A DNA stretch of 64,000 nt from Bryopsis sp. KO-2023 (lineage: Eukaryota; Chlorophyta; Ulvophyceae; Bryopsidales; Bryopsidaceae). The notes under the pieces were generated by a model. The model worked only from the letters and a program-made list of their open reading frames with translations, did no database searches and was not told the DNA's origin. A program made the translations under genes and the position numbers. Each line of letters starts with the position of its first letter. Positions within the stretch are counted from its first letter, which is position 1. Positions 1 through 64,000 of the stretch are shown piece after piece. The stretch is from assembly GCA_030272585.1 (NCBI GenBank), contig BSYQ01000002.1, positions 5,580,001-5,644,000 of the forward strand, given 5' to 3'.

Positions 1-719
1 GCTGGGATAAACAGGGTCGGCAATAACCCCCAAATAGAACGCGAAACAATAACAAAATCAATAGTCGATTTATCCCCCCTATTATTTTCAAAAGTAAAAC
101 CTCCAGATTGATCACCTCTAGCTCGCCCATTCAAAACTACCAACTGGAAGGACTCACACAATTGAAGCAATAGGCGTCCGTTCCGGTTAATACATGTGTC
201 CCGATTCTGCCTATTGGGAACAAAAACCGATGAGTCCAGAGAATCACCGTAAAACCTGTTTCCCTTGCCAATCCTCGAATTAAAGTCCCCTACTAAAATA
301 ACTGGAGCACTGCTTGACACAGCAGTCAAAACCTCCTGAAATCTGTCCCACAGAGAAATGTCCCAAAAAGGTGATGAGCTTGGAGGGACATAAGTGGCCA
401 AAACCGAAAAATGAAAAGAATAAAAAATACACTTCAAAACTATCAACCAGTGAGAAGAATAAGTGGAATCCATAGAAACTTTCAAACCTTTCGATCGCTT
501 AATGTACACTCCTACACCTCCACCTCGATCCGAAATAGAGCGCTCAATCCCAAAAAAACGTGTATTACCAAAACATGGTAGAGAAGCTAAATTTCCAATA
601 TCAGACAGCGCAACAAAATGATTATTAGAAATCAACTGCAACAAATATGGCTCCTTATAAGATACAAAACCACGACAGTTCCAACATACCAAATTTAACA
701 GAGGATGATGGCTTGAATC
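1..719 (-). CDS. LINE ORF2 endonuclease domain (partial)
   Basis: Starting right after the ORF1 UAG, the same frame stays open to the window edge (about 239 codons). It begins DSSHHPLL then NLVCWNCRG, the typical first strand and metal-binding Asn of exonuclease-endonuclease-phosphatase domains. Later landmarks are RGGGVGVYIKR, then VILVGDFNSRIGKG (catalytic D and N), and near the edge GGFTFENNRGDKSTIDFVIVS, which matches the conserved SxIDxIxxS-like end of LINE endonucleases. The domain nicks target DNA to start target-primed reverse transcription. No internal stop or frameshift is seen. There is no in-frame AUG near its start, so expression would need readthrough, re-initiation at a non-AUG codon, or loss of the UAG. 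Confidence 0.85.
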
Positions 720-1915
720 CTAGCGAGAAGAAAAAGAAGTGGGAAAAAGTGAGGTATGCCATGTATCCCCAGGAGACCAATCTTTCCATGTATCGCCTTC
801 ACCAGAAAATTGAAGACGATATCCAAAACGCCAACGAACCGTAAGACCAGCTTCTCGAGCACGCCGATAAACATCGAGGGATTGTTTCCTGCGATTTTGT
901 TGCGACGTAGTTAAATCTGCAAACCAATCAACCTTCCAAAAGTCCTCTGGAAGGCGACGATTCCCCGGTGGCTTGGTACTGTCTGACGCTTGGACATCAC
1001 GTTTAGCACGACGAAGACGCAACGCCGCGATCTTCATCTCCTCGCTTTGAAACTGAATCAAAACGGGGCGCTTGTATCCGTCAGCTCGAGCTCCCATCCG
1101 ATAAGCCTTCACTACTTTGGGGGCATCTGAAGATAAGGAGTCGAAAAACGCTTGTAAAGACGATCCCAAAGAGGCTTCGGACTCCGTTGGCGACTCGGGC
1201 AACCAACGGAGGACAACATTGGTTTTCTTGAGTTGCTGTTCCAGCCTGTCATTGATCCCCTCCAAATTAGAAACTTGCTCCTCCAGGACACGGAGACGAT
1301 GTGAGAACCGGGCTATCAAGTCCTCTGTTTTTGACAAATGGTGGCGGATAGTAGAATCCAGGGCATCCAACAAAGTCGCTGCCAATGAATCCACCCCTTC
1401 CCGATCCGGAAAAAACTGCCGGACGCTGTCCAAAAATTTATCCCTCAAACCGCCAACACCAGCACCACTATCGACCTCCATACGCTGCGGCAACGCACCT
1501 TCCCCATCAGGCGGGGAGGTATTGGGTCCAGAACGCAACGGGGCATATTGCAAGTTCGCCAACAGGGCATTATAATTCGTAACGCTTTCCTTCTTCTTCT
1601 TTTTCATCTGATCAGCGGTTGCACCAAGCGGAACCCTATCGTCCCCGCCGGAACGACCCCGAGGAGTTTTCATACAAACAACAGACGAAGGAGAAACGAA
1701 AGAATGACACTCCCTAACCCACAGAGGGACGGGTGAAGCCGGCGCAGAAAGAGAGGGACCCTCACACAAAGCGTGCGGAGCAACCAAACAGGAGAGAGGT
1801 TCCGAATCAGTGGTGCAATCAGACGGAATCGTTGCGGAAAAAAAAACAGGCAATCTAGATCTCACGCCCACAAAGATAACGCCCACTATGAAGTTCTTTG
1901 GAAAAGATACCATCA
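1..1915 (-). mobile_element. L1-type LINE, 3' part beyond window edge
   Basis: Non-LTR retrotransposon read on the minus strand. ORF1 (about 1916 to 720) is followed at once by the apurinic-type endonuclease domain of ORF2, which runs off the left edge, so reverse transcriptase and tail are not in the window. The element lies in the body of an F-box gene whose 5' end remains at 1925-2253. The exact 5' boundary is unclear, roughly 1850-1920, and its target duplication cannot be tested because the other side is missing. Assignment to the L1 group rests on the ORF1 architecture (coiled coil, RRM-like core, basic C-terminal domain). Confidence 0.85.
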
Positions 1916-1916
1916 T
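720..1916 (-). CDS. LINE ORF1p (L1 Transposase_22-like RNA-binding protein)
   Basis: 398 codons are open; the true start is probably one of the internal methionines (about residue 82 or 104), because the first 30 or so residues overlap the end of the interrupted F-box gene. A coiled coil is visible at about 195-232 (heptad leucines in RFSHRLRVLEEQVSNLEG). An RRM-like core follows at 233-305 (NVVLRWLPE ... VVKAYRMGA ... RPVLIQFQSEEMKIAALR), then a C-terminal domain at 335-375 (TSQQNRRKQSLDVYRRA). This order is that of L1 ORF1 proteins, which trimerise and package element RNA. The ORF ends at a UAG (722-720). The next codon begins ORF2 in the same frame, with no AUG before the endonuclease motif. 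Confidence 0.82.
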   Translation of the reverse strand: MMVSFPKNFIVGVIFVGVRSRLPVFFSATIPSDCTTDSEPLSCLVAPHALCEGPSLSAPASPVPLWVRECHSFVSPSSVVCMKTPRGRSGGDDRVPLGATADQMKKKKKESVTNYNALLANLQYAPLRSGPNTSPPDGEGALPQRMEVDSGAGVGGLRDKFLDSVRQFFPDREGVDSLAATLLDALDSTIRHHLSKTEDLIARFSHRLRVLEEQVSNLEGINDRLEQQLKKTNVVLRWLPESPTESEASLGSSLQAFFDSLSSDAPKVVKAYRMGARADGYKRPVLIQFQSEEMKIAALRLRRAKRDVQASDSTKPPGNRRLPEDFWKVDWFADLTTSQQNRRKQSLDVYRRAREAGLTVRWRFGYRLQFSGEGDTWKDWSPGDTWHTSLFPTSFSSR

Positions 1917-2253
1917 TTGTAAGATCCATTATCGCTATTAAGCGGGGAAATAGATTCGTTCCAATGAGTCGATGTCCCACCACACGTCTCATGCCAACTG
2001 CAATCATATCACCTTGTTTGGATGATTGACTGATTGGGAGGGGGTCTGAGATGTTAAAGTTTGAACGCTTCGGTTCGATTTCACCCGTTCTCCATGCTCT
2101 CTCTAACTTCAGGTCATGTTTCTCGCAGATCAAGTCTCTCCAGACTTTCGCCACTGAACAGCACCGTGCCAATCGCTTGATCGGAAGAAGGTCAAAAATA
2201 TGACACAGGACCCCATCCGGCAGATCCCAGTTGGCGCTCACCAAGTCACTCAT
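1855..2253 (-). pseudogene. F-box protein gene, 5' part, cut by the LINE
   Basis: The frame opens with MSDLVSANWDLPDGVLCHIF, a start and F-box nearly parallel to the intact gene at 12441 (MSDSISVEWDLPRDILVEIF). The F-box spans about residues 8-50 (LPIKRLARCCSVAKVWRDL), then a KLERAW segment shared with the other family member. It is followed by the start of a WD-like region (GDMIAVGMRRV), after which similarity stops and LINE sequence begins. The F-box would bind Skp1 in an SCF ubiquitin ligase, and the missing WD40 part would bind substrate. About 130 residues remain against 350 in the intact paralog, so this is a gene broken by insertion, unless the LINE is a recent polymorphic insertion. 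Confidence 0.75.
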
Positions 2254-4940
2254 CCCTGAATCGCAAAGCCAAACAAACTTGATACATGTAAACGGAAGAG
2301 AGACAGTACCCGTAAAAGAATGTCACTTTTTTCATTTCTAAAGAGTCTGTGGCGCCGACGCACCCCTGCCCAGAACCACAACAAAGGAATGCCAACTGAT
2401 CGGTATAGAACCGATGCGAAACTTTTTCAGCACAAGCGAGCGAGGAAAGAAAAAAATGTACCACTACTGGCATTCTCTCGAAAGGGCTTTCTTGCTTTCG
2501 GTTGCCCTCACCCTCCTGTGCAAAAGCCCCTCCTTCACACACGAGATAGCTCTCGAAAGGCACAACCTCTGCGGAGAATTCTTGATTTCCTGCGACTTTG
2601 CTTTTCGACCACAGTGGATCGGCGGCTGGCTCGTTTCGGAACGTTTGGACACATCCCTCGCCTGCTGCCTGAGAGCTTTGAGGGGGATTGGGAACGCGAT
2701 TGAGATTGAGATGCGAGACGGCCATCCGCCACGTTTGATTCGTCATCCTCACTTTTTGGGTCCTTTTCCAAATGCGGAATAAAGCACCGTCGGACGATCA
2801 CAGAGACCGCTCAATTTACTTGGTTTTAATACGAAGATTTTCACTTTTGTCGAAAGCTCAAAAGGGAAGGACAGAAACAGCAATGCCTTACTATCTAGAA
2901 ATTATCTCTTTCACCAGGATACCTCACATCAATTCTGAACAAAGCCTTTTAAAAAAACCCCACCATGCCGCCAAAAACCACAAAAACAATATTGTACCAA
3001 ACCCATAGATTCCTGGTAAAACAGATTTAATCCCCTCCCGCTCTCTCTCACACACGATCACATCCATAATTTTCCTATGCATTGAATGACCTGGGAAAAC
3101 CATCACCATGGTGAGTCCTAAAAAAGGACAACCGATACTGCCAGTCTGCTAGTACAGTGCACCCCAAAAGAAAAAATGCAAGTTTACTTGAACCCGGCCC
3201 CAAGTTTTTTTTTATTTCCTGCTGAGGTCCTTCCAAGGCCCCTGGCGGCGCTAATCATAATAAGAGTGTGGAAAAACAAAACAAAAAATTGGAAAATTAA
3301 CCAGAGGAGTGTCGATATTTTCAGCAAAGACGAAATATAAACATTAAATGGCTACTTCGGAATGTGTGAGTTTAGTTGAAAAAAAATCTGAGGTATGATT
3401 TAGAATCGATGGTTTGCTCTATGGAATAATTGCTTCCACAAATTTCTAGTTCAACTTTTCCCTTTTCCTGGATGAAGACAAGATACCCCCTTGCAAACTG
3501 ACTGTTGAATATCTTCTGTCAAATCGAAAAGATGAAAAAAAAAAAAACCCATTGGTGAGGCCTGGACTGTCTCACCATAATTTGCAGCCCAAATGAAACT
3601 GGAGCATAGAAAAGGATCCAAAAATGACGTTTTTGTATAGCCTTGCAAGAGATTAGTCACTGTTGGCCTGCCTCCAAAATGAATAAAAAAAGAAACTCGA
3701 TGCAGTTCCTGCTGTCGATTCCTTTCAATTTAAGGAAGGGACTTCGATTTTATCGACCCCAAGGTTAGGTTGGTCAATCGAATCGTTGGGGCTACTCTCC
3801 TGGATTCCAAGGAATGTGCACCTGAGCTTAACACAACAACTCTAGGTAATGATGTGGATTGTATTTCTTTTTTGAAAAGCACCTGTATCAAACACGACTG
3901 AGGGGCGATTTAAGTTCACGGTTGTATGGCTGCCCATTTAATGTTTCTTTTTCATTTCTGCAAAAAAAAAGATGACACCCTTCTGAGGATCCTGTTTGTT
4001 TTTTTTCTCACTCTTTTGATATTCAACATCACCACTATGGCCTTGGGTAGGCCTCAGCAGTAAATAAAAAGTTGGGGCAGATCAGCAGCAGCATATTTGA
4101 TTTCTAGAAAGAGGACTTGTTTTTTGCTGGCCCCATTATCATAAAACTGTTTAACTCGACATTAACTAGAGAAAATGGAAAATATGAAAAAGAAAAAAGA
4201 AAATTCTTAAGAATTACACCTGAATGATAAGAGATGCTCTGACGATGATTTTTATCGCCGGTGTTTTCCGCAAAACCTTTGCTTCTCTTCATGTTGCTCC
4301 TCTTTTTTTTCGCGTTTAATCCTGAAAGAATTATTACTTTTTTTTTGAAATTAGAGATGCACATCAGTGACTGTTCGTATAGACAGGCTCAAGGAACAAT
4401 GTTCTAAATATTGTTTTGAGAATTTATATTTGAGATAAAAAGGCAGGCTCAATTCCTCTGTGCTCCTATGATAAAAAGTAATCTTTTCCTTTTATTTTTT
4501 ATTATGGGTGTATGAGTGTTTTCTTTTGATATTACCTTTTCTTTCACCTGGAGAAAAAGAAAAGAGTAGGGTCTGTCGTTTTCTGTTCGACTCGACTCTT
4601 TTTTTTTCTTTTGGGAAGAAAGCGAGGTGTGACTGTAATGGGACAGGATTTGGCGCTGTCCTTCAAACATTTGTGTTTTTTTTTTCATCTCATGTCAGCT
4701 ACTATTTTCTCAATTATATCCAGTTCAAAACATAGATCGATATGCATATAACATTATTTTTCTTTGTTTTTTTTTATTTTCCAAGAAGTTTTACACCCTC
4801 TTCTTAATATCTTCTTTTGCTTTTTTTTCGCACTCTTATCATAAGAGTGTGATATGATATCAACAGCCACCTGCCTGGTGGTGGAGGAAATAGTTCATCT
4901 TGAATCCTCAAATTCGAATTGTAGCATGTGTGGGGTATTG
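2254..4940. other. Intergenic, no gene recognised
   Basis: Many short overlapping frames occur on both strands at 2320-2800 (upstream of the F-box gene) but none has a recognisable motif. From about 3150 the sequence becomes AT-rich with many A and T runs. A short perfect palindrome with 9-bp arms (CACTCTTAT C ATAAGAGTG) lies at about 4832-4850. I see no RNA gene or transposon ends here. Confidence 0.5.
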
Positions 4941-4942
4941 GA

Positions 4943-5055
4943 AACCAGCCAGCCAACCAACATTTCCATCAAAATGTGGTGAGGGCCAGCCAGCCAACAT
5001 TTCCATGTGGTAAAAATGAACCAGCCAACCAGCATTTACATATGTGGTGAAAATG
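4943..5055. repeat. Short imperfect tandem repeat
   Basis: About three imperfect units of roughly 40-50 bp share the words ccagccaacc, acatttccat and atgtggtgaaaa. The array abuts the composite repeat that starts near 5060 and may be part of its local expansion. Confidence 0.5.
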
Positions 5056-5059
5056 TCGG

Positions 5060-5760
5060 TGGAGGCCCTCGAAAGGAACGTCAAGGACGTCAGTCGGTCA
5101 GACTGTTGGGTGCAGCCAAAACCAGCTTTCCAACCAGCTTGGAAAAGTAGATGGGTGGTGATTGGGTGGTTCCTGCACCCACAGTCTGACTGATCTTGAG
5201 GAATGGGCCGATGGGCTGGCTGTGGGTTTTTCGCTTTTGTTGGGAAACCAAGTGGGTTGGTGCACCTTATAACAGAACCATAAACATCCAGGATTGAAGA
5301 AAACACGCACACACACACCGAAAACAACAACAGTTTTTTCCCCCAACATGCATGAAAATCCCCCCAAAAAAGGTAAAAGTAAAATCGATAACAAAAACAA
5401 AACCCCGCCGGCGGTGCTGAAACCGGCTACGACCTCTCTGGCGCATGACAATTCGAGAGTGAAGGTTCGAACCCGGGACCTGATGTCCAGGGATCCTCTA
5501 GCAGATCCCCTTGACCAGCGGGCGAACGATGACACCCAGCGATGTCTCACTCAAGTACCCCTTAAACGATGACTCACCCAACCGCCAGAAACTCGAGCGG
5601 TGCGTGCGTCGAGCCGCTCTCCGACGTCTTCGAAGACGTCCCCGTTCCAAACCAGCTGTCAATCCGAATCGCTGTCCTCGCGATGCTCACGCGTGGTGAC
5701 CAAAGCAACCAAAGAGTCAGGTGGGTGAGAGTGTGGGGAGCTGTTGTGTGGGAGCGGCGT
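5060..5760 (-). repeat. Composite dispersed repeat, copy A (SINE-like)
   Basis: This is one of four related copies (also about 21084-22700, 28020-28995 and 52700-52950). In order it holds a foldback unit (5091-5193), a CA/poly-A-like stretch, a pol III-like promoter on the minus strand (box A-like TGGTCAAGGGG near 5507-5520, box B-like GGGTTCGAACC near 5466-5480), and an 18-bp perfect palindrome GACGTCTTCGAAGACGTC at 5623-5640. The boxes suggest a tRNA-derived SINE head embedded in a longer repeat. No coding capacity is apparent. Orientation given is that of the pol III-like boxes. Confidence 0.65.
5091..5193. repeat. Foldback/MITE-like unit, copy 1
   Basis: Imperfect terminal inverted repeats, gtcagactgttgggtgcag on the left and ctgcacccacagtctgac on the right, enclose about 65 bp containing ttggaaaagtagatgggtgg. 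The same unit recurs at 28060-28174, 28881-28990 and, reversed and truncated, about 21084-21186. Confidence 0.6.
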
Positions 5761-5770
5761 TCACTCGAAA

Positions 5771-6283
5771 CGTACAGTCAGTTAATCGAACATTTCGTCG
5801 CACATGCGATCTACTCCTAGTTTGTACCACCAAGAAAAAGCACTGTTGGTGATGGGATTCCAGAATTTTGATTCAGGGAGAGTTTACTTGTTTGCAACAC
5901 CCTGGATGGAACTCCCTATCTAGAGCAATCACGATCCATTTATAGTCTAAATGTCGACCTCGCTGGAGACCTCTTTCAAACTCAAAACGGTCGAGACAGG
6001 GGCAATGGCCGGTGGCTTTGTTTGTGCTTGAGAAACGCATCAACGCCTTGCTTGTATGTTCTACAAAAACGCCTGTGAAAAAGAGATCTCATGTCTTGGA
6101 TGGAAAGTTGTGATCTTATTAGTCAAACCACACGTTTGCATCCCATTTCAGCATTAACCTCCACCGAATGTTGAAAGCTAGTTAATCTTGGTCGATCAAA
6201 TTGAAGTTCAGTTTGTCCAAATGGAATTCCTGAGGCAGGCACCTGTTGCTGTCCTTATGGTGGGAAGATTGATCAGGTCAATC
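5771..6283. other. Intergenic, nothing recognised
   Basis: Ordinary mixed sequence between the composite repeat and the CACTA element. No supported gene, RNA or repeat was seen. Confidence 0.4.
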
Positions 6284-6286
6284 CAG

Positions 6287-6317
6287 CACTATGGGAAAAC
6301 CCCGTCTGTGCGATGTT
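6287..6317 (+). repeat. CACTA left terminal inverted repeat
   Basis: The first 31 bp, starting CACTATGGGAAAACCCCGTC, mirror 11177-11207 with two mismatches. The CAG target duplication precedes it. TGCGATGT subterminal words follow at about 6308 and 6327 and, inverted, near 6382. Confidence 0.85.
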
Positions 6318-6687
6318 GAAATTTCTATGCGATGTCAGTGGCCATGAAAGGCGTCACCACCATTTTTACGAACACATCGCACAGACATCCCGTTAAAAGC
6401 TCCCGACACTTGGTTGGGGACACTTTCATGTACGACACTTTTTCTTCTTGATGTCCAGCACCACGCCATCTCAGTTTCTATTTTTCCTCCTTCGCTGTGA
6501 GCGCTCTAGTGCTTCGCTCGCGAGAGGGCTTTGGGGATCCCACGGAGTCGCGTCGACCATCTCCCTACATATTGCGCCCTTGGAAGCGTCGTGTTCAGAA
6601 ACGTTTGCGTTCGTCTTCCCTCTTCGAAAGCAACAACTGCTGCTGCATTCGTCAAGCATGCACAGTCAGTGTGCTGGGGGTTTTCGG

Positions 6688-9628
6688 AGCTTAATGTCCA
6701 GGGCTTTTCGACAGGGTTGCCGGAGAGGCTGCAGAAGGCGCTCCTGCACACTCTCCCTGGATTGGAAAAGTGCAAAATGCTGAGGGCCCATGCTGGTGGA
6801 GTACGATTACATGCCGGTGTATCAATGCAGCCACACGCTAGAAACCAAAAAAACTTTAGGACCATTCTTCAGCGGGCAGCTCAATGGAACAAGAGGTGTT
6901 TGGATACAAGAATAATGAACAATTTGTTTTTCTTTTTTGAAGGTTATTCATATGTATGCCTGACAAGGATTTCCAGACTGGCTGGATAAAATCCCACGTC
7001 GAAGCCAGCAAGCACGCAGTTGGAAAGCCGCTCCTGCTAGAAGAATTCGGGAGAAAACTGGACGGGTCCGAGCCAGATGAGCTGACCAGCATCATGTTTT
7101 TGAGGGACCCCGATTTCAACAGAACTTACGAAATGCTGGAAAGCAAGATCAAAGCCAGGCCCGGAGCCTTTGTGGGAACTCTGTTCTGGAGATGGTTTTT
7201 GCCATCCTATGAAAGTCAAGGAAGAGGTAACAGATGCATGTAAAAAAAAGCCCCAAAAATTGTGAAGAGGTGTATATTTGGCCACAGAGTCGAATTTGAA
7301 TTCGACGCATGTACATTGAAATATGGTGCAAGCTGGTGCTGCTTTTTCTGGTTCATTGAATTCTTGTCGAGTGGGGGATAGGTTGGCGATGTTTTTTTTG
7401 TGAGGTTTTTTATTTTTCTTTTATTTTTCCGACAGGTTTATATGGTGTCGACCCTCGAGACACGACTTTTGAGTTAGTGAAGGAGCATGCCAATTTCATA
7501 AGAAAGGTGCGGTGTCCCCCCCCAAGAAAAATCCAAAAATCCAAAAAATCCAAGTGTATACTTTTTTTTTCGTGAGTGCTTTCACAAACAAGGTAATAAT
7601 ATCCTTGCGTATGTGAATGCATGGTTTTTCATCTTCCCCCCCCCCCCACAAAAAAAAACCCCAAGAAATTTACTTGAACTAAAAGCAGAAAATACATCCA
7701 TCAATTGATGTACACAGGTAAACAACGCTCAAGCCCCTGGGGAAGACTGCACAACGGGCTGCTGGGTTCCACACACTCGAGGCCAGCACAGGATTTGCAT
7801 TCCAGCACCGCACGCCTGCAAAACTTACTGGGAAATGCCCGACAAGGATTTGATGAAAGACGTCATCATGCAGGTTTGGGACAAAGACGTGAAAGTGGCT
7901 TGTATGCTGGTTTGACCATGATTTGGACAAATGGACACCAAGCAATGACTAAAGTGTGGGTTGTGGTGTACAAAGGGTACGAAGAAGCGGCAGCTCAGAG
8001 CTTGATTGCGGGGATCAATGCTGCAAGGCAAGCCCAGGGTTTGTCGGAGTTTGAGTTGTACACGCGGACTCTTATCAACGATTTGGCCACAAAAGACCTT
8101 CGAGAGCCCTACAGGATGTTGACCAGCAGATCGGAATATGGTTTGATGCTACAGTCAGACAATGCAGACGAAAGGCTGACGTCTCTCGATCGAGAAATTG
8201 GCCAGGTGAGATGATGTTCAATGGGAAAAATCCAAACCAAACAGGTAAGTGTGGTGGCCGATGGAAAAGTTTTGAGTTTTTGTTCGAAAGGCAATCCGAC
8301 TGCTTAACCGATCGGAAAGAGATCTTTGAGGTGTATTGGGTTTTGCTGTGGGTTGTAATTATGATTATTATGATTATGATTATTATGAGGTGTATTGGGG
8401 ATTTAGCGGAAATGAGGGTTGATCTGAAAAGGGGGAGGGGTAGCGACAGTCCAAACCTTTGTTTCTGCATGAATTTGATGTTAAGAATGATTCCTTGTAG
8501 AAAAAAATTAGGGCCGAGAGAGAGAGGCTAGCCAGCATCTGGGTGGATCCTGGCAGCGAGATATTCCAGGAAATGGTGTTGTTGACTCAGCAAGAAATGA
8601 GAAGGCTTTTTCAGATCAGAAGTGGGTTAGTGTGACAGTCATTGTCGTTCAATTGGTGATGTGCATTTATCTATCTCTGTCAGTTTTATCGTTTTTTTAT
8701 TGATACATTTTTTTTAGATTTCTGAAGAAATCTAAAGAAAGTAGTATTCTTCATTCAATCAACGTGATTTTGGTTTCTGTTGCCAACAGGACAGAATGGC
8801 AAAGCCTCCACCAAAGGCTGCAGCCGCTCCTCGTGTTTGGTCACTTTGGAGGAATTGCTGAGGTGGCTTCATGTGCACCCTGGGATTGTCGATGAGTATG
8901 ACATGGGCCCTCCTGTGGTGAACTTCCGGTACTGCATCCTGATGCAGTGTGGTTGTGTTGCTTTTGTTGAGATTGCTGGGCTGTTTTCATTTTTGCCCTT
9001 GCAATGGAGAGCCAACCAACCAGGTTGTAAGGGTTGGATTTGGTGGGGTTCATCTTGTGTGCAGAGCGAAGCTTTGAATTACTTGGAGGAGTCTGTGGAG
9101 ATCAACACAAAATACGAAGGTTTCATCAAGCGCCAGAAGAAACATTTGGAAAAGTGCAGGGGAAGAGGGGGAAAAAGATTCCTGACAACATTGACGACTC
9201 GACCATTCAAACGCTGTCGATGGAGGCTGGAGAGAGACTGCAAAAGGTTGGGGTTAACATTGCAAAGGCAAGCCACCATCATATGTTCCTGTTGAGAAAT
9301 GTTTCTTGTTTGGGATCGGTTGCTACGGCTTCCAACTCAAAATTAAACAGAACACCACCTGTTCACCATTGAGCAAGCGCCGTCTGTTCCAAGAAATGAC
9401 AGGCTGTCGACCATTCACATGGAGCTGCTGATGGATGTGTGGAAGTTTCTGTCTTTGCAGATTCGACCGAGGAAAATCGGACAAGCTTATATGATCGGTG
9501 GCGTGAATCTGGCTTATATCAGCTCCCCTGTTGGTGAAATGCCTCGTGGTCGGCCCGAGTTTGTTGACGAATTATCTGGTTTTTGGGGAAAGACCAACCT
9601 CCAGAAACCGAAGCGGTTGATGACGTGA
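6688..9628 (+). pseudogene. Captured MnmG/GidA (MTO1-like) C-terminal half
   Basis: MnmG is an FAD enzyme that, with MnmE, makes the 5-carboxymethylaminomethyl-type modification at U34 of organellar tRNAs. Visible pieces in order: [18 protein letters not shown] and [19 protein letters not shown] with [11 protein letters not shown] (6688-6895); [18 protein letters not shown] and [17 protein letters not shown] (7976-8205); RAERERLASIWVDPGSE (from 8501); VEINTKYEGFIKRQKKH and GKKIPDNIDDSTIQTLS (about 9090-9249); and IRPRKIGQAYMIGGVNLAYI (from 9461). Intron borders are GT-AG (for example 6896-7975, 8206-8500). At least two indels break the frame (near 6783 and 9155). The N-terminal FAD-binding half is absent. 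It lies wholly in the CACTA element, so it is a captured fragment, and an intact donor gene should exist elsewhere. Confidence 0.85.
6943..7915 (+). pseudogene. Captured GH5 endo-beta-mannanase 3' fragment
   Basis: Three exons with GT-AG borders read through in phase (6943-7226, 7436-7506, 7718-7915, TGA stop). Exon 1 encodes [23 protein letters not shown], carrying the family's catalytic Glu in LLEEFG, then AFVGTLFWRW, both typical of the end of GH5 mannan endo-1,4-beta-mannosidases. Exon 2 gives LYGVDPRDTTFELVKEHANF. Exon 3 gives a cysteine-rich tail ([16 protein letters not shown]). The enzyme would hydrolyse mannan outside the cell. The 5' two thirds are missing, and one extra base between HMY and PDKDF (near 6960) breaks the frame. 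The fragment lies inside the MnmG intron 6896-7975, so capture was nested or stepwise. Confidence 0.78.
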
Positions 9629-10196
9629 CGGAATACATCACGGACTCCGAGGACTTAATAAGAGGCTACAAGAGTTTTGGCGATTTGTTGGGGAGACTCA
9701 CGAACGTGGTTCGCGGGATATCAGAGAGCAAGGGCAGAACTCCTGAATCTAAACCGGTGGACCCTCCCAAGGCCCCACAGACAGATCCTCTGAGGGATGG
9801 ACCAGCTCAGCGGCCTCACCCTGCTTATGTGGGGGGGCCAAGGTACCCATATTACCCTGGGGGTCAAGGGGGCATGATGCCAGACATGGGAATGGGAGTA
9901 GGGGGTTTGGGTGGGGGAAGGATGGGGGGTGGAATGCATGTGGGGCCCAATGACCCTATGTTTCGGGGCGGGGTGTGGCACCCTGGAATGCCAGGAAGGC
10001 CAGGGCCCTGTGTCCCAAGATTTGATCCGATTGCACCTTTGGGACTGCCGGGTCAAGGCCAGAAGACTTCCAGCGGGGAGAACCATTCAGAGGGGAGCCA
10101 CGACTTCTCGATCCTGACATGGAGCAGTTGGGCCCTGGTTTGGGTCCTGACTCTGACAGGATTTGGGTGAATTTCTGGGACGGGTCGGAGGACTGA
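9583..10196 (+). pseudogene. Captured proteasome inhibitor PI31 C-terminal part
   Basis: The frame gives YITDSEDLIRGYKSFGDLL, then a Pro/Gly/Met-rich region ending in the signature HVGPNDPMFRGG and PRFDPIAPLGLPG, the HbYX-region context of PI31/PSMF1 proteins, which bind and modulate the 20S proteasome. After GLPGQG the frame must shift by one base to continue PEDFQRGEPFRGEPRLLDPD to a TGA at 10194-10196, so one base appears missing in the run near 10060. Its N-terminal domain is absent. It directly follows the MnmG end, in the same orientation, inside the CACTA element. A transcript fused with MnmG is conceivable but not shown. Confidence 0.75.
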
Positions 10197-10796
10197 ACAT
10201 GAAATTAGATATTCAGATATTCCTTCTCGGTTTTGTTTTCGAGTTTGCTTTAAATGATGAGAATGTGCAGGAATAGCAGTCTTTTGGTGCACTTGGAAAT
10301 GCAGTACAGACTGGAAAAGAAAGAAACAGAGTGACTCTGTCAGCCACAGAAAAGTGTATGTTTTGCTTCGCCTGCCAATAGTTTCTTCCAGCAGTTTATC
10401 TTGATTTCTTGGGATTCTTTGCGTCAACAAATTTCTTGTCTCAGGTGACATGGGATACACAAGTCAAGTTGTATTTTCGGGTAGGAGCAAAGAGCTTTTG
10501 CAGAGATACCTTTTTGCTTATTGGTGGGATATTTAGCCCAGTGACGCTGATTTGGGAAAGATGGCACCAGTTGAAAGTGGTTTCTTTTTGGGAGAGAATG
10601 GCAAAAGAGCTTGTTTCTAAATCAAGGGAACAACAATATTCTGGGAAAAATAAAAGAGAGGATATCCTCGTTTGCTGGCAATCAAATGAGGTGAATCAGG
10701 AATTTAGGGTATTGTTTAGTGGGCTTCAAGTACCTTCGTTGTTGTGTAAAGAATTTTCCAACAATAAAACTGACATCGCCTCTCTTTTCATCGCAT

Positions 10797-11207
10797 AAAC
10801 GGGGGCACAACATCGGCCAACAGAACATCGCACAGGTGCTGCCACAACATCGCCCAACAGAACATCGCGTAAACGGTGCCAAAACATCACACGCCGTGCG
10901 TTGTTCGAACAGCCCCGTGCGATGTCTCTCGCAAGAGTCGTCATCGCAAGACATGTTACGATACGACATCGCGTAAACGGGGCGAATGCATCGCATAATG
11001 TGCGATGCTGCATATGCACTGTGCGATGTCCTCTGTGCGATGTCCCAAGCAAAGACGTCAGGAATGCAACATCGCACAGCGCGACATCGCGTAAACGGTG
11101 CCAACTAGTCGCACAGCCGTGCGATGTCGCGCATACTATATGCGCTGTGGATAAAAGATTGTGCGAGGGTGTGTCAAACGTCGCACAGACGGGTTTTTCC
11201 CATAGTG
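10797..11207 (-). repeat. CACTA right subterminal array and terminal inverted repeat
   Basis: This stretch is packed with TGCGATGT/ACATCGCA words in both orientations and about four copies of catcgcgtaaacgg(t/g)gcc. It ends in the terminal repeat at 11177-11207. Such subterminal arrays are the known binding platform of CACTA transposases, which is inferred here from position and repetition only. Confidence 0.75.
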
Positions 11208-11369
11208 CAGGCCACACCAATGTTTCCTTTTTATTTCAAAGTTTCTTTTTTCTTCTCGCTTTCAGGAAAGAAATTCGGCAGCAGGGCTCAGTGGTCAGTT
11301 CACGAGGGGGTTTCTTGTTTTAATGAAGACAGAAAAAAAAAGGAACGAGAAATTTGGACAAGCATTTAT

Positions 11370-12120
11370 TCCATTCGGGTGCAGAGTGGAATTTTGCCTT
11401 TAGCGCCAATTAAGCAATTACATGATGCATACACACCAATGCATTGCACCCCTACACCTCCAACAGAACGGGGGGGATCAGCAACAACCTCCTCCACCAA
11501 CATTTTCACGACAAGTGGAAATGCTTCCATGACCGACATTCTCAAGGTTAGGTCATTACACTTTTTCTCACCACAATTTTTTGTTAAAAAATCCCAAGGG
11601 CGCAGCTCTGCCATACTGGGTCTGCAGGGAACGGTCACACTCCAAATCCAGCAGCCCTTGGATGGCGCCATCCCAATCGCCTCATATCTGAGTGGCAGAA
11701 TGTTATACCGACGTCCCGTCTGTAGAATTAGTCGTGGGCGCTAGAGTAAGAACCCCCCAACCCCCCAACGCGAACGCGAAAGAAAATAGCCGACACTAGG
11801 CCGATGCACCTATGTTTTGTCTCGACGTTATTCTGCCCACTCGGAAGTAGAATTCAAAAAAAGATCAATCGAAAGAAAAAGAAAAAAGGGTCGTCATTCT
11901 TCCACCTACCAAGAGTTTCACCTCGACCCCCTGTCAACTTGTCGAATCATTGACGCAGATCAATCCGACACCATTGCTGCAGTTGAAAAGAGGTGTGACT
12001 CCAGCCCACCATCACCTTGTTCGAACAATCCAGCCTCTGCCTGTGCGGGAAACGTTCTTGATATCGGACTAACGCTTAAAGGTGCGTTGGCTCAGCGTCA
12101 GGCTTCTGCGGTGACGCTTT
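11370..12120. repeat. Dispersed repeat, copies related to 46.5-46.9 kb and 27.1-27.2 kb
   Basis: About 11640-12000 matches the reverse complement of about 46540-46930 (for example ccagca(a/g)cccttggatggcg, ccaatcgcct, and the peptide DPLSTCRII(D/N)(A/V)DQSD in both). The upstream part, 11480-11570, resembles 27140-27240 (tggaa(a/t)tgcttccatgacc). Both may be decayed coding parts of an old element or duplicated gene. I cannot identify a family. A plus-strand frame at 11817-12122 covers the shared peptide. Confidence 0.5.
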
Positions 12121-12440
12121 AAAAAATAAGAAACCTATATTTATTGTCGGAAAACCCATCCAGGAGACGACTTTTCTAAAGGGCTGACTGAGTCTGCAGG
12201 CTTTGAATCTGTGAGGTCTCAGGGTGGCCTTGGAAGCGTTCAATTAGATTTTTCTTCCGGCCTTTTTCGCATACTTTGTATCCGTTTTTTCCGAGTTTTT
12301 TCTGCATCGCCTTGTTTCCGGTTGATCACGTGATATTGTGAGTGCAGGAGAGCATCGTTTTTTTTTGAGACCGCACAGCTCCGTGCCATTGCAAGGACGG
12401 ATCGGTTGATCGTTTTTTCGAGCTGAAGGGGGGCGCTGCC

Positions 12441-13493
12441 ATGAGCGACAGTATTTCGGTGGAATGGGACTTGCCCAGAGATATTCTAGTTGAGATTTTT
12501 GGAAGGATTCCTGCTGAATCTCTTGCTAGATGCTCGTGTGTGGCCACATCTTGGCGAAAAATTACAAATGAGGAGGCAGATTTTAAAAGGAAAATCGGCT
12601 TGGAGCGTGCATGGTTGCACGAACCAATAGAGCCCATAATTCACAAAGGCTCAAAAAGAACTTCATTTACATTTTGTTGTGCTGAGATGGAAGGTCTCAT
12701 TGCCTTGGGTGGTTACGACGTCTTGAAGGCCTTCAATTTCGATCGAAAAGAATTTACTTTTGATTGTGAGGAGATAGGCATGGTGTGGAGTCTTTCCTTC
12801 ATGGATGGAATGCTTGTGACCGGAAGAAAAGGTGACTTGTGTGGATGGGATATATCCACATGGGAAAAGCTTTTTTGCGTGCCCGCTCTTGATTCAAATA
12901 TCTTTTCAATGGCAGACCTTGGCGACAACGTGGCTATTGGAGGGTTCGATGGAGACCTTCAAATTTGGAAGAAAGGGGTATGGGAGCCGATTGGCTCTCT
13001 CGAAGGTCACAAAGGTAATATCACTTGTCTCTTGTCCCAACGAGGCAATATCTTGATCAGTGGGTCAGGGGATGAGACGATCCGAATATGGAACTTGGCT
13101 GGTAATGTCTGCCTCAGAGTCATTCGTGGACAGGAAAAGGGAGCGATCTCCTTGGATGTTCTTGATGGAGTCATTTTTTGTGGAGCATGTGACGGTAACG
13201 TTCGCTCATGGGAACTCGAGAGTGGTCAGCACTTGCAAACATTTCAAGGTCACACAGATAGTGTGGCTTCCGTCTTTCTCAAAGAAGGTCGCATGTTCAC
13301 GGGATCATACGATAGAACGATAAAAATATGGGATCCAACGAATGGCGAGTGTGTCAGGAGTTTTGATTGTTCGCAAAATTTGCACCAAGAGATCTGGCAA
13401 AGAATGTATGTGTTACGGGTTGATGATGAAAGGTTGGTAGCCGTTCGTGGTAACGGGGAGATTTGGGAGTGGGATTTTTCTCACGGGTTGTGA
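12441..13493 (+). CDS. F-box/WD40 protein, intact, intronless
   Basis: 350 codons from ATG to TGA without introns. The F-box is at about 9-50 (WDLPRDILVEIFGRIPAESL, then CSCVATSWRKI), the Skp1-binding module of SCF ubiquitin ligases. A WD40 propeller follows from about 80 to 348. The clearest repeats are at 187-218 (GHKGNI ... ISGSGDETIRIWN), 225-258 (GACDGNVRSWE) and 270-299 (GHTDSV ... GSYDRTIKIWD). It probably recruits a phosphorylated or otherwise marked substrate for ubiquitination, though the target cannot be inferred. Related genes lie at 1855-2253 (broken) and 50294-51343, so the family is locally expanded. A gypsy element begins about 230 bp downstream. Confidence 0.9.
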   Translation: MSDSISVEWDLPRDILVEIFGRIPAESLARCSCVATSWRKITNEEADFKRKIGLERAWLHEPIEPIIHKGSKRTSFTFCCAEMEGLIALGGYDVLKAFNFDRKEFTFDCEEIGMVWSLSFMDGMLVTGRKGDLCGWDISTWEKLFCVPALDSNIFSMADLGDNVAIGGFDGDLQIWKKGVWEPIGSLEGHKGNITCLLSQRGNILISGSGDETIRIWNLAGNVCLRVIRGQEKGAISLDVLDGVIFCGACDGNVRSWELESGQHLQTFQGHTDSVASVFLKEGRMFTGSYDRTIKIWDPTNGECVRSFDCSQNLHQEIWQRMYVLRVDDERLVAVRGNGEIWEWDFSHGL

Positions 13494-13639
13494 GGGTTGT
13501 CTTATTTGAAATAATTATGTAATAGCACAGGTGTAACGAACCCGCGAGGCCTTAGGAAAAACCTCGGTCGACACTTTTGAGGTGACTTGAAAGAGTGATC
13601 ACAAAAAGAGTTAACGTCCGTTTTATATCGTGGCCTAGA

Positions 13640-13704
13640 GTGCTCCGTCGACAAGGTGAATAACCTTGGGCGGTGTGGTCGAGGGTTCGATTCCCCCGGA
13701 GCAC
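13640..13704 (+). ncRNA. tRNA-like sequence lacking a D arm
   Basis: A 7-bp acceptor-like pairing (GTGCTCC / GGAGCAC) encloses a T-arm (GAGGGTTCGATTCCCCC) and a hairpin CAAGG-TGAATAA-CCTTG in the anticodon-arm position. Only about five bases remain where the D arm should be, and the loop lacks U33. It is therefore a degenerate tRNA, a SINE head or a tRNA-derived piece rather than a working tRNA. It lies 21 bp from the end of the gypsy element. Confidence 0.4.
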
Positions 13705-13725
13705 ATGTGTGTGTGTTGAGTGTTT

Positions 13726-13763
13726 GAACCCCTAACGCTAGAGGGGTAAGAGGAAGCGTTTCA
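13726..13763 (-). repeat. gypsy 1 3' terminal direct repeat
   Basis: Identical over 38 bp to 20049-20086 and preceded on the minus strand by the polypurine tract. It contains an 8-bp-arm hairpin. Sequence on its outer side (tgttt) does not match the outer side of the other copy (acagg), so no target duplication is visible. Confidence 0.7.
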
Positions 13764-13919
13764 CTCCTCCCCCCTTACAAGATCTAGACCCATAGATCCT
13801 TTCCACTAAGAACGAGTGTGACCCGGTAGGGTAACTAGGTAGAGGACACCATCTCTTCATCTAACCTCTCCATCCCTACTTCCCGATAAACGTGATCAAC
13901 TTCCGTTCTAGAAAAAGAT

Positions 13920-16900
13920 TTATCTTTCCCAATATTCTTGTACCCTTTCGGGAGCGTTAGCCACGTTTCTTTTTGACTCCCACGTAGCCTCATGGGCCGG
14001 ATAACCTTTCCATAAAATCAAATATTCAAGTTTCTTTCCTTTTCCACGGTGACGTAAAATTCTTTCCACCTCAAACTCTAATTCTCCTTCTATCTCTATT
14101 GCCTCCGGTGGCGTGATGTCCCGAGTAAATTCCATGGAGCGATTAAACGTTTTCAATTTGTCAATATGAAAAACATTATGAATTCTCCAAGTGTCGGGTA
14201 GATCGAGTTTATAAGCAACATCGCTCACCACCTTAGCGATTTTGAAGGGCCCAAGAAATCGTCGTCGAAGCTTTGTCGGTAAGGTCTTCTTGAATGCAAA
14301 GCTTAGATCCTTGGCGTTAAGACATACTTCATCTCCCACTTGATAGGTCTCATGACGCCTTTGACGATTTGCTACCCGTTGCATCCGCTCTTGCGCCTTT
14401 GCATAATTTTCCTTCGCGTCGCGTAGCTCCTTGTGCATCCTTTCAAACATCGCTTGGGCATCCTCGTTCTTGGTCTTTTCTTGTGTGGAGACTCCGGTGA
14501 GGAGTGCGTCCGGGACAAAACCTTTTTGCCCATATGCTAAGTGAAAAGGTGAGTACCCCGTGGTACTATTCACCGTGTTATTAATCGCAAATTCCGCGAT
14601 CCCCAAGTAGTCTATCCATTCCTCCGGCTTCACTTCTACATACGGTCGTAAGTAGTTCTCGATTGTTTTATTCACCACTTCCGTTTGTCCATCCGTTTGG
14701 GGATGGAAGGAGGTACTTGCCTTGTGTTCCACGCCCACCTTTGCACACAAATGCTTCCAAAAAGAGCTCATGAAGCGAGGATCACGATCCGAGATTATTA
14801 CCTCCGGCATTCCGAAAGAACGAAACACCGTATCAAAGAGAATGGTTGCGTATTTCTTCGCATCCACCTCCTTGGAACATGGAGCTAACTTCACCATCTT
14901 CGTAAGGCGATCCACGAAGACCGCGATGGCGGAGTAGCCCTTGCTTTCCGGTAGGTCGGTAATCAAGTCGGTTGTCACGTGTTGAAATTTCCTCTCCGGA
15001 ATAGGTAAAGGATTTAATAATCCTTTCTTCCGTTGAGTGTCCGGCTTGATGGTTTGGCACATAGGACATGTTCTCACATATTCGGCCACCGAACTCCGCA
15101 TTCCTTTCCACCAATAATGACGTGAAATCATCTCAAGTGTTTTTGCTTGACCCGCATGCCCCGCATGTGGTAAGTCATGATTGTGCTCCAAGACTTGTCT
15201 TCTCTTTTCCTTTGGAACCACAATCCGCCACTCGCCGTTCTCTATCCTTTTCTCCAAGAGTCCCTCCGTTGACATCCGGTAGTGTGTCGAATATTGCTCC
15301 GCATGATGATGTAAGTCTTGAATAATTCCCTCACACATTGTGTCTCTCTCTTGTGCTTGCTTCCATTCTTCTAATTCCGTTCCTTGGAACGCTAATGTCA
15401 CTCCAATTGTTCCCAAGGTATTAGTCTCATTCACTTTGGGTGTGGATCTACTCAAAGCATCGGCTACAAGGTTAGCCTTTCCCGGCAAATACTTGAGTGT
15501 GGGACGTATGCTTTGAAAATATCCCGATTTCAAATATCGTGTTTGCACCCGTGATAACACCTTTTGATCGAGGAAGTAAACCACCGGTTGGTGATCCGTG
15601 TAGACCGTCACACCTCCTTTGCATCCTTCGAGGTAATGCCTCCATGCTTGAAGTGCGTGTGCGATAGCTCCAAGCTCTTTCTCGTAGGCACTATACTTCT
15701 TTTCTCCCGAAGAAAGCTTGCGTGATAGGAACGCAATAGGTTGGTTTCCACTTCCTTGATCTTGCATTAGGACTCCTCCAAACGCTTCATTACTTGCATC
15801 GGTTACCACCACGTACGGAAGCTCCGGGTCGGGTATCACAAGGACCGGTGCTTGTGAAAGAAGGGTCTTGAGCATCTTGAATGCTTGTTCTTCTTTCTCA
15901 CCCCACTCCCACATTTTATCAAGCTTAGTCAAGTCATGTAAAGGACTTGCAATTCTAGCAAAACCCGGTATAAATTTCCTATAATACCCTACTAAGCCTA
16001 GAAAAGACCGAACTTCCGTCACACTAGTGAGTGGTTTCCATGCGTTCACCGCTTTGACCTTAGACTCCATTGGACTAATTCCTTGTTCACCCACGACATA
16101 ACCTACGTATTCCGTTGAAGAAACCCCTATCGAACACTTACTAGCTTTCGCAAAAAGTTTGTAGTTCCGTAACCTTTTTAAGACTAGTTCTAAGTGCCGA
16201 TAATGTTCCTCTATTGAGCGAGAGTATATCAAGATATCATCTAAGAAAATAACCACGAAATCATCTAGGTAGTCCCCAAAAATATCTTGCATCATGGACA
16301 TGAATTGGGCCGGAGCGTTAGTGCATCCAAAAGGGAGCACTAAAAACTCAAAAAGCCCATACCTCGACTTAAACGCCGTCTTTTCTATATCCTCTTCTTT
16401 TACCGGCATTTGCCAATAACCGGATCGCAAATCTATTTTACTAAAAACCCGTGCTTTTCCTACCCTATCAATCAATTCTTCGGGCAAAGGAAGGGGGTAA
16501 ACGTTTTTCTTTGTGATCTTATTGAGCCACCTATAATCTATACACATTCGAAGGCCCCCATCTTTCTTTGGAACGAATAAAATAGGCGCCCCGAATGGGC
16601 TCTCACTAGGCCTAATAAAACCATGTTCTAGCAAATAATCGATTTGAGTTTTTACTTCCTCTAACTCGGCCGGACTCAAACGGTAAAGAGGCCGATTAGG
16701 CGGTTCTTGATTTGGTTCTAACTCAATCGAAAATTCATGACCTAACCGCTTAGGGGGTAAACCCTTCGGTAAATCCGTGCAAAACGTTTCCTTATGAGTT
16801 TTTAATATTTCCTTGATTTTCTCATCCTCAACCTTAGAAAGTAATTTTTCTAGATCCTCTTGATTCTTTTTCTCTTGATCTCCTTCATCCTCTTTTCCTT

Positions 16901-18137
16901 TTTCTTTTTCTTCCCGGTCTCTAACGACCACGACAAAGCTATTTTTCTGAATTTTCTTATTTTTCTTGTCCACACTATTCATAATACTAGCCGCCGAACT
17001 TGCGGATAGAAATTGCGGTTTTTCCCTTTGAGTTGATGGTTTATTCGTTGGTAACGAAATCCGTTTCCCTCGATAAAGTATCCTAAGCTCATTTGCATCA
17101 AAATCAATCTCCGGATTCCATTCCACTAACCATGGTAATCCTAAAATCAGTGGGTGTAATAATGTCGGAAAAACAAGTGCCGTAACAAGAAAAGAACCTT
17201 GCCCGCACTTCATCCGAAAATAAACTTTCCCTAAAATCTTTGTTTCATTCATATCCGCTACTTTCACCGTTTCCGTATGCGGATGTATAACCAAACCCAT
17301 TTGTTCCGCTAATGTCTCGTCTATAAAATTTGCTGTAGCCCCGGAATCTACCAAAGCTAATTGTTTTATTCCATTCACTTTTATTTTTAGTTTAATTCCA
17401 GAAAAATCTGTTTGAGGGTTTGTTGCACCTGAGGTCTCATCCTCCTTAGAGTCCACTTCAGTTTGCACACCCTTCTCCATCTCCAGTTTCAGCTCCTCCT
17501 TAGCTTGCTCTTGAGGGGCTGGATTTTCTGACTTTTTATTACTTCTTTCCTCCACCATCACATCCTTGTGGAACTGCTCCTTCTTCTTCTTTGCTTGCTG
17601 CTGCTGTTGAGCTGACTCATCTTTCGACTGCTCATCCACAGCCAACTTCTTTTTCTGCTGCTGCTGCTGCTCCTGAGTTGACTCATTTTTCGACTGCTCA
17701 TCCACAATCAACTCATCGATCTCCAGCACTTTGATTTCTGCAGGGTTCGACCTTTCGACCCCCACGTCCTTAATCCCTGTCTGCTCGATCCTCTGATAAT
17801 CCACCGTCGTCTTCGATAACTTCGATACAGGTCGAAGTTTAAGTCCATATTTCTGTAAAATTTTAATTTCGCCCCTGTGCACAGTTTTTCTGGGATGATC
17901 ATTCCCCAGACTGTAATTTCGCGTTTTCTTTTCGCCAGCAGTTCCCTGTTCCACGTTTTGCAGCTGTTTTCGACTTTCATTTTCGTTTCCAACCTCTTTT
18001 TCGTTTTTATTTTCGCCCTTTTCGTCGTCCTTCGTCGTCCCACGACGCACCTGCAGCAGTCGAATACCAAAACGGTTTCGAACTGCAGCAATTTCGATTG
18101 GCTTCCCCAGGCCCCACAACTCCACCATTCTTTTCAC
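13920..18137 (-). CDS. gypsy 1 Pol: protease, RT, RNase H, integrase, chromodomain
   Basis: About 1405 codons without a break (counted from a GTG; translation is more likely entered from gag by frameshift). Domains by residue: a Q/K-rich N-terminal linker (about 150-190); retroviral aspartic protease with DSGA at 264-267; reverse transcriptase about 480-690 with IDYRWLNK and FLDD at 631-634; RNase H about 775-895 (TDASNEAFGG, YTDHQPV); integrase with the HHCC zinc module (986-1027) and catalytic D1057, D1117, E1153 (DRDPRF ... HPQTDGQTE); and a chromodomain at 1352-1403 (FEVERILRHRGKGKKLEYL, LWKGYP). The chromodomain marks it as a chromovirus, a group whose integration is steered to modified histones. 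All catalytic residues are present, so it may be active. Confidence 0.92.
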   Translation of the reverse strand: MKRMVELWGLGKPIEIAAVRNRFGIRLLQVRRGTTKDDEKGENKNEKEVGNENESRKQLQNVEQGTAGEKKTRNYSLGNDHPRKTVHRGEIKILQKYGLKLRPVSKLSKTTVDYQRIEQTGIKDVGVERSNPAEIKVLEIDELIVDEQSKNESTQEQQQQQKKKLAVDEQSKDESAQQQQQAKKKKEQFHKDVMVEERSNKKSENPAPQEQAKEELKLEMEKGVQTEVDSKEDETSGATNPQTDFSGIKLKIKVNGIKQLALVDSGATANFIDETLAEQMGLVIHPHTETVKVADMNETKILGKVYFRMKCGQGSFLVTALVFPTLLHPLILGLPWLVEWNPEIDFDANELRILYRGKRISLPTNKPSTQREKPQFLSASSAASIMNSVDKKNKKIQKNSFVVVVRDREEKEKGKEDEGDQEKKNQEDLEKLLSKVEDEKIKEILKTHKETFCTDLPKGLPPKRLGHEFSIELEPNQEPPNRPLYRLSPAELEEVKTQIDYLLEHGFIRPSESPFGAPILFVPKKDGGLRMCIDYRWLNKITKKNVYPLPLPEELIDRVGKARVFSKIDLRSGYWQMPVKEEDIEKTAFKSRYGLFEFLVLPFGCTNAPAQFMSMMQDIFGDYLDDFVVIFLDDILIYSRSIEEHYRHLELVLKRLRNYKLFAKASKCSIGVSSTEYVGYVVGEQGISPMESKVKAVNAWKPLTSVTEVRSFLGLVGYYRKFIPGFARIASPLHDLTKLDKMWEWGEKEEQAFKMLKTLLSQAPVLVIPDPELPYVVVTDASNEAFGGVLMQDQGSGNQPIAFLSRKLSSGEKKYSAYEKELGAIAHALQAWRHYLEGCKGGVTVYTDHQPVVYFLDQKVLSRVQTRYLKSGYFQSIRPTLKYLPGKANLVADALSRSTPKVNETNTLGTIGVTLAFQGTELEEWKQAQERDTMCEGIIQDLHHHAEQYSTHYRMSTEGLLEKRIENGEWRIVVPKEKRRQVLEHNHDLPHAGHAGQAKTLEMISRHYWWKGMRSSVAEYVRTCPMCQTIKPDTQRKKGLLNPLPIPERKFQHVTTDLITDLPESKGYSAIAVFVDRLTKMVKLAPCSKEVDAKKYATILFDTVFRSFGMPEVIISDRDPRFMSSFWKHLCAKVGVEHKASTSFHPQTDGQTEVVNKTIENYLRPYVEVKPEEWIDYLGIAEFAINNTVNSTTGYSPFHLAYGQKGFVPDALLTGVSTQEKTKNEDAQAMFERMHKELRDAKENYAKAQERMQRVANRQRRHETYQVGDEVCLNAKDLSFAFKKTLPTKLRRRFLGPFKIAKVVSDVAYKLDLPDTWRIHNVFHIDKLKTFNRSMEFTRDITPPEAIEIEGELEFEVERILRHRGKGKKLEYLILWKGYPAHEATWESKRNVANAPERVQEYWER

Positions 18138-18182
18138 GCGAGTTCGAACTGAGGAATTGTTCGACTCGCCTAGGCTTTTAAA
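18138..18182 (-). promoter_or_regulatory. -1 ribosomal frameshift signal (gag-pol)
   Basis: On the minus strand, 18182-18176 is the slippery heptamer U UUA AAA, in the exact gag phase (GCT TTA AAA). A 6-nt spacer (GCCUAG, 18175-18170) contains the gag stop. A stem-loop follows: 5' arm GCGAGTCGAAC (18169-18159), loop AATTCCTCA (18158-18150), 3' arm GTTCGAACTCGC (18149-18138), 11 bp with one bulged A. After a -1 slip the frame reads TTT AAA AGC CTA GGC GAG and continues open into pol. Heptamer, spacing and stem match the known requirements for programmed -1 frameshifting. Confidence 0.87.
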
Positions 18183-19939
18183 GCCTTTCTCGCCTCCGCC
18201 AGCTTAGGACACGAATCAACCATGTGTCCCTGCGTTTTGCAAAAGAAACAGCGAACTCCACCCAAACCTCGACCTCCACGACCTCGGTTTCCACGACCTC
18301 GAGTAGAACTCCAACCCTGAGCTTGAGCGGCTCCCACACTATTGCCCTGACGTCCGCCAGTAAATCGTCCGCCTCCAGAAAATCGTCCTGATCCACGCCC
18401 ACGCCAGAAAGTGCGACCACGTGCTGCTCCTCTTATGCTCCCCAACCTTTCTGCCACTAGAACAGCTTCTTCGAAACTATCAGGCGCCCAGCACATCACC
18501 TGCGCCTTGACCGAATAATCCAAGCCTTCCAGAAAGAGGCTGTGTTTTTCGTCGTGCGCCATTTCAGGAACGCGAAAAGCGAGCGTCCTGAACTCGCGTA
18601 CGTATTGGCTCACGGTGCCCACCTGCCTCAAACTCCTTAGCTTCTTTCGATTAGTTTCCTGTAGGGTCCTTGGTTCGAACAGGGAAACTAATTCTTGGGT
18701 GAATTCCTTCCACGAGCGTGGCGCTGTCCTCTGCTCTTGTATCACAGCGAGCTCGAGGGAATTGAGCCAGGCTTGTGCCGACCCCGTCGTGTTGATCTCG
18801 AAATAGCCTTGCCACTCCTCTTCATCGTAGTCCATTACTTGGAGGTAACGCCGCATAGCGACGACCCACTCCGTTGCCGATCTTCCGTCGTCGCCAGAGA
18901 AAGCTTTCGGCAGATCTATTTTCGGCCGACGTTTTTTCCGCTCGTCGTTGTTTCGACGTCCACCGCCATTATTATTTCCGCCTGGGTTAGGATCTCCTGG
19001 GTTTCCATCAGGTCCTCCGTTCGGCCCTCCGTTTGGTCCTCCATTTGGTCCTCCATTCGGTCCTCCGTTCGACCGCAAACCATTTCCCTGCAATAATGTT
19101 TGCAGCATCGTTCGTCGCTCCGGTTGAGTCAGCCATCCAGAACTCGACGCAACCGGAACGAAGTTTGGTCCGCTTGTTGCCTGCTGTGGTGGAGAAGGTG
19201 ATTGGAGAGGTGGTGCTGTTGGTTGTGCAACAGGGTACGGATCTGGTGGTAAAGGAGGTTGTCCCGGCAAGGGAACATCCCTTGGCGCCGACGTTCCTTC
19301 ATCAGCAGCGCGAACAGGTTGTTGCACCTGCGTTTGTGTTTGAACCATAAAAAGTTCGATTTCCTTCTGAGCGGCAGCGATAGCTGTCTCGTAGACTTGT
19401 CGTCGAAGGAAGTCGTCAAGATACTTCGACTGTGCTTTTTCAAACTCGACTTGATCGATCCTGTTTCCCTGTAGCTCGTTATAGAGCCACTGCAGCTTTT
19501 CGCCGACGTGCTTGCTTTCTTCCTTCACTTTTTCGTCTGTAACCGCCGCCAGTCCAGCGACGTGGTGTTCGAGACTTGCGACGCAGCTGTTGAGTCCTAC
19601 GTTTGTTTCGTATTCCCAGCGTCGAAGTCGCTCTTCGATTTCAGTGGTGTCCGCCTGGTGGATATTATAAACCACTGCCTGCTGTCGATTATCACTCAGG
19701 TTCTGCTGCACATTCTGCTGCTGTCGATTATCAGTTAGATTTTGCTGATTTTGCTGATTATTTTGCTGGTGCTGTTCCTGAAAGCGCTGGAAGTTTGCCT
19801 GCGCGCGCTCCTGCGCCTGAATCCCCATATCCTCGTCATAGTGGGCGACTCCCCTTTCGTCGACGTGATAGGGAACGACTGCCCCTTCGTCGTCGACTAA
19901 TTCGTGCTCCATTCGTCCCCGACGTCCGCCGACGTCCAA
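18170..19939 (-). CDS. gypsy 1 Gag
   Basis: 589 codons ending in UAG at 18172-18170. The N-terminal part is acidic, then Gln-rich (QQHQQNNQQNQQNL). The middle is Pro-rich with a tandem NGGP repeat near residue 295-315. The capsid-like core follows (PKIDLPKAFSGDDGRSATEW ... WLNSLE ... FEPRTLQETNRKKLRSLRQV), typical of Ty3/gypsy Gag. The C-terminus is Arg/Gly-rich with one CCHC zinc knuckle (CFFCKTQGHMVDSC, C-x2-C-x4-H-x4-C) that binds genomic RNA. The last codons, GCT TTA AAA GCC UAG, form the frameshift site into pol. Confidence 0.88.
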   Translation of the reverse strand: MDVGGRRGRMEHELVDDEGAVVPYHVDERGVAHYDEDMGIQAQERAQANFQRFQEQHQQNNQQNQQNLTDNRQQQNVQQNLSDNRQQAVVYNIHQADTTEIEERLRRWEYETNVGLNSCVASLEHHVAGLAAVTDEKVKEESKHVGEKLQWLYNELQGNRIDQVEFEKAQSKYLDDFLRRQVYETAIAAAQKEIELFMVQTQTQVQQPVRAADEGTSAPRDVPLPGQPPLPPDPYPVAQPTAPPLQSPSPPQQATSGPNFVPVASSSGWLTQPERRTMLQTLLQGNGLRSNGGPNGGPNGGPNGGPNGGPDGNPGDPNPGGNNNGGGRRNNDERKKRRPKIDLPKAFSGDDGRSATEWVVAMRRYLQVMDYDEEEWQGYFEINTTGSAQAWLNSLELAVIQEQRTAPRSWKEFTQELVSLFEPRTLQETNRKKLRSLRQVGTVSQYVREFRTLAFRVPEMAHDEKHSLFLEGLDYSVKAQVMCWAPDSFEEAVLVAERLGSIRGAARGRTFWRGRGSGRFSGGGRFTGGRQGNSVGAAQAQGWSSTRGRGNRGRGGRGLGGVRCFFCKTQGHMVDSCPKLAEARKALKA

Positions 19940-20048
19940 AAGTGTGACCGTTCCGAGGTGCCTTTCCTTTCCACCGCCAGGTTCACCGTCGACCAGCTTT
20001 CAACGTCCTTTCCTTTGGCGCTGTGCTTGTAAGTCGATTACCCGCTCC

Positions 20049-20086
20049 GAACCCCTAACGCTAGAGGGGTAAGAGGAAGCGTTTCA
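20049..20086 (-). repeat. gypsy 1 5' terminal direct repeat
   Basis: Partner of 13726-13763. The internal side continues GGAGCGGGTAATCGACTTAC, which could be a primer-binding region for an internal part of a tRNA but lacks the usual TGG start. Confidence 0.65.
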
Positions 20087-21060
20087 ACAGGTCATTAATT
20101 GGGATGTACAATTCAAAAGAAAAGTGCTTATTTTGGATTGATCTTATCTACATATTCATTGTAAGTAACGTATCTCGTTTCCACTTGATAAAAAAAAGAG
20201 GGAGGTTTTTCTTGGCTTTTTTTTAGGGATTAGTTAATTCTTCGCTGACGGGTTTCGTGTTACCCCCTCATAGAAAACCTTTTCCCACACAGCCAGAGAA
20301 ATTTCACATACCATCGACAGCGGGGAAAAGATTTTATTCGAACCCATACAAAATTGAACATCTACCCCTGCCCCCAAACAAGAGGTGAAGAAGGGAGAAC
20401 GTGGATGAAGAATAGGGAGGGTGGATGCGCTGTACTGTTGGGGTATTAGCTGTGAATGCTAATTTGGTGCAGGAATCGATCTGGAGTTGCACCACAGTAA
20501 TAAACCAAGCAGGCAGTTTTCGCTCATCCCCCCCCCATCAAACCTTCAAGAACTGAACCCCCCCCCCCCCCCCTTGAAACCGAACATTCCATGGTTGCTC
20601 TTCAAAGGAAATGGTTTCTTTTTTTTAAGAGGTAACTAATGATGCTTCCACCCCATCTGTGAGGAGTTCAATGTTCCAAAATGGGAGGGGAAGAGGAGTA
20701 TTTTTCATGAAGCCAACAGGACCAATGAAGAAATCAAAAGTTGATCGCTTGTTCTAAGAGAGTGTGACATGCTAAGCCCCTTTTGTTTCTTCCCTACAAT
20801 TGCATGGGGAATATGATAATTTGATTTCTGATAAATTAAGTTTCGCATCAAAGTGTATAGTGAGGGCGAGGCACTGGTCTTTCTTTCTTACCTTGCATTG
20901 GAATAGAATGCATCATCAGGTAATACACAAACATATCAATCAGAGAACGTACATACAAACATACATAACAAGCGAGTCAGGGAAAAAAACCCAGTCAGCC
21001 TCGTCTTCAAAAGGGCTTTCTCAAAGGGAGCAAATAGATCAATTCTAGGAAGCAAATACT
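20087..21060. other. Intergenic, nothing recognised
   Basis: AT-rich sequence with a C-run near 20560-20574. No supported gene or repeat. Confidence 0.4.
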
Positions 21061-21554
21061 TGGAGTAAGCCAATCAGTATATATGTTCCAACCAGCTCCA
21101 ACCAGAAACCACCCAATCACCACCCATCTACTTTTCCAAGCTCGTTGGAAAAGTGGTTTTGGCTGCACCCAACAGTCTGATTGACTGACGTCCCTTTCGA
21201 GGGGCATTCCACACCAGCTCGGGCGCGCCGCGCAAAAATCGTGGCACCCGTTGGTGCGTTTGGTTGTATACCCAAATCGTGAGAACTCGACCAAGCTTCT
21301 CCAGAACAGGAAAGCGTTTTCTTGTCCCCCACACAACAGCTCCCCGCACTCTCCTCCACGTGACTTTTTGGTGGCTTTGATCACCACCACGCGTGAGCAT
21401 CGCGAGGACCACGATTCGGATTGACAGCTGGTTTGGATCTTCGAAGACGTCTTCGAAGACGTCGGAGAGCCGCTCGACGCGCCCGCACCGCTCGAGTTTC
21501 TGGCGGTTGGGTGAATCATCCTTGGGGGGGTACTAGAGTGCGATATCGCTGCGT

Positions 21555-22416
21555 TATGTTATGTTATGTTATGTTATTCCAGCTTGGAATAACGGTCTGG
21601 TTGATATGGGTGTGGCGGTTGAAATCCCTCAAGGTTATTATGGTCGGTTGGAAATTCGTTCGGGTCTCTGTGCCAGGTTCAAGTTATTTCTGGGTGCTGG
21701 GGTTATTGACAGTGACTATAGGGGTTCTTTGATTGCGGTTCTTTTTAACTTCTCCTCTGAAGATTTTTACATTAAAGCGGGTGATAGGGTGGTTCAATTA
21801 CTTTTGGAAAAAATTGTTACTCCTCAAGTAATTATTGCAGATTCTTTGTCCCTTACGGATCGTGGTTTGGGTAGTTTTGGGTCTACCGGCAGTTAGTGCC
21901 TGATGCTCTGTGTTTTTTGTTTTTTTTTGTTTTTGTTTGTTTTTTTGGTTCCAAACATTCGTCTGTTCACATTGGTGTACATTTTTCCGCAATAGAAGCT
22001 AATTACACAAGTCCGTATTTATGTCCACAATCCATCAACCTCAAACCCAATACTGTGTCTACCCTCGATCAAAAGCAAAAGAATCAAACGACAAAGAAGA
22101 TCGCTCCAAAAAAGCGTTACCCTGAGGCCGATGTAAAGAAAGAGAGAGCTGCTGCCACGCTCTTTCAACAACAACTGAAACCGGGAGATCTTGACAAGTC
22201 GCAACTGCGCGGGATAAAGAACGAATCAAATGACCACTGTCCGAAGAAAACCCGCCAAAAGACTCGGCCGCAAAACAGATAAAATCAAACCCCAAACGAT
22301 GACATTTCTCAGCCACTTGAGCCTTGCGATCCACACAACGTAAAATGCCCGCCCCCGCTTCGCGATTTTCCGCAATAGAAGCTGGGTGGCTTCTTCGCGT
22401 GTAATTATGTTATGTT
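21555..22416 (+). mobile_element. Retro-insertion carrying a truncated dUTPase
   Basis: 862 bp are inserted into copy C and flanked by an exact 12-bp duplication, ATATCGCTGCGT (21543-21554 and 22417-22428). Both ends carry short runs of a TATGT unit (four units on the left, about two on the right). A variable-length duplication with a microsatellite end suggests target-primed (LINE-type) insertion. The interior holds a dUTPase fragment, then a lysine-rich frame (about 21981-22282). An 18-bp direct repeat, ttttccgcaatagaagct, lies near 21982 and 22366. No reverse transcriptase is present. Confidence 0.6.
21561..21896 (+). CDS. dUTPase fragment (5'-truncated)
   Basis: 111 codons, of which about 100 are clearly dUTPase: VDMGVAVEIPQGYYGRLEIR with motif 2 RSGL, motif 3 GVIDSDYRG, motif 4 GDRVVQLLLEKI and C-terminal motif 5 RGLGSFGSTG, then UAG. 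The family hydrolyses dUTP to dUMP as a trimer. Motif 1 (the N-terminal SAGYDL-like strand) and about 30 preceding residues are missing, so this copy should not be active alone. The frame is otherwise intact, so the insertion is recent or selected. dUTPases occur in cellular genomes, DNA viruses and several retroelements. The flanking duplication points to a retroelement cargo here. Confidence 0.8.
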   Translation: MLCYVIPAWNNGLVDMGVAVEIPQGYYGRLEIRSGLCARFKLFLGAGVIDSDYRGSLIAVLFNFSSEDFYIKAGDRVVQLLLEKIVTPQVIIADSLSLTDRGLGSFGSTGS

Positions 22417-22700
22417 ATATCGCTGCGTGTCATCGTTCGCCCGCTGGTCAAGGGGATCTGCTAGAGGATCTGGTCCCGGGTTCGAACCTTCACTCTCGAA
22501 CTGACAGGGATGATCAGATGCACCAAGGAGGTCGTAGCCGCCGGTGCTGAAACCGCCGGCGGGGTTTTTGTTTTTGCTTTTGTTTTCGATTTGACTTTTT
22601 ACCTTTTTTGGGGGGATTCTCATGCATGTTGGGGAAAAAAACCTGCTGTTGTTTTCGTTGTGTGTGCGTGTTTTGGTGGATCCTGGAAAGAATTTGTGCA

Positions 22701-23377
22701 CGGAATGAATTGCAAAGGGTTTTTGTTTGCTTTTTCAATTCAAGATTAGAAGATTCACCATGAATCCAGCCATGGTGAATTGCATGCCATGATTGAAATG
22801 ATTTTTGATCAGAAATATACATCTGCCAAAATCCCACAGATGGGATCAATTCATGGGACGAAATGAAAAAGGCTTGCGCACTTAATATTTTTGGTTGGTC
22901 TAACTCCACATTCTCTTCATCGTGTATTTGCATTATCCCCTGTTTTCGTGGAGGAGGCAACTAGAGGATAGACAGCGGCCTCTTCGGGTTTGGCCTCACG
23001 CCTGGTTGTCGTACTTCTTATGGTCGCTCGTTCAGCAAAAGCAATTCTTGCCAAATCGAGGTCTTCAGCACTCGGCATCTGAATTTTTTCAAGGCTGACA
23101 CACAGAACCCATCTCAGTCCCACCTACCCTGGTGGGACCCAAAACACAACATCAACACCCTGATGGAAAATATACCCGTATGAAAACAATACTGCGAATA
23201 TCGTCAGCGTGCGAAAGATGGTCTCAAATAAACCAAGCTGATTTCACCCCGACTAGAAAAAAGAAAGGACCAGAAAGCATACTGCGAACGAACTGAAAAA
23301 ATTGGACAGGGTTTTCTTCGTTAGTGCAGCGAGGTCATTATTCTTGATGAAAAAAGGTAACAAGCTGACATGAGTGC
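22701..23377. other. Intergenic, nothing recognised
   Basis: Short frames only (for example minus strand 23123-22917) without known motifs. No repeat ends seen. Confidence 0.4.
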
Positions 23378-23450
23378 CGTCCACGGCAGGACTCGAACCT
23401 GCAATCTTCTGCTCCGGAGGCAGACGCCTTCTCCATTAGGCCAAGTGGAC
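23378..23450 (-). tRNA. tRNA-Arg(CCG)
   Basis: 73 nt fold as a complete cloverleaf: acceptor GTCCACT / CGTGGAC (one mismatch), D arm GGCCTAATGGAGAAGGC, anticodon arm TCTGC-CTCCGGA-GCAGA with U33 and anticodon CCG, and T arm GCAGGTTCGAGTCCTGC. There is no intron and no encoded CCA, as expected for a nuclear eukaryotic tRNA. It decodes CGG. Internal box A and box B drive pol III. Confidence 0.92.
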
Positions 23451-24287
23451 ACTCGACAACTCCAGGGCTGATTAGCTCTTTACCTGAGATCAGTGCTGAC
23501 TACGAGGTTCCCAGCACTCCAAAAACACCTTCCGTCCACGCCAAACAGTACAGATAAGGCGCTACCCTGATCGACTGCTACAACAATTCAAGGCAACTCG
23601 TTTTCAGATTCTTTATTTCTTATTCTCTTTATGGGGTGGAGTTCATGCAGAGCTTCAGCTGTGCATGTGTTTCCCTCTCAACGATGCGCCCCCAGTCCCT
23701 TCAGCATGATGATCCTGGTGATTTCTTTTACCGATAAAACGTTCCACTCTGTGCACCTCGTCCTCCACCAATTAGAGTGTGCTGGAGCTTTGCAGAACTG
23801 ACATTTGGTTTTGTCGCGTTGGCTTGAGCTCCGCCTCAAAGCCTGAAAACGACTTGTTCTAATTCTATATTATAGAGTGTCGAGCAGTGTAGCGCCTGCT
23901 TATCACTCAAGCGGGGACTGTTGAGCGTGGATCGAAGGTGTTTGTCCCTTGGTCCTGTGCTGAGCGTTGATGGTGCATCCTTTCCAAGGGGTGGGTCCTT
24001 TCTGGCACCTTCTCTGAGGAGGGGGTGTCGGAATAGATGAAGTGTTGGGCACAGCGCCAGGCGGGAAACCGAGCAGCGATCACTGGCCGCCTGCTTCGGT
24101 GGGAGGACAATGCACCAGAGCTGAGCACAGGATTCACCAGCGATAGACAGCCAGAGGGACCGCTCAATTGTTTTTTTTTTTTTCACCACTTTTGGAATCA
24201 TTCTGCGCCTCGTTTGCTACTTATTTTGTCCCAATACTTCATTTATGTTCACAATCAAAAGACAAATTTGTTCGATAATTTTTGTGG
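23451..24287. other. Intergenic, nothing recognised
   Basis: Short overlapping frames on both strands at 23836-24201 lack recognisable motifs. A T run at 24170-24183 precedes the next tRNA. Confidence 0.4.
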
Positions 24288-24372
24288 GCACAAGTGGCCG
24301 AGTGGTCCAAGGCGTCAGACTTAAGACCTGATGGAGCTAGTCTCCGCGTGGGTTCAAACCCCACCTTGTGTA
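24288..24372 (+). tRNA. tRNA-Leu(UAA)
   Basis: A class II tRNA: acceptor GCACAAG / CTTGTGT, box A GTGGCCGAGTGG, anticodon loop CTTAAGA (anticodon TAA), long variable arm (GGAGCTAGTCTCC) and T arm GTGGGTTCAAACCCCAC. The first acceptor pair is G:U, and position 31:39 is mismatched. It has no intron and no encoded CCA. It decodes UUA. Confidence 0.9.
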
Positions 24373-24870
24373 AGGATATTTCACATCCATCGGTGATAAG
24401 GGGGGAAAAAAACCAAAACAAATTCAATCTTTTCTCTGTCTTTTGTTTTCCCACTTGTTTTTCTCTCCTACCTTGTAGAAGACGTGAACTCTGCTGAAAT
24501 ATGATCAGCAGTTCGAAGACCTGAGCAGAAACATAATTTCAGATTCAATGACTTGATCAGAATCTTTTTCTTTTGCGTCTGAATTTTCCGCAGACGCTTG
24601 GGGCGTCGAATCACCCTTTGCCTCAAACGCGAGGATCGATTTGATGTTCCGTCGACTCCTCCCAGTATGGGAAAGCCAAGCAACGAGATCCGCTTTACAG
24701 TCAAACAAAGTGCTGGGCCCCAGTCTGGCATTCACCGAGATCGCCTCCGCACAGCAGATTGAGTGCGACACGAGGGACTTGACTCAGCTCACAGGCTGTA
24801 GTGTTTGCGCCTTTGTGTTCCTTCAAGTACAGCGCTTGAGGCCTCAATCCCGTGAATTGCCTCAGACACT

Positions 24871-25443
24871 ATGGCTTCTTCTACCTTCATGCTTTCGGCT
24901 CTGCTCGTCGCGACGCTCTTCTGCATCGCATACTCGTACACCGAGTGCGAAAACCAGACGGACTGCTACTGGGATCACGATGACGATCACCCGTATGTTG
25001 AAAAATGCCTCCGATCTTTGGAGGTGGCAAACACTTTTCGCTGTTCTGTACCCTGTTCGCTCACGCATGAAGCCATAACAACCTCGCCGTGCTCGCTTTT
25101 GCAGGGATGTGTCGGGTGTCGGGAGTTACGGCGCCTGCTGCGAGGCGTGCAGAAGCAGCGAGACGGACCGTGGGCAGGGTAAGTAGATTTCAGTGTTTCT
25201 TCTCGTGGGCAGGGTAAGTCGATCTCAGTGCTTTTTCACGTGTTCCTGAGGTGCTCTCTTTTCTATTCACGCCGATGGTTTTGTTCTGCAGTGTGCAACC
25301 GCTGGTCGTACAACCCCATGACCCGCGAGTGCTGGTTGGCGGACATCAACAAGATCACGGACTGGAAACACCAGGGCAAGTGGGGTTGGTGGTGCGGTAA
25401 GGTCCATAAGTTCGGCTTCGAGGAGGAGGAGCCATGGATGTAG
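24871..25443 (+). CDS. Small secreted cysteine-rich protein (PAN/Apple-like), 3 exons
   Basis: Exons 24871-24992, 25105-25178 and 25292-25443 join in phase with GT-AG borders and end at TAG, giving about 115 residues. Residues 1-23 (MASSTFMLSALLVATLFCIA) form a clear signal peptide. The mature part starts ECENQTDCYWDHDDD. Exon 2 then encodes SYGACCEACRSSE, and exon 3 encodes CNRWSYNPMTRECWLADIN and WGWWCGK. The spacing CC-x2-C ... W-x-Y-x6-C-W-L is that of PAN/Apple-type domains, which bind carbohydrate or protein. An acidic tail (EEEEPWM) closes it. The exon 2 donor is tandemly duplicated 34 bp downstream (see findings). Function is inferred from pattern only; a cysteine-rich secreted effector or lectin is possible. 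Confidence 0.72.
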
Positions 25444-26080
25444 AAAGGACGATGGAGTTGGGAAAACGTGAGTTTACTCTGTGGTGGTTGTAGCTGAATC
25501 CTCCTTGTCGAGGCTGCCACTGCAGCCTCACGGTTTCTGATCGCTGAGCTTCAGGTCCAGTGTTGTGTTGTACCCACTGTATGGCTTGGATCGATTTGAG
25601 GAATCGCTGACCGTCTTTCTCGATTGCGGATGCAGGTAGATAACTTCAAAAAACCGAGGGGCTCGACCTTTGCGCCAAGCGTCAATCGATAGTTTCTATA
25701 AGCGCTCAGTTGGCGGGCCGACGATTTTGATCAGTCTCTTCTTTTTTTTTTGTTTCAAACTGTTTTTTTTTTTTTTTTTTCCGATGAAGTGCAGATATGG
25801 AATCTGCTTCTTTAAACTGTGAGGGATGAACACTTTTTCAATTAGAGTATTTTGTTCGCAGTGTCGGATTTTTCCAAAACACACCCACATCTCTTTGGTC
25901 AAGAAACTCACTCGATTCTATTTTTGGACCGTCTTGTCCACAGAAACCTGTCGTTCTATATGAATAGGTAACACAGATTCCTGGGCACTCCAGCTTTCCT
26001 TGACCCCCGTCGCCTCCAGTTCCGTCCATATTCCCCAATCCAAGATTTACCAACAGCGGTAGTGTTGCGACACAAAAGCG
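25444..26080. other. 3' flank of secreted-protein gene, nothing recognised
   Basis: Contains T runs at about 25742-25780 but no supported gene or repeat. Confidence 0.35.
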
Positions 26081-26084
26081 CAGG

Positions 26085-26330
26085 GTAAGAAAAAGAAGGT
26101 TGTGACTGGGGTCAAAGAAAGCGCCGCTCCGAAGCCCATTCCTTTCGCACCCATGCGAAACAAAAACAACAGGCACTATGAAAACGAGACGAGAAAAAAC
26201 TTTCACCAAAGTCCAAAAGAATCGCCACTAAGTGCTGGCTTTTAATCCAAAAGAAGGAAGTTTTTTTTTCAACTGGAAAATGTGACGTCCCGTCGACGGG
26301 AGGGATTTGAACCCCTACCACATCGGGATT
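26085..26330 (-). repeat. SINE-like repeat family 2, copy 1
   Basis: On the minus strand a tRNA-like head with box B GGGGTTCAAATCCC (near 26303-26316) is followed by CGTCACATTTT, a variable spacer, then TTTGGTGAAAGT, TTGTTTTTGTTTCGCATG and GCTTCGGAGCGGCGC. The same order is found at 52950-53270. The A box is poorly conserved. No coding capacity. Confidence 0.55.
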
Positions 26331-27110
26331 CCTGACTTTGACGATCCGCGGATCGCCCAGTGGAACTCATTTTTCGACGAAATCACTTTCACTTTCACTT
26401 TCGCTTGTGTCTGTGTTTTGGGGGAATTATGGAATAATTTTATTGTTTCGACAGAGGGCCAAGGAATTGTCTTGATATATATTTTGATTTGATCCATTCC
26501 CCTGGGGTGGTGTTTACTCCATTGGCTCCGTTGCACACTGATGTCACACTCATTTGTTTTTCTCACTCTATCCTGCCAACGAACTGTTTTCTCTCCCACT
26601 TTCTAAAAATCCGCTTTCTTTTTGTACCACCTGTCAATTTTCCAACTTCCCACAAAATTCTTCCAGCCAATTTTGATACTTTCTCTTTCTCTCTCCATGG
26701 AGTGAATTTTCTATATTTCTTCTTCGCATTTATGTATTATATGTTTAACCAAAACAATCCCCCCTGGTGTCTCACTTTTTTTTGCTTTCTGTGACTGACC
26801 CATTTGTCTCTCACTTTTTTCCCTCCCCCAAACTTTGCAGTTGATTGAAAATATAATAAATCAGTCAGAATCTCAGAGGGGAGGGAGAGAAACAAAAGAC
26901 TGCTATCCTTTCATCTAAAAACTATATATCGTCCACCAGATCGTGCTCCAGGGGATTGTTGAACCGAAGGTTGTGATCCAAGCTTCTGTCGGTTCTGCCC
27001 TGGATATTTTTCAGTGATCACTTTATTTTGTCTTCTGAAGATGATACTTCTAAAGGCATGGTTGGCTTTAAGAAAAGTCGTAGAACTTCCTGCACACGCA
27101 TCTTTCTGAT
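26331..27110. other. Intergenic, nothing recognised
   Basis: AT- and pyrimidine-rich sequence without supported features. Confidence 0.35.
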
Positions 27111-27419
27111 GGTATCATTCCATAATTGAACCACTTCACCTTCAGAAAAGGGGGGGTCAGCCATGGCTTTTTCAGCATTATCACCACATATGGAATTGCT
27201 TCCATGACCCACATTTTCAAGGTCACGTCCTACACGATTACGGCACGTCGGCTGGTCGCCCTAAGGGCACCTCCAAAGCAGCCAGTTTTGGCACAACAAA
27301 TTTCACAATACATCATCATTTATTCAGTCAACCCATAAACACTTCATTTTTTATTTTTTTTATTTTTTATTTTTTTTCACTTCATTTTCCCCTTATCCTG
27401 TTCTGAATCATAGCATTCA

Positions 27420-27800
27420 TAATGGTGAAAACCGATCCGATGTGATGCACCCCTGTCCACAGCCCAATGCAACATCTTCAGCACTTTTGAGTATAAAAAT
27501 ATTCTAGAAAATTTCTATTGTAGGACCACCAGCTATTGATATTTTGTGAGTCACTGACCCACAAAAAAAGAGTCTTAGGCTATGCTTTCCTTCAATTGTT
27601 TTTGCCCATTTTCCCCATCCAAAAGGAAAAGTTTCATTTTCTCTTAAGATGGCTGGCACTCCTTTTCTTTTTTCTCTCTTTTTTTCTTTCATTTTTTTCA
27701 GCAGATGGGTAAATGAAAACTAACTTGACCTGGCCAGCCATCCAGTTTTCCCTACAGTCCTTTTGAGATGGGGCTCCTCTTGTTGCTGCCCGTATCATGG
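27420..27800 (+). repeat. Dispersed repeat paired with 47370-47740
   Basis: Matches the reverse complement of 47370-47740 along its length, for example cgatccgatgtga, ctgtccacagcccaatgca, gtaggaccA, gtcactgacccac, cagcagatgggta and agtccttttga. Divergent but collinear, with small indels. No coding frame shared. It could be a non-autonomous element or an old segmental duplication. Confidence 0.55.
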
Positions 27801-28059
27801 AAAAGTCGAGCAGATTTTGTCTCTTCGCTTGTTTGTAGTCCGCCCCCCCATTGTCAAGAACTAGAAAACAATGTTCAGGCCACCGCTACCTGAGTTTCCA
27901 CATTTCCAAAACGAAATTCACATCCACCGGCATTGAATCAACAGTGGCTGGAATAATAGGTGCGAATTTGATGATTGGGTAAAGGGATGTCATCACACGT
28001 GGCTGGTCAGGGTGGCCAAAGGGGATGTGGAATGCCCCTCGAAAGGGACGTCAGGGACG

Positions 28060-28174
28060 TCAGTCAGACTGACCGTTGGGTGCAGCCAAAACCAGCTTTT
28101 CCAAGCTGGTCGGGAAAGTAGATGGGTGGTGACTGGTAGACTTCTGGTTGGATCTGCACCCACAGTCTGACTGA
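28060..28174. repeat. Foldback/MITE-like unit, copy 2
   Basis: Starts cagtcagactg and ends cagtctgactg, with ttgggtgcag / ctgcaccca just inside. Confidence 0.6.
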
Positions 28175-28880
28175 TCTTGAGGAATTGGGCCGATGGGTTG
28201 GCTGTGGGGTTTTTCGCTTTTGTTGGGAAACCAAGTGGGTTGGTGCAAATTAAACCAGAACCATGAACATTCAGGATCCACCAAAACACGCACACACACA
28301 AGGGCACCAAAACAACAGCAGTTTTTTTCCTCCAACATGCATGAAAATTCCCCCAAGCAAAGTAAAAGTAAAATCGAAAACGGAAACAAAACCCCGCCGG
28401 CGGTTTCAGCACCGGCGGCTACGACCTCTCTGGCGCATGACAATTCGAGAGTGAAGGTTCGAACCCGGGACCTGGTGGCCAGGGATCCTCTAGCAGATCC
28501 CCTTGACCAGCGGGCGAACGATGACACGCAGCGATGTCGCACTCAAGTACCCCCCCAGGGATGATTCACCCAACCGCCAGAAACTCGAGCGGTGCGTGCG
28601 TCGAGCGGCTCTCCGACGTCTTCGAAGACGTCCCCGGTCCAAACCAGCTGAATCCGAATCGCAGGAGGAAAGAATTCTCACGCGTGGTGACCAAAGCCAC
28701 CAACGAGTCAGGTGGGTGACAGTGTGAGGAGGTAATGGACAGGAAAACGCTTCCCTTTTCTGGAGAAGCTCGGTCGAGTTCTCACGGTTTGGGTATGCAA
28801 CCAAACGCACCAACGGGTGCCATGGTTTCGGCGCAGCGCGCGTGAGCTGGTGCGGAATGCCCCTCGAAAGGGACGTCAAT

Positions 28881-28990
28881 CAGTCAGACTGTTGGGTGCA
28901 GCCAAAACCATCTTTTCCAAGCTGGTTGGAAAAGTAGATGGGTGGTGATTGGGTGGTTTCGGGTTGGAGCTGCACCCACAGTCTGACTGA
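28881..28990. repeat. Foldback/MITE-like unit, copy 3
   Basis: The cleanest copy: CAGTCAGACTG-TTGGGTGCAG at the left, CTGCACCCA-CAGTCTGACTG at the right, about 70 bp between. No unambiguous target duplication could be fixed. Confidence 0.62.
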
Positions 28991-28995
28991 TCCGG

Positions 28996-30090
28996 AGGTT
29001 TGCAACAGTATGAAGGTTTAAGGTTGTGGAAATAAGGTTTTTGTCTTGAAGGAGATCAGAAAAGTGAACCCGGCACATGGACATCGTTCTTTCTCTTGAT
29101 ATCCCATCCTCAAAAACAAATATTCAATCTGTCAACCATCTTTTTATCCTAGATTTTTGTTTGAAGCTTCAAGAGGATTTTTTTTAATCCAGGACAGTCT
29201 TCCCACCCAAAATAAATCTCGCCCAATTAGGTTTCCAAGATCTGATGAAAAAGTTGATTCGCAGAAAACAATTCCAAGCCTTGTCGCTTTTGATCTCAAT
29301 TTTCAACATCCTCTGCATTCGTAAATTCCAGCCTCTTGGAACCCGATTTGTTTTGAGGCACCGACAGTGTTTTTTGTTTTTTTTTTCTGAAACCCAATAC
29401 AAATGATAGTGAAAGAAGTACAGGGGCCCTCCCAGATTAGCCACAGTTGGAGGGCTATTCTTATTCACATTTGATTGGGCTTCTGCTTTGTCTCATTTTT
29501 TTTTTCCTGCAGTACTTTGCCTGTTCATCACCTTTCATCCACAAATATTCAGTTTTATTACTTTGATGGCTGTGAGGTCCCCAATTTTGGATGCACCGAG
29601 GCCTGCTTGATTGTGGGTGGATTTCCCCTGAATAAAAACACCAGCTGGAAAATCGGATATCCAAAAAGACCTAGATATTCGATTGTCGAGGCTTCACACG
29701 TGTGAAGAATGATTAATCATTCTTGATATTGTGGCAAGCCCCATTGTGAAACAAAAGAAAAAAATCTTTGAACTCAATTCAGAAAACTGACAGGCCCCTT
29801 TGTTTTGTAGAAAAACTGCTTGAGGCCTTTCTCTGTTTGCTACCCCGGAAAGTAAAGCTAAAACGTCGGAAAAATGTCATGAGTCGCCGCAACTGTGTTA
29901 CTAGCGATACAGCAGCACCACGCTTGTTTTAAACATATCGAGTCCTTATGGAAGTCGGACTGACCACGTCCGTAACAAGACGCCACACCAGTGAGGGACT
30001 GATCGAGTGCTCGAGAGTAACAAAACAAGGGAAAGAGTTCATCGACAGCCCCACAAGTGTAAAGGACGCGGGGTTATGATACAGAAGGTA
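28996..30090. other. Intergenic, nothing recognised
   Basis: Short frames at 29184-29468 (minus) and 29475-29705 (plus) have no recognisable motif. From about 29870 the composition changes towards the tRNA-like sequences. Confidence 0.35.
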
Positions 30091-30109
30091 TTACAATAGA
30101 ACAAGAACA

Positions 30110-30181
30110 GAACGATCTAAGGCCAAGCGCCTTAAGACTCGTCAACCGTTGACCCGGGTTCGAATCCCGTCAACGGTCCCA
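30110..30181 (+). ncRNA. tRNA-Leu-like 3' part / acceptor-T minihelix
   Basis: Contains an anticodon-loop word CTTAAGA as in tRNA-Leu(UAA). A perfect pairing ACCGTTG / CAACGGT then encloses a T arm (CGGGTTCGAATCCCG), followed by CCCA. A full D arm and 5' acceptor strand upstream are not found, so this is a truncated tRNA, a SINE head or a tRNA-top-half minihelix. Confidence 0.4.
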
Positions 30182-30384
30182 ACCGTAACTGGCCCTAACT
30201 CCCACTTCTGTGACCCCGAACTACACTGTCCGGATACAGTCACACACACTCATCCATTTGTCACATCAATCCTTGTTCCGGTTTACGTCATCGGTCAGTC
30301 GGCTACATAACCGACCTGACCTCTGTAACCACCGTCGCCCACTGGTTCGCTAGTGCGACCGTTACTATCATTGTCACTGAGAGG

Positions 30385-30413
30385 TCTTGGGATCGAATCC
30401 CACCTTTCCCACA
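30385..30413 (+). ncRNA. Isolated T-arm-like sequence
   Basis: TTGGGATCGAATCCCACC with a possible acceptor 3' strand (CCTTTCC) but no 5' partner. Probably a tRNA-derived repeat fragment. Confidence 0.25.
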
Positions 30414-30904
30414 ATATGAAAACTGTCACAACAAGCCAGAACTACGTTCACCACTATGATCATCACTCTTCCTCTCTCTTCGTGTATTTGCTGCGGCCGA
30501 GGGCGAAGAAGATCTTTTGAAAAGCACAGCGCAAGTGCCACAGCAGCGAAAGGCGAAGAGTGTTTCTGGCACCGAGCCCTGAACATCTTAGGCTTGGGCC
30601 ATACTGCAGACAAGATCGAGGCCTTGCTCCAGATCCGCCATCTCAGCCTTGACAGTTTCACAGCACGAACAAACAAGCGTACACGACGTAACAACCGAAA
30701 ATACTCACCGCTCACGTTCAAAAAGAAACGCCGCTTCACTGTCTTTCCCCGCCATCCCTTTCAGTATTTTCATGCTTAAGGGTCGTCTCTCTCGACCCGA
30801 CAAAATTATAAACCTTGAGATTAGCGACACCCGGTTCTTCTACGGGTCATAAAGATAAGGCTCAGAGCTTGTGGCTCCACGAGCAATTCGACCAAGGCGA
30901 AATT

Positions 30905-31031
30905 TCACTTGTTTTTCACTTGTTTTTCACTTGTTTTTCACTTGTTTTTCACTTGTTTTTCACTTGTTTTTCACTTTTACTTCACTTGTTTTTCACTTGT
31001 TTTTCACTTGTTTTTCACTTTTTTTTCACTT
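30905..31031 (+). repeat. Minisatellite, about 11-bp unit (cacttgttttt)
   Basis: About twelve near-identical units of TTTTTCACTTG, with two variant units (tcacttttact and ttttttttcact). The apparent protein frame across it (repeating FHLFFTCFS) is an artefact of the repeat. Confidence 0.85.
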
Positions 31032-31196
31032 ACCCTCGCGAAGAGCAAGTTTGCGTATGGAGAAAACGGACGCAAATCTTAGACAACCTTGATTCTTGTA
31101 CTGCGACATCGAACTCAGTCGGGCGAGAAAAACACAGTGCGAACAGAATGTGAACTGAACAAGTCATTTTTATAACATTTTGTTCTCTTGGTTGCC

Positions 31197-31432
31197 TGTT
31201 ACAAAAACCTCCCAGAACCCTCCCTCGAAGCCTCCTTAACCCATCAAACCCCCACTCATTGATGGGACCCTTGACTAATGTCATTAGGGCGAGGCACCAG
31301 GGTTCTTGAGCTATAGGATCTCCTATTGGGATCCTATGGACCTTAAGCTCTGACTATGCTATCACTAGTGCCCATAGCTAGTCTGTAGCTCTAGCTAGTG
31401 CTTACTAGACATCTCGGTGATCACTTGTAACA
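31197..31432 (-). repeat. gypsy 2 3' LTR
   Basis: TG...CA form on the minus strand. It shares all but about one base with 36890-37125. Preceded by the purine tract. Confidence 0.93.
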
Positions 31433-31578
31433 GTGCCCCCTCCTTAGATGTGAAGCCGCCTCGGGTTCACTAGGAATCAAATGCATGATAGGCATCATAC
31501 AAATGATAGTGTCTAGTAGTTACACTATTTTAAGAGAGGAGATCATCATCATCCAGTGGCCAACTGTGATATGATGTC

Positions 31579-34500
31579 TCAAACCTTCGCTTGTGATCTC
31601 CTTCGGATCGTGCGAGGTGGTACAATCGATTGTGCTTGAGATTGGTGAAACTCGTCAACCAATTCTCGCGCGTGCACGACATTCTGTTCCGGTTCCCATG
31701 AGTTGTGCTCATGACCGTATCCAACCCATTTCACTAGGAATTCTGTGTAGCATTTCTTGCCCCTACGTCGCTCTCTGCGATCAAGAATGCGCTCAACCTC
31801 CCATTCCAAGTCACCTTCAATCTCGATAGGTGGCGGGGGTTGCACAGTTCCTTTAGCCCAATATGGCTTCAAGAGTGAAGCATGGAACACCGGATGTATG
31901 GGCAAAGTATCAGGAAGCTTTATTTTGAAAGCAACCTCATTTATTTGACGCTCGATAGGGAAAGGTCCTACCCATTTCGGCGTTAATTTCCGCGATCCTG
32001 GATGCTTTAACCTTAAGTTCCTTGCATCAAGGAGAACAAGGTCTCCAACCTTGATCTCTACAGGAGCCCGGTGACGATCAGCTTGAGCTTTATAGCGTTG
32101 CTGAGCCGCCTGAAGGCGTTTCTTTGCCTCAACAATCCCTTCTCGGATTTCACTCGTCATTTTCTGAACTTCTGGTACAGCGACCTGCTTTGGTCCTTTT
32201 CTAGGGATCTGAGCAGTCAATGCTGTCCATGGATCTTTTCCATAGTTCAGGAAGAAGGGTGTTTCTCCAGTTGCTTCTGATCTTGAGTTATTTATTGCAA
32301 ACTCAACAACCGGTAATAAATCAGCCCAATTTCTTTGGGAAGGCCCCACAAAGTGGCGAAGAGTATCTTGCATCACTTTGTTCATCGCTTCGGTTTGCCC
32401 ATCTGTTTCTGGATGATAAGCCGAAGAAAGGGCTTGACTGATTTCCCATTTATCACACAACTCCCTAAAGAAGTGTGAGACAAATCTTGGATCTCTATCT
32501 GTGACCAATTTCTTTGGCATGCCATGAGCTTTGAAAACATGGTTCACAAAGAGATTTGCTGCTTCAGCTGCACCACAATCCGTTCGAGTTGCAGCGAGAT
32601 GTACCATTTTGGTTAACATGTCCACAAAGACAAGGATTGCATCATAACCTGCTCCACTAGATGGTGGGAGGTGAGTGACAAAATCCATCGAAACATTTTC
32701 CCATTGTGCATTCGGAATAGACAAGGGTTTTAGGGGCCCTTGAGGCTTTCTTCGCCTACCCTTGTGCCTTTGGCATGAATCACATCCTTGCACATATGAT
32801 CTGATATGGTCCTCCATCTGAGGCCACCAAAAATGTCTCTTGATTTGCCGTAAAGTCTTAGCCACACCAAAGTGTCCACTATAGACTGTACTATGGCAAT
32901 CATGGATTATATCCTGTCTCAATGTTCCAAAATTTGGTACAGCCAGCACATTACCATTCCACCAGTAACCATCTTGATATTGTAACACCTGGGCAGCTTC
33001 CAGTGTGTCATACCAAGGGTCCTTAGTGTACCCTTCAGTCAACCTATCTATCAACTGGGTATAATAACCCTGAGGCGGAGATGGGTCCACAGAGTCCCGC
33101 CGGCTAGAAACCAAGCCACGTGATCTCCCGGTCTCGCATAATACTCCAATAGATGGTGAGCAAGACGGTATCCGCGACAAGGGATCAGCCACGTTTACCC
33201 GTCCCGGTCTATACTCCCATTCAAATTGGAATTCATGGAGTAATGCTAACCAGCGAACCTGCCGTCGATTCAAGGTCGATTGGGAATGGAAAAATGTGTT
33301 TGGACTATGGTCTGTGATTACTTTGAATTTGCTATCAGCCAAGTAGCATCTCCATAGTTGAAGTGCATAAACTGTAGCATACATTTCTTGATCACTTGTA
33401 GACCAATTCAGTTGTGGGCCGGCAAGCTTTCTACTCTCATATGCAATGGGATGTCCCTCTTGAAGGAGAACTGCCCCTATTGCATTGTTAGAAGCATCCG
33501 TAATTACTTCAAAGGGTTTGGTAAAATCCGGCATAGCCAAGCAAGGTGCTTCTGTTAATGCCTTCTTCACCCCCTCAAAAGCGGCCTCACAAGCTGGAGT
33601 CCAATCCCATGTCTGTTGCTTTTTAAGCAAATCAGTGAGAGGTGATGCCAAAGAAGAATAACCCTGGACGAACTTACGAAAATAATTGGCAAGCCCGAGG
33701 AACGATCTCAAATCGTGTACCCCTTGTGGACGAGGCCATTCTCGTACTTTATTCGTTTTTCGAGGGTCTACAGAGATACCTTTGCGACCTACAATGAAGC
33801 CAAGGTAATGTAACTCTGTTTTGTTAAAGTCACATTTGGACTTCTTAAGGAACAAGTTATGTTCTCTTAATCTTTGCATCACGGCTCGTACATGGGCCAC
33901 ATGTTCCTCTGGTGTTTTTGAGTAAATCAAAATGTCATCAAGGTAAATCAAGACATATTTGCCTATCATTCCTTGAAACACATGATTCATCAGTGTTTGA
34001 AACACTGCCGGAGCGTTCGTTAATCCCATTGGGAGAACCCGGTACTCAAATAATCCAAAAGGCGTTTTAAAGGCGGTTTTGGGGATGTCTTCCTCTTTGA
34101 CTCTCATTTGCCAATAACCGGCTCTGAGGTCAAGAGATGTGAAGCATCTCGCGCCTTGTAACTGATCAAGAAGGTCATCAATCCGCGGGATCGGGAACTG
34201 ATTCTTGATAGTTACTTTATTTAAACCCCTATAGTCAATGCACATCCGGAAACCTCCATCCTTTTTAGGAACAAAGAGGACCGGAGCGCCCCATGGACTA
34301 GCACTCGGCTGAATTAATTTTTTGGATAAGAGTTCGGACAACTGGTCCTCTATCTCTTTCCTTTCAGCAGGGGTGTATCTAAATAAGGGTCTATTGACCG
34401 GACGCGTTCCCTCGACCAAAGGGATATCCGCTGCCACTGCCCTTTCTGGAGGATATTCCGCCAAACCAGAAATAAACAAATCATCAAAGTCCTTCAACAG

Positions 34501-36549
34501 AGCTTCCATTTGCTCCTCTGGAACTTTGTCTGATTCACTCGTTTCATCCGCCAATTTCAGATGGGATGATATCTCTTCCATCTCACGAACTACCAACAAA
34601 ATAGGTTTTATTGAAGTATCTTTCAACTTCCTTTTCACCTGTGGTATCGAGAGTAGAGATGCAACCTGTTTTTGGGGAATATCTTTACCCGTAGCACCAA
34701 GATCCAACACCAAACAATCAAGCTTCTCTCGATAGCCTTGAATTTTCAGTGTGATCTTTGTCTCTCCCATTATATCAATATTATCCCCATTTGCCAACTC
34801 AGCCTGTGATCCAACGGTAGCTCGATAAGCTATCCCATTTTGTTCACAAAACTGTTTGGATAGGAAGGCTAATCCTTTAGCTCCTGAATCCAAAAGACAA
34901 TGGGCTGGGATTCCACTCAAGAGGCCCTCAAAATGCATTGCAAGCTTATCTTGCATGAGAAGCTCTGTTGCTTCCTCTGGCATTTTGGGTACGGGTGGAT
35001 CATAGAACACATTCACGGGCCAAGGAATGCCAGGAAGTCTTTTCCGACTTTTCCCCTTTTTGGCTGTGAATAAAACTGTTCCCTTCTTGTATTGTGCAAT
35101 CAATCTCATTGAGGTCAAGGCTGGATGCAACTCTTTAGACCTTGCTGGAACAAGAATGCAACAAGAAGTATCATGGGGAGATCTCTTCTTTGCGAGAAGA
35201 TAGTGATCGAGATATTTGTTGATATCCTTGAAAGGAGGATTCAACCACACATGCTGTCCACCTAAATCTCTTTCCAGAAATTCAGAAGGTGTGCAAAATG
35301 TATTACATAAGGCACTGTTCACATCCGAACACCCATCCAACGTAAATACGCGGCCTGAAAGTGTCTCAAGACGTTGGAACTCCGCCCTTGTAATTCCTTG
35401 GTGAGAATCTTCTCTCTCATCCCTAAATTCCACAGAAGATTTCATTTCTTCACTTTTTTGACTTCTGGTCAAGATTGGTGCAAGAAAAGCATCACAATCA
35501 ATGTCCATTGGGTCAATTGTGGAATGTGGATTCAGATTCTTCTGATCTCTCAATTGTGTCCACTCAAGTGGGACTTCACAAGAACTGAGGTTCACCTTTT
35601 TCGACTGACCACACTTATGGCCTCTTGCCCATGGTTCCCCACAGAACCAGCATAAGCCAGCTTTCTTGCGAGCCTCCCTCTCACTCTCGGTCAACCGTAC
35701 CACCGGTCTTCGTGAGGGCTGAGTGCCACTTTGAGCTTTAAGCCTTGGTTGCTTAGGCTGATGCCTCTTCTTACTTCCTTTGGCTGGATCTGAGAAGGTA
35801 GTTTCCATACCTCTCTTTTTAGCCTTCCGGTCCGTAGTTTTCAACGGAAAACGAGCATCGTGACCCGGGGCTTTAGCCAACACATACGTTCGCAAGGCTG
35901 AGTAGCTTCTCCATTCCCGACCAAGTGTATCAGTCTCCACTTGTTTGCACAAGTGTGGATGGAGGCCCCTCAGAAGGATCCAACACTTGGTAGTGTCGTC
36001 CATTGGCTCTTTTCGCATTGCTAAGTGAGCATCCACAAAGCGTACGAAGCCAGGAGTATCGACCTTCTGGTCAATATGATCCTTGCAGGAAGTAAGGGCA
36101 TTATTTATGGAGTAATCTGTGGCAAGATCTCCAAATGTGCCATCTTCCAGGACTTGGCAGAATTTTTCCCAAGATAAAGACCCGTCCTCGAGTTCTTCCT
36201 TGGGTACCCTAGCCAATAAATGTCGGCGGGGTTTTGATCCGAGGAAAGTAGGTGCAATCACTCCCCACTCCTCTCTTGGGACTTTTGCTGCCCTGAAGTA
36301 CATGGCTAACTCCAAACGGAATTCTGGCCACGGGACTTTGCCCTGGTACTTTTCAGGTTTATCAGCAGTCACTCTTCTGGTTTTGCCCAGGCTAGCATCT
36401 TTCTCTTCTTTGGTCACTTCAGACCTGAGAGTGCTAGGGGACTGTGGTCCCTCTGTTCTTTCACTTGGAGAGTCCTCATTGACTTCATCCAGAACAGACC
36501 CTTCTTCTAAGGCAAGTACCTCTTGTTCTTCTTCTTGACTCATGGTCAC
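31579..36549 (-). CDS. gypsy 2 Gag-Dam-Pol polyprotein
   Basis: 1656 codons, one frame, no frameshift needed. Residues 60-240: capsid-like Gag (KYQGKVPWPEFRLELAMYF). 300-313: zinc knuckle CWFCGEPWARGHKC. About 385-517: Dam-like N6-adenine methyltransferase fold (FTLDGCSDVNSALCNTF, HVWLNPPF at 433-440 with the NPPF catalytic motif, then CCILVPARSKELHP). 540-625: aspartic protease with DSGA at 554-557. About 715-930: RT with YLDD at 869-872. RNase H (VITDASNNAIGAVL) follows, then integrase with HHCC (HFWWPQ, CDSCQRHK) and DD35E residues (MDFVTHLP, VTDRDPRF, HPETDGQTE). A C-terminal chromodomain follows (WEVERILDRRERRRGKK, FLVKWVGYG). All catalytic motifs are intact. The methyltransferase between Gag and protease is unusual for this superfamily. 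Confidence 0.92.
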   Translation of the reverse strand: MTMSQEEEQEVLALEEGSVLDEVNEDSPSERTEGPQSPSTLRSEVTKEEKDASLGKTRRVTADKPEKYQGKVPWPEFRLELAMYFRAAKVPREEWGVIAPTFLGSKPRRHLLARVPKEELEDGSLSWEKFCQVLEDGTFGDLATDYSINNALTSCKDHIDQKVDTPGFVRFVDAHLAMRKEPMDDTTKCWILLRGLHPHLCKQVETDTLGREWRSYSALRTYVLAKAPGHDARFPLKTTDRKAKKRGMETTFSDPAKGSKKRHQPKQPRLKAQSGTQPSRRPVVRLTESEREARKKAGLCWFCGEPWARGHKCGQSKKVNLSSCEVPLEWTQLRDQKNLNPHSTIDPMDIDCDAFLAPILTRSQKSEEMKSSVEFRDEREDSHQGITRAEFQRLETLSGRVFTLDGCSDVNSALCNTFCTPSEFLERDLGGQHVWLNPPFKDINKYLDHYLLAKKRSPHDTSCCILVPARSKELHPALTSMRLIAQYKKGTVLFTAKKGKSRKRLPGIPWPVNVFYDPPVPKMPEEATELLMQDKLAMHFEGLLSGIPAHCLLDSGAKGLAFLSKQFCEQNGIAYRATVGSQAELANGDNIDIMGETKITLKIQGYREKLDCLVLDLGATGKDIPQKQVASLLSIPQVKRKLKDTSIKPILLVVREMEEISSHLKLADETSESDKVPEEQMEALLKDFDDLFISGLAEYPPERAVAADIPLVEGTRPVNRPLFRYTPAERKEIEDQLSELLSKKLIQPSASPWGAPVLFVPKKDGGFRMCIDYRGLNKVTIKNQFPIPRIDDLLDQLQGARCFTSLDLRAGYWQMRVKEEDIPKTAFKTPFGLFEYRVLPMGLTNAPAVFQTLMNHVFQGMIGKYVLIYLDDILIYSKTPEEHVAHVRAVMQRLREHNLFLKKSKCDFNKTELHYLGFIVGRKGISVDPRKTNKVREWPRPQGVHDLRSFLGLANYFRKFVQGYSSLASPLTDLLKKQQTWDWTPACEAAFEGVKKALTEAPCLAMPDFTKPFEVITDASNNAIGAVLLQEGHPIAYESRKLAGPQLNWSTSDQEMYATVYALQLWRCYLADSKFKVITDHSPNTFFHSQSTLNRRQVRWLALLHEFQFEWEYRPGRVNVADPLSRIPSCSPSIGVLCETGRSRGLVSSRRDSVDPSPPQGYYTQLIDRLTEGYTKDPWYDTLEAAQVLQYQDGYWWNGNVLAVPNFGTLRQDIIHDCHSTVYSGHFGVAKTLRQIKRHFWWPQMEDHIRSYVQGCDSCQRHKGRRRKPQGPLKPLSIPNAQWENVSMDFVTHLPPSSGAGYDAILVFVDMLTKMVHLAATRTDCGAAEAANLFVNHVFKAHGMPKKLVTDRDPRFVSHFFRELCDKWEISQALSSAYHPETDGQTEAMNKVMQDTLRHFVGPSQRNWADLLPVVEFAINNSRSEATGETPFFLNYGKDPWTALTAQIPRKGPKQVAVPEVQKMTSEIREGIVEAKKRLQAAQQRYKAQADRHRAPVEIKVGDLVLLDARNLRLKHPGSRKLTPKWVGPFPIERQINEVAFKIKLPDTLPIHPVFHASLLKPYWAKGTVQPPPPIEIEGDLEWEVERILDRRERRRGKKCYTEFLVKWVGYGHEHNSWEPEQNVVHARELVDEFHQSQAQSIVPPRTIRRRSQAKV

Positions 36550-36889
36550 TTTTTATTTTGGTTTCCTTTGGACACAACCCCAACACAGCAAAACACTGGA
36601 AATTTGCCCAAAACTCTGAAACCCAACTTTTATCGCTTCACTAGCCCTTCGAGGACCTCTTGGGTCTCCTCGAACTCACAGAACTAGCTTCCCAACGATT
36701 CAGAAAACAAACCCTGACTTTGTCGGGCTGTAACTTTCCACTGACAACTCCGATTGACCTCAAACAAGCTTCAAACGAAGCGCCCTGTTTTCGGCTTACT
36801 TTTAGACTCCTGTTCTTTCCAATTCCGAGTTGTTATGGCGTACTTATGCGTCAAAACGTGACGCGCTCTCTTCCTGCTCCGAAACCAAC

Positions 36890-37125
36890 TGTTACAAAAA
36901 CCTCCCAGAACCCTCCCTCGAAGCCTCCTTAACCCATCAAACCCCCACTCATTGATGGGACCCTTGACTAATGTCATTAGGGCGAGGCACCAGGGTTCTT
37001 GAGCTATAGGATCTCCTATTGGGATCCTATGGACCTTAAGCTCTGACTAGGCTATCACTAGTGCCCATAGCTAGTCTGTAGCTCTAGCTAGTGCTTACTA
37101 GACATCTCGGTGATCACTTGTAACA
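36890..37125 (-). repeat. gypsy 2 5' LTR
   Basis: Partner LTR; the promoter and transcription start should lie within it. The untranslated leader to the polyprotein AUG (36549) is about 340 nt. Confidence 0.93.
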
Positions 37126-37158
37126 TTGCCCCAACAGGGAGCAACCAGTGTTGCAACT

Positions 37159-37259
37159 CTTGTGTTGCAGCAACACAAGTTTCCGAAACTCGGTGTAACT
37201 CGGGCGGCAACTAGAGTTGCTGCAACTCCTGTTGCGACAACCGTGTGTTGCCGCAACAC
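37159..37259. repeat. Cluster of three GTTGC/GCAAC palindromes
   Basis: Three perfect inverted repeats with a single central base lie within 100 bp: 37159-37179 (CTTGTGTTGC/A/GCAACACAAG), 37214-37228 (GAGTTGC/T/GCAACTC) and 37245-37259 (GTGTTGC/C/GCAACAC). They are just outside the gypsy 2 target duplication. Possible binding sites or a decayed repeat. Confidence 0.6.
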
Positions 37260-38810
37260 GTGACATTTTTCCGATGAAACACTGTAGCTCCCTACGACTT
37301 TTGCACTCATCAGGATAAAAATAGCCCACAGGGTAGCATACCAACACGGACTCTCATTTGAATTTACCTGTCCAAATCTGTCCAACACCGGAATTTTTTT
37401 TTTTTTTTTTCCCTCCCCAGCTCCCCCAGTAGCAAATCAAAGAAGAACAGTGCAAGGTGAGAACAATTTTTTTCAAAAATCGTCAGAAAGAGCGATCAAT
37501 CGAAGTGAGGGACATAAAAAAGAGGTGTTCGAGAAAAGAAAAGAGTGTAGGGAACTCGAAACACTCACCTGGGGACAGACAGTCGACACCACAAGAGCCA
37601 GGGCCACGGGTTTCAGTTTTACCAGAGGGCTTCAGCCAACTTCAGAGACTTCAGTCAGAAAATCGCTTCGTTGAGAGGGATTTATTCTGCAGAATTTCCA
37701 CTGGGACGATTAATCCCCAGAGATCTCCCTATACACCAGAAAAGCAAAGCACCACGTTACCATGACTGACCGCTTAATAGCGACGGATTCTCACGAGACC
37801 CCTTGGGAAAAAAAAGAATTCATTCCCCAGGAACAAGAAAACACCCCTGAAAACAGGATCGTATTTGAGTAAACGACAAAGAGAAGAGAGTGATCCTGGA
37901 TGGACGTATTCTTTGAGAGCGCTTCCTGATCAAAACCTCGATCGAAAAACAAAGGGCAACGTGTCGTTGGCGCTAGTGGGTGGTATCGAAGGCGGTTTCC
38001 AGCTGGAAACTTCACCTTGCAGAAAGTTTGTCGATTTGCCAAGCCGAGCCGGTAGGTTCTGTTCACAACAGGTTCCACCGATTTGCAATTCAGGGGGAGT
38101 TTTCTCAGTTGGCCGCCCAACATTGGACACGTCGGCCTTTATGTGTGAGAGTGAGCCCCTCCAGCGCTTTCGACAGCGAAAAGACTATCAATAGAATCTA
38201 TGCCCTTTTTTGACAAAAATACAGTGAAAGATAGACTTCTCAGTGAGGGGGTTATAGGTATGATCGTGTGTGTCTGTTTTATCAGAAATCTGTGGATTCG
38301 GTTCTGTCCAGTACAATTTTATATTTGTGTTTTTTTGCAGCATGAATGGGGTTTCTGAAGATTTTTTCAAGATTCAATTCTAAGTGGCAATAGATAATTT
38401 TTTGGTAGTAGTCTTGTTACTCCTTATTATAAGATTCTGAATCCGTTTTTTAGAGCAGCTTTGCAAAGAGGGTAGGAAAAAGAAAGTGAGAGACTCATGG
38501 GTCAGTCATAGATAAACAAAAGACATGAGTCTTATTCACAGCTGAGGCTTTTCAATCAAACGGCCAGAGGGGACTCTTGGGGTGAAATTGTCGTGGAGAT
38601 CCGTCACCAGATCTCCAGAGACGCCACTCCGTTGCATCATGTCTAAAGGAACAAAGCAACTGATCGTTTACAAAAATCCATCGGCCAGTACCGATCAAGT
38701 CCACATGATATAAGAAACCTCCGATTATCTTCACCATCTTTCATTTGCTCATTACATCCCACCCCGGAAATGAATGATAAAATCCACTTATACCTAGGAT
38801 AAGAAAGCCA
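37260..38810. other. Intergenic, nothing recognised
   Basis: Plus-strand frames at 37450-37765 and 37865-38213 have no recognisable domain. A run of T at about 37398-37411. Downstream flank of the BiP remnant. Confidence 0.35.
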
Positions 38811-38817
38811 TCCTGGA

Positions 38818-40589
38818 TTATAAGTCATCGTGGTTTTCCCTAAGATCCTCATCATCCCCGCCACCTTCTCCACCGCCAGCTTGATAGACGGCGGCGACGA
38901 TTGACTGACAGATATCCTCGTCTTCTTTCAGTTGCTCGTTGTATTCTTCAACATCAGCGTCAGAATTCTCATCGAGGCACTCGAGGACCACCTGAACAGC
39001 TTCTGTAACCTTCGTTTTGTCCCCCTCCTTCAGGTTTCCGCCCAATTTGTCTTCAAACGTGTTCTTCATGTTGTACTGAGTACGTCTCAAAACACCTCCT
39101 GGCATCCACCTTCTTTTTCTTCAGTTTGTCTTGCTCGGCGAATTCCTCCGCCTCTTGAACCATTCCTTGGATGTCCCCCGGACTCAATCGCCCCTTGTCC
39201 TTAGTGATGGTGATATTTTCCTTCTTTCCAGTGCCCTTGTCTTCAGCGGAGACATTAAGGTCCTCAATTTATCCTCAATTTGAGGATACCGTTGGTATCG
39301 ATTTGGAGCGTCACTTCTATCTGGGGGACGCCTCTGGAATTCCATTCAAGTCGAACTGACCCAGCTTGTGGTTGTCCTTGCTCAGTGCTCTCTCACCCTC
39401 CAAAACCTGGATCGTCACGTTGGTTTGTTGGTATTGGTAGGTGGTGAAGACCTGGGACTTCTTGGTTGAAACTACAGTGCTCCTGGGAATGAGTTTACTC
39501 ATCACTCCACCAACAGTCTCGATACCCAACGTCAAAGGAGCCACATCCGAAAGGATAACCCCATCTAAGTCACTCTCAGCATCGCCGCCCAAAATGGATC
39601 CCTGGACGGCAGCACAATAATCAACAGCCTCGTGTGACTTGATGCTCTTATTCGGCTCCTCTCCATTGATGTACTCCTTGGTGAGCTCCTGGACTTCTGG
39701 GATTCTGGTGGACCCTCCAACCAATACACTTTCGTGGATCTCGTTCTTTTTCAGACCAGCGTCCTCCATGGCCTGGAAACACGGCAAAATCACGTGAGAT
39801 GCATACCTTCGTTCTCTCAGCTTAGAATTCGTGCACACCCACACAAGTGCAATGCAGTGTTCGTGATATCTACCCACCTTTCTGACAGGTCCGAAAGTTT
39901 TCTGAGAGGTCACTGCTGAGCTCCTCGAATCGTGCACGGGTGAGAGGCTCAGACAAGTCCACTCCATCATGCAAGCTCTTGATTTCGAAACGGAGTTGAT
40001 GCCGGTTGGAAAGAGCTCTCTTGGCCCTCTCAGCCTCCCTCCCCAGTTTTTGCAGAGCCCTGGCGTCCTCAGAGATATCCTTTTTGAATTTCTTCTTGAT
40101 TAATTTAATGAAGTACTGCATGACCCTTTTGTCAGAGTCTTCTCCTCCCAAATGAGTGTCTCCAGATGTGGACATGACCTCAAACACCCCACTGTCGATT
40201 GCGAGAACGCTGACGTCGAAGGTGCCGCCACCCAAATCGAAAACCAGAATGTTCTTCTCTCCCTTTGTGTCCAGACCGCACGCAATCGCAGCCGAAGTGG
40301 GCTCATTGACGATACGCGCGACATTCAACCCAGCGATCACACCAGCGTCCTTGGTAGCCTGACGCTGAGCATCGTTGAAGTAAGCAGGGATAGTGATCAC
40401 AGCGTGTTGAACAGTTTTACCAAGAAACCCTTCGGCGGTGTCTTTCATCTTGGTCAGGATAGTTGCGGAGTTCTGCTCTGGGGAGAACACCTTCTTCTTG
40501 TCGTCGATGTCGACAGACACGTATGGGCTCTTGTTCTTGTCGACGATATCATAAGAAACGAGTTTCTTGTCTCTCTGGACCTCCCTATC
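38818..40589 (-). pseudogene. BiP-type ER Hsp70, 5'-truncated and frameshifted
   Basis: Reading right to left: an acceptor at 40590 opens [20 protein letters not shown], then the ATPase core ([41 protein letters not shown]-like RARFEEL). A GT-AG intron lies at 39773-39878. [20 protein letters not shown] and [20 protein letters not shown] follow, and the lid ends ENHDDL-stop, a variant of the HDEL ER-retention signal. BiP folds proteins in the ER lumen. The N-terminal exon with the phosphate-binding loop is absent. At least four indels break the frame (near 39910, 39335, 39265 where a short tandem duplication sits, and 39080), and conserved Gly/Tyr residues are replaced by Cys. The retained intron means it is not a processed copy. 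Confidence 0.82.
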
Positions 40590-40599
40590 CTGAAAGCTA

Positions 40600-41240
40600 C
40601 AAACGCAACAGAACTTTTGGTAAGCGTTCAGGGATTCCTGACTTTCGAGATTCCCTCTTGGCCCTTCAGAATGGACTATTCGACGTTCCGGTCTTATCTA
40701 TGATTGTAGAGCCTATAGCAACTCGGGGGGCTAAAAGGCAGAGTTACTCCTGACTAGGGAATCGTCAGATAGAAAATGTTCTTTTAGAGTATTACACCGA
40801 GAGGCTATTGTGCTTCTACTTGAACAATTGATGTAAGTCACCAGACATATCCACGTTCATGCACTGAGAAAGCCTCAGCCTTAGCCCTCATGGCTAGTCA
40901 ACTCGTTTTCATATCAAACGCTGGACGTTTTCTTTGTGTGTTTAACGATGACCCAGAAGAACGCTGACAAACAACATTCGGGTGTGTCTCTGTTTGGCAC
41001 TGAGCTTCTCACCACTTGGTTTCTTTCAAAAGCTTGAACCTCACCTCCGAAAAATGCTCGTCAGGGCCACAGCCTTCTGGTCAGGACACACAGTTCTAGC
41101 CAGAGTCCATATTTTGCCCACCTCTTTTGCGCACCATCGCAGCGCCACTACACCCCAACGCAATCTACCGATTTTGTGACCAAGCCAAGTTTTACTCACA
41201 AATTGAAATACCGTCGTTGTGGTATGAGCTTCCATTCTGT
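40600..41240. other. Upstream of BiP remnant, nothing recognised
   Basis: No Hsp70 N-terminal exon was found here. Short frames only. Confidence 0.4.
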
Positions 41241-41246
41241 GACCCG

Positions 41247-44200
41247 TCAAATATTTCCCGAGCTTTGCATGCGGCTAATGGACAAGACAAGACCACTTAC
41301 AATCGACCCTTTGTCTTTCTTTCGGAATACTTTGTCCACAAACGTTTCGTCAAACGTATATCCGTGGTGGTTGAAAGTTCTTTCCAATGTTTTTGTGATA
41401 CAGCTCACAACAAAAAGCATTGCGACTGGAAACAAAAGAAGAAAAGGCGTAACAAGTCTGCGCACCTGGTGCTGTCGAGAGCCGGGAAGAGTCAGACCAT
41501 AAGCGACGTCCGTGGCGACCAATGTGGCGGATTGCCAGGAATTCCCCCCTTTTCCCCCTTGCTCAAATATATTAACCTCTAATTGAACGAGATCATCCTC
41601 CAAAGCCTCACGAGGTCTTGCCGAAGGAGGCTTGTCGCGGAAAATACCAACTGCAATGTTTGTGCTCCCAACAGCCGCCATTCCGGACGTCAAATGAGTG
41701 GTTAACAACCTAAAAATTTTGTCCATAGTCAAGTGGCGAAAAGAAACTCCTCCGCGTGCCAAGTCTAGCAGCCCATACTCTTTCTTTGAATCCGTGAACG
41801 TGGCCCCTAGAAGTCCTTCGCCCGGCAAACACTGAGTGACTTGCTTCACAAACATGAGAACGCCACTGAATTTCTTCCACAACGCCACGACGGCTTTCTC
41901 TGGGATCTGTTCGCCATCCTCAACAATGGCCATAGACTCTCCTCTGTCTTCCAGCTCCGAAACCGCCGACTTGATTTCTGATGAGGTAGTAGTTCCGTTT
42001 GTGTCTCCTGGAGGCTTGGAATCAATGCAACCCCAGTCGTCGATCAACCCGTTTGAGGTTCGCCAGGTTGTTGCAGCTCCTGGCAGGATAAAAAAATCCA
42101 AAGTTATGAGCCTCCCAACCAGGGTTTTTTTTAGTGGCGTTTCGCCGCCAATGTGGCGGAAAAAAACAAAACTGGGCCAAATGTGGCGGAATATTTGAAA
42201 AAAAAACACGTGCAATACGCCACTATTTCAGACAATCGTGGAGCCAATATGCCACTCAGTGGCCGTCGAAAACAAAAAGAAATCGCTGAAATCGCCCTTG
42301 TGGCCGGTAAAAAATATCAAAAATAAAGTCGAATCGCCAGATACCCTTCAAAGATGTTCGATTGCACGTGCGGACTGGATGGCATCAGAACTCCCTGTTT
42401 CGCAGACTGCGAATCGCTTGTCCCTTAAGCTTCTAAATCCAGTTCACAGCCACCACAAGTCTATAACGCCATTATTCCCAATCACCTCTCGACCACGAAT
42501 TCAACCCCTACACCGCGTCTCTTGATCCCACACAAACTAGTGGTAGCCACAGGCGGCTGACTCACTTGCCGTGGATTCTATCTTCCAGCGACGGTGGGTA
42601 TCGCCCATAAAGCGCCTTTGCTTGCGTACCGTCTCGTGGCGCGAATCCTCTTATGGGGCGGAAAAAAAAAGGTGCTATGGAAGCGAAGTGCCGACCACTC
42701 GAAGGTCCTAGTGATTGAGGGGGTCCCAGTGATCGAGGGGGTCCCAGGGACGAGTCGTCTTTGCCATTGGAAGATGGGAGCGACAAGAAACAAAAGAGGA
42801 ATTGGACAGTTGTCGACAGGGGAAGAAAGTTTCAGAAGAGTTGGTTTGTAAGGTTCCCCTAGTTGTGGCGAGAAGGCGACTTCGCATCGTATTGTAAACC
42901 CTGTCGAGAAGCTAGAAACTCGGGGCTGGGCAAAGAAACGAACGCGGTGAAGCTGGCACAAATTGTGCTTATTCTACTGATGACGAGCATCGGTAATGAG
43001 AGAAAATTCTCGCAAACGAACTTGACACAAACAATTGTTCGCAACCGGCTGTAAGAAGATCATTTAAACGGTTGCACCAGAGTGAAGAATTGTCGGTTAG
43101 ATATCATTTCATTTCCCTGCAAGGAAACTCTTTAAATTTGGGGAAGGACCAAGGATAGAAGGAATGTTCTTTCAAAGTGAAGTGGTGTTTTTCGTGATTG
43201 AATTTGGGTCTTCTTGGGTTTCTATTGTTTTTAATGAATGAAAAAAGTAATATCGGTCGCGTGAAGGGTATTTGTGGAATTGTGGAAGGAGAAGAGATTG
43301 TCGATTGTCTTGTGTTTGTAAGGACATTATTCTGATGAATTGCCAACAAATCAGGAGATTTTTTAGATGGAATATTTTGGGCACACATTTCTAAAATTGT
43401 TTCTTTTAGACTTAACAGAATAATATTGCATAAAAAGTAAGAAAAAGCCAGGAGATTGAGCAAAACGCCACATTGGCTTGAAAAAAAAAATCAAAAAGGT
43501 CGCTCAACGCCACAGCGTGGCGGAAAAAAAAATAGGAAAGAGGAGAAAAAAGCCAAGTGGCTTGAAGCTTTGAGTGCTTAGGAAAAACCCTGCTCCCAAC
43601 GCCCTGTTGGACGCAGTCATCATTGTCCTCCTTTCGAACGATGAGAAGTGGTCTCTGGAATGGCGCCTCGGCGAAAAGCACTATCCCTAAACGACCTGGC
43701 CATGCGAGTTTCCAATTCTCGGGCTCCGTGGATACCATGAGTCGGCCAGTAATTTCATGCATGAAAGAGAAAAGGGTGATATCGCCAAGTTCCAGTGCGT
43801 CCTTCACACGCTCCTTTGGATTTTTTCCCGCTGAACGACGTGTGTACAGTGAGCGGCACTCTTCCTACATGCAGAGCTTCGAGTGAAATATCGAGCATCT
43901 CTTCCAGGCCAAGGCATACTCTCCATCCATCTTCACAATGTGTGACTGTGTGGATGTTCCCATTTTCGGTGGATCTCTGTTCTTCCAGCAAAATCGATTT
44001 TCTCCTTTTGTGAGGAGCCGCCGCTTTTAGTATACCTATACTTAGCTCCGTTCCGGTTATGCATTTCGGTATGATTCGCCAGGGTAGGTGTAAAGTCGAT
44101 TCGCTCGCTTCGGAACACCAATGCATCTTGTGCCTCCCACCAAATTCGGAGCTTTGAAGTTCAAACGCGATCCCAGATTTCCCGATTTTCGCACCCCCGT

Positions 44201-45017
44201 CTCTCAATCCAGTGCCTTTTTTGCACTCGTCCCTCAGTGCTTGTTCACTGAAGGCTTCCATCGCATTATCCTGGCGGATCAAAGGCCGAAGCATCATTGC
44301 ATGTGCGGATCTCCATTTGCACCTGCTCTTTCTTGCGCCTTTTGCCTTGTAAACATTTGAATCTACTTCGTAAGCCCCCACATGATTCTCCTTTATGATT
44401 TCCCCTTCTAGAATTTCAAAAGGGAAGTATTCAGGTTGACGTTGAGCCCACGGCTGCGCGAAAACATCACAAACGACGGTAGTTAATCCTGCCTTCGAGC
44501 TGACACTGATGGCATTTAATTCGATATTGATGCACTTCTGACGACCCTTTGGCGCAACACACACACAGGGAGGACCTCTAACCGTAGTCCCTGCGCAGAC
44601 TTCGCTTTTGCGTTTCTCCAGTAAACTTCGAGGTTTCGATAAAAGACAAGGTACAGAAAACCTGGTAAAGACTATCGCTTCAATCGTGGTGTGGAGACTT
44701 ACACTTTGGGCTTCTTCGCTGACAATGGCGTGTCCCACACCATCAAAATCTTCTATCGCCCGAATACGATGTATCAAGCCTACCAGGTTTCTGCTGAAGA
44801 CGGGGGCAACGTGTATGCCAAATCTTGACAATTTCGTGCGTCGCGCTTTTGCACCCATTGGCTTCGGTACTCGCGTTGTCATTTTGTATGGGGAAAACGC
44901 GACCCTATCAAACTTTGCAAAGTTTGCGACGTTTCTGTCGCAGCCCAACATCACACACGTAGCCTTCGTGTAGCAGCTGTTCGGGCACTTCACTAGCATC
45001 TCTTTCTTGGAACTCAA
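41247..45017 (-). pseudogene. Unidentified long protein gene split by a hAT element
   Basis: Coding-like frames on the minus strand: about 420 codons at 45017-43755 (start region CPNSCYTKATCVML), a second frame from 43807 (VKDALELGDITLFSFMHEI, LIVRKEDNDDCVQQGVG) that meets the hAT element at 43593, and a third frame from 42119 (VGRLITLDFFILPGAATTW) continuing some 290 codons to 41247. Removing the element and one 8-bp duplication joins VQQGVG to RLITLD in one frame, strong evidence that both sides are one exon. A change of frame near 43780 is unexplained (intron, indel or wrong frame). I do not recognise the family. Possible upstream exons with good splice sites lie at about 45220-45128 (DEDVPFSDESVEPECFEGVF) and 45477-45262. 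Confidence 0.6.
42120..43592 (+). mobile_element. hAT-type transposon, internally degraded
   Basis: 1473 bp. Starts CAGGGTTTTTTTTAG and ends CTTAGGAAAAACCCTG, giving inverted termini CAGGGTTTTT. An exact 8-bp duplication CTCCCAAC flanks it (42112-42119 and 43593-43600). Subterminal GTGGCG/CGCCAC words recur at both ends. Around 42960-43060 the plus strand encodes IGNERKFSQTNL and VRNRL, resembling the C-terminal dimerisation region of hAT transposases (the -ERxFS ... xTxxRNRL- pattern). The rest of the transposase is missing, so this copy is non-autonomous. Confidence 0.85.
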
Positions 45018-45481
45018 AATGCGCCGTTGGTTCGAAGCTCACGCTGAAATAGCCCACACGTATCAGCCCCCTCAGTGAATGACAGTGTAAGGTGAAGAAA
45101 CTCCCACCACATTCACCAAAAACTTCAATTTCTTACCTAAGCTGCTCGTGTAGCAGGAAGTTGAAGACGCCCTCAAAGCACTCTGGCTCCACTGACTCGT
45201 CAGAAAAAGGCACGTCTTCGTCCGCTATCTGTAACAGAGAAGTTCGCACGAAATCGACTTGTTAAGGCAATTCTTTCTCCCATTCCCTCTCCAGCACCAG
45301 AATACACCTGAACCAGAGGAGTCCTACCACCAGCTCGAACTCTTCCTCTGCTTGAATCTTCTCGATCTGCACCGGGGCGTCGACGTCGCTCTTCCCACAG
45401 CACCGAAAAGCGTCAGCGAAACGACGTAACCACAACATTCCAAAACGCGGGTCAAAGAGGGCATCAAAGTCGACCAAGTAC

Positions 45482-46530
45482 TCGTGCTGTAACTAAAATA
45501 CTGATATCCAGAACCCCAGTGACTTGATCGTTGTACTATCAGGGAGTTATCATGTCGCTACTGTAACAAAGTTCTGTCTCCTGACCTCTGCAAATACTTT
45601 TCGGCAAAGAACCTAGATTTGGACGATCGTAAGACACGACCCTGAGAATGCCGCTTTGTTTTTTTTGCAAACCTGCCATGTGTGCAACCAGGGAGCGCTG
45701 GTCGCGATACCGCTCTATTATCTCACTGGAAGCGCATAGAAAGGTTTCAAGCGAAGTCTGGAAACTCGAGGCAAGCTGATACATTTTAGCTTCTGTGTGG
45801 TGTTCCACATGTTGGGTGAAGAGTTGAGGTCTAAGTACAGCCTTTGATTATTCTGAAAGCTCTTTTTGGAGAGTGTTGTGATGATATGAATGTTTTCCAC
45901 GTATTCTTGAGTGTCACTCGGTGTATTTAGGGGTTCAAGAGTTTAAATTTTTCGTATGAGTTGGTCGATTTGTGTGCGAGTGGCACGGAGAAAAAAGAAG
46001 TAAAAATTATGCGGCATTAGCGATGTCAATGAGGTAGTTAGCTACCCCATCGACGATCGAAATGCCGAAATTCCCATGGTGGGCGAATCCTGATCGGTTG
46101 ACGAGACCCCCCGGGATCAACCGGGGGACGACCTTGGTTGCACCATCGTTGCCATCATGGGTGCCAAGTGTCGTGCCAGAGTGGGGGCCACCCACTCTGG
46201 CGGATCAACGTCATGATCGAAAATATGTTTTGACCCGATTAGTGCCGGGTTAGTTGATTTTTAATTTCTCTCTCCTGTACATTTCAGCAGTCGTCGAGCG
46301 CGTTTTTTTCCCTCATGATGTGACTTAGAAACTCATCCTTTTTTTTTGGTATGTACATACAGCGGTGCGCACGCCCTGGACGCACGGGAGTCGGCCTTGG
46401 CCAAGACGCGGAAACTGCCAAAGGTGTGGCCCAAATTCGCCTGAGCTCGAAATATTCCGAGCACCCAAAGGAAAAGAATGTGTCAGGGGGTTGATTTTGA
46501 AATGGAGGCCTCGAGCGCGACCCCTTTCAG
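45482..46530. other. Upstream of split gene, nothing recognised
   Basis: A GC-rich island at 46060-46215 with a short minus-strand frame (46195-46007) has no recognised motif. Confidence 0.35.
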
Positions 46531-46539
46531 CACACGAAG

Positions 46540-46930
46540 GTGCAGCGGATGGAACGCGTGTTTTTTCTGGTAGACTTGGTGCTGTCGGATTGATCGACGT
46601 TGATGATCCGACAAGTCGACAGAGGGTCGGGATAAAATTTCTCTGCAGTGGGTGGAAGAGTGACTGTGCAAATTTTCTTTCCTTTCAATTGACCCCCTGG
46701 TTTTGAGACTTTCCTTGGAGTGGGCCGAATGTGGTCGAGAAAAAACAAAGGTACATCGGCCTGGTGTCGGCTTATTTTTTTTCGAATGCGCATTGGGGGG
46801 TTCCGACTTCAGCCCCACATTTTTTTCTACTGACAGGACGTCGGTATTGCATTCGGCCACTCCATTGAGAGGCGATTGGGACGACGCCATCCAAGGGTTG
46901 CTGGATTCAGAGGGCGACTGTTTCCTGCAG
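46540..46930 (-). repeat. Dispersed repeat paired with 11640-12000
   Basis: Reverse complement is collinear with 11640-12000 over about 350 bp, including the conserved peptide DPLSTCRIINVDQSD on the minus strand. Both copies lie upstream (3.3 kb and 0.5 kb) of plus-strand F-box/WD40 genes, which may reflect a shared duplication. Confidence 0.55.
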
Positions 46931-47369
46931 ACGTAGTCTGACAGCTCTGCGCCCCCTCAAGGCGCTCGTGGTGAAGCTTGTCAGCCTGTCGAAAATTTGA
47001 TACACCTGGGGGGCGGAATTTTGCTTTCTTTCATGAAAAAGCAAGAACAAAACCTCTGTGAAATGGAAAAAAGTTGGTGTGGTCTGGATTTACCTGACTA
47101 AATATCCCACCATAAATTATATTTCCCAAGAAATCAAGCATTGTGGAAGATCAACTTTTAAATTGAACATTTCAGTTTTCTCCTCATCTATTGTCTGAAT
47201 CTGAATGTGCATGTGCATTTCCGATCAATGTCGATTTGATGGAGGTGGATTTGAATTTCGTTTTGAAAATGCTAAAAGCTAAGATGGTGAAAACCTGAAG
47301 GTGGTTTTCTGATTATTGACAAGGGGGGTGGACTGCAGACAAACGAAAGCCGGAATCCACTGGACTCTC

Positions 47370-47740
47370 AAATTCAATGAGCAGCAACAAGAGCCCCGTA
47401 TCAAAAGGACTGGAGGAATAACCGGAAGGCTTTATAGATCAGGTTAGTTTTTACCCACCCATCTGCTGAAGATTTGAAAAGAAAACAAGAGAGGAGAAGG
47501 AAAAAGAGTGGCAGTGGATAATAATCCAGCTCTCTAAAGGGAGGGATTTCTTTGAGTAGGGGAGAATAGGGACAAAACAAAATTGGGGATAAGTATTGCC
47601 AATGACTCTTTGTTTTGGTGGGTCACTGACCCACAAAATATAAACAGCTGGTCCTACATTGAGAATTTAATACACTCTTTTTCACTCAAAATTGATTACG
47701 ATTCTGCATTGGGCTGTGGACAGGGTCGTCACATCGGATC
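47370..47740 (-). repeat. Dispersed repeat paired with 27420-27800
   Basis: Inverted relative to the partner. Similarity runs through tgcattgggctgtggacag, gtgggtcactgacccac and the agcagcaacaagagccccg end. Confidence 0.55.
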
Positions 47741-49180
47741 GATTTTTAGCTAATGTGGATGCCTTTATTCGAAACAAGGTGATGAAAAAATGAATTCCAG
47801 AAAAATGAAAAAAAGAAATTTTGTTTATATCCTGGGAAAGAAGCATGGATGGATTTCTTGTGGGGGTGTCTTTTTTTCACTCGAAATTCAGTTTTCTGCA
47901 ATTATTTATCCTTGCAAGGGATTTCTATTTTGCATGTTTAGATTGGTCCCTGAAAACAAAACAAGGATGACTGAAAGGAAGATTTCGAAACAAAAGGATA
48001 AGCCACAGAGTCGCTCGATTTTTTTTGTGCCTATTGCAGTCAGTTACACTTTATCTTTTTCCAGTTTTAATTAAAACACACACACGGGCAGTGATGTTTT
48101 TTCCAACTTCCCCTTCATGTGTAACCCTTTTCTTCCTTCCCCATGTAGGCTGACATCCAGAAACCTGATTCTGCCAACACCCCCCCCCCCCCCCCCGGTT
48201 AGAAAAAAGAAAAAGAAAAAACAATGGAAGCGACAGTGGTTGAATTGGTGGACTCCACAAAACCCAAAAAAGGATGTCAAAAATGAGTAACAAATTAGAT
48301 TTGTTCATATTTTGGGTACAAACATACAGAGATTTCTTGTGGGCGTAAATTTTTTCAAAAAAGGATGAACCATCATGCACCTGCCAAGCCAAATGAAACC
48401 GCAGAAACATGAACTCAAGAAAACTGCTCCTGCTGGGCATGTTATAGGGGTAAAATGCCAATGGCTGCTTCCCCCTCCACAGAAAAAGGTGAAAATAGAC
48501 CTCAGCAGTGGATTGAAAATTGGGGCCAGCAGCAGCAAACTTGATTGTATTGTTACTGTCACTCCCTCGAATGATTTTGTATTTCGATTGTTTCGGTTTA
48601 AAATGTGGATGCACTCCGTCTTTCAGGTTACAAGTAAAATTGGACTTCAAAGTCCTGGTCAAACGGAGACGAGATTCGAGCACTGGATTCGAGAGGTTCC
48701 TCTAAACCAGCGTTTTGGTGCAGAGAAAGCCCATAGACCCAGCCCAAGATTCCAGACTATTGGATGAGGTGGTTTGTTCTCCAGGGTAGTTGAGGGTTAC
48801 CACCCCATTCGAAACGCTTGCGTGTGCGTTGAGGGTGCATCCCCTTGAGGGGACTCAGGCGGCTGGCTGGGTGAGGAGGCAATCGAGTCGGAACAAACTA
48901 TGATAAATCAACTTACAAGAAACCGACACACAACATTTCATTGACCTCCCAAACCAACCCATCGATATGCTTTCAACAGCCCTTCCATCTTCACCCATAA
49001 AAAAAAAGAAGGAACAAATACCCGCCCTGCAACAGTCCTTTCTTTGTGGGATTCTACCTAGAATATGAAGGATTTGACAAAAAAACAAAATTGGTAAAGA
49101 GCAAAATTGGGTAGTAGTATTCTTCAGCTGCAGCTGCACCCCCTTTCCGAGACCCAAACCGATCACATTCTTGTTTTCCA
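47741..49180. other. Intergenic, nothing recognised
   Basis: Contains a C run at 48180-48197 and short frames without motifs. Confidence 0.35.
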
Positions 49181-49181
49181 G

Positions 49182-49448
49182 ATTCGATCAGCCCCTTTCG
49201 TGATAGTACGGATAGTCAAGGTTGAGTTAGACACACTGCTGATGCTGAAAATAGACGATGATTGGTGGAGGGTGAAAAAAGCCACATCTGGCGCAAACGA
49301 ACCCCCAAGGGAAGTGACTTCATACTTTCTTGTGTGTGGGAGGTCATTTTTTCATGACGTGATGTCCTCCTCACCCATCGCTGTTCGAAAGATTCAGGCA
49401 GGGGGCGCTGTGGTTGCGGTGCGGCTTTTGGAACCCCAGCAAGTTGAG
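49182..49448 (+). CDS. Possible internal exon of an unidentified gene
   Basis: 267 nt (89 codons) open in one frame between a good acceptor (ttgttttccag) and a donor (GTTGAG|gtatgg). The encoded segment reads APFVIVRIVKVELDTLLML, DDDWWRVKKA, SYFLVCGRSFFHDVMSSSPI and GGAVVAVRLLEPQQVE, which looks protein-like (hydrophobic periodicity, low Lys/Pro bias). No flanking exon or family was recognised. Confidence 0.3.
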
Positions 49449-50293
49449 GTATGGCGCAGAAAGATAACCTTGGTGTTTTCCTAGAAGTGTTGTGCCAGTC
49501 GACTGTGAAAACGAAAAATGGAAGCAAAAAGAGAGAGAGTTCTCTTGAGAACCCTTCCCCTTGTGATTGCCCTGCACTGTCGACTGTTTATATATATATT
49601 GCTCTTGCTCTAAACGTTTTCCCTGCCACTCCTGGGGCAAGGTGATAGAACATATTTCTGTTGAGCAGGGCTGCTGTTTGTTCAATCCAGGTGGAGGTAG
49701 ATTTGCCCTGTTGGTGGATGAGTTTCATCTCTCCAGAATTTTTTGACACCAATTTTGCTGCTGAGCAGTGATGGGAACAGGGTCTCTTTCGAGAGGTTTC
49801 CCATTTCTCAATTTCACTGATTGGGATGAAGAAGACCTAGTTGATCTCAGTGCAAGGGTGCTTGTAGGTGAGACTAGTTGAGTGGAGCTGAATCAACCCC
49901 CCAAGAATTGGCATTCTTCAGAAACAGAGTATTTCAGTGAAATATGGATTCCTCCTGCAAAAAATTGCATGCAAAGAGAAAACATCCCCGGATCAGAGTT
50001 TCCGATTCTGCTATGAAAAAGAGGTGCTGTGTGCTTCTGATCTATTGCACTTATGGGCATCCCCTTGCTCGATCTTTTGGGTTTTGTTGTCAAAACCTCT
50101 CATGAAATCTGTACCTTTAGCAAATCATACGACATGAAACGCGTTATCAGGGAAAGGTCATAATTGTGCTCAGTTTTTTCTTTCAGGAGTGCTGCAGGCA
50201 CTGTCACTTGCATACCTTCTTCTTCAAATTTGTGGGAAAATTTGGTCGTACACGAAGAAATTTTGTGAGGAGGACGACAGGTCTCGATTGCAA

Positions 50294-51343
50294 ATGCATG
50301 CTCATGAAAATGCACACAACGATTCTTACCAACAAACTGAATATGGTACACCTTGGGACCTTCCACCAAATATCATCTTGAATATTATGTCCAAACTCTC
50401 GACGAAGGTTTTTTGTTGTTGCTCGTGCATTTCTCGATCGTGGAGGCTCGTATCTCATGATCCGTCATTCGAGTTGAGTCCTTCGATTCGAGGTAAAGGT
50501 GGTACAGTGCTTGTTAAGCGTGTAAGCATATCTCGTCATATCATTTGCTCGGCCAAATGCGAGCGCTTGATTGCAGTGGGAGGGGAAGGTTTTGCTACAC
50601 TCCTAGACTTGATGACAAGCTCGTTGGTTTCTTGCAATGTGGCTGGCGGTGTATTCAACGCCTTGTGTGTCACAAGGGAATCCGTATTGGGTGGGAACAA
50701 ACGAGGGGTGATGTTTAGCTGGGACAAGGCTGATGGAGAGCAGATTCGTTACTTGCAAGCACATGGGACATGTATAACATCCATAATTGACGTCGGGGAT
50801 TGCGTGGCAACTGCTAGCTTCCTTTCGGACATAAAATTGTGGAGGAAAAAAGATTGGACGTGCAAAAGCAAGATACGTACGTGTGTTTCTTTTCCTTATG
50901 CCCTTTGCACTGGTTTGGAAGGTGATCATATATACTATGGCGGCGCAAAATCATCCATTTGTATGGGGAGCATTTCTGCAAGTATGCGCATTGAACAATC
51001 CCCAGGTAACAACAATTGGATCCAATGTCTTTGTCGGCAGAGGGAACTATTGTTCTGTGGATGGAGGGGTGAGAGTAGCATTCTTATATTTGATATCAAA
51101 ATTGGTAGTTGGGTTGGGATGTTCAAGCCGTCCTTTGATTTGGGATCCATAAAGGCAATTGATTCTGATGGATGCGTCGTTCTTGGAGGCTACTCTGGAA
51201 GAAGTATTGCTGGTTGGTATCATACACACGGGAGGTCTCTTTGCAATTTTTCTGTGGAAGGCGAAGTGGTGGGGGTGTGGATATACGGTAGCAAGATAGT
51301 GGTTGTGGAATCTCTTGGGCATATATCGATATGGGATTTTTGA
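50294..51343 (+). CDS. F-box/WD40 protein, second full-length family member
   Basis: The open frame extends upstream to 50189, but the ATG at 50294 places the F-box (TPWDLPPNIILNIMSKLSTK, then CCSCISRSWRLV) near the N-terminus as in the paralogs; about 349 residues, stop TGA. The C-terminal part is a divergent WD40 propeller with weak WD/GH pairs: GTCITSIIDVGDCVATASF ... IKLWRK, LLFCGWRGESSILIFDIK, CVVLGGYSGRSIAGWY, HISIWDF at the very end. Intronless, like the gene at 12441. Role inferred: substrate receptor of an SCF ubiquitin ligase, target unknown. A spliced first exon ending at the acceptor ctttcag (about 50186) is an alternative. Confidence 0.8.
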   Translation: MHAHENAHNDSYQQTEYGTPWDLPPNIILNIMSKLSTKVFCCCSCISRSWRLVSHDPSFELSPSIRGKGGTVLVKRVSISRHIICSAKCERLIAVGGEGFATLLDLMTSSLVSCNVAGGVFNALCVTRESVLGGNKRGVMFSWDKADGEQIRYLQAHGTCITSIIDVGDCVATASFLSDIKLWRKKDWTCKSKIRTCVSFPYALCTGLEGDHIYYGGAKSSICMGSISASMRIEQSPGNNNWIQCLCRQRELLFCGWRGESSILIFDIKIGSWVGMFKPSFDLGSIKAIDSDGCVVLGGYSGRSIAGWYHTHGRSLCNFSVEGEVVGVWIYGSKIVVVESLGHISIWDF

Positions 51344-52530
51344 AAGGCAAGGTATAGCTTGTCGCAAGCATTTTCATAAACAGCCAGTGTTTTATTGGGA
51401 GGAGAAGAGGGAGGAACTTTGGTTGCTCAGCTCCTGAGTGCCGGTTTTGGTGATTTGGGGGTGTTGGGATGCAGACTCAGTGTTGGGTAACATGCCAACT
51501 GCTTTGATCCGCACAGGATGCGCACACGTGCGATGTTGGTTTCTTTTATTCCTCAGGGTCAAAACTTTTTTTCCAGCACCCAATGCCCTGCTGAAGTGTG
51601 TGAAAAGTTGATCGATGAATGGTTTCCTTGGTACAGAAAAAGAAAACATTCTCTAGAGTTCAGGGTGGTGGTGTGCAGATAATGACAAAGTCCACAGAAA
51701 CACATTCAAGTCCAAAAAAGCATCCGAAACAGCCGAAGCTCTTTTCAAACAACCAACAACTAGATCCAAAACGCATTGCCAGCTCCAACTATAAAACGGT
51801 ACGTGCTTTCGTGCCAATCACAGACGTGGCTCAAAATATATAAAAAAATATTCCACTCTATTTTCAGTGGATTCTGCCTCAGCGGTCATTTCTCCACAGC
51901 AGAGGAAACAGCGTGATCGATACTCGTGTATGCCCAAAACTATACAAGATTCCTTGGTTGGTATTTCATTTGCTCCGCTTCACACCACTATAAAAAAACG
52001 TGCTCGTACTAAAGGCATTTTGGTACCAAAGACCGGAAGGGGGATATCAGAAGCCTGTGATCAGGGTCGAAGAATTCGCCGTTTTAAACTTCGTTCCTCG
52101 CGCACCTGGGCGTAACACAAACAACATGCACTTTCAGTTATTTACTTAATTATTTATATATTTATTTATTTTGAATTTTTTTGGTCATCAATACAAAAAG
52201 TTCTTTACAATTATTGTGTTTCTGGTGGGATGAAAACACAGAAACATAAATCCAACTTTTCTTACCCTGGAGCATACCAGCAGCATGAGTTCTCTTCCAC
52301 TGCGGTGCAAACTGGGAGTTGGGCGCCAGTCTTCGTAGTGGACGAGTCAGACTGAGTGGCGGCGACGGCCTTTTTCTCAACCTTTCTGTTTTTCCCTTGA
52401 AACACAGGGCTCCTTTTCACCATTGGATGTTTTTTGGTGATCAAAGCTTGATCGGTCGCTTGCTTGTAAGTTTAACATGAAGCTCATGAAAGAGCATGTT
52501 TGTTACATATTGAATTGGTTTTGGAACGGA
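51344..52530. other. Intergenic, nothing recognised
   Basis: Short frames on both strands, none with a motif. An AT-rich stretch near 52140-52200. Confidence 0.35.
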
Positions 52531-52531
52531 T

Positions 52532-52624
52532 CGTGGAGAACAGATTCTGACCGGGTCCGTAGAGTGGATGGATCGTCGCGACTAGAATTACCAATCGGCG
52601 GGGGTTCGAATCCCCCTCTCCACA
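52532..52624 (+). tRNA. tRNA-like gene, identity unclear
   Basis: Perfect 7-bp acceptor GTGGAGA / TCTCCAC and a strong T arm GGGGGTTCGAATCCCCC (box B) span about 93 nt. The middle does not fold into a clear anticodon arm. A loop-like word CTAGAAT (anticodon AGA, Ser) is present without good stem pairing. It may be a tRNA with an intron, a divergent serine tRNA or a pseudogene. Confidence 0.4.
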
Positions 52625-52699
52625 CTTTTTTTTTTTTTGAAAATGAAATTTCACACAACAAAGAGCACCATCCCTCTGCAGAAACAGCCCCAGCGTCTG

Positions 52700-52950
52700 C
52701 AGTCTTTCTTTTGGCACCCGCTCGTGCGTTTGGTTGCATACCCAAACCGTGAGAACTCGATCGAGCTTCTCCAGAACAGGAAAGCGTTTTCCTGTCCCCC
52801 ACACAACAGCTCCCCGCACTCTCACCCACCTGATTTTTTGGTGGCCTTGGTCATCATGCGTGAGCATTCTTTCCTCCTGCGATTAGGACGGCTGGTTTGG
52901 AGCGGGGACGCCTTCGAAGACGTCGGAGAGCCGCTCGACGCTCCCTTAGC
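52700..52950 (+). repeat. Composite dispersed repeat, copy D (partial)
   Basis: Matches copy C from about 21248 to 21480 (cccaaaccgtgagaactcga, cagaacaggaaagcgtttt, cttcgaagacgtcggagagc). It lacks the pol III-like boxes and foldback units. Confidence 0.6.
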
Positions 52951-53290
52951 ACCCAGCGGAGAATAGAGCAGAGTGTAACTGGGTTGAAAAAAAGCGCCGC
53001 CGCTCCGAAGTTCGTTCCTTGAGCACCAATGCAAAACAAAAACAACGGGCAAAGCACGAGAACGGAAAAAGGAAAAGACTTGCACCAAAGTCTAACCGAC
53101 CACCCACCCAGGTCGAAAACATCGCAACGGCTAGATAACATAATAAATGGATTAACTGGCTCAAGTCAGCCCGAGACTACAAAAAGAAATAAAATGGAAC
53201 TCAATCAGCCAGGAAAGGCAAGGAAAATGTGACGGGAGGGACTTGAACCCCGCCCGGAAACTCGGGTTTAAGTCGCAAGGACAACGCTCG
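52950..53290 (-). repeat. SINE-like repeat family 2, copy 2
   Basis: Same order as the copy at 26085-26330. Minus-strand head with box B GGGGTTCAAGTCCC (about 53235-53248), a class II-like variable arm (CCCGAGTTTCCGGG) and TTAA-containing loop upstream, then the shared body to about 52960. Confidence 0.55.
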
Positions 53291-53329
53291 CATGCATCTT
53301 GTTAAAGATAGCGGGTCTGTTCCAACTTC

Positions 53330-53651
53330 AACATGGTATTGAACCGCCACGCTCATTCTGCCCAAAAAACTCACGTACTCAAAAACTCAAAACCAAAACC
53401 CGACCACAATAAGGCGTTCACCCAGAAAGCTCCACAAGAAAACTATTTTGGACAGCAACTCGTGCCTCCCCCCCTCCCCCCTGCCGACTCGAACTGCTCG
53501 CACCTTAGCCGTGGAGCTCACAGCAGGTGGAAGGTTGCACTCGCCGTTTCAGTCGTGTTTTCGCTAGAGATGGGCGTATTCCAAGAAAAACCATGCTTGT
53601 ACAAGGAGCAGTCGCATACGTTAATGGTGAACACAGCTACCAGCCACAAGC
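53330..53651 (+). other. Open frame of unknown meaning, disrupted by the MITE
   Basis: A plus-strand frame of about 107 codons (ending SHTLMVNTATSHKH) runs into the MITE. It includes a hydrophobic stretch WKVALAVSVVFSLEMGVF that could be a membrane segment or signal anchor. No family recognised, and it may be chance. Confidence 0.25.
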
Positions 53652-53842
53652 ATAGGCGCAACCAGGGGGGGGGGCCTAGGGGGGTGGCCCCCTACAAAAT
53701 TTTCTGGCCCCCCCAAGAAATCTAGCAAGAAAAAAAAGAATCCTATTCAGCAGACTATCTACCGCACGGTACAAAATTTTGAAGTGGCCCCACCAAAAAA
53801 TGTTTCGGCCCCCCATCCCCCGAGATCCTGGTTGCGCCTATC
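53652..53842. mobile_element. Mutator-type MITE with 9-bp duplication
   Basis: Inverted termini ATAGGCGCAACCAGG and CCTGGTTGCGCCTAT enclose about 190 bp rich in G and C runs. The 9-bp word GCCACAAGC lies immediately before (53643-53651) and after (53843-53851), which matches Mutator-like elements. No coding capacity. Confidence 0.75.
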
Positions 53843-53859
53843 GCCACAAGCATTGATAT

Positions 53860-56800
53860 CTGTTCTTTTGGTGAAGAGTGAATACATAAACCACTGGTAG
53901 ACTTCTATCATCTTTTTTTACAAACAGCCATGGACGTGGCAGTCGCAGACACGTGCGCACACAGCTTGCTGTTGCTAGAACCCGTAACGGCCAAGACTCG
54001 TTTCTGATCTGGCTGGGAGCGCCGTTTTGTCGAAACGTGTAGTTATGAAGTCGAAACAAAATACGTTGTTCGTCCGTCGCACGTTCGTCTAGCCACCAAC
54101 AAGAGTGTGAATATGTTTGGTGTTTAGGCGAGCTAAGTGTCGACTCAGAGTGTGGAGCCGGTGTCGAGGAAAACTCCGCCGCCAGCAACGTCAACCGAGC
54201 GGGCGACTCAGTGCCTACGACAAATGGGCCCTTTGCAGACTGCAATCCGTGTGTGTGTGTGTGCTAACGCCATGAACTGCACGGCGCAAGCTGGGCAAAG
54301 GCTGGACTTGGTTGTAGCGATGTCGGCGCAGGTATGAGTATAATGAGCTCTTCCTCTCTTTTATTTTGTCCTTCTGTGAATTGGTTTGCTTCGTTTTTTT
54401 TTCTGAAATCTTTTTTTCTGGAGCCAGGGAGAAAGAGGGAGAGAGAGGGAGAGTTTGTACTCGTTTTTTTTTCGAGTTCCAGGTTTTTTTTCTGCGCCCA
54501 TGCTCGCAGCCGCCCGCGATTGCTGGATTCTGTTCCAAAGAAGGGATTAGGTGTGGCTGCGGCCAGGAGGAGTGCGCGACTTACAGGTGTTGGCGAAGCG
54601 GGTTCCACGATCGCTTGTTTCCTCGAACGGAGCGTCGTGGAAAGTCGCCACGTCGGGCGTGGCCGCGATGTCGCACTGTGGCGTTAGGGAGTTTTCCAGT
54701 GTTTCCTGGCTTGCTTGGGGCTGTGAGTGGGTGAGTGGAATGAGTTCATGATTTAATTGATAACGAACGCTCGAAGGTGATTCTTACGTAGCCGCATCTG
54801 GGGTGATGGTCGAATCGTGTGGAAAGCAATCGTGTTTTTTTAGACTCCCCTCATTTTCGTAATTTTTTTTTTCGCTCGCGGGGGGAGGGGAAGGAAGAAA
54901 AATGTGCGGGGGGGGGCGAAAAAAGGGAAGAAAAAAAACCTTGAGAGTTTTTTTCAGCACCTATAGCGTGCGCGCGCGAGGAAGAAAGGAGTTCGACTTG
55001 AGGAAAAAAAAAGGGCGGAAAAAGGATGAACCCAAGGGAAAGAGGGGTAGGGTCTGCGATCAAAACGACCAACGGTTAGAAAAAGGGATTTCAACCCTTC
55101 TGTAAGCGTTTTTTCTGTCGCCCTCTCGTTTCAAAACTTCCTGGTTTCTTGTTTAGGTTTTCCAGGTCGGGAAAAAATGATTCCGTGAAAACTGGGCCGT
55201 CTCTTTTTCTTCCGCTGCGCAGGTCGTCGAGAAAAAAAAGGTATTCGAAAATATTGCATATCTTCCAGAGCATCTGCAGTAGTAGCATAAAAAAAACCTT
55301 ACTTTTTCTTGTGAAAAAAGTTTTTCCTTGTGAAAAAAAACAAAAATACAGTGGCCCAACTTTGCAGTGTTTTTTTCTACACTTTCTGGAGAGTTTAAAT
55401 GTTCTGAACATTTCCATATAAGTTTTCAGATATTTTTTTCAGGATTGGAAAACATATGGGAAGGAAAGGGGAAAAAAAAAGGTTAAAAATGGATTTAGAA
55501 GCAAAATGGAAAACAATTCTTTTCCTTGCTGAATATAATTAGGTTACAATTTTTCTTTTTTCAATTCTAGGCCTGGGTAGTGAAAATTAAAACTTAACTA
55601 CGAATAAATAAAAGAAGCAAAAAAAAAAATAAAAAAAAATCCAGTTACCTTTATTCCAGTTGTTTTTGTTTTTTTTTCAACCAAAACAAACTTCTCTAAT
55701 CGATGGAATAAAAGCCCCCCCCCCCCCCTCTCCGCCCCCTTCTCTCTCTAGAAGAAAAAACATTTTCAAGAAAAAAAAAAAAAAATTCCAGGGAAAGAAA
55801 AGTTTTATTATATACAAGTAAGACAGGACAATAAAAAAATGGGCAGAACTGAAAATAGATTTCTGTGTTCTTTTTTTTCACATAGGAAAAGGAGGATTTT
55901 TTTTTGCTCCTATTTTCAGCCTGTGGATTGCCCCCCCCCCCCTAAAAAAAAAGGAAACAAGAAAAAAACTGGACTGAAGGTGAGGAATATATATATATAT
56001 ATTTTTTTTCCCAAGCAAAACATATTTTTATTCTTCACATGTCAGCAGTTTCTTTTTCAACCTTGTGTAAAGTATTTACTTTTTTCTTAATTTTCTTCTA
56101 GTTTTGTTCTTCGCCTCTATTTTCAGTGGGTGCTTTTTTCCTTTATATTCCATCAGTAATTATTATTTTTTTCTGATCTAAAAACCCTTTCTAAAAAAAA
56201 GTATATAATTTTTTTTTTTACTCTTTCTCCCTCTTCCCCCCTTTTTTTTGTGAAATGTGATCATATTAACTCCATTCTTTGTAATTTTGTTTTCAGAGCT
56301 TCTATAGTGGACCTGCAAAAAAAGAGGTAACAATTTCAAAAGCAATAATTTTTTTCCCCTTCACTCTTAATTCCTAATAGAAAAGAAAAAAAGTATATAT
56401 TTTTTTATATATATAGATAAGTACCTCAACAACCCTTGTTTTTTTCTTAAAAAAAAGGATTATATAGATATTGAGACACAGAAAAAAGATATCACCCCAC
56501 CTCCCCCCTTCCCTGTGTTGTGGAGGGGCTGACCTCATCGGAAAAAAAAAAAAAAAACCAACAGAAAATCTCGTCTAGTAGCACCTGTAAAGGATTGAGA
56601 GGGAAGAGTAGGATGACTGAAGTAAATGGGAATGGATAATGGGTTAGGAAGTACGGGAATGTGTATTGTAAGGTGATGGTACTGTTGAAGAGCTACTGCG
56701 GATGTCAGAGCAGTACAGGATAGGAACTGATATATATTGGAGGTTGGAAAGAGTTGAATATCCTTGTAAGTCCCTTCCGGGCAAAGAACTGTGTTTATTC

Positions 56801-57700
56801 GTGTGTTGTATTCGTGTGTACCCCTCTATTCTCAGACCCATCTTTCGCCGAGAAGTCTATATCACTATAGCACCCTTTTGGATTTCTTAAAAATATATTT
56901 TATTTTATATAAAAATATTTTTAGTGCTCCCAACAGTTTTCTGCTGGTGAAAAAATTTTTTGACAAAAAGAAATCAGCGTGAGACGAAGAGGGGTAAAAA
57001 AAAAGGGAAATGCGTGTCCCTCTATTTTTTTTTGGTCCTATGTTGTTTAACCCAAGATATGTGTTTATTTTTTTCTCTCTTTCAGAATTTTCATTTTCTG
57101 CATCTATAGGGGTCAAAACATTTACCGATTCGAAGAAAAAAATTTGGGAAGGAGAGGGAGAGGTTGGTAAAGAATATTCAGCATCACATTTCCCTGAGCT
57201 CCTTGGATATTTTTCTCACCTATATTTTATACTTAAAACCACAGCTATTTTTTTTGTATTTCTGGGTTTGAATCTTGGTTTTCCATTCACTTCTATTGGT
57301 GTTAACATATAATCGCTCATTTCTTCTTGTGATTTGCGACATATTTTTTTAAATAAATATATCCATCCTTAGAGAGTGTTTTTGTTTTTGTCTTATTTAA
57401 AAAATAAAAAAATAAATAAATAAATAAAGAGAAATAGAGAGAAGACAAACATGAGAATGTATCTGTCGTGATTTTTTGATTCTACTTCAGATTTGGTTTT
57501 GCGCTAGGTTTCATGTGAATTTAAGTTTTTTTTCTTGATTTTTTTATAGGATTGTTCAACTTTTCATCAGGAGTGCTCGACAAAAAGAAATGGAGAGGTA
57601 ATTCAAGGGGGCGGGGGGGGGGGACTTGAATCACGGTGCTAAAAAAAACCAAGTATATAAAGAGAGTAAAAAATGCACACTCGTGTGTGTCTCCATTATT
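53860..57700. other. Low-complexity sequence, no gene supported
   Basis: 54050-54740 has mixed composition with short cysteine-rich frames (for example GFCSKEGIRCGCGQEECATY at about 54528-54590) and a GT run, but nothing identifiable. From 54800 to 57700 the sequence is dominated by A, T and C runs (for example 55714-55728, 56535-56549) and short TA microsatellites. Confidence 0.45.
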
Positions 57701-59290
57701 ACTAAATAAATGTTAAATTATACTTTCTTTTATGGAAAATGCTGGAGATATCAATACATCACAACTTAAACCAAGAAAACAAGCGGATTTACCTCAAGCG
57801 GGTTGTCCCCATGCACTCGTTTTAATGAATAGAAGTATCACATCTCTTTTGTGATGAAGTTGTCAAAAGTGGATAGGGGTTTCGGTGGTCATCGAAGTTC
57901 GGCTATGATACAAGCTAAATTAAGAACAAAAAACTCACGATAAGCATTATTAGATAATAGTATAAGACAAGCTCTGGCAGGAAATAAACGATTCTGAACT
58001 ATTAATTTGGTTACTTTCTTGCACATCACTCCGAGTGATTAATATTCTTAGGATAAAGTACATTCGTTGTATCTCCCGGGATATTGGGTATTTATTCTTA
58101 TATTTGAATTATACTAGTTTTAAATCAAGATCGATAGCATTGCTACCATGACCGTTACCCTTACAAGGGCTGATAAATCAAATATGCCGGGATGATATCA
58201 AGGGCACTTGTAGGAATGAGTAATTTATTACAAGGCTCAACTTCGTAATGTATCTTGCGCCTGATGATTAGTCAAGAGTAAGACATTCCTTGGACATTCT
58301 TCTAGTAACAACACCTCTTAGTAGGAGACCATAGGTGAATTCAAGGTGAATTAATCCCCGTGTTAGCTTCTCAAAGCGTTTGGGGAGACTAGGACTAAAA
58401 AATAAGCGCTTGATCAATGAGGCTTTCACGGCATACATGTGGAAACTTGAAAAGCGAATAAATGACTTGACACTAATCTAGATCTAATATCGTCCTACTA
58501 AGAGTTTTCTCTCTAAACTCTAGAAGAAGAAATGGGCTTGTGTTCTCTACCTCGTACACATATGTATCAAATAAAAGTCTCTCGGGTGGTAATGAAAAAT
58601 GCAACGTTCTCCTAGTGGAGCTTATACCAATATGGTCTTGAACAATTCAACGTTAGCTTAATATCCTTAAGGTCCGGATGCACTTCAATCCGACTTCTGA
58701 AGCCAACTCTTATATCTTTCCTTGTGCTAGTACCTCTCTTCCCGGCGTTCGCTTTTCTTCACTACACCAAGTATTCTTATGAAGGCTATCAACAAGTCAA
58801 CCAACCAAGGTCTATCCTCTACGTAGAATAGGACATGTGTCGATCTCAAGGACACAATGCCTTATGCTCTAGCCGCACTAATCGCTTAATTCTATTCGGT
58901 ATGTCCATGTGTCACTTACTCTTTAGAGCTAACCGAGATGTTACCTGTTGTATATACGCTTGAAAAAAATTAGGTGAATTCGCGACCCCGGGCCTCAAAA
59001 GAGAACGTAGAATCAACGAGTGTTGATAGATCAATGCGCAGCGCCTTGATCAGTGGGCTTTAGGGATGTTAGGATCTATTTTTAGGTACATGTATGATGC
59101 CAAATCTGAATCAAATATCAAATCTGTCGCAGGGGAGAACATTATGTAGCACTGCAACACATCAACTAATCCCCGCATATGAACAACTCCTTTATTGGTT
59201 TGTCAGACGGGTGGGATTGCTTCGAGTGACTTATATCCCTAAACAAGCACATATCGCTTCAACATAACATGACTTCCAACTAGCCGACAC
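57700..59290. other. No open frames over 60 codons; composition shifts
   Basis: At about 57750 the homopolymer-rich pattern stops and ordinary, stop-rich sequence begins. No repeat boundary or gene identified. It may be the flank or remains of old transposons. Confidence 0.35.
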
Positions 59291-59299
59291 GCAAAACGA

Positions 59300-59690
59300 T
59301 CACATCATTTATAAGCATTTTGAGTGTATTCTCCTACTATGTCTCCTTCGTCCGGGTTTGCATACTTCATCGAGATACGTTTTGTGGTACGTTGTGGGGG
59401 GCTTCTGTAACACCTCACTTCCTCCTCGAATTGTGGCTTAGCTGGATGTTCCATCTCTACCAGCCTCTGAATCATATACAAAGTAGAATTCCAGTGAGTA
59501 TCGCATGGTGCTTCGATAGATAGCAACCTTTTAGGGCTTGCTGGGTCATAATAGCTTCAAAAAAGCCTTTCGCTTTTGCGGATCTGTTCCACTTTTGCAT
59601 TCTCCTAAAAAAATCTCGAACAAATGCGAAAATGTTGCAACCGTGGTGCGGTGAAGCTTTGGACCTTTTAACGACGCAATAAAGCACGAA
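59300..59690 (-). pseudogene. hAT transposase remnant
   Basis: Two minus-strand frames that must be joined by a frameshift near 59500 give FVRDFFRRMQKWNRSAKAKG, then IEAPCDTHWNSTLYMIQRLV. The D-T-x-W-N-S-T-x-x-M-x-x-R-L pattern is the conserved centre of hAT transposases. Stops and frame changes on both sides show that it is dead. No termini were found around it. Confidence 0.6.
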
Positions 59691-60225
59691 TGTACCATGT
59701 GAGTATCACTTACTCAAGTAATATAAGAAACAACCATGATTTTATTTAACCCCCGGAAATTTCTATCTCCTCATGTATGAGGTCCAACCTTGCAAGTTGG
59801 GTGGCAGAGCTGAACAAGTATCGTCTTTTCATTTTAGTAGGTAGCCGTTGCCATCCTTTTCCCATTGACCTTCATCGGTCGAGGTTTTTTTGAATGGTTT
59901 TTATGTGTAGGAATTTTGAAGTAGTCGCAAAAAAAAAGAGAGTTGACCCCTCTGAAACTCTATCGGCAAACACCACACCATGGCGAGCCCCCACCTTATG
60001 GTGGTGAAACACATTTTTCGCGAGGTTTAGCTCCTCCCGAGATGATATTCTAGTCATTATCTTGAAGCCCGGTAACATTGCGCATACTTTTGTTGTTTTC
60101 CTTTACTAAGAAAAAGTCCCACTTCTTTCGTTTATATTAAATAAAGTACCCGACTCTTTCTTGCCCTTGCATATTCTTTCTTAATGTAAAAAAAAATCAT
60201 TGAATCATTTCACTGGCCAACACAA

Positions 60226-60560
60226 AACATCGATATCATTCAATTTGTGAAGTCATGTCCGGATTGCCAGCGTTTTGGGAAATTTGTGAGTAATTCTCAG
60301 TCTTCCTTGAGAAGTGTGGTGCAGCCATGGGAGAAGATGGGGTTGGATTGTTTAATTGTTACTACCAATGTAATTGTTTGCCTTGCGCAACAAAAGGATA
60401 TTGGATGGACATTGCGAATCGTGACAATTCAATGAAAATAACAAAGACAAGGTGCACACGCACACTGCCTACCGAGTCCAAGTTCTTGTGCCGCCTGTTG
60501 AAGTTTTCCAAGAACGTCACAGTCCCCCATCCTCACGGTGAGGGATCGATGTGCGCGCCC
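60226..60560 (+). pseudogene. Ty3/gypsy integrase remnant
   Basis: The plus strand reads FVKSCPDCQRFGKF (the CxxC half of the HHCC zinc module), then LRSVVQPWEKMGLDC, the linker leading to the first catalytic Asp in gypsy integrases. The frame breaks soon afterwards (a shifted frame gives KGYWMDIANRDN). The module lacks its histidine half upstream. It is unlike both intact gypsy elements here, so it represents a third lineage. Confidence 0.55.
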
Positions 60561-63500
60561 TATTTTGATCGTTAATTATGCTTGAAAAGTTATGTGCACA
60601 AAAAATACTACTAGAGAAATTAGGAAGATCTCCCTATTTGATCCCCTTCATTTTTTTTCTTTTTATGTTTTACCTCGCAGCTTTTATTTTATAAGCCCAC
60701 AAAATTAACTCTATTCACTTTTGGAAACAACCCCTGACTTCTGCATCAAGTAACTTGTAGTCCGTATATTAGAGTTCTCTTAAGCACGTCTCCTCATTGT
60801 GGACTTAGTGACCCTTCTTCATGACTTCACATATGCTCCACACGCGTTAATGAACTTTTTGTTGAAGCTCGGGTCGATGGTTGTTGATTCCCAATTAGGT
60901 AGTTGATTGATACAGATTCTATAGGAAAAAGAAGCCACGTCCACCTTTAACCTTCCACTTATTGTTCAACGATGAAAAGGTTTATTTGTCAAATTTGATA
61001 GTGTTGTAATGCTTAGTCAACACCCACAACCCAATTGAGTGCTCCAGGGATATTGCGTGTGCTCGCTCCCATGCTTTTCACCTAATAGTTTGGAGCATGA
61101 AAAACGGTTCGAAGTGGCACTGTTGCATTTTTCTTTACCTCCTCAACTTTATTTATTTATTGGTCGGGCCTCTCGAAGGGGTACAATCATCCCGAGCTTT
61201 GCCCGGAAACGGGCATTTAACTCTTTAATTTCTTTTTCCAACTCCCTCAATCTTTTGGTTCGTTGTCTCAAAAAAATATGTAAGAGCTTTCCGTATAGAT
61301 CGCTCTTCAATCTAGCATGCTTTTCCGATTTAAAGTCGAGCGTCAACAACAAACCGTTTTCGTTCACAACCGATGCATGGTACAAGGAAAGAGGATAACA
61401 GGGCAATAATCCCTCTTGAACCAAGAGTATAACCCCTCGACGAAAACAAGATTCCTAAAAAAAAGGGACTTCTGTTTGTGTTGTCAGCTCCCCAACAACA
61501 ATATCGCCAACAATCAGTCTCCTATCATATTGATTGTAATCTTTGCCAAGATATTTTCATCTACAACACGGCTAGTACGGATTTTCATCTGCTGTCGACG
61601 TAGCTAATGATAACAAGTCGCACCACGATGCGTTTCAAAGCTTTCGGCAGAGTATCACCCTTTCGGCATCACGCAACGCAACCGCTTCTTTGAATGGCGG
61701 GTTGAAACTGACTCTTTTCCGTGAAGGCATACCCTCGTATCATTCTTGCCACAACTTCCTTCCATTGGGGATCGAACGTCGCTCCCTTATGATTGAGCTC
61801 TTCTGATTGATTGTTTATAACGTGCAATAGATATCATAAGAACGTCTAAGAAAGTCCAAAGTATAAAACAAACCCGTACACACATTGAAGCGGTATCATT
61901 GAAGCTTAGACACCCAACTGGTTCTTGTGATGTGGTAAAATCCTCGCGATCGCTTTCGTCATCATCTCCAAAAGTTCTCGTCAAGTCTCGGGCGTGATAG
62001 TAAGGCCCCCAACCTGATAACCACGCACATAATCTTATTATGCCCGCTTACAACACGTTTTCCGCTTACCGTGACGCCCTCCGACAGGTTCCTCCTGGAA
62101 GCTAGCATCCTAATTTTTAGTGGGAAAAGAACATCAAATTCTTGTTTGTATGACGATTTCAAGTGGGGGTATCTATGATCGTTCATGTGTGTGGAATCTG
62201 TGTTGATTTTGTGGTGTTTGGTGTGTGTAGTGTCATTTTGGAGGTATCAAATTTACACTACCAATCCTTTGTGGATATACAAATTACTCCTCAACGTTTG
62301 TAAATAGAACAATTGTGAGATTGTCGTACATTGCAAAATAACATATCGGAGGTGCTCAATTTTGACTTTAATACCACGATGATCAAATAAAAATAAAACA
62401 TCTCGATGTGGGAACTAGGACCACGACTCTTTTGCATGAGGAGCTGAGCTGCCTTTTCCAATCTACTTGAATGCATTGCATACCGAGTGTTACTGAGTTC
62501 TACGTGGGACGACGAAAATCCCTCACCGTATAATTTTCTCGGTTATTATTGCACCTTTGCCTTATCTGGAAAAAACGCTATGTTCGGCTAAGGAGTTGAA
62601 GTTCCTCCCAGGTTGGAATCATCCACCGTGCAGCGTCAGATTGTCTTGGCATAAAATACGTGAAAATAACTGGGAGTAGGTCCCGAGTTTCACAATAGAC
62701 ACAAAATCTATCACGTTTTCAATCCAACATTACATATTATCTCATCTCTATTGTGGGCGTTCTGTGCACTCCCTTTTCACTTGCAATGAGTTTTGGCCTT
62801 AATCTTTATCAACGGCGTTGTGAGCCTTTGTATTGGAAGGGGTTCTCCTAAAAACAAAATCCCCCAGTAACGAACGATTCTCAAGCCGTTTCACCGGTTA
62901 TAGTAGTAGCGAACTGAAAAAAAAAAGACAAACCTACCCTCTCGCATGGGTCCCACATATTATGGTTTTAAAAAACAAAACAAATCCAAGCAAAGCCGAG
63001 CCCAACCTGACCTTTGGCCGTGGGAAAGTGTTGCCTCCTTCTAGGGGGCCGGTTCTTTGTTTTCGTCGATTAAGAGGTAGCGCAAACAGCACTCACAACG
63101 TGGATGAAGGGTGTTCATCAATGCTTATTTCCACATCCAATTGAACGCCCCTTTTAATGTGGCTAGATAGCCCACTCGTCCTTGTTTGATGTCAATTGCT
63201 CCTCCATCACTTCTCCAACAAGATGGTCAATCGTGAGTTTTAACCTACATCTTAGCCTTTTTTTTGTTCAAAAGTACAACCGCATTTTTTTCCTCTTGTG
63301 GAAAGATAGGTACGCAGCCGCTCAAGGAGGGACACTATCATCCACAAACATATGTTCCCTTACTTTCATTGAATTTAATGCTTGAATTGAATTTAATGCG
63401 AGATGTAACTACTTGGCCAATTTGATGCTTGAAAAGGTGAAATTGTATTCAATGCGAGATGGTAGGAAAACAATAAAAAGGAAAAGTAAATACACTCTTT

Positions 63501-64000
63501 CCTTTTACTGCTCCGCTCTTATGCAACGGGATCCCTAGGCCTTTGTCAGAGTTTACTGAAAATGTGAATGATGGAAGCCTGTAACCCGATTCCTTCTCAA
63601 AAACGAATCACTGCTTGGTGTTCCCAACTAATAAATTCGTCTTTTTTTAAATGTTTCCACAAGATTACATTCCAAGACATCAACAGTCATGCACCGTTAA
63701 GTCCCCGTCTTCTGTGAGTTCGCGTTTCGTTCCGGTGAAATTTTATGTGGTCACGCACTGTAACATGAAATAAAGTCAATTTGATGATATGGAAAAGTGT
63801 CCAACCCCATAAACAAAACTAGGAAAATGTCATACCCTTTATCGATGAAAGTAGGGAAGTTGCCAACGAACGCCCTTCTCTCGGATCCCTTTATACAATT
63901 CGGAGCTGCTTGCACACAGAGATAATTATTACTCGAACGACATCTTGCATTTGCATACTTCTGAGCTTGTATTTAACGAAAGAGGAAGGTGGAGGTATAC
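60561..64000. other. No gene recognised; probably old transposon debris
   Basis: Only short frames (for example minus strand 61424-61149, with a Leu/Lys-rich possible coiled coil LRQRTKRLRELEKEIKELNA, and minus strand 62186-61962). No intact domain, tRNA or terminal repeat was seen up to the edge. Confidence 0.35.

Follow-up and report, generated by a model that had tools for sequence, protein, structure and literature searches.

Gene-capturing transposons with terminal inverted repeats have been described in land plants (PMC8903248) and, as Pack-TIRs, in animals (PMC8277862). The soybean CACTA element Tgm-Express1 (5.7 kb) is reported to carry fragments of five unrelated genes with introns and exons kept (PMC1947982), and for Arabidopsis Pack-CACTA elements capture has been modelled as a fusion of neighbouring elements (PMC8903248, PMC13317346). 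Among the matches listed for the open-licence literature, no title or abstract opening reports such a transposon from a green alga; in one diatom paper the word Pack-CACTA occurs nowhere but among the references. The element described here lies in a 64-kb stretch of DNA (the window) from Bryopsis sp. KO-2023. The host is a giant-celled green seaweed with a compact 91-Mb genome.

The mode of action of the element is probably like that of the known Pack-CACTA and Tgm-Express elements. As in Tgm-Express1, multiple gene fragments with intronic and exonic regions are kept within a CACTA element; however, Tgm-Express1 belongs to a land plant and its chimeric transcripts have been demonstrated (PMC1947982), whereas a chimeric RNA from the Bryopsis element would be hypothetical. 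Like Pack-TYPE elements it has no internal transposase gene, an interior derived from host genes that are present elsewhere and a history of moving as a unit after capture, but the Pack-CACTA and Pack-TYPE elements of that account are from Arabidopsis, maize and rice (PMC8903248) and the host here is a green seaweed. Maize Ds-like elements are likewise described as non-autonomous with a filler interior, matched in a few cases to genes with introns, but they belong to the hAT superfamily and not to CACTA (PMC3260210). Our best explanation, to which we give a probability of roughly 0.8, is a non-autonomous CACTA-type element whose interior was built stepwise by the patching of breaks, which was mobilized by a tnp2-like transposase acting in trans and which spread recently.

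The element is a non-autonomous CACTA-type transposon of 4,921 bp (window 6287-11207; Table 1), and ~4.0 of its 4.9 kb are captured DNA. Its first and last 31 bp match as inverted repeats at 29/31 positions, the arms are extendable to 35 nt at 91%, and the termini start with CACTA, as in the CACTA (EnSpm/CMC) superfamily; CAG flanks the element on both sides. The motif TGCGATGT occurs 11 times in the window against 1.45 expected (at least 11 in 0/100 shuffles), nine of these inside the element near its ends, and the subterminal repeats stand in both orientations, which is also characteristic of the superfamily. Neither a 221-aa transposase query nor PF02992 finds a transposase gene inside C2:5586287-5591207. 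The sequence-only reading of this locus was therefore right about the CACTA termini with CAG duplications, the subterminal arrays and the lack of a transposase. It had also proposed searching for the termini elsewhere, and they do recur across the genome: a 27-bp end pattern (≤3 mismatches) has 54+48 occurrences, against 0 for the control, the same pattern read backwards.

Table 1. Features of the element and its target site, in window coordinates.
Feature	Position	Strand	Remarks
Target-site duplication CAG, left copy	6284..6286	.	two empty sites each with one CAG
5' terminal inverted repeat, CACTATGGGAAAACCCCGTCTGTGCGATGTT	6287..6317	+	
5' subterminal region, TGCGATGT motifs	6318..6509	+	
5' leader up to ATG, glycine-rich secreted-protein gene family	6510..6660 (element 224-374)	+	96.7% to L058; start possibly up to 9 bp before 6510
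MnmG piece 1, exon and intron start	6687..6906	+	donor C3:5983387-5983608
GH5 piece, two exons, introns kept, between adjacent MnmG bases	6912..7896	+	donor C13:1189508-1190491
MnmG piece 2	7898..8603	+	59-bp insertion, ~8341-8399, between 14-bp repeats; absent in 9/9 other copies covering the place
Ala/Lys-rich coiled-coil gene piece, non-coding DNA and exon start	8604..8836	+	donor C3:2620425-2620662 (L055)
MnmG piece 3	8839..9523	+	86-bp loss relative to donor
PI31 piece, 3' coding part and non-coding DNA after it	9525..10276	+	donor C1:7439101-7439853
MnmG piece 4	10277..10456	+	
Captured piece of C8 DNA	10459..10571	+	source C8:3287002-3287119, 89%
Interior stretch	10572..10770	+	hits are to members of the family
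3' subterminal repeat array, ACATCGC / TGCGATGT units	10771..11176	+	78-80% to related autonomous family over ~110 bp
3' terminal inverted repeat	11177..11207	-	
Target-site duplication CAG, right copy	11208..11210	.	single CAG at empty sites

Two paralogous places on the same contig of the Bryopsis sp. KO-2023 genome are free of the element; the flanks of the element, joined with a single CAG, match them at 98% and 94%. Because each of these sites holds a single CAG, the element was inserted as one unit. Intact, syntenic MnmG and PI31 genes at this locus in relatives lacking the termini would, according to the earlier reading, have spoken against it; at the level of paralogous sites this is not seen, as the intact genes are elsewhere and the paralogous sites hold the joined flanks but no element. 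The family is found at no fewer than 11 places (at least five copies with both termini, one of which a retroelement has split, and six truncated ones). Matching 3-bp target duplications are present in four of the five both-ended copies (CAG, ATA, TCC and ACA) and in 3/3 related elements examined; those of the split C2 copy do not match (GTA/TCT), which counts against our explanation. Five of the six truncated copies lie on contig C11 in duplicated DNA, and their common flanking DNA stems from local duplication, as might be expected if the locus were a pile-up of fragments or an assembly error and not a mobile element. To that view we give next to no chance, since dispersed near-identical copies differ in their flanks and in their matching target duplications, and the clean empty sites refute it.

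The window, C12, C5 and C2 copies differ by 0.02-0.33% among themselves and the remaining family copies by 0.73-1.82% from the window copy. As the copies thus differ by 0.02-1.82%, against a synonymous divergence of 6.8-15.3% between donors and element, capture preceded spread. The dispersed near-identical copies carry all pieces, which together with the empty sites of the window copy shows mobilization as a unit after capture. The spread of the finished mosaic was recent and would have been by ordinary cut-and-paste transposition. Animal Pack-TIRs, in contrast, are reported to be mostly single-copy (PMC8277862).

The earlier reading had proposed a search for intact donor genes, and sources were found elsewhere in the genome for all captured pieces: those of MnmG, GH5, PI31 and a coiled-coil gene, the leader taken from the 5' part of a glycine-rich-protein gene, and a C8-derived piece. 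Introns are kept in the MnmG and GH5 pieces, and all five identified gene pieces have the same orientation. The genes were named on intact copies elsewhere [MnmG, PF01134, E 2.3e-31; PI31, PF11566, E 1.1e-13; GH5, with exons joined, PF00150, E 5e-8]. The element's own PI31 stretch matches PF08577 at a sub-cut-off E of 0.0072 and retrieved no Bryopsis protein record in protein searches; its own GH5 exon has no Pfam match. None of the 12/12 scored candidates is a better GH5 donor than C13, and the short match on C4, at 92% to C13, represents a partial GH5 duplicate. Element positions 224-374, which recur near a CACTA end in arrays on C7, were considered as a CACTA promoter and rejected: L056-L058 show them to be the leader of the glycine-rich-protein gene. 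The earlier claim of a non-autonomous CACTA element with gene fragments holds on its termini, CAG duplications, sources elsewhere and empty sites; MnmG, GH5 and PI31 in one orientation were correctly recognized, but three genes is too low a count, the coiled-coil piece, the leader and the C8 piece having been overlooked.

The GH5, coiled-coil and PI31 pieces interrupt one once-continuous MnmG piece. In coordinates of the MnmG donor, the GH5 junction is at 3214|3215, that of the coiled-coil piece between 3887 and 3898, and that of PI31 after 4668, where 1-3 bp are duplicated and there are 2 bp of microhomology; 0, 10 and 0 bp of MnmG were lost. Nesting with a loss of 0-10 bp makes recurrent break patching within the element the probable capture step. 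Among the four pieces with readable order, an MnmG stretch of ~1.86 kb entered first, and later breaks inside it would have been patched with short copies from the coiled-coil, GH5 and PI31 genes. Animal Pack-TIRs, formed by gap filling, are described with similar junctions (median 2 bp microhomology, blunt ends or short new bases) and with breakpoints skewed towards the inside of the element (PMC8277862).

Capture inside an earlier capture is not predicted by the Pack-TYPE neighbour-fusion model as presented (PMC8903248). There, two neighbouring elements with complementary terminal deletions fuse and then move as a unit with the DNA between them, which, beyond its standing as the proposed model for Arabidopsis Pack-CACTA, could explain the first MnmG piece or the leader piece; for the nested pieces, whose MnmG losses would require complementary deletions ending near the same base three times, it is disfavoured, and overall we consider it rather improbable. 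A single repair event that joined all pieces by repeated template switching between genes is also unlikely. The short fillers and 2-bp microhomology are as in the replication-switching model (PMC8277862), and MnmG (60/642) and GH5 (34/356) are not set apart by their non-coding divergence (P 0.91), but switching would need three returns to nearly the same MnmG base without homology, and the distance from the source is larger for MnmG coding DNA (83/946) than for that of PI31 (25/642, P 1e-4) or GH5 (11/440, P 5e-6). Synonymous divergence also separates MnmG from PI31 (P 0.016). By coding changes MnmG is the oldest capture; as the non-coding divergence does not tell the two apart, the evidence for placing it before GH5 is the nesting and the coding changes. 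Overall identity was abandoned as a means of dating all captures, because for GH5 and the coiled-coil piece coding and non-coding divergence disagree. Among the 40 of 126 candidates that were scored, there was no intermediate carrying only MnmG.

The MnmG and PI31 exons are frameshifted and have pN/pS of 0.48 each, as expected for an unconstrained copy compared with a constrained gene, and the reading frame opened by the ATG of the glycine-rich-protein leader ends at a stop after 41 codons. The GH5 piece, with a pN/pS of 0.14 (4 nonsynonymous changes where 13.9 are expected, P 0.002), does not fit neutral decay after departure from the C13 gene; the coiled-coil piece shows a similar tendency (changes at 0/50 coding but 18/183 non-coding positions, P 0.016). 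Most likely the cargo is baggage with no function, although the GH5 constraint signal stands against this. A chimeric gene that is or once was expressed, its GH5 part kept by selection before the family spread, we think quite improbable. The GH5 signal, the uninterrupted GH5 exons (59/59 residues identical in the second), a 5' side formed by another gene's leader and ATG, and the sense orientation of all five identified pieces would suit such a gene; however, five pieces on one strand have a chance of 1/16, for which sense orientation was rejected as a sign of selection, and the MnmG and PI31 frameshifts argue against it. Moreover, GH5 exons and introns change at about equal rates among copies, 124 bp of the first GH5 exon are lost in the C8 full-length copy and in 5/5 C11 copies, and the C4 partial duplicate shows that there are GH5 duplicates, so the real source may be a functional one outside the sample.

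Mobilization in trans would be by the tnp2-like transposase of related full-length elements. The autonomous partner that the sequence-only reading had wished to see sought has a likely candidate, 12.8 kb long with target-site duplication CTC, related ends and tnp2-like ORFs. Transposase-like ORFs inside elements with related ends form three identity groups. They match no Pfam model; against a PF02992-positive ORF of the same genome there is a weak profile match (E 0.0011, hhalign probability 20%), and against solved structures the profile gave three matches at E 0.49-0.74, which we attribute to chance. Introns divide the transposase gene, and its annotated models are partial. PF02992 matches on C12 were rejected as partner, lying near no end among 100 of 102 listed places. 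The idea of a whole lineage given to gene capture is not supported: the two other non-autonomous relatives examined (a third candidate, C2:5301311-5310937, was left out) align throughout to the autonomous element and have no recognizable captured genes.

The points of interest are the algal host and the readable order of capture. It is conceivable, though a long shot, that the element was a serial collector in which long-term break repair assembled sense gene pieces, the GH5 exons being under selection for part of that time as a mobile proto-gene of a siphonous alga, before breakdown and spread as baggage. The nested pieces record a readable order of events, with junctions of 0-10 bp loss and short fillers, and thereby make neighbour fusion and break patching distinguishable by a test on sequence alone.

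The element is a well-supported CACTA-type gene-capturing transposon of a known kind. It begins with CACTATGGG and finishes with CCCATAGTG, is adjoined by CAG at both sides, and its terminal 31 bp agree as inverted repeats at 29 positions; the arms can be extended to 35 nt with 91% agreement. The window holds 11 copies of TGCGATGT (1.45 expected), nine of these inside the element close to its ends. The adjoining ORFs at 12441-13493 and 13920-18137 we take, from their sequence, to encode an F-box/WD40-like protein and a Ty3/gypsy-like polyprotein.

The genome comprises 91.1 Mb in 28 contigs (C1, C2 and so on), the window being C2:5580001-5644000. Whole-element search and local mapping place the family at at least 11 places; the search scored the best 40 of 126 candidates, so copy counts are lower bounds. 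Four copies with both termini have matching target duplications (CAG, ATA, TCC and ACA); the flanking triplets of the split C2 copy are mismatched (GTA vs TCT). The insert in the latter is LTR-type (C2:2594025-2608536, loci L042-L045), with identical direct end repeats of 172 bp and a 4-bp duplication. The 3' flank is common to all five C11 copies and at least 160 bp of 5' flank to four of them, and because of these shared flanks they are counted as one insertion, duplicated locally. Two C11 copies begin at el 206 immediately behind the same flank base. Two element-free sites, C2:8482424-8482671 (98%) and C2:7219286-7219531 (94%), match the flanks of the window copy joined by one CAG. Divergence from the window copy is 0.11-0.16% for the C12, C5 and C2 copies, 0.73% for the C8 copy, 1.18% for C8b and 1.31-1.82% for the C11 copies. 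A 59-bp insertion (window ~8341-8399) is confined to the window copy among the ten covering that place.

Captured pieces and copies of the element (el, position within the element, is window position minus 6286)
Feature	Position	Source	Target duplication
Leader up to the ATG, glycine-rich secreted-protein family	el 224-374	C7 arrays, C3	
MnmG gene	el 401-620, 1612-2317, 2553-3237, 3991-4170	C3:5981750-5983608	
GH5 gene	el 626-1610	C13	
Ala/Lys-rich coiled-coil gene	el 2318-2550	C3:2620425	
PI31	el 3239-3990	C1	
DNA piece, no gene name	el 4173-4285	place on C8	
Window copy, both termini (4,921 bp)	window 6287-11207		CAG
Copy with both termini	C12:1849279-1854141		
Copy with both termini	C5:574804-579666		
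Copy with both termini	C8:5702697-5707311		
Copy with both termini, split by 14.5-kb insert	C2		
Truncated copy	C8:1788947-1790137		
Five truncated, decayed copies (L046-L050)	C11:2594300-3804400		

Captured pieces make up 4,025 bp of the element (3,966 bp without the 59-bp insertion). MnmG and PI31 were named by Pfam on the intact genes and GH5 by Pfam on joined exons; 'coiled-coil' is our descriptive label for a gene with no ORF above the Pfam cut-off. The MnmG and GH5 pieces hold non-coding DNA between exons and thus derive from DNA, not RNA. The glycine-rich protein gene lies in tandem arrays at C7:1004431-1039556 (14 matches spaced exactly 2,690 bp, three compared units identical) and C7:745660-768430 (six matches, exactly 4,523 bp).

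The capture history is unusually legible. In MnmG donor coordinates the element reads 2993-3214, GH5, 3215-3887, coiled-coil, 3898-4016, 4103-4668 (after an 86-bp loss), PI31, 4666/4668-4851; since these coordinates resume across each insert, the MnmG stretches were once a single piece that three other genes later broke up. No MnmG bases were lost at GH5, where the junctions have five and one filler bases; ten were lost at the coiled-coil piece, and at PI31 1-3 bases are duplicated, with 2 bp shared and one filler base. Coding divergence from the sources (MnmG 83/946, PI31 25/642, GH5 11/440; synonymous 15.3%, 6.8% and 8.0%) agrees with the MnmG piece predating its interrupting pieces; non-coding divergence of MnmG (60/642) and GH5 (34/356) is not separable. 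The neighbour-fusion model of Arabidopsis Pack-CACTA capture, as excerpts of PMC8903248 and PMC13317346 present it, does not predict nesting inside the MnmG piece; gap filling, as an excerpt of PMC8277862 describes it for animal Pack-TIRs, does.

pN/pS was run on four pieces, three having sufficient coding sites. MnmG and PI31 both give 0.48, close to the 0.5 expected if one of two copies is unconstrained, compared with 0.14 for GH5 (window 6912-7896; four nonsynonymous changes, where a rate half that of synonymous sites would give 13.9, P 0.002). The coiled-coil piece has 0/50 coding vs 18/183 non-coding changes (P 0.016). Either the true sources of these two pieces are functional duplicates outside the assembly, or the exons were constrained within the element. 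The former is plausible for GH5 because a partial duplicate exists at C4:4028783 (L072, C4:4028300-4029300), 92% identical to the C13 gene and beginning inside an exon also carried by the element. Among family copies GH5 exons and introns change alike, so nothing points to constraint after the family had spread.

The MnmG exons carry one frameshift and one stop, the PI31 frames are shifted, and the reading frame from the leader ATG ends after 41 codons. A protein search with the PI31 source gene found, as sole Bryopsis match among 15, that gene itself and none for the element part; with the element part, no Bryopsis record appeared among 58 candidates. We judge the cargo to be most likely baggage.

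A likely autonomous partner (C2:6489003-6501808, 12.8 kb, CTC duplicated) is 88% identical to the element over the first 49 bp and 79% over ~110 bp of 3' subterminal DNA. A query built from its transposase-like ORFs gave 68 exon-level genome matches in three identity groups; in the 52-55% group, 13 of 18 places, compiled by hand from end-pattern and transposase-query results, are preceded at 5.7-7.6 kb by a CACTATGGGAAAACCCGCTCTGTGCGG end lying on the same strand. Assignment of the partner transposase to tnp2 is likely but weak, since no Pfam model matched its ORFs and a four-member profile met a PF02992-positive ORF of the same genome at E 0.0011 (probability 20%). Homologues were four proteins, all from Bryopsis, among the best 8,000 word-sharing candidates scored. 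The large CACTATGGGAAAACCCGCTCTGTGCGG-ended CACTA family (18 places, e.g. L063, L066) has intron-split transposase-like ORFs to which no Pfam model corresponds, some recorded as hypothetical proteins. Non-autonomous relatives on C13 (3.1 kb, ATT duplicated) and C2 (4.3 kb, TAA duplicated) align to both partner ends, the partner middle being absent; on inspection no gene pieces were recognised in these two. In its 3' part (L061/L062, L069) the likely autonomous family also carries tandem repeats of ~103 bp that vary in number.

Among the open-licence papers listed in searches for a green-algal case, none reports such a transposon in its title or the opening of its abstract.
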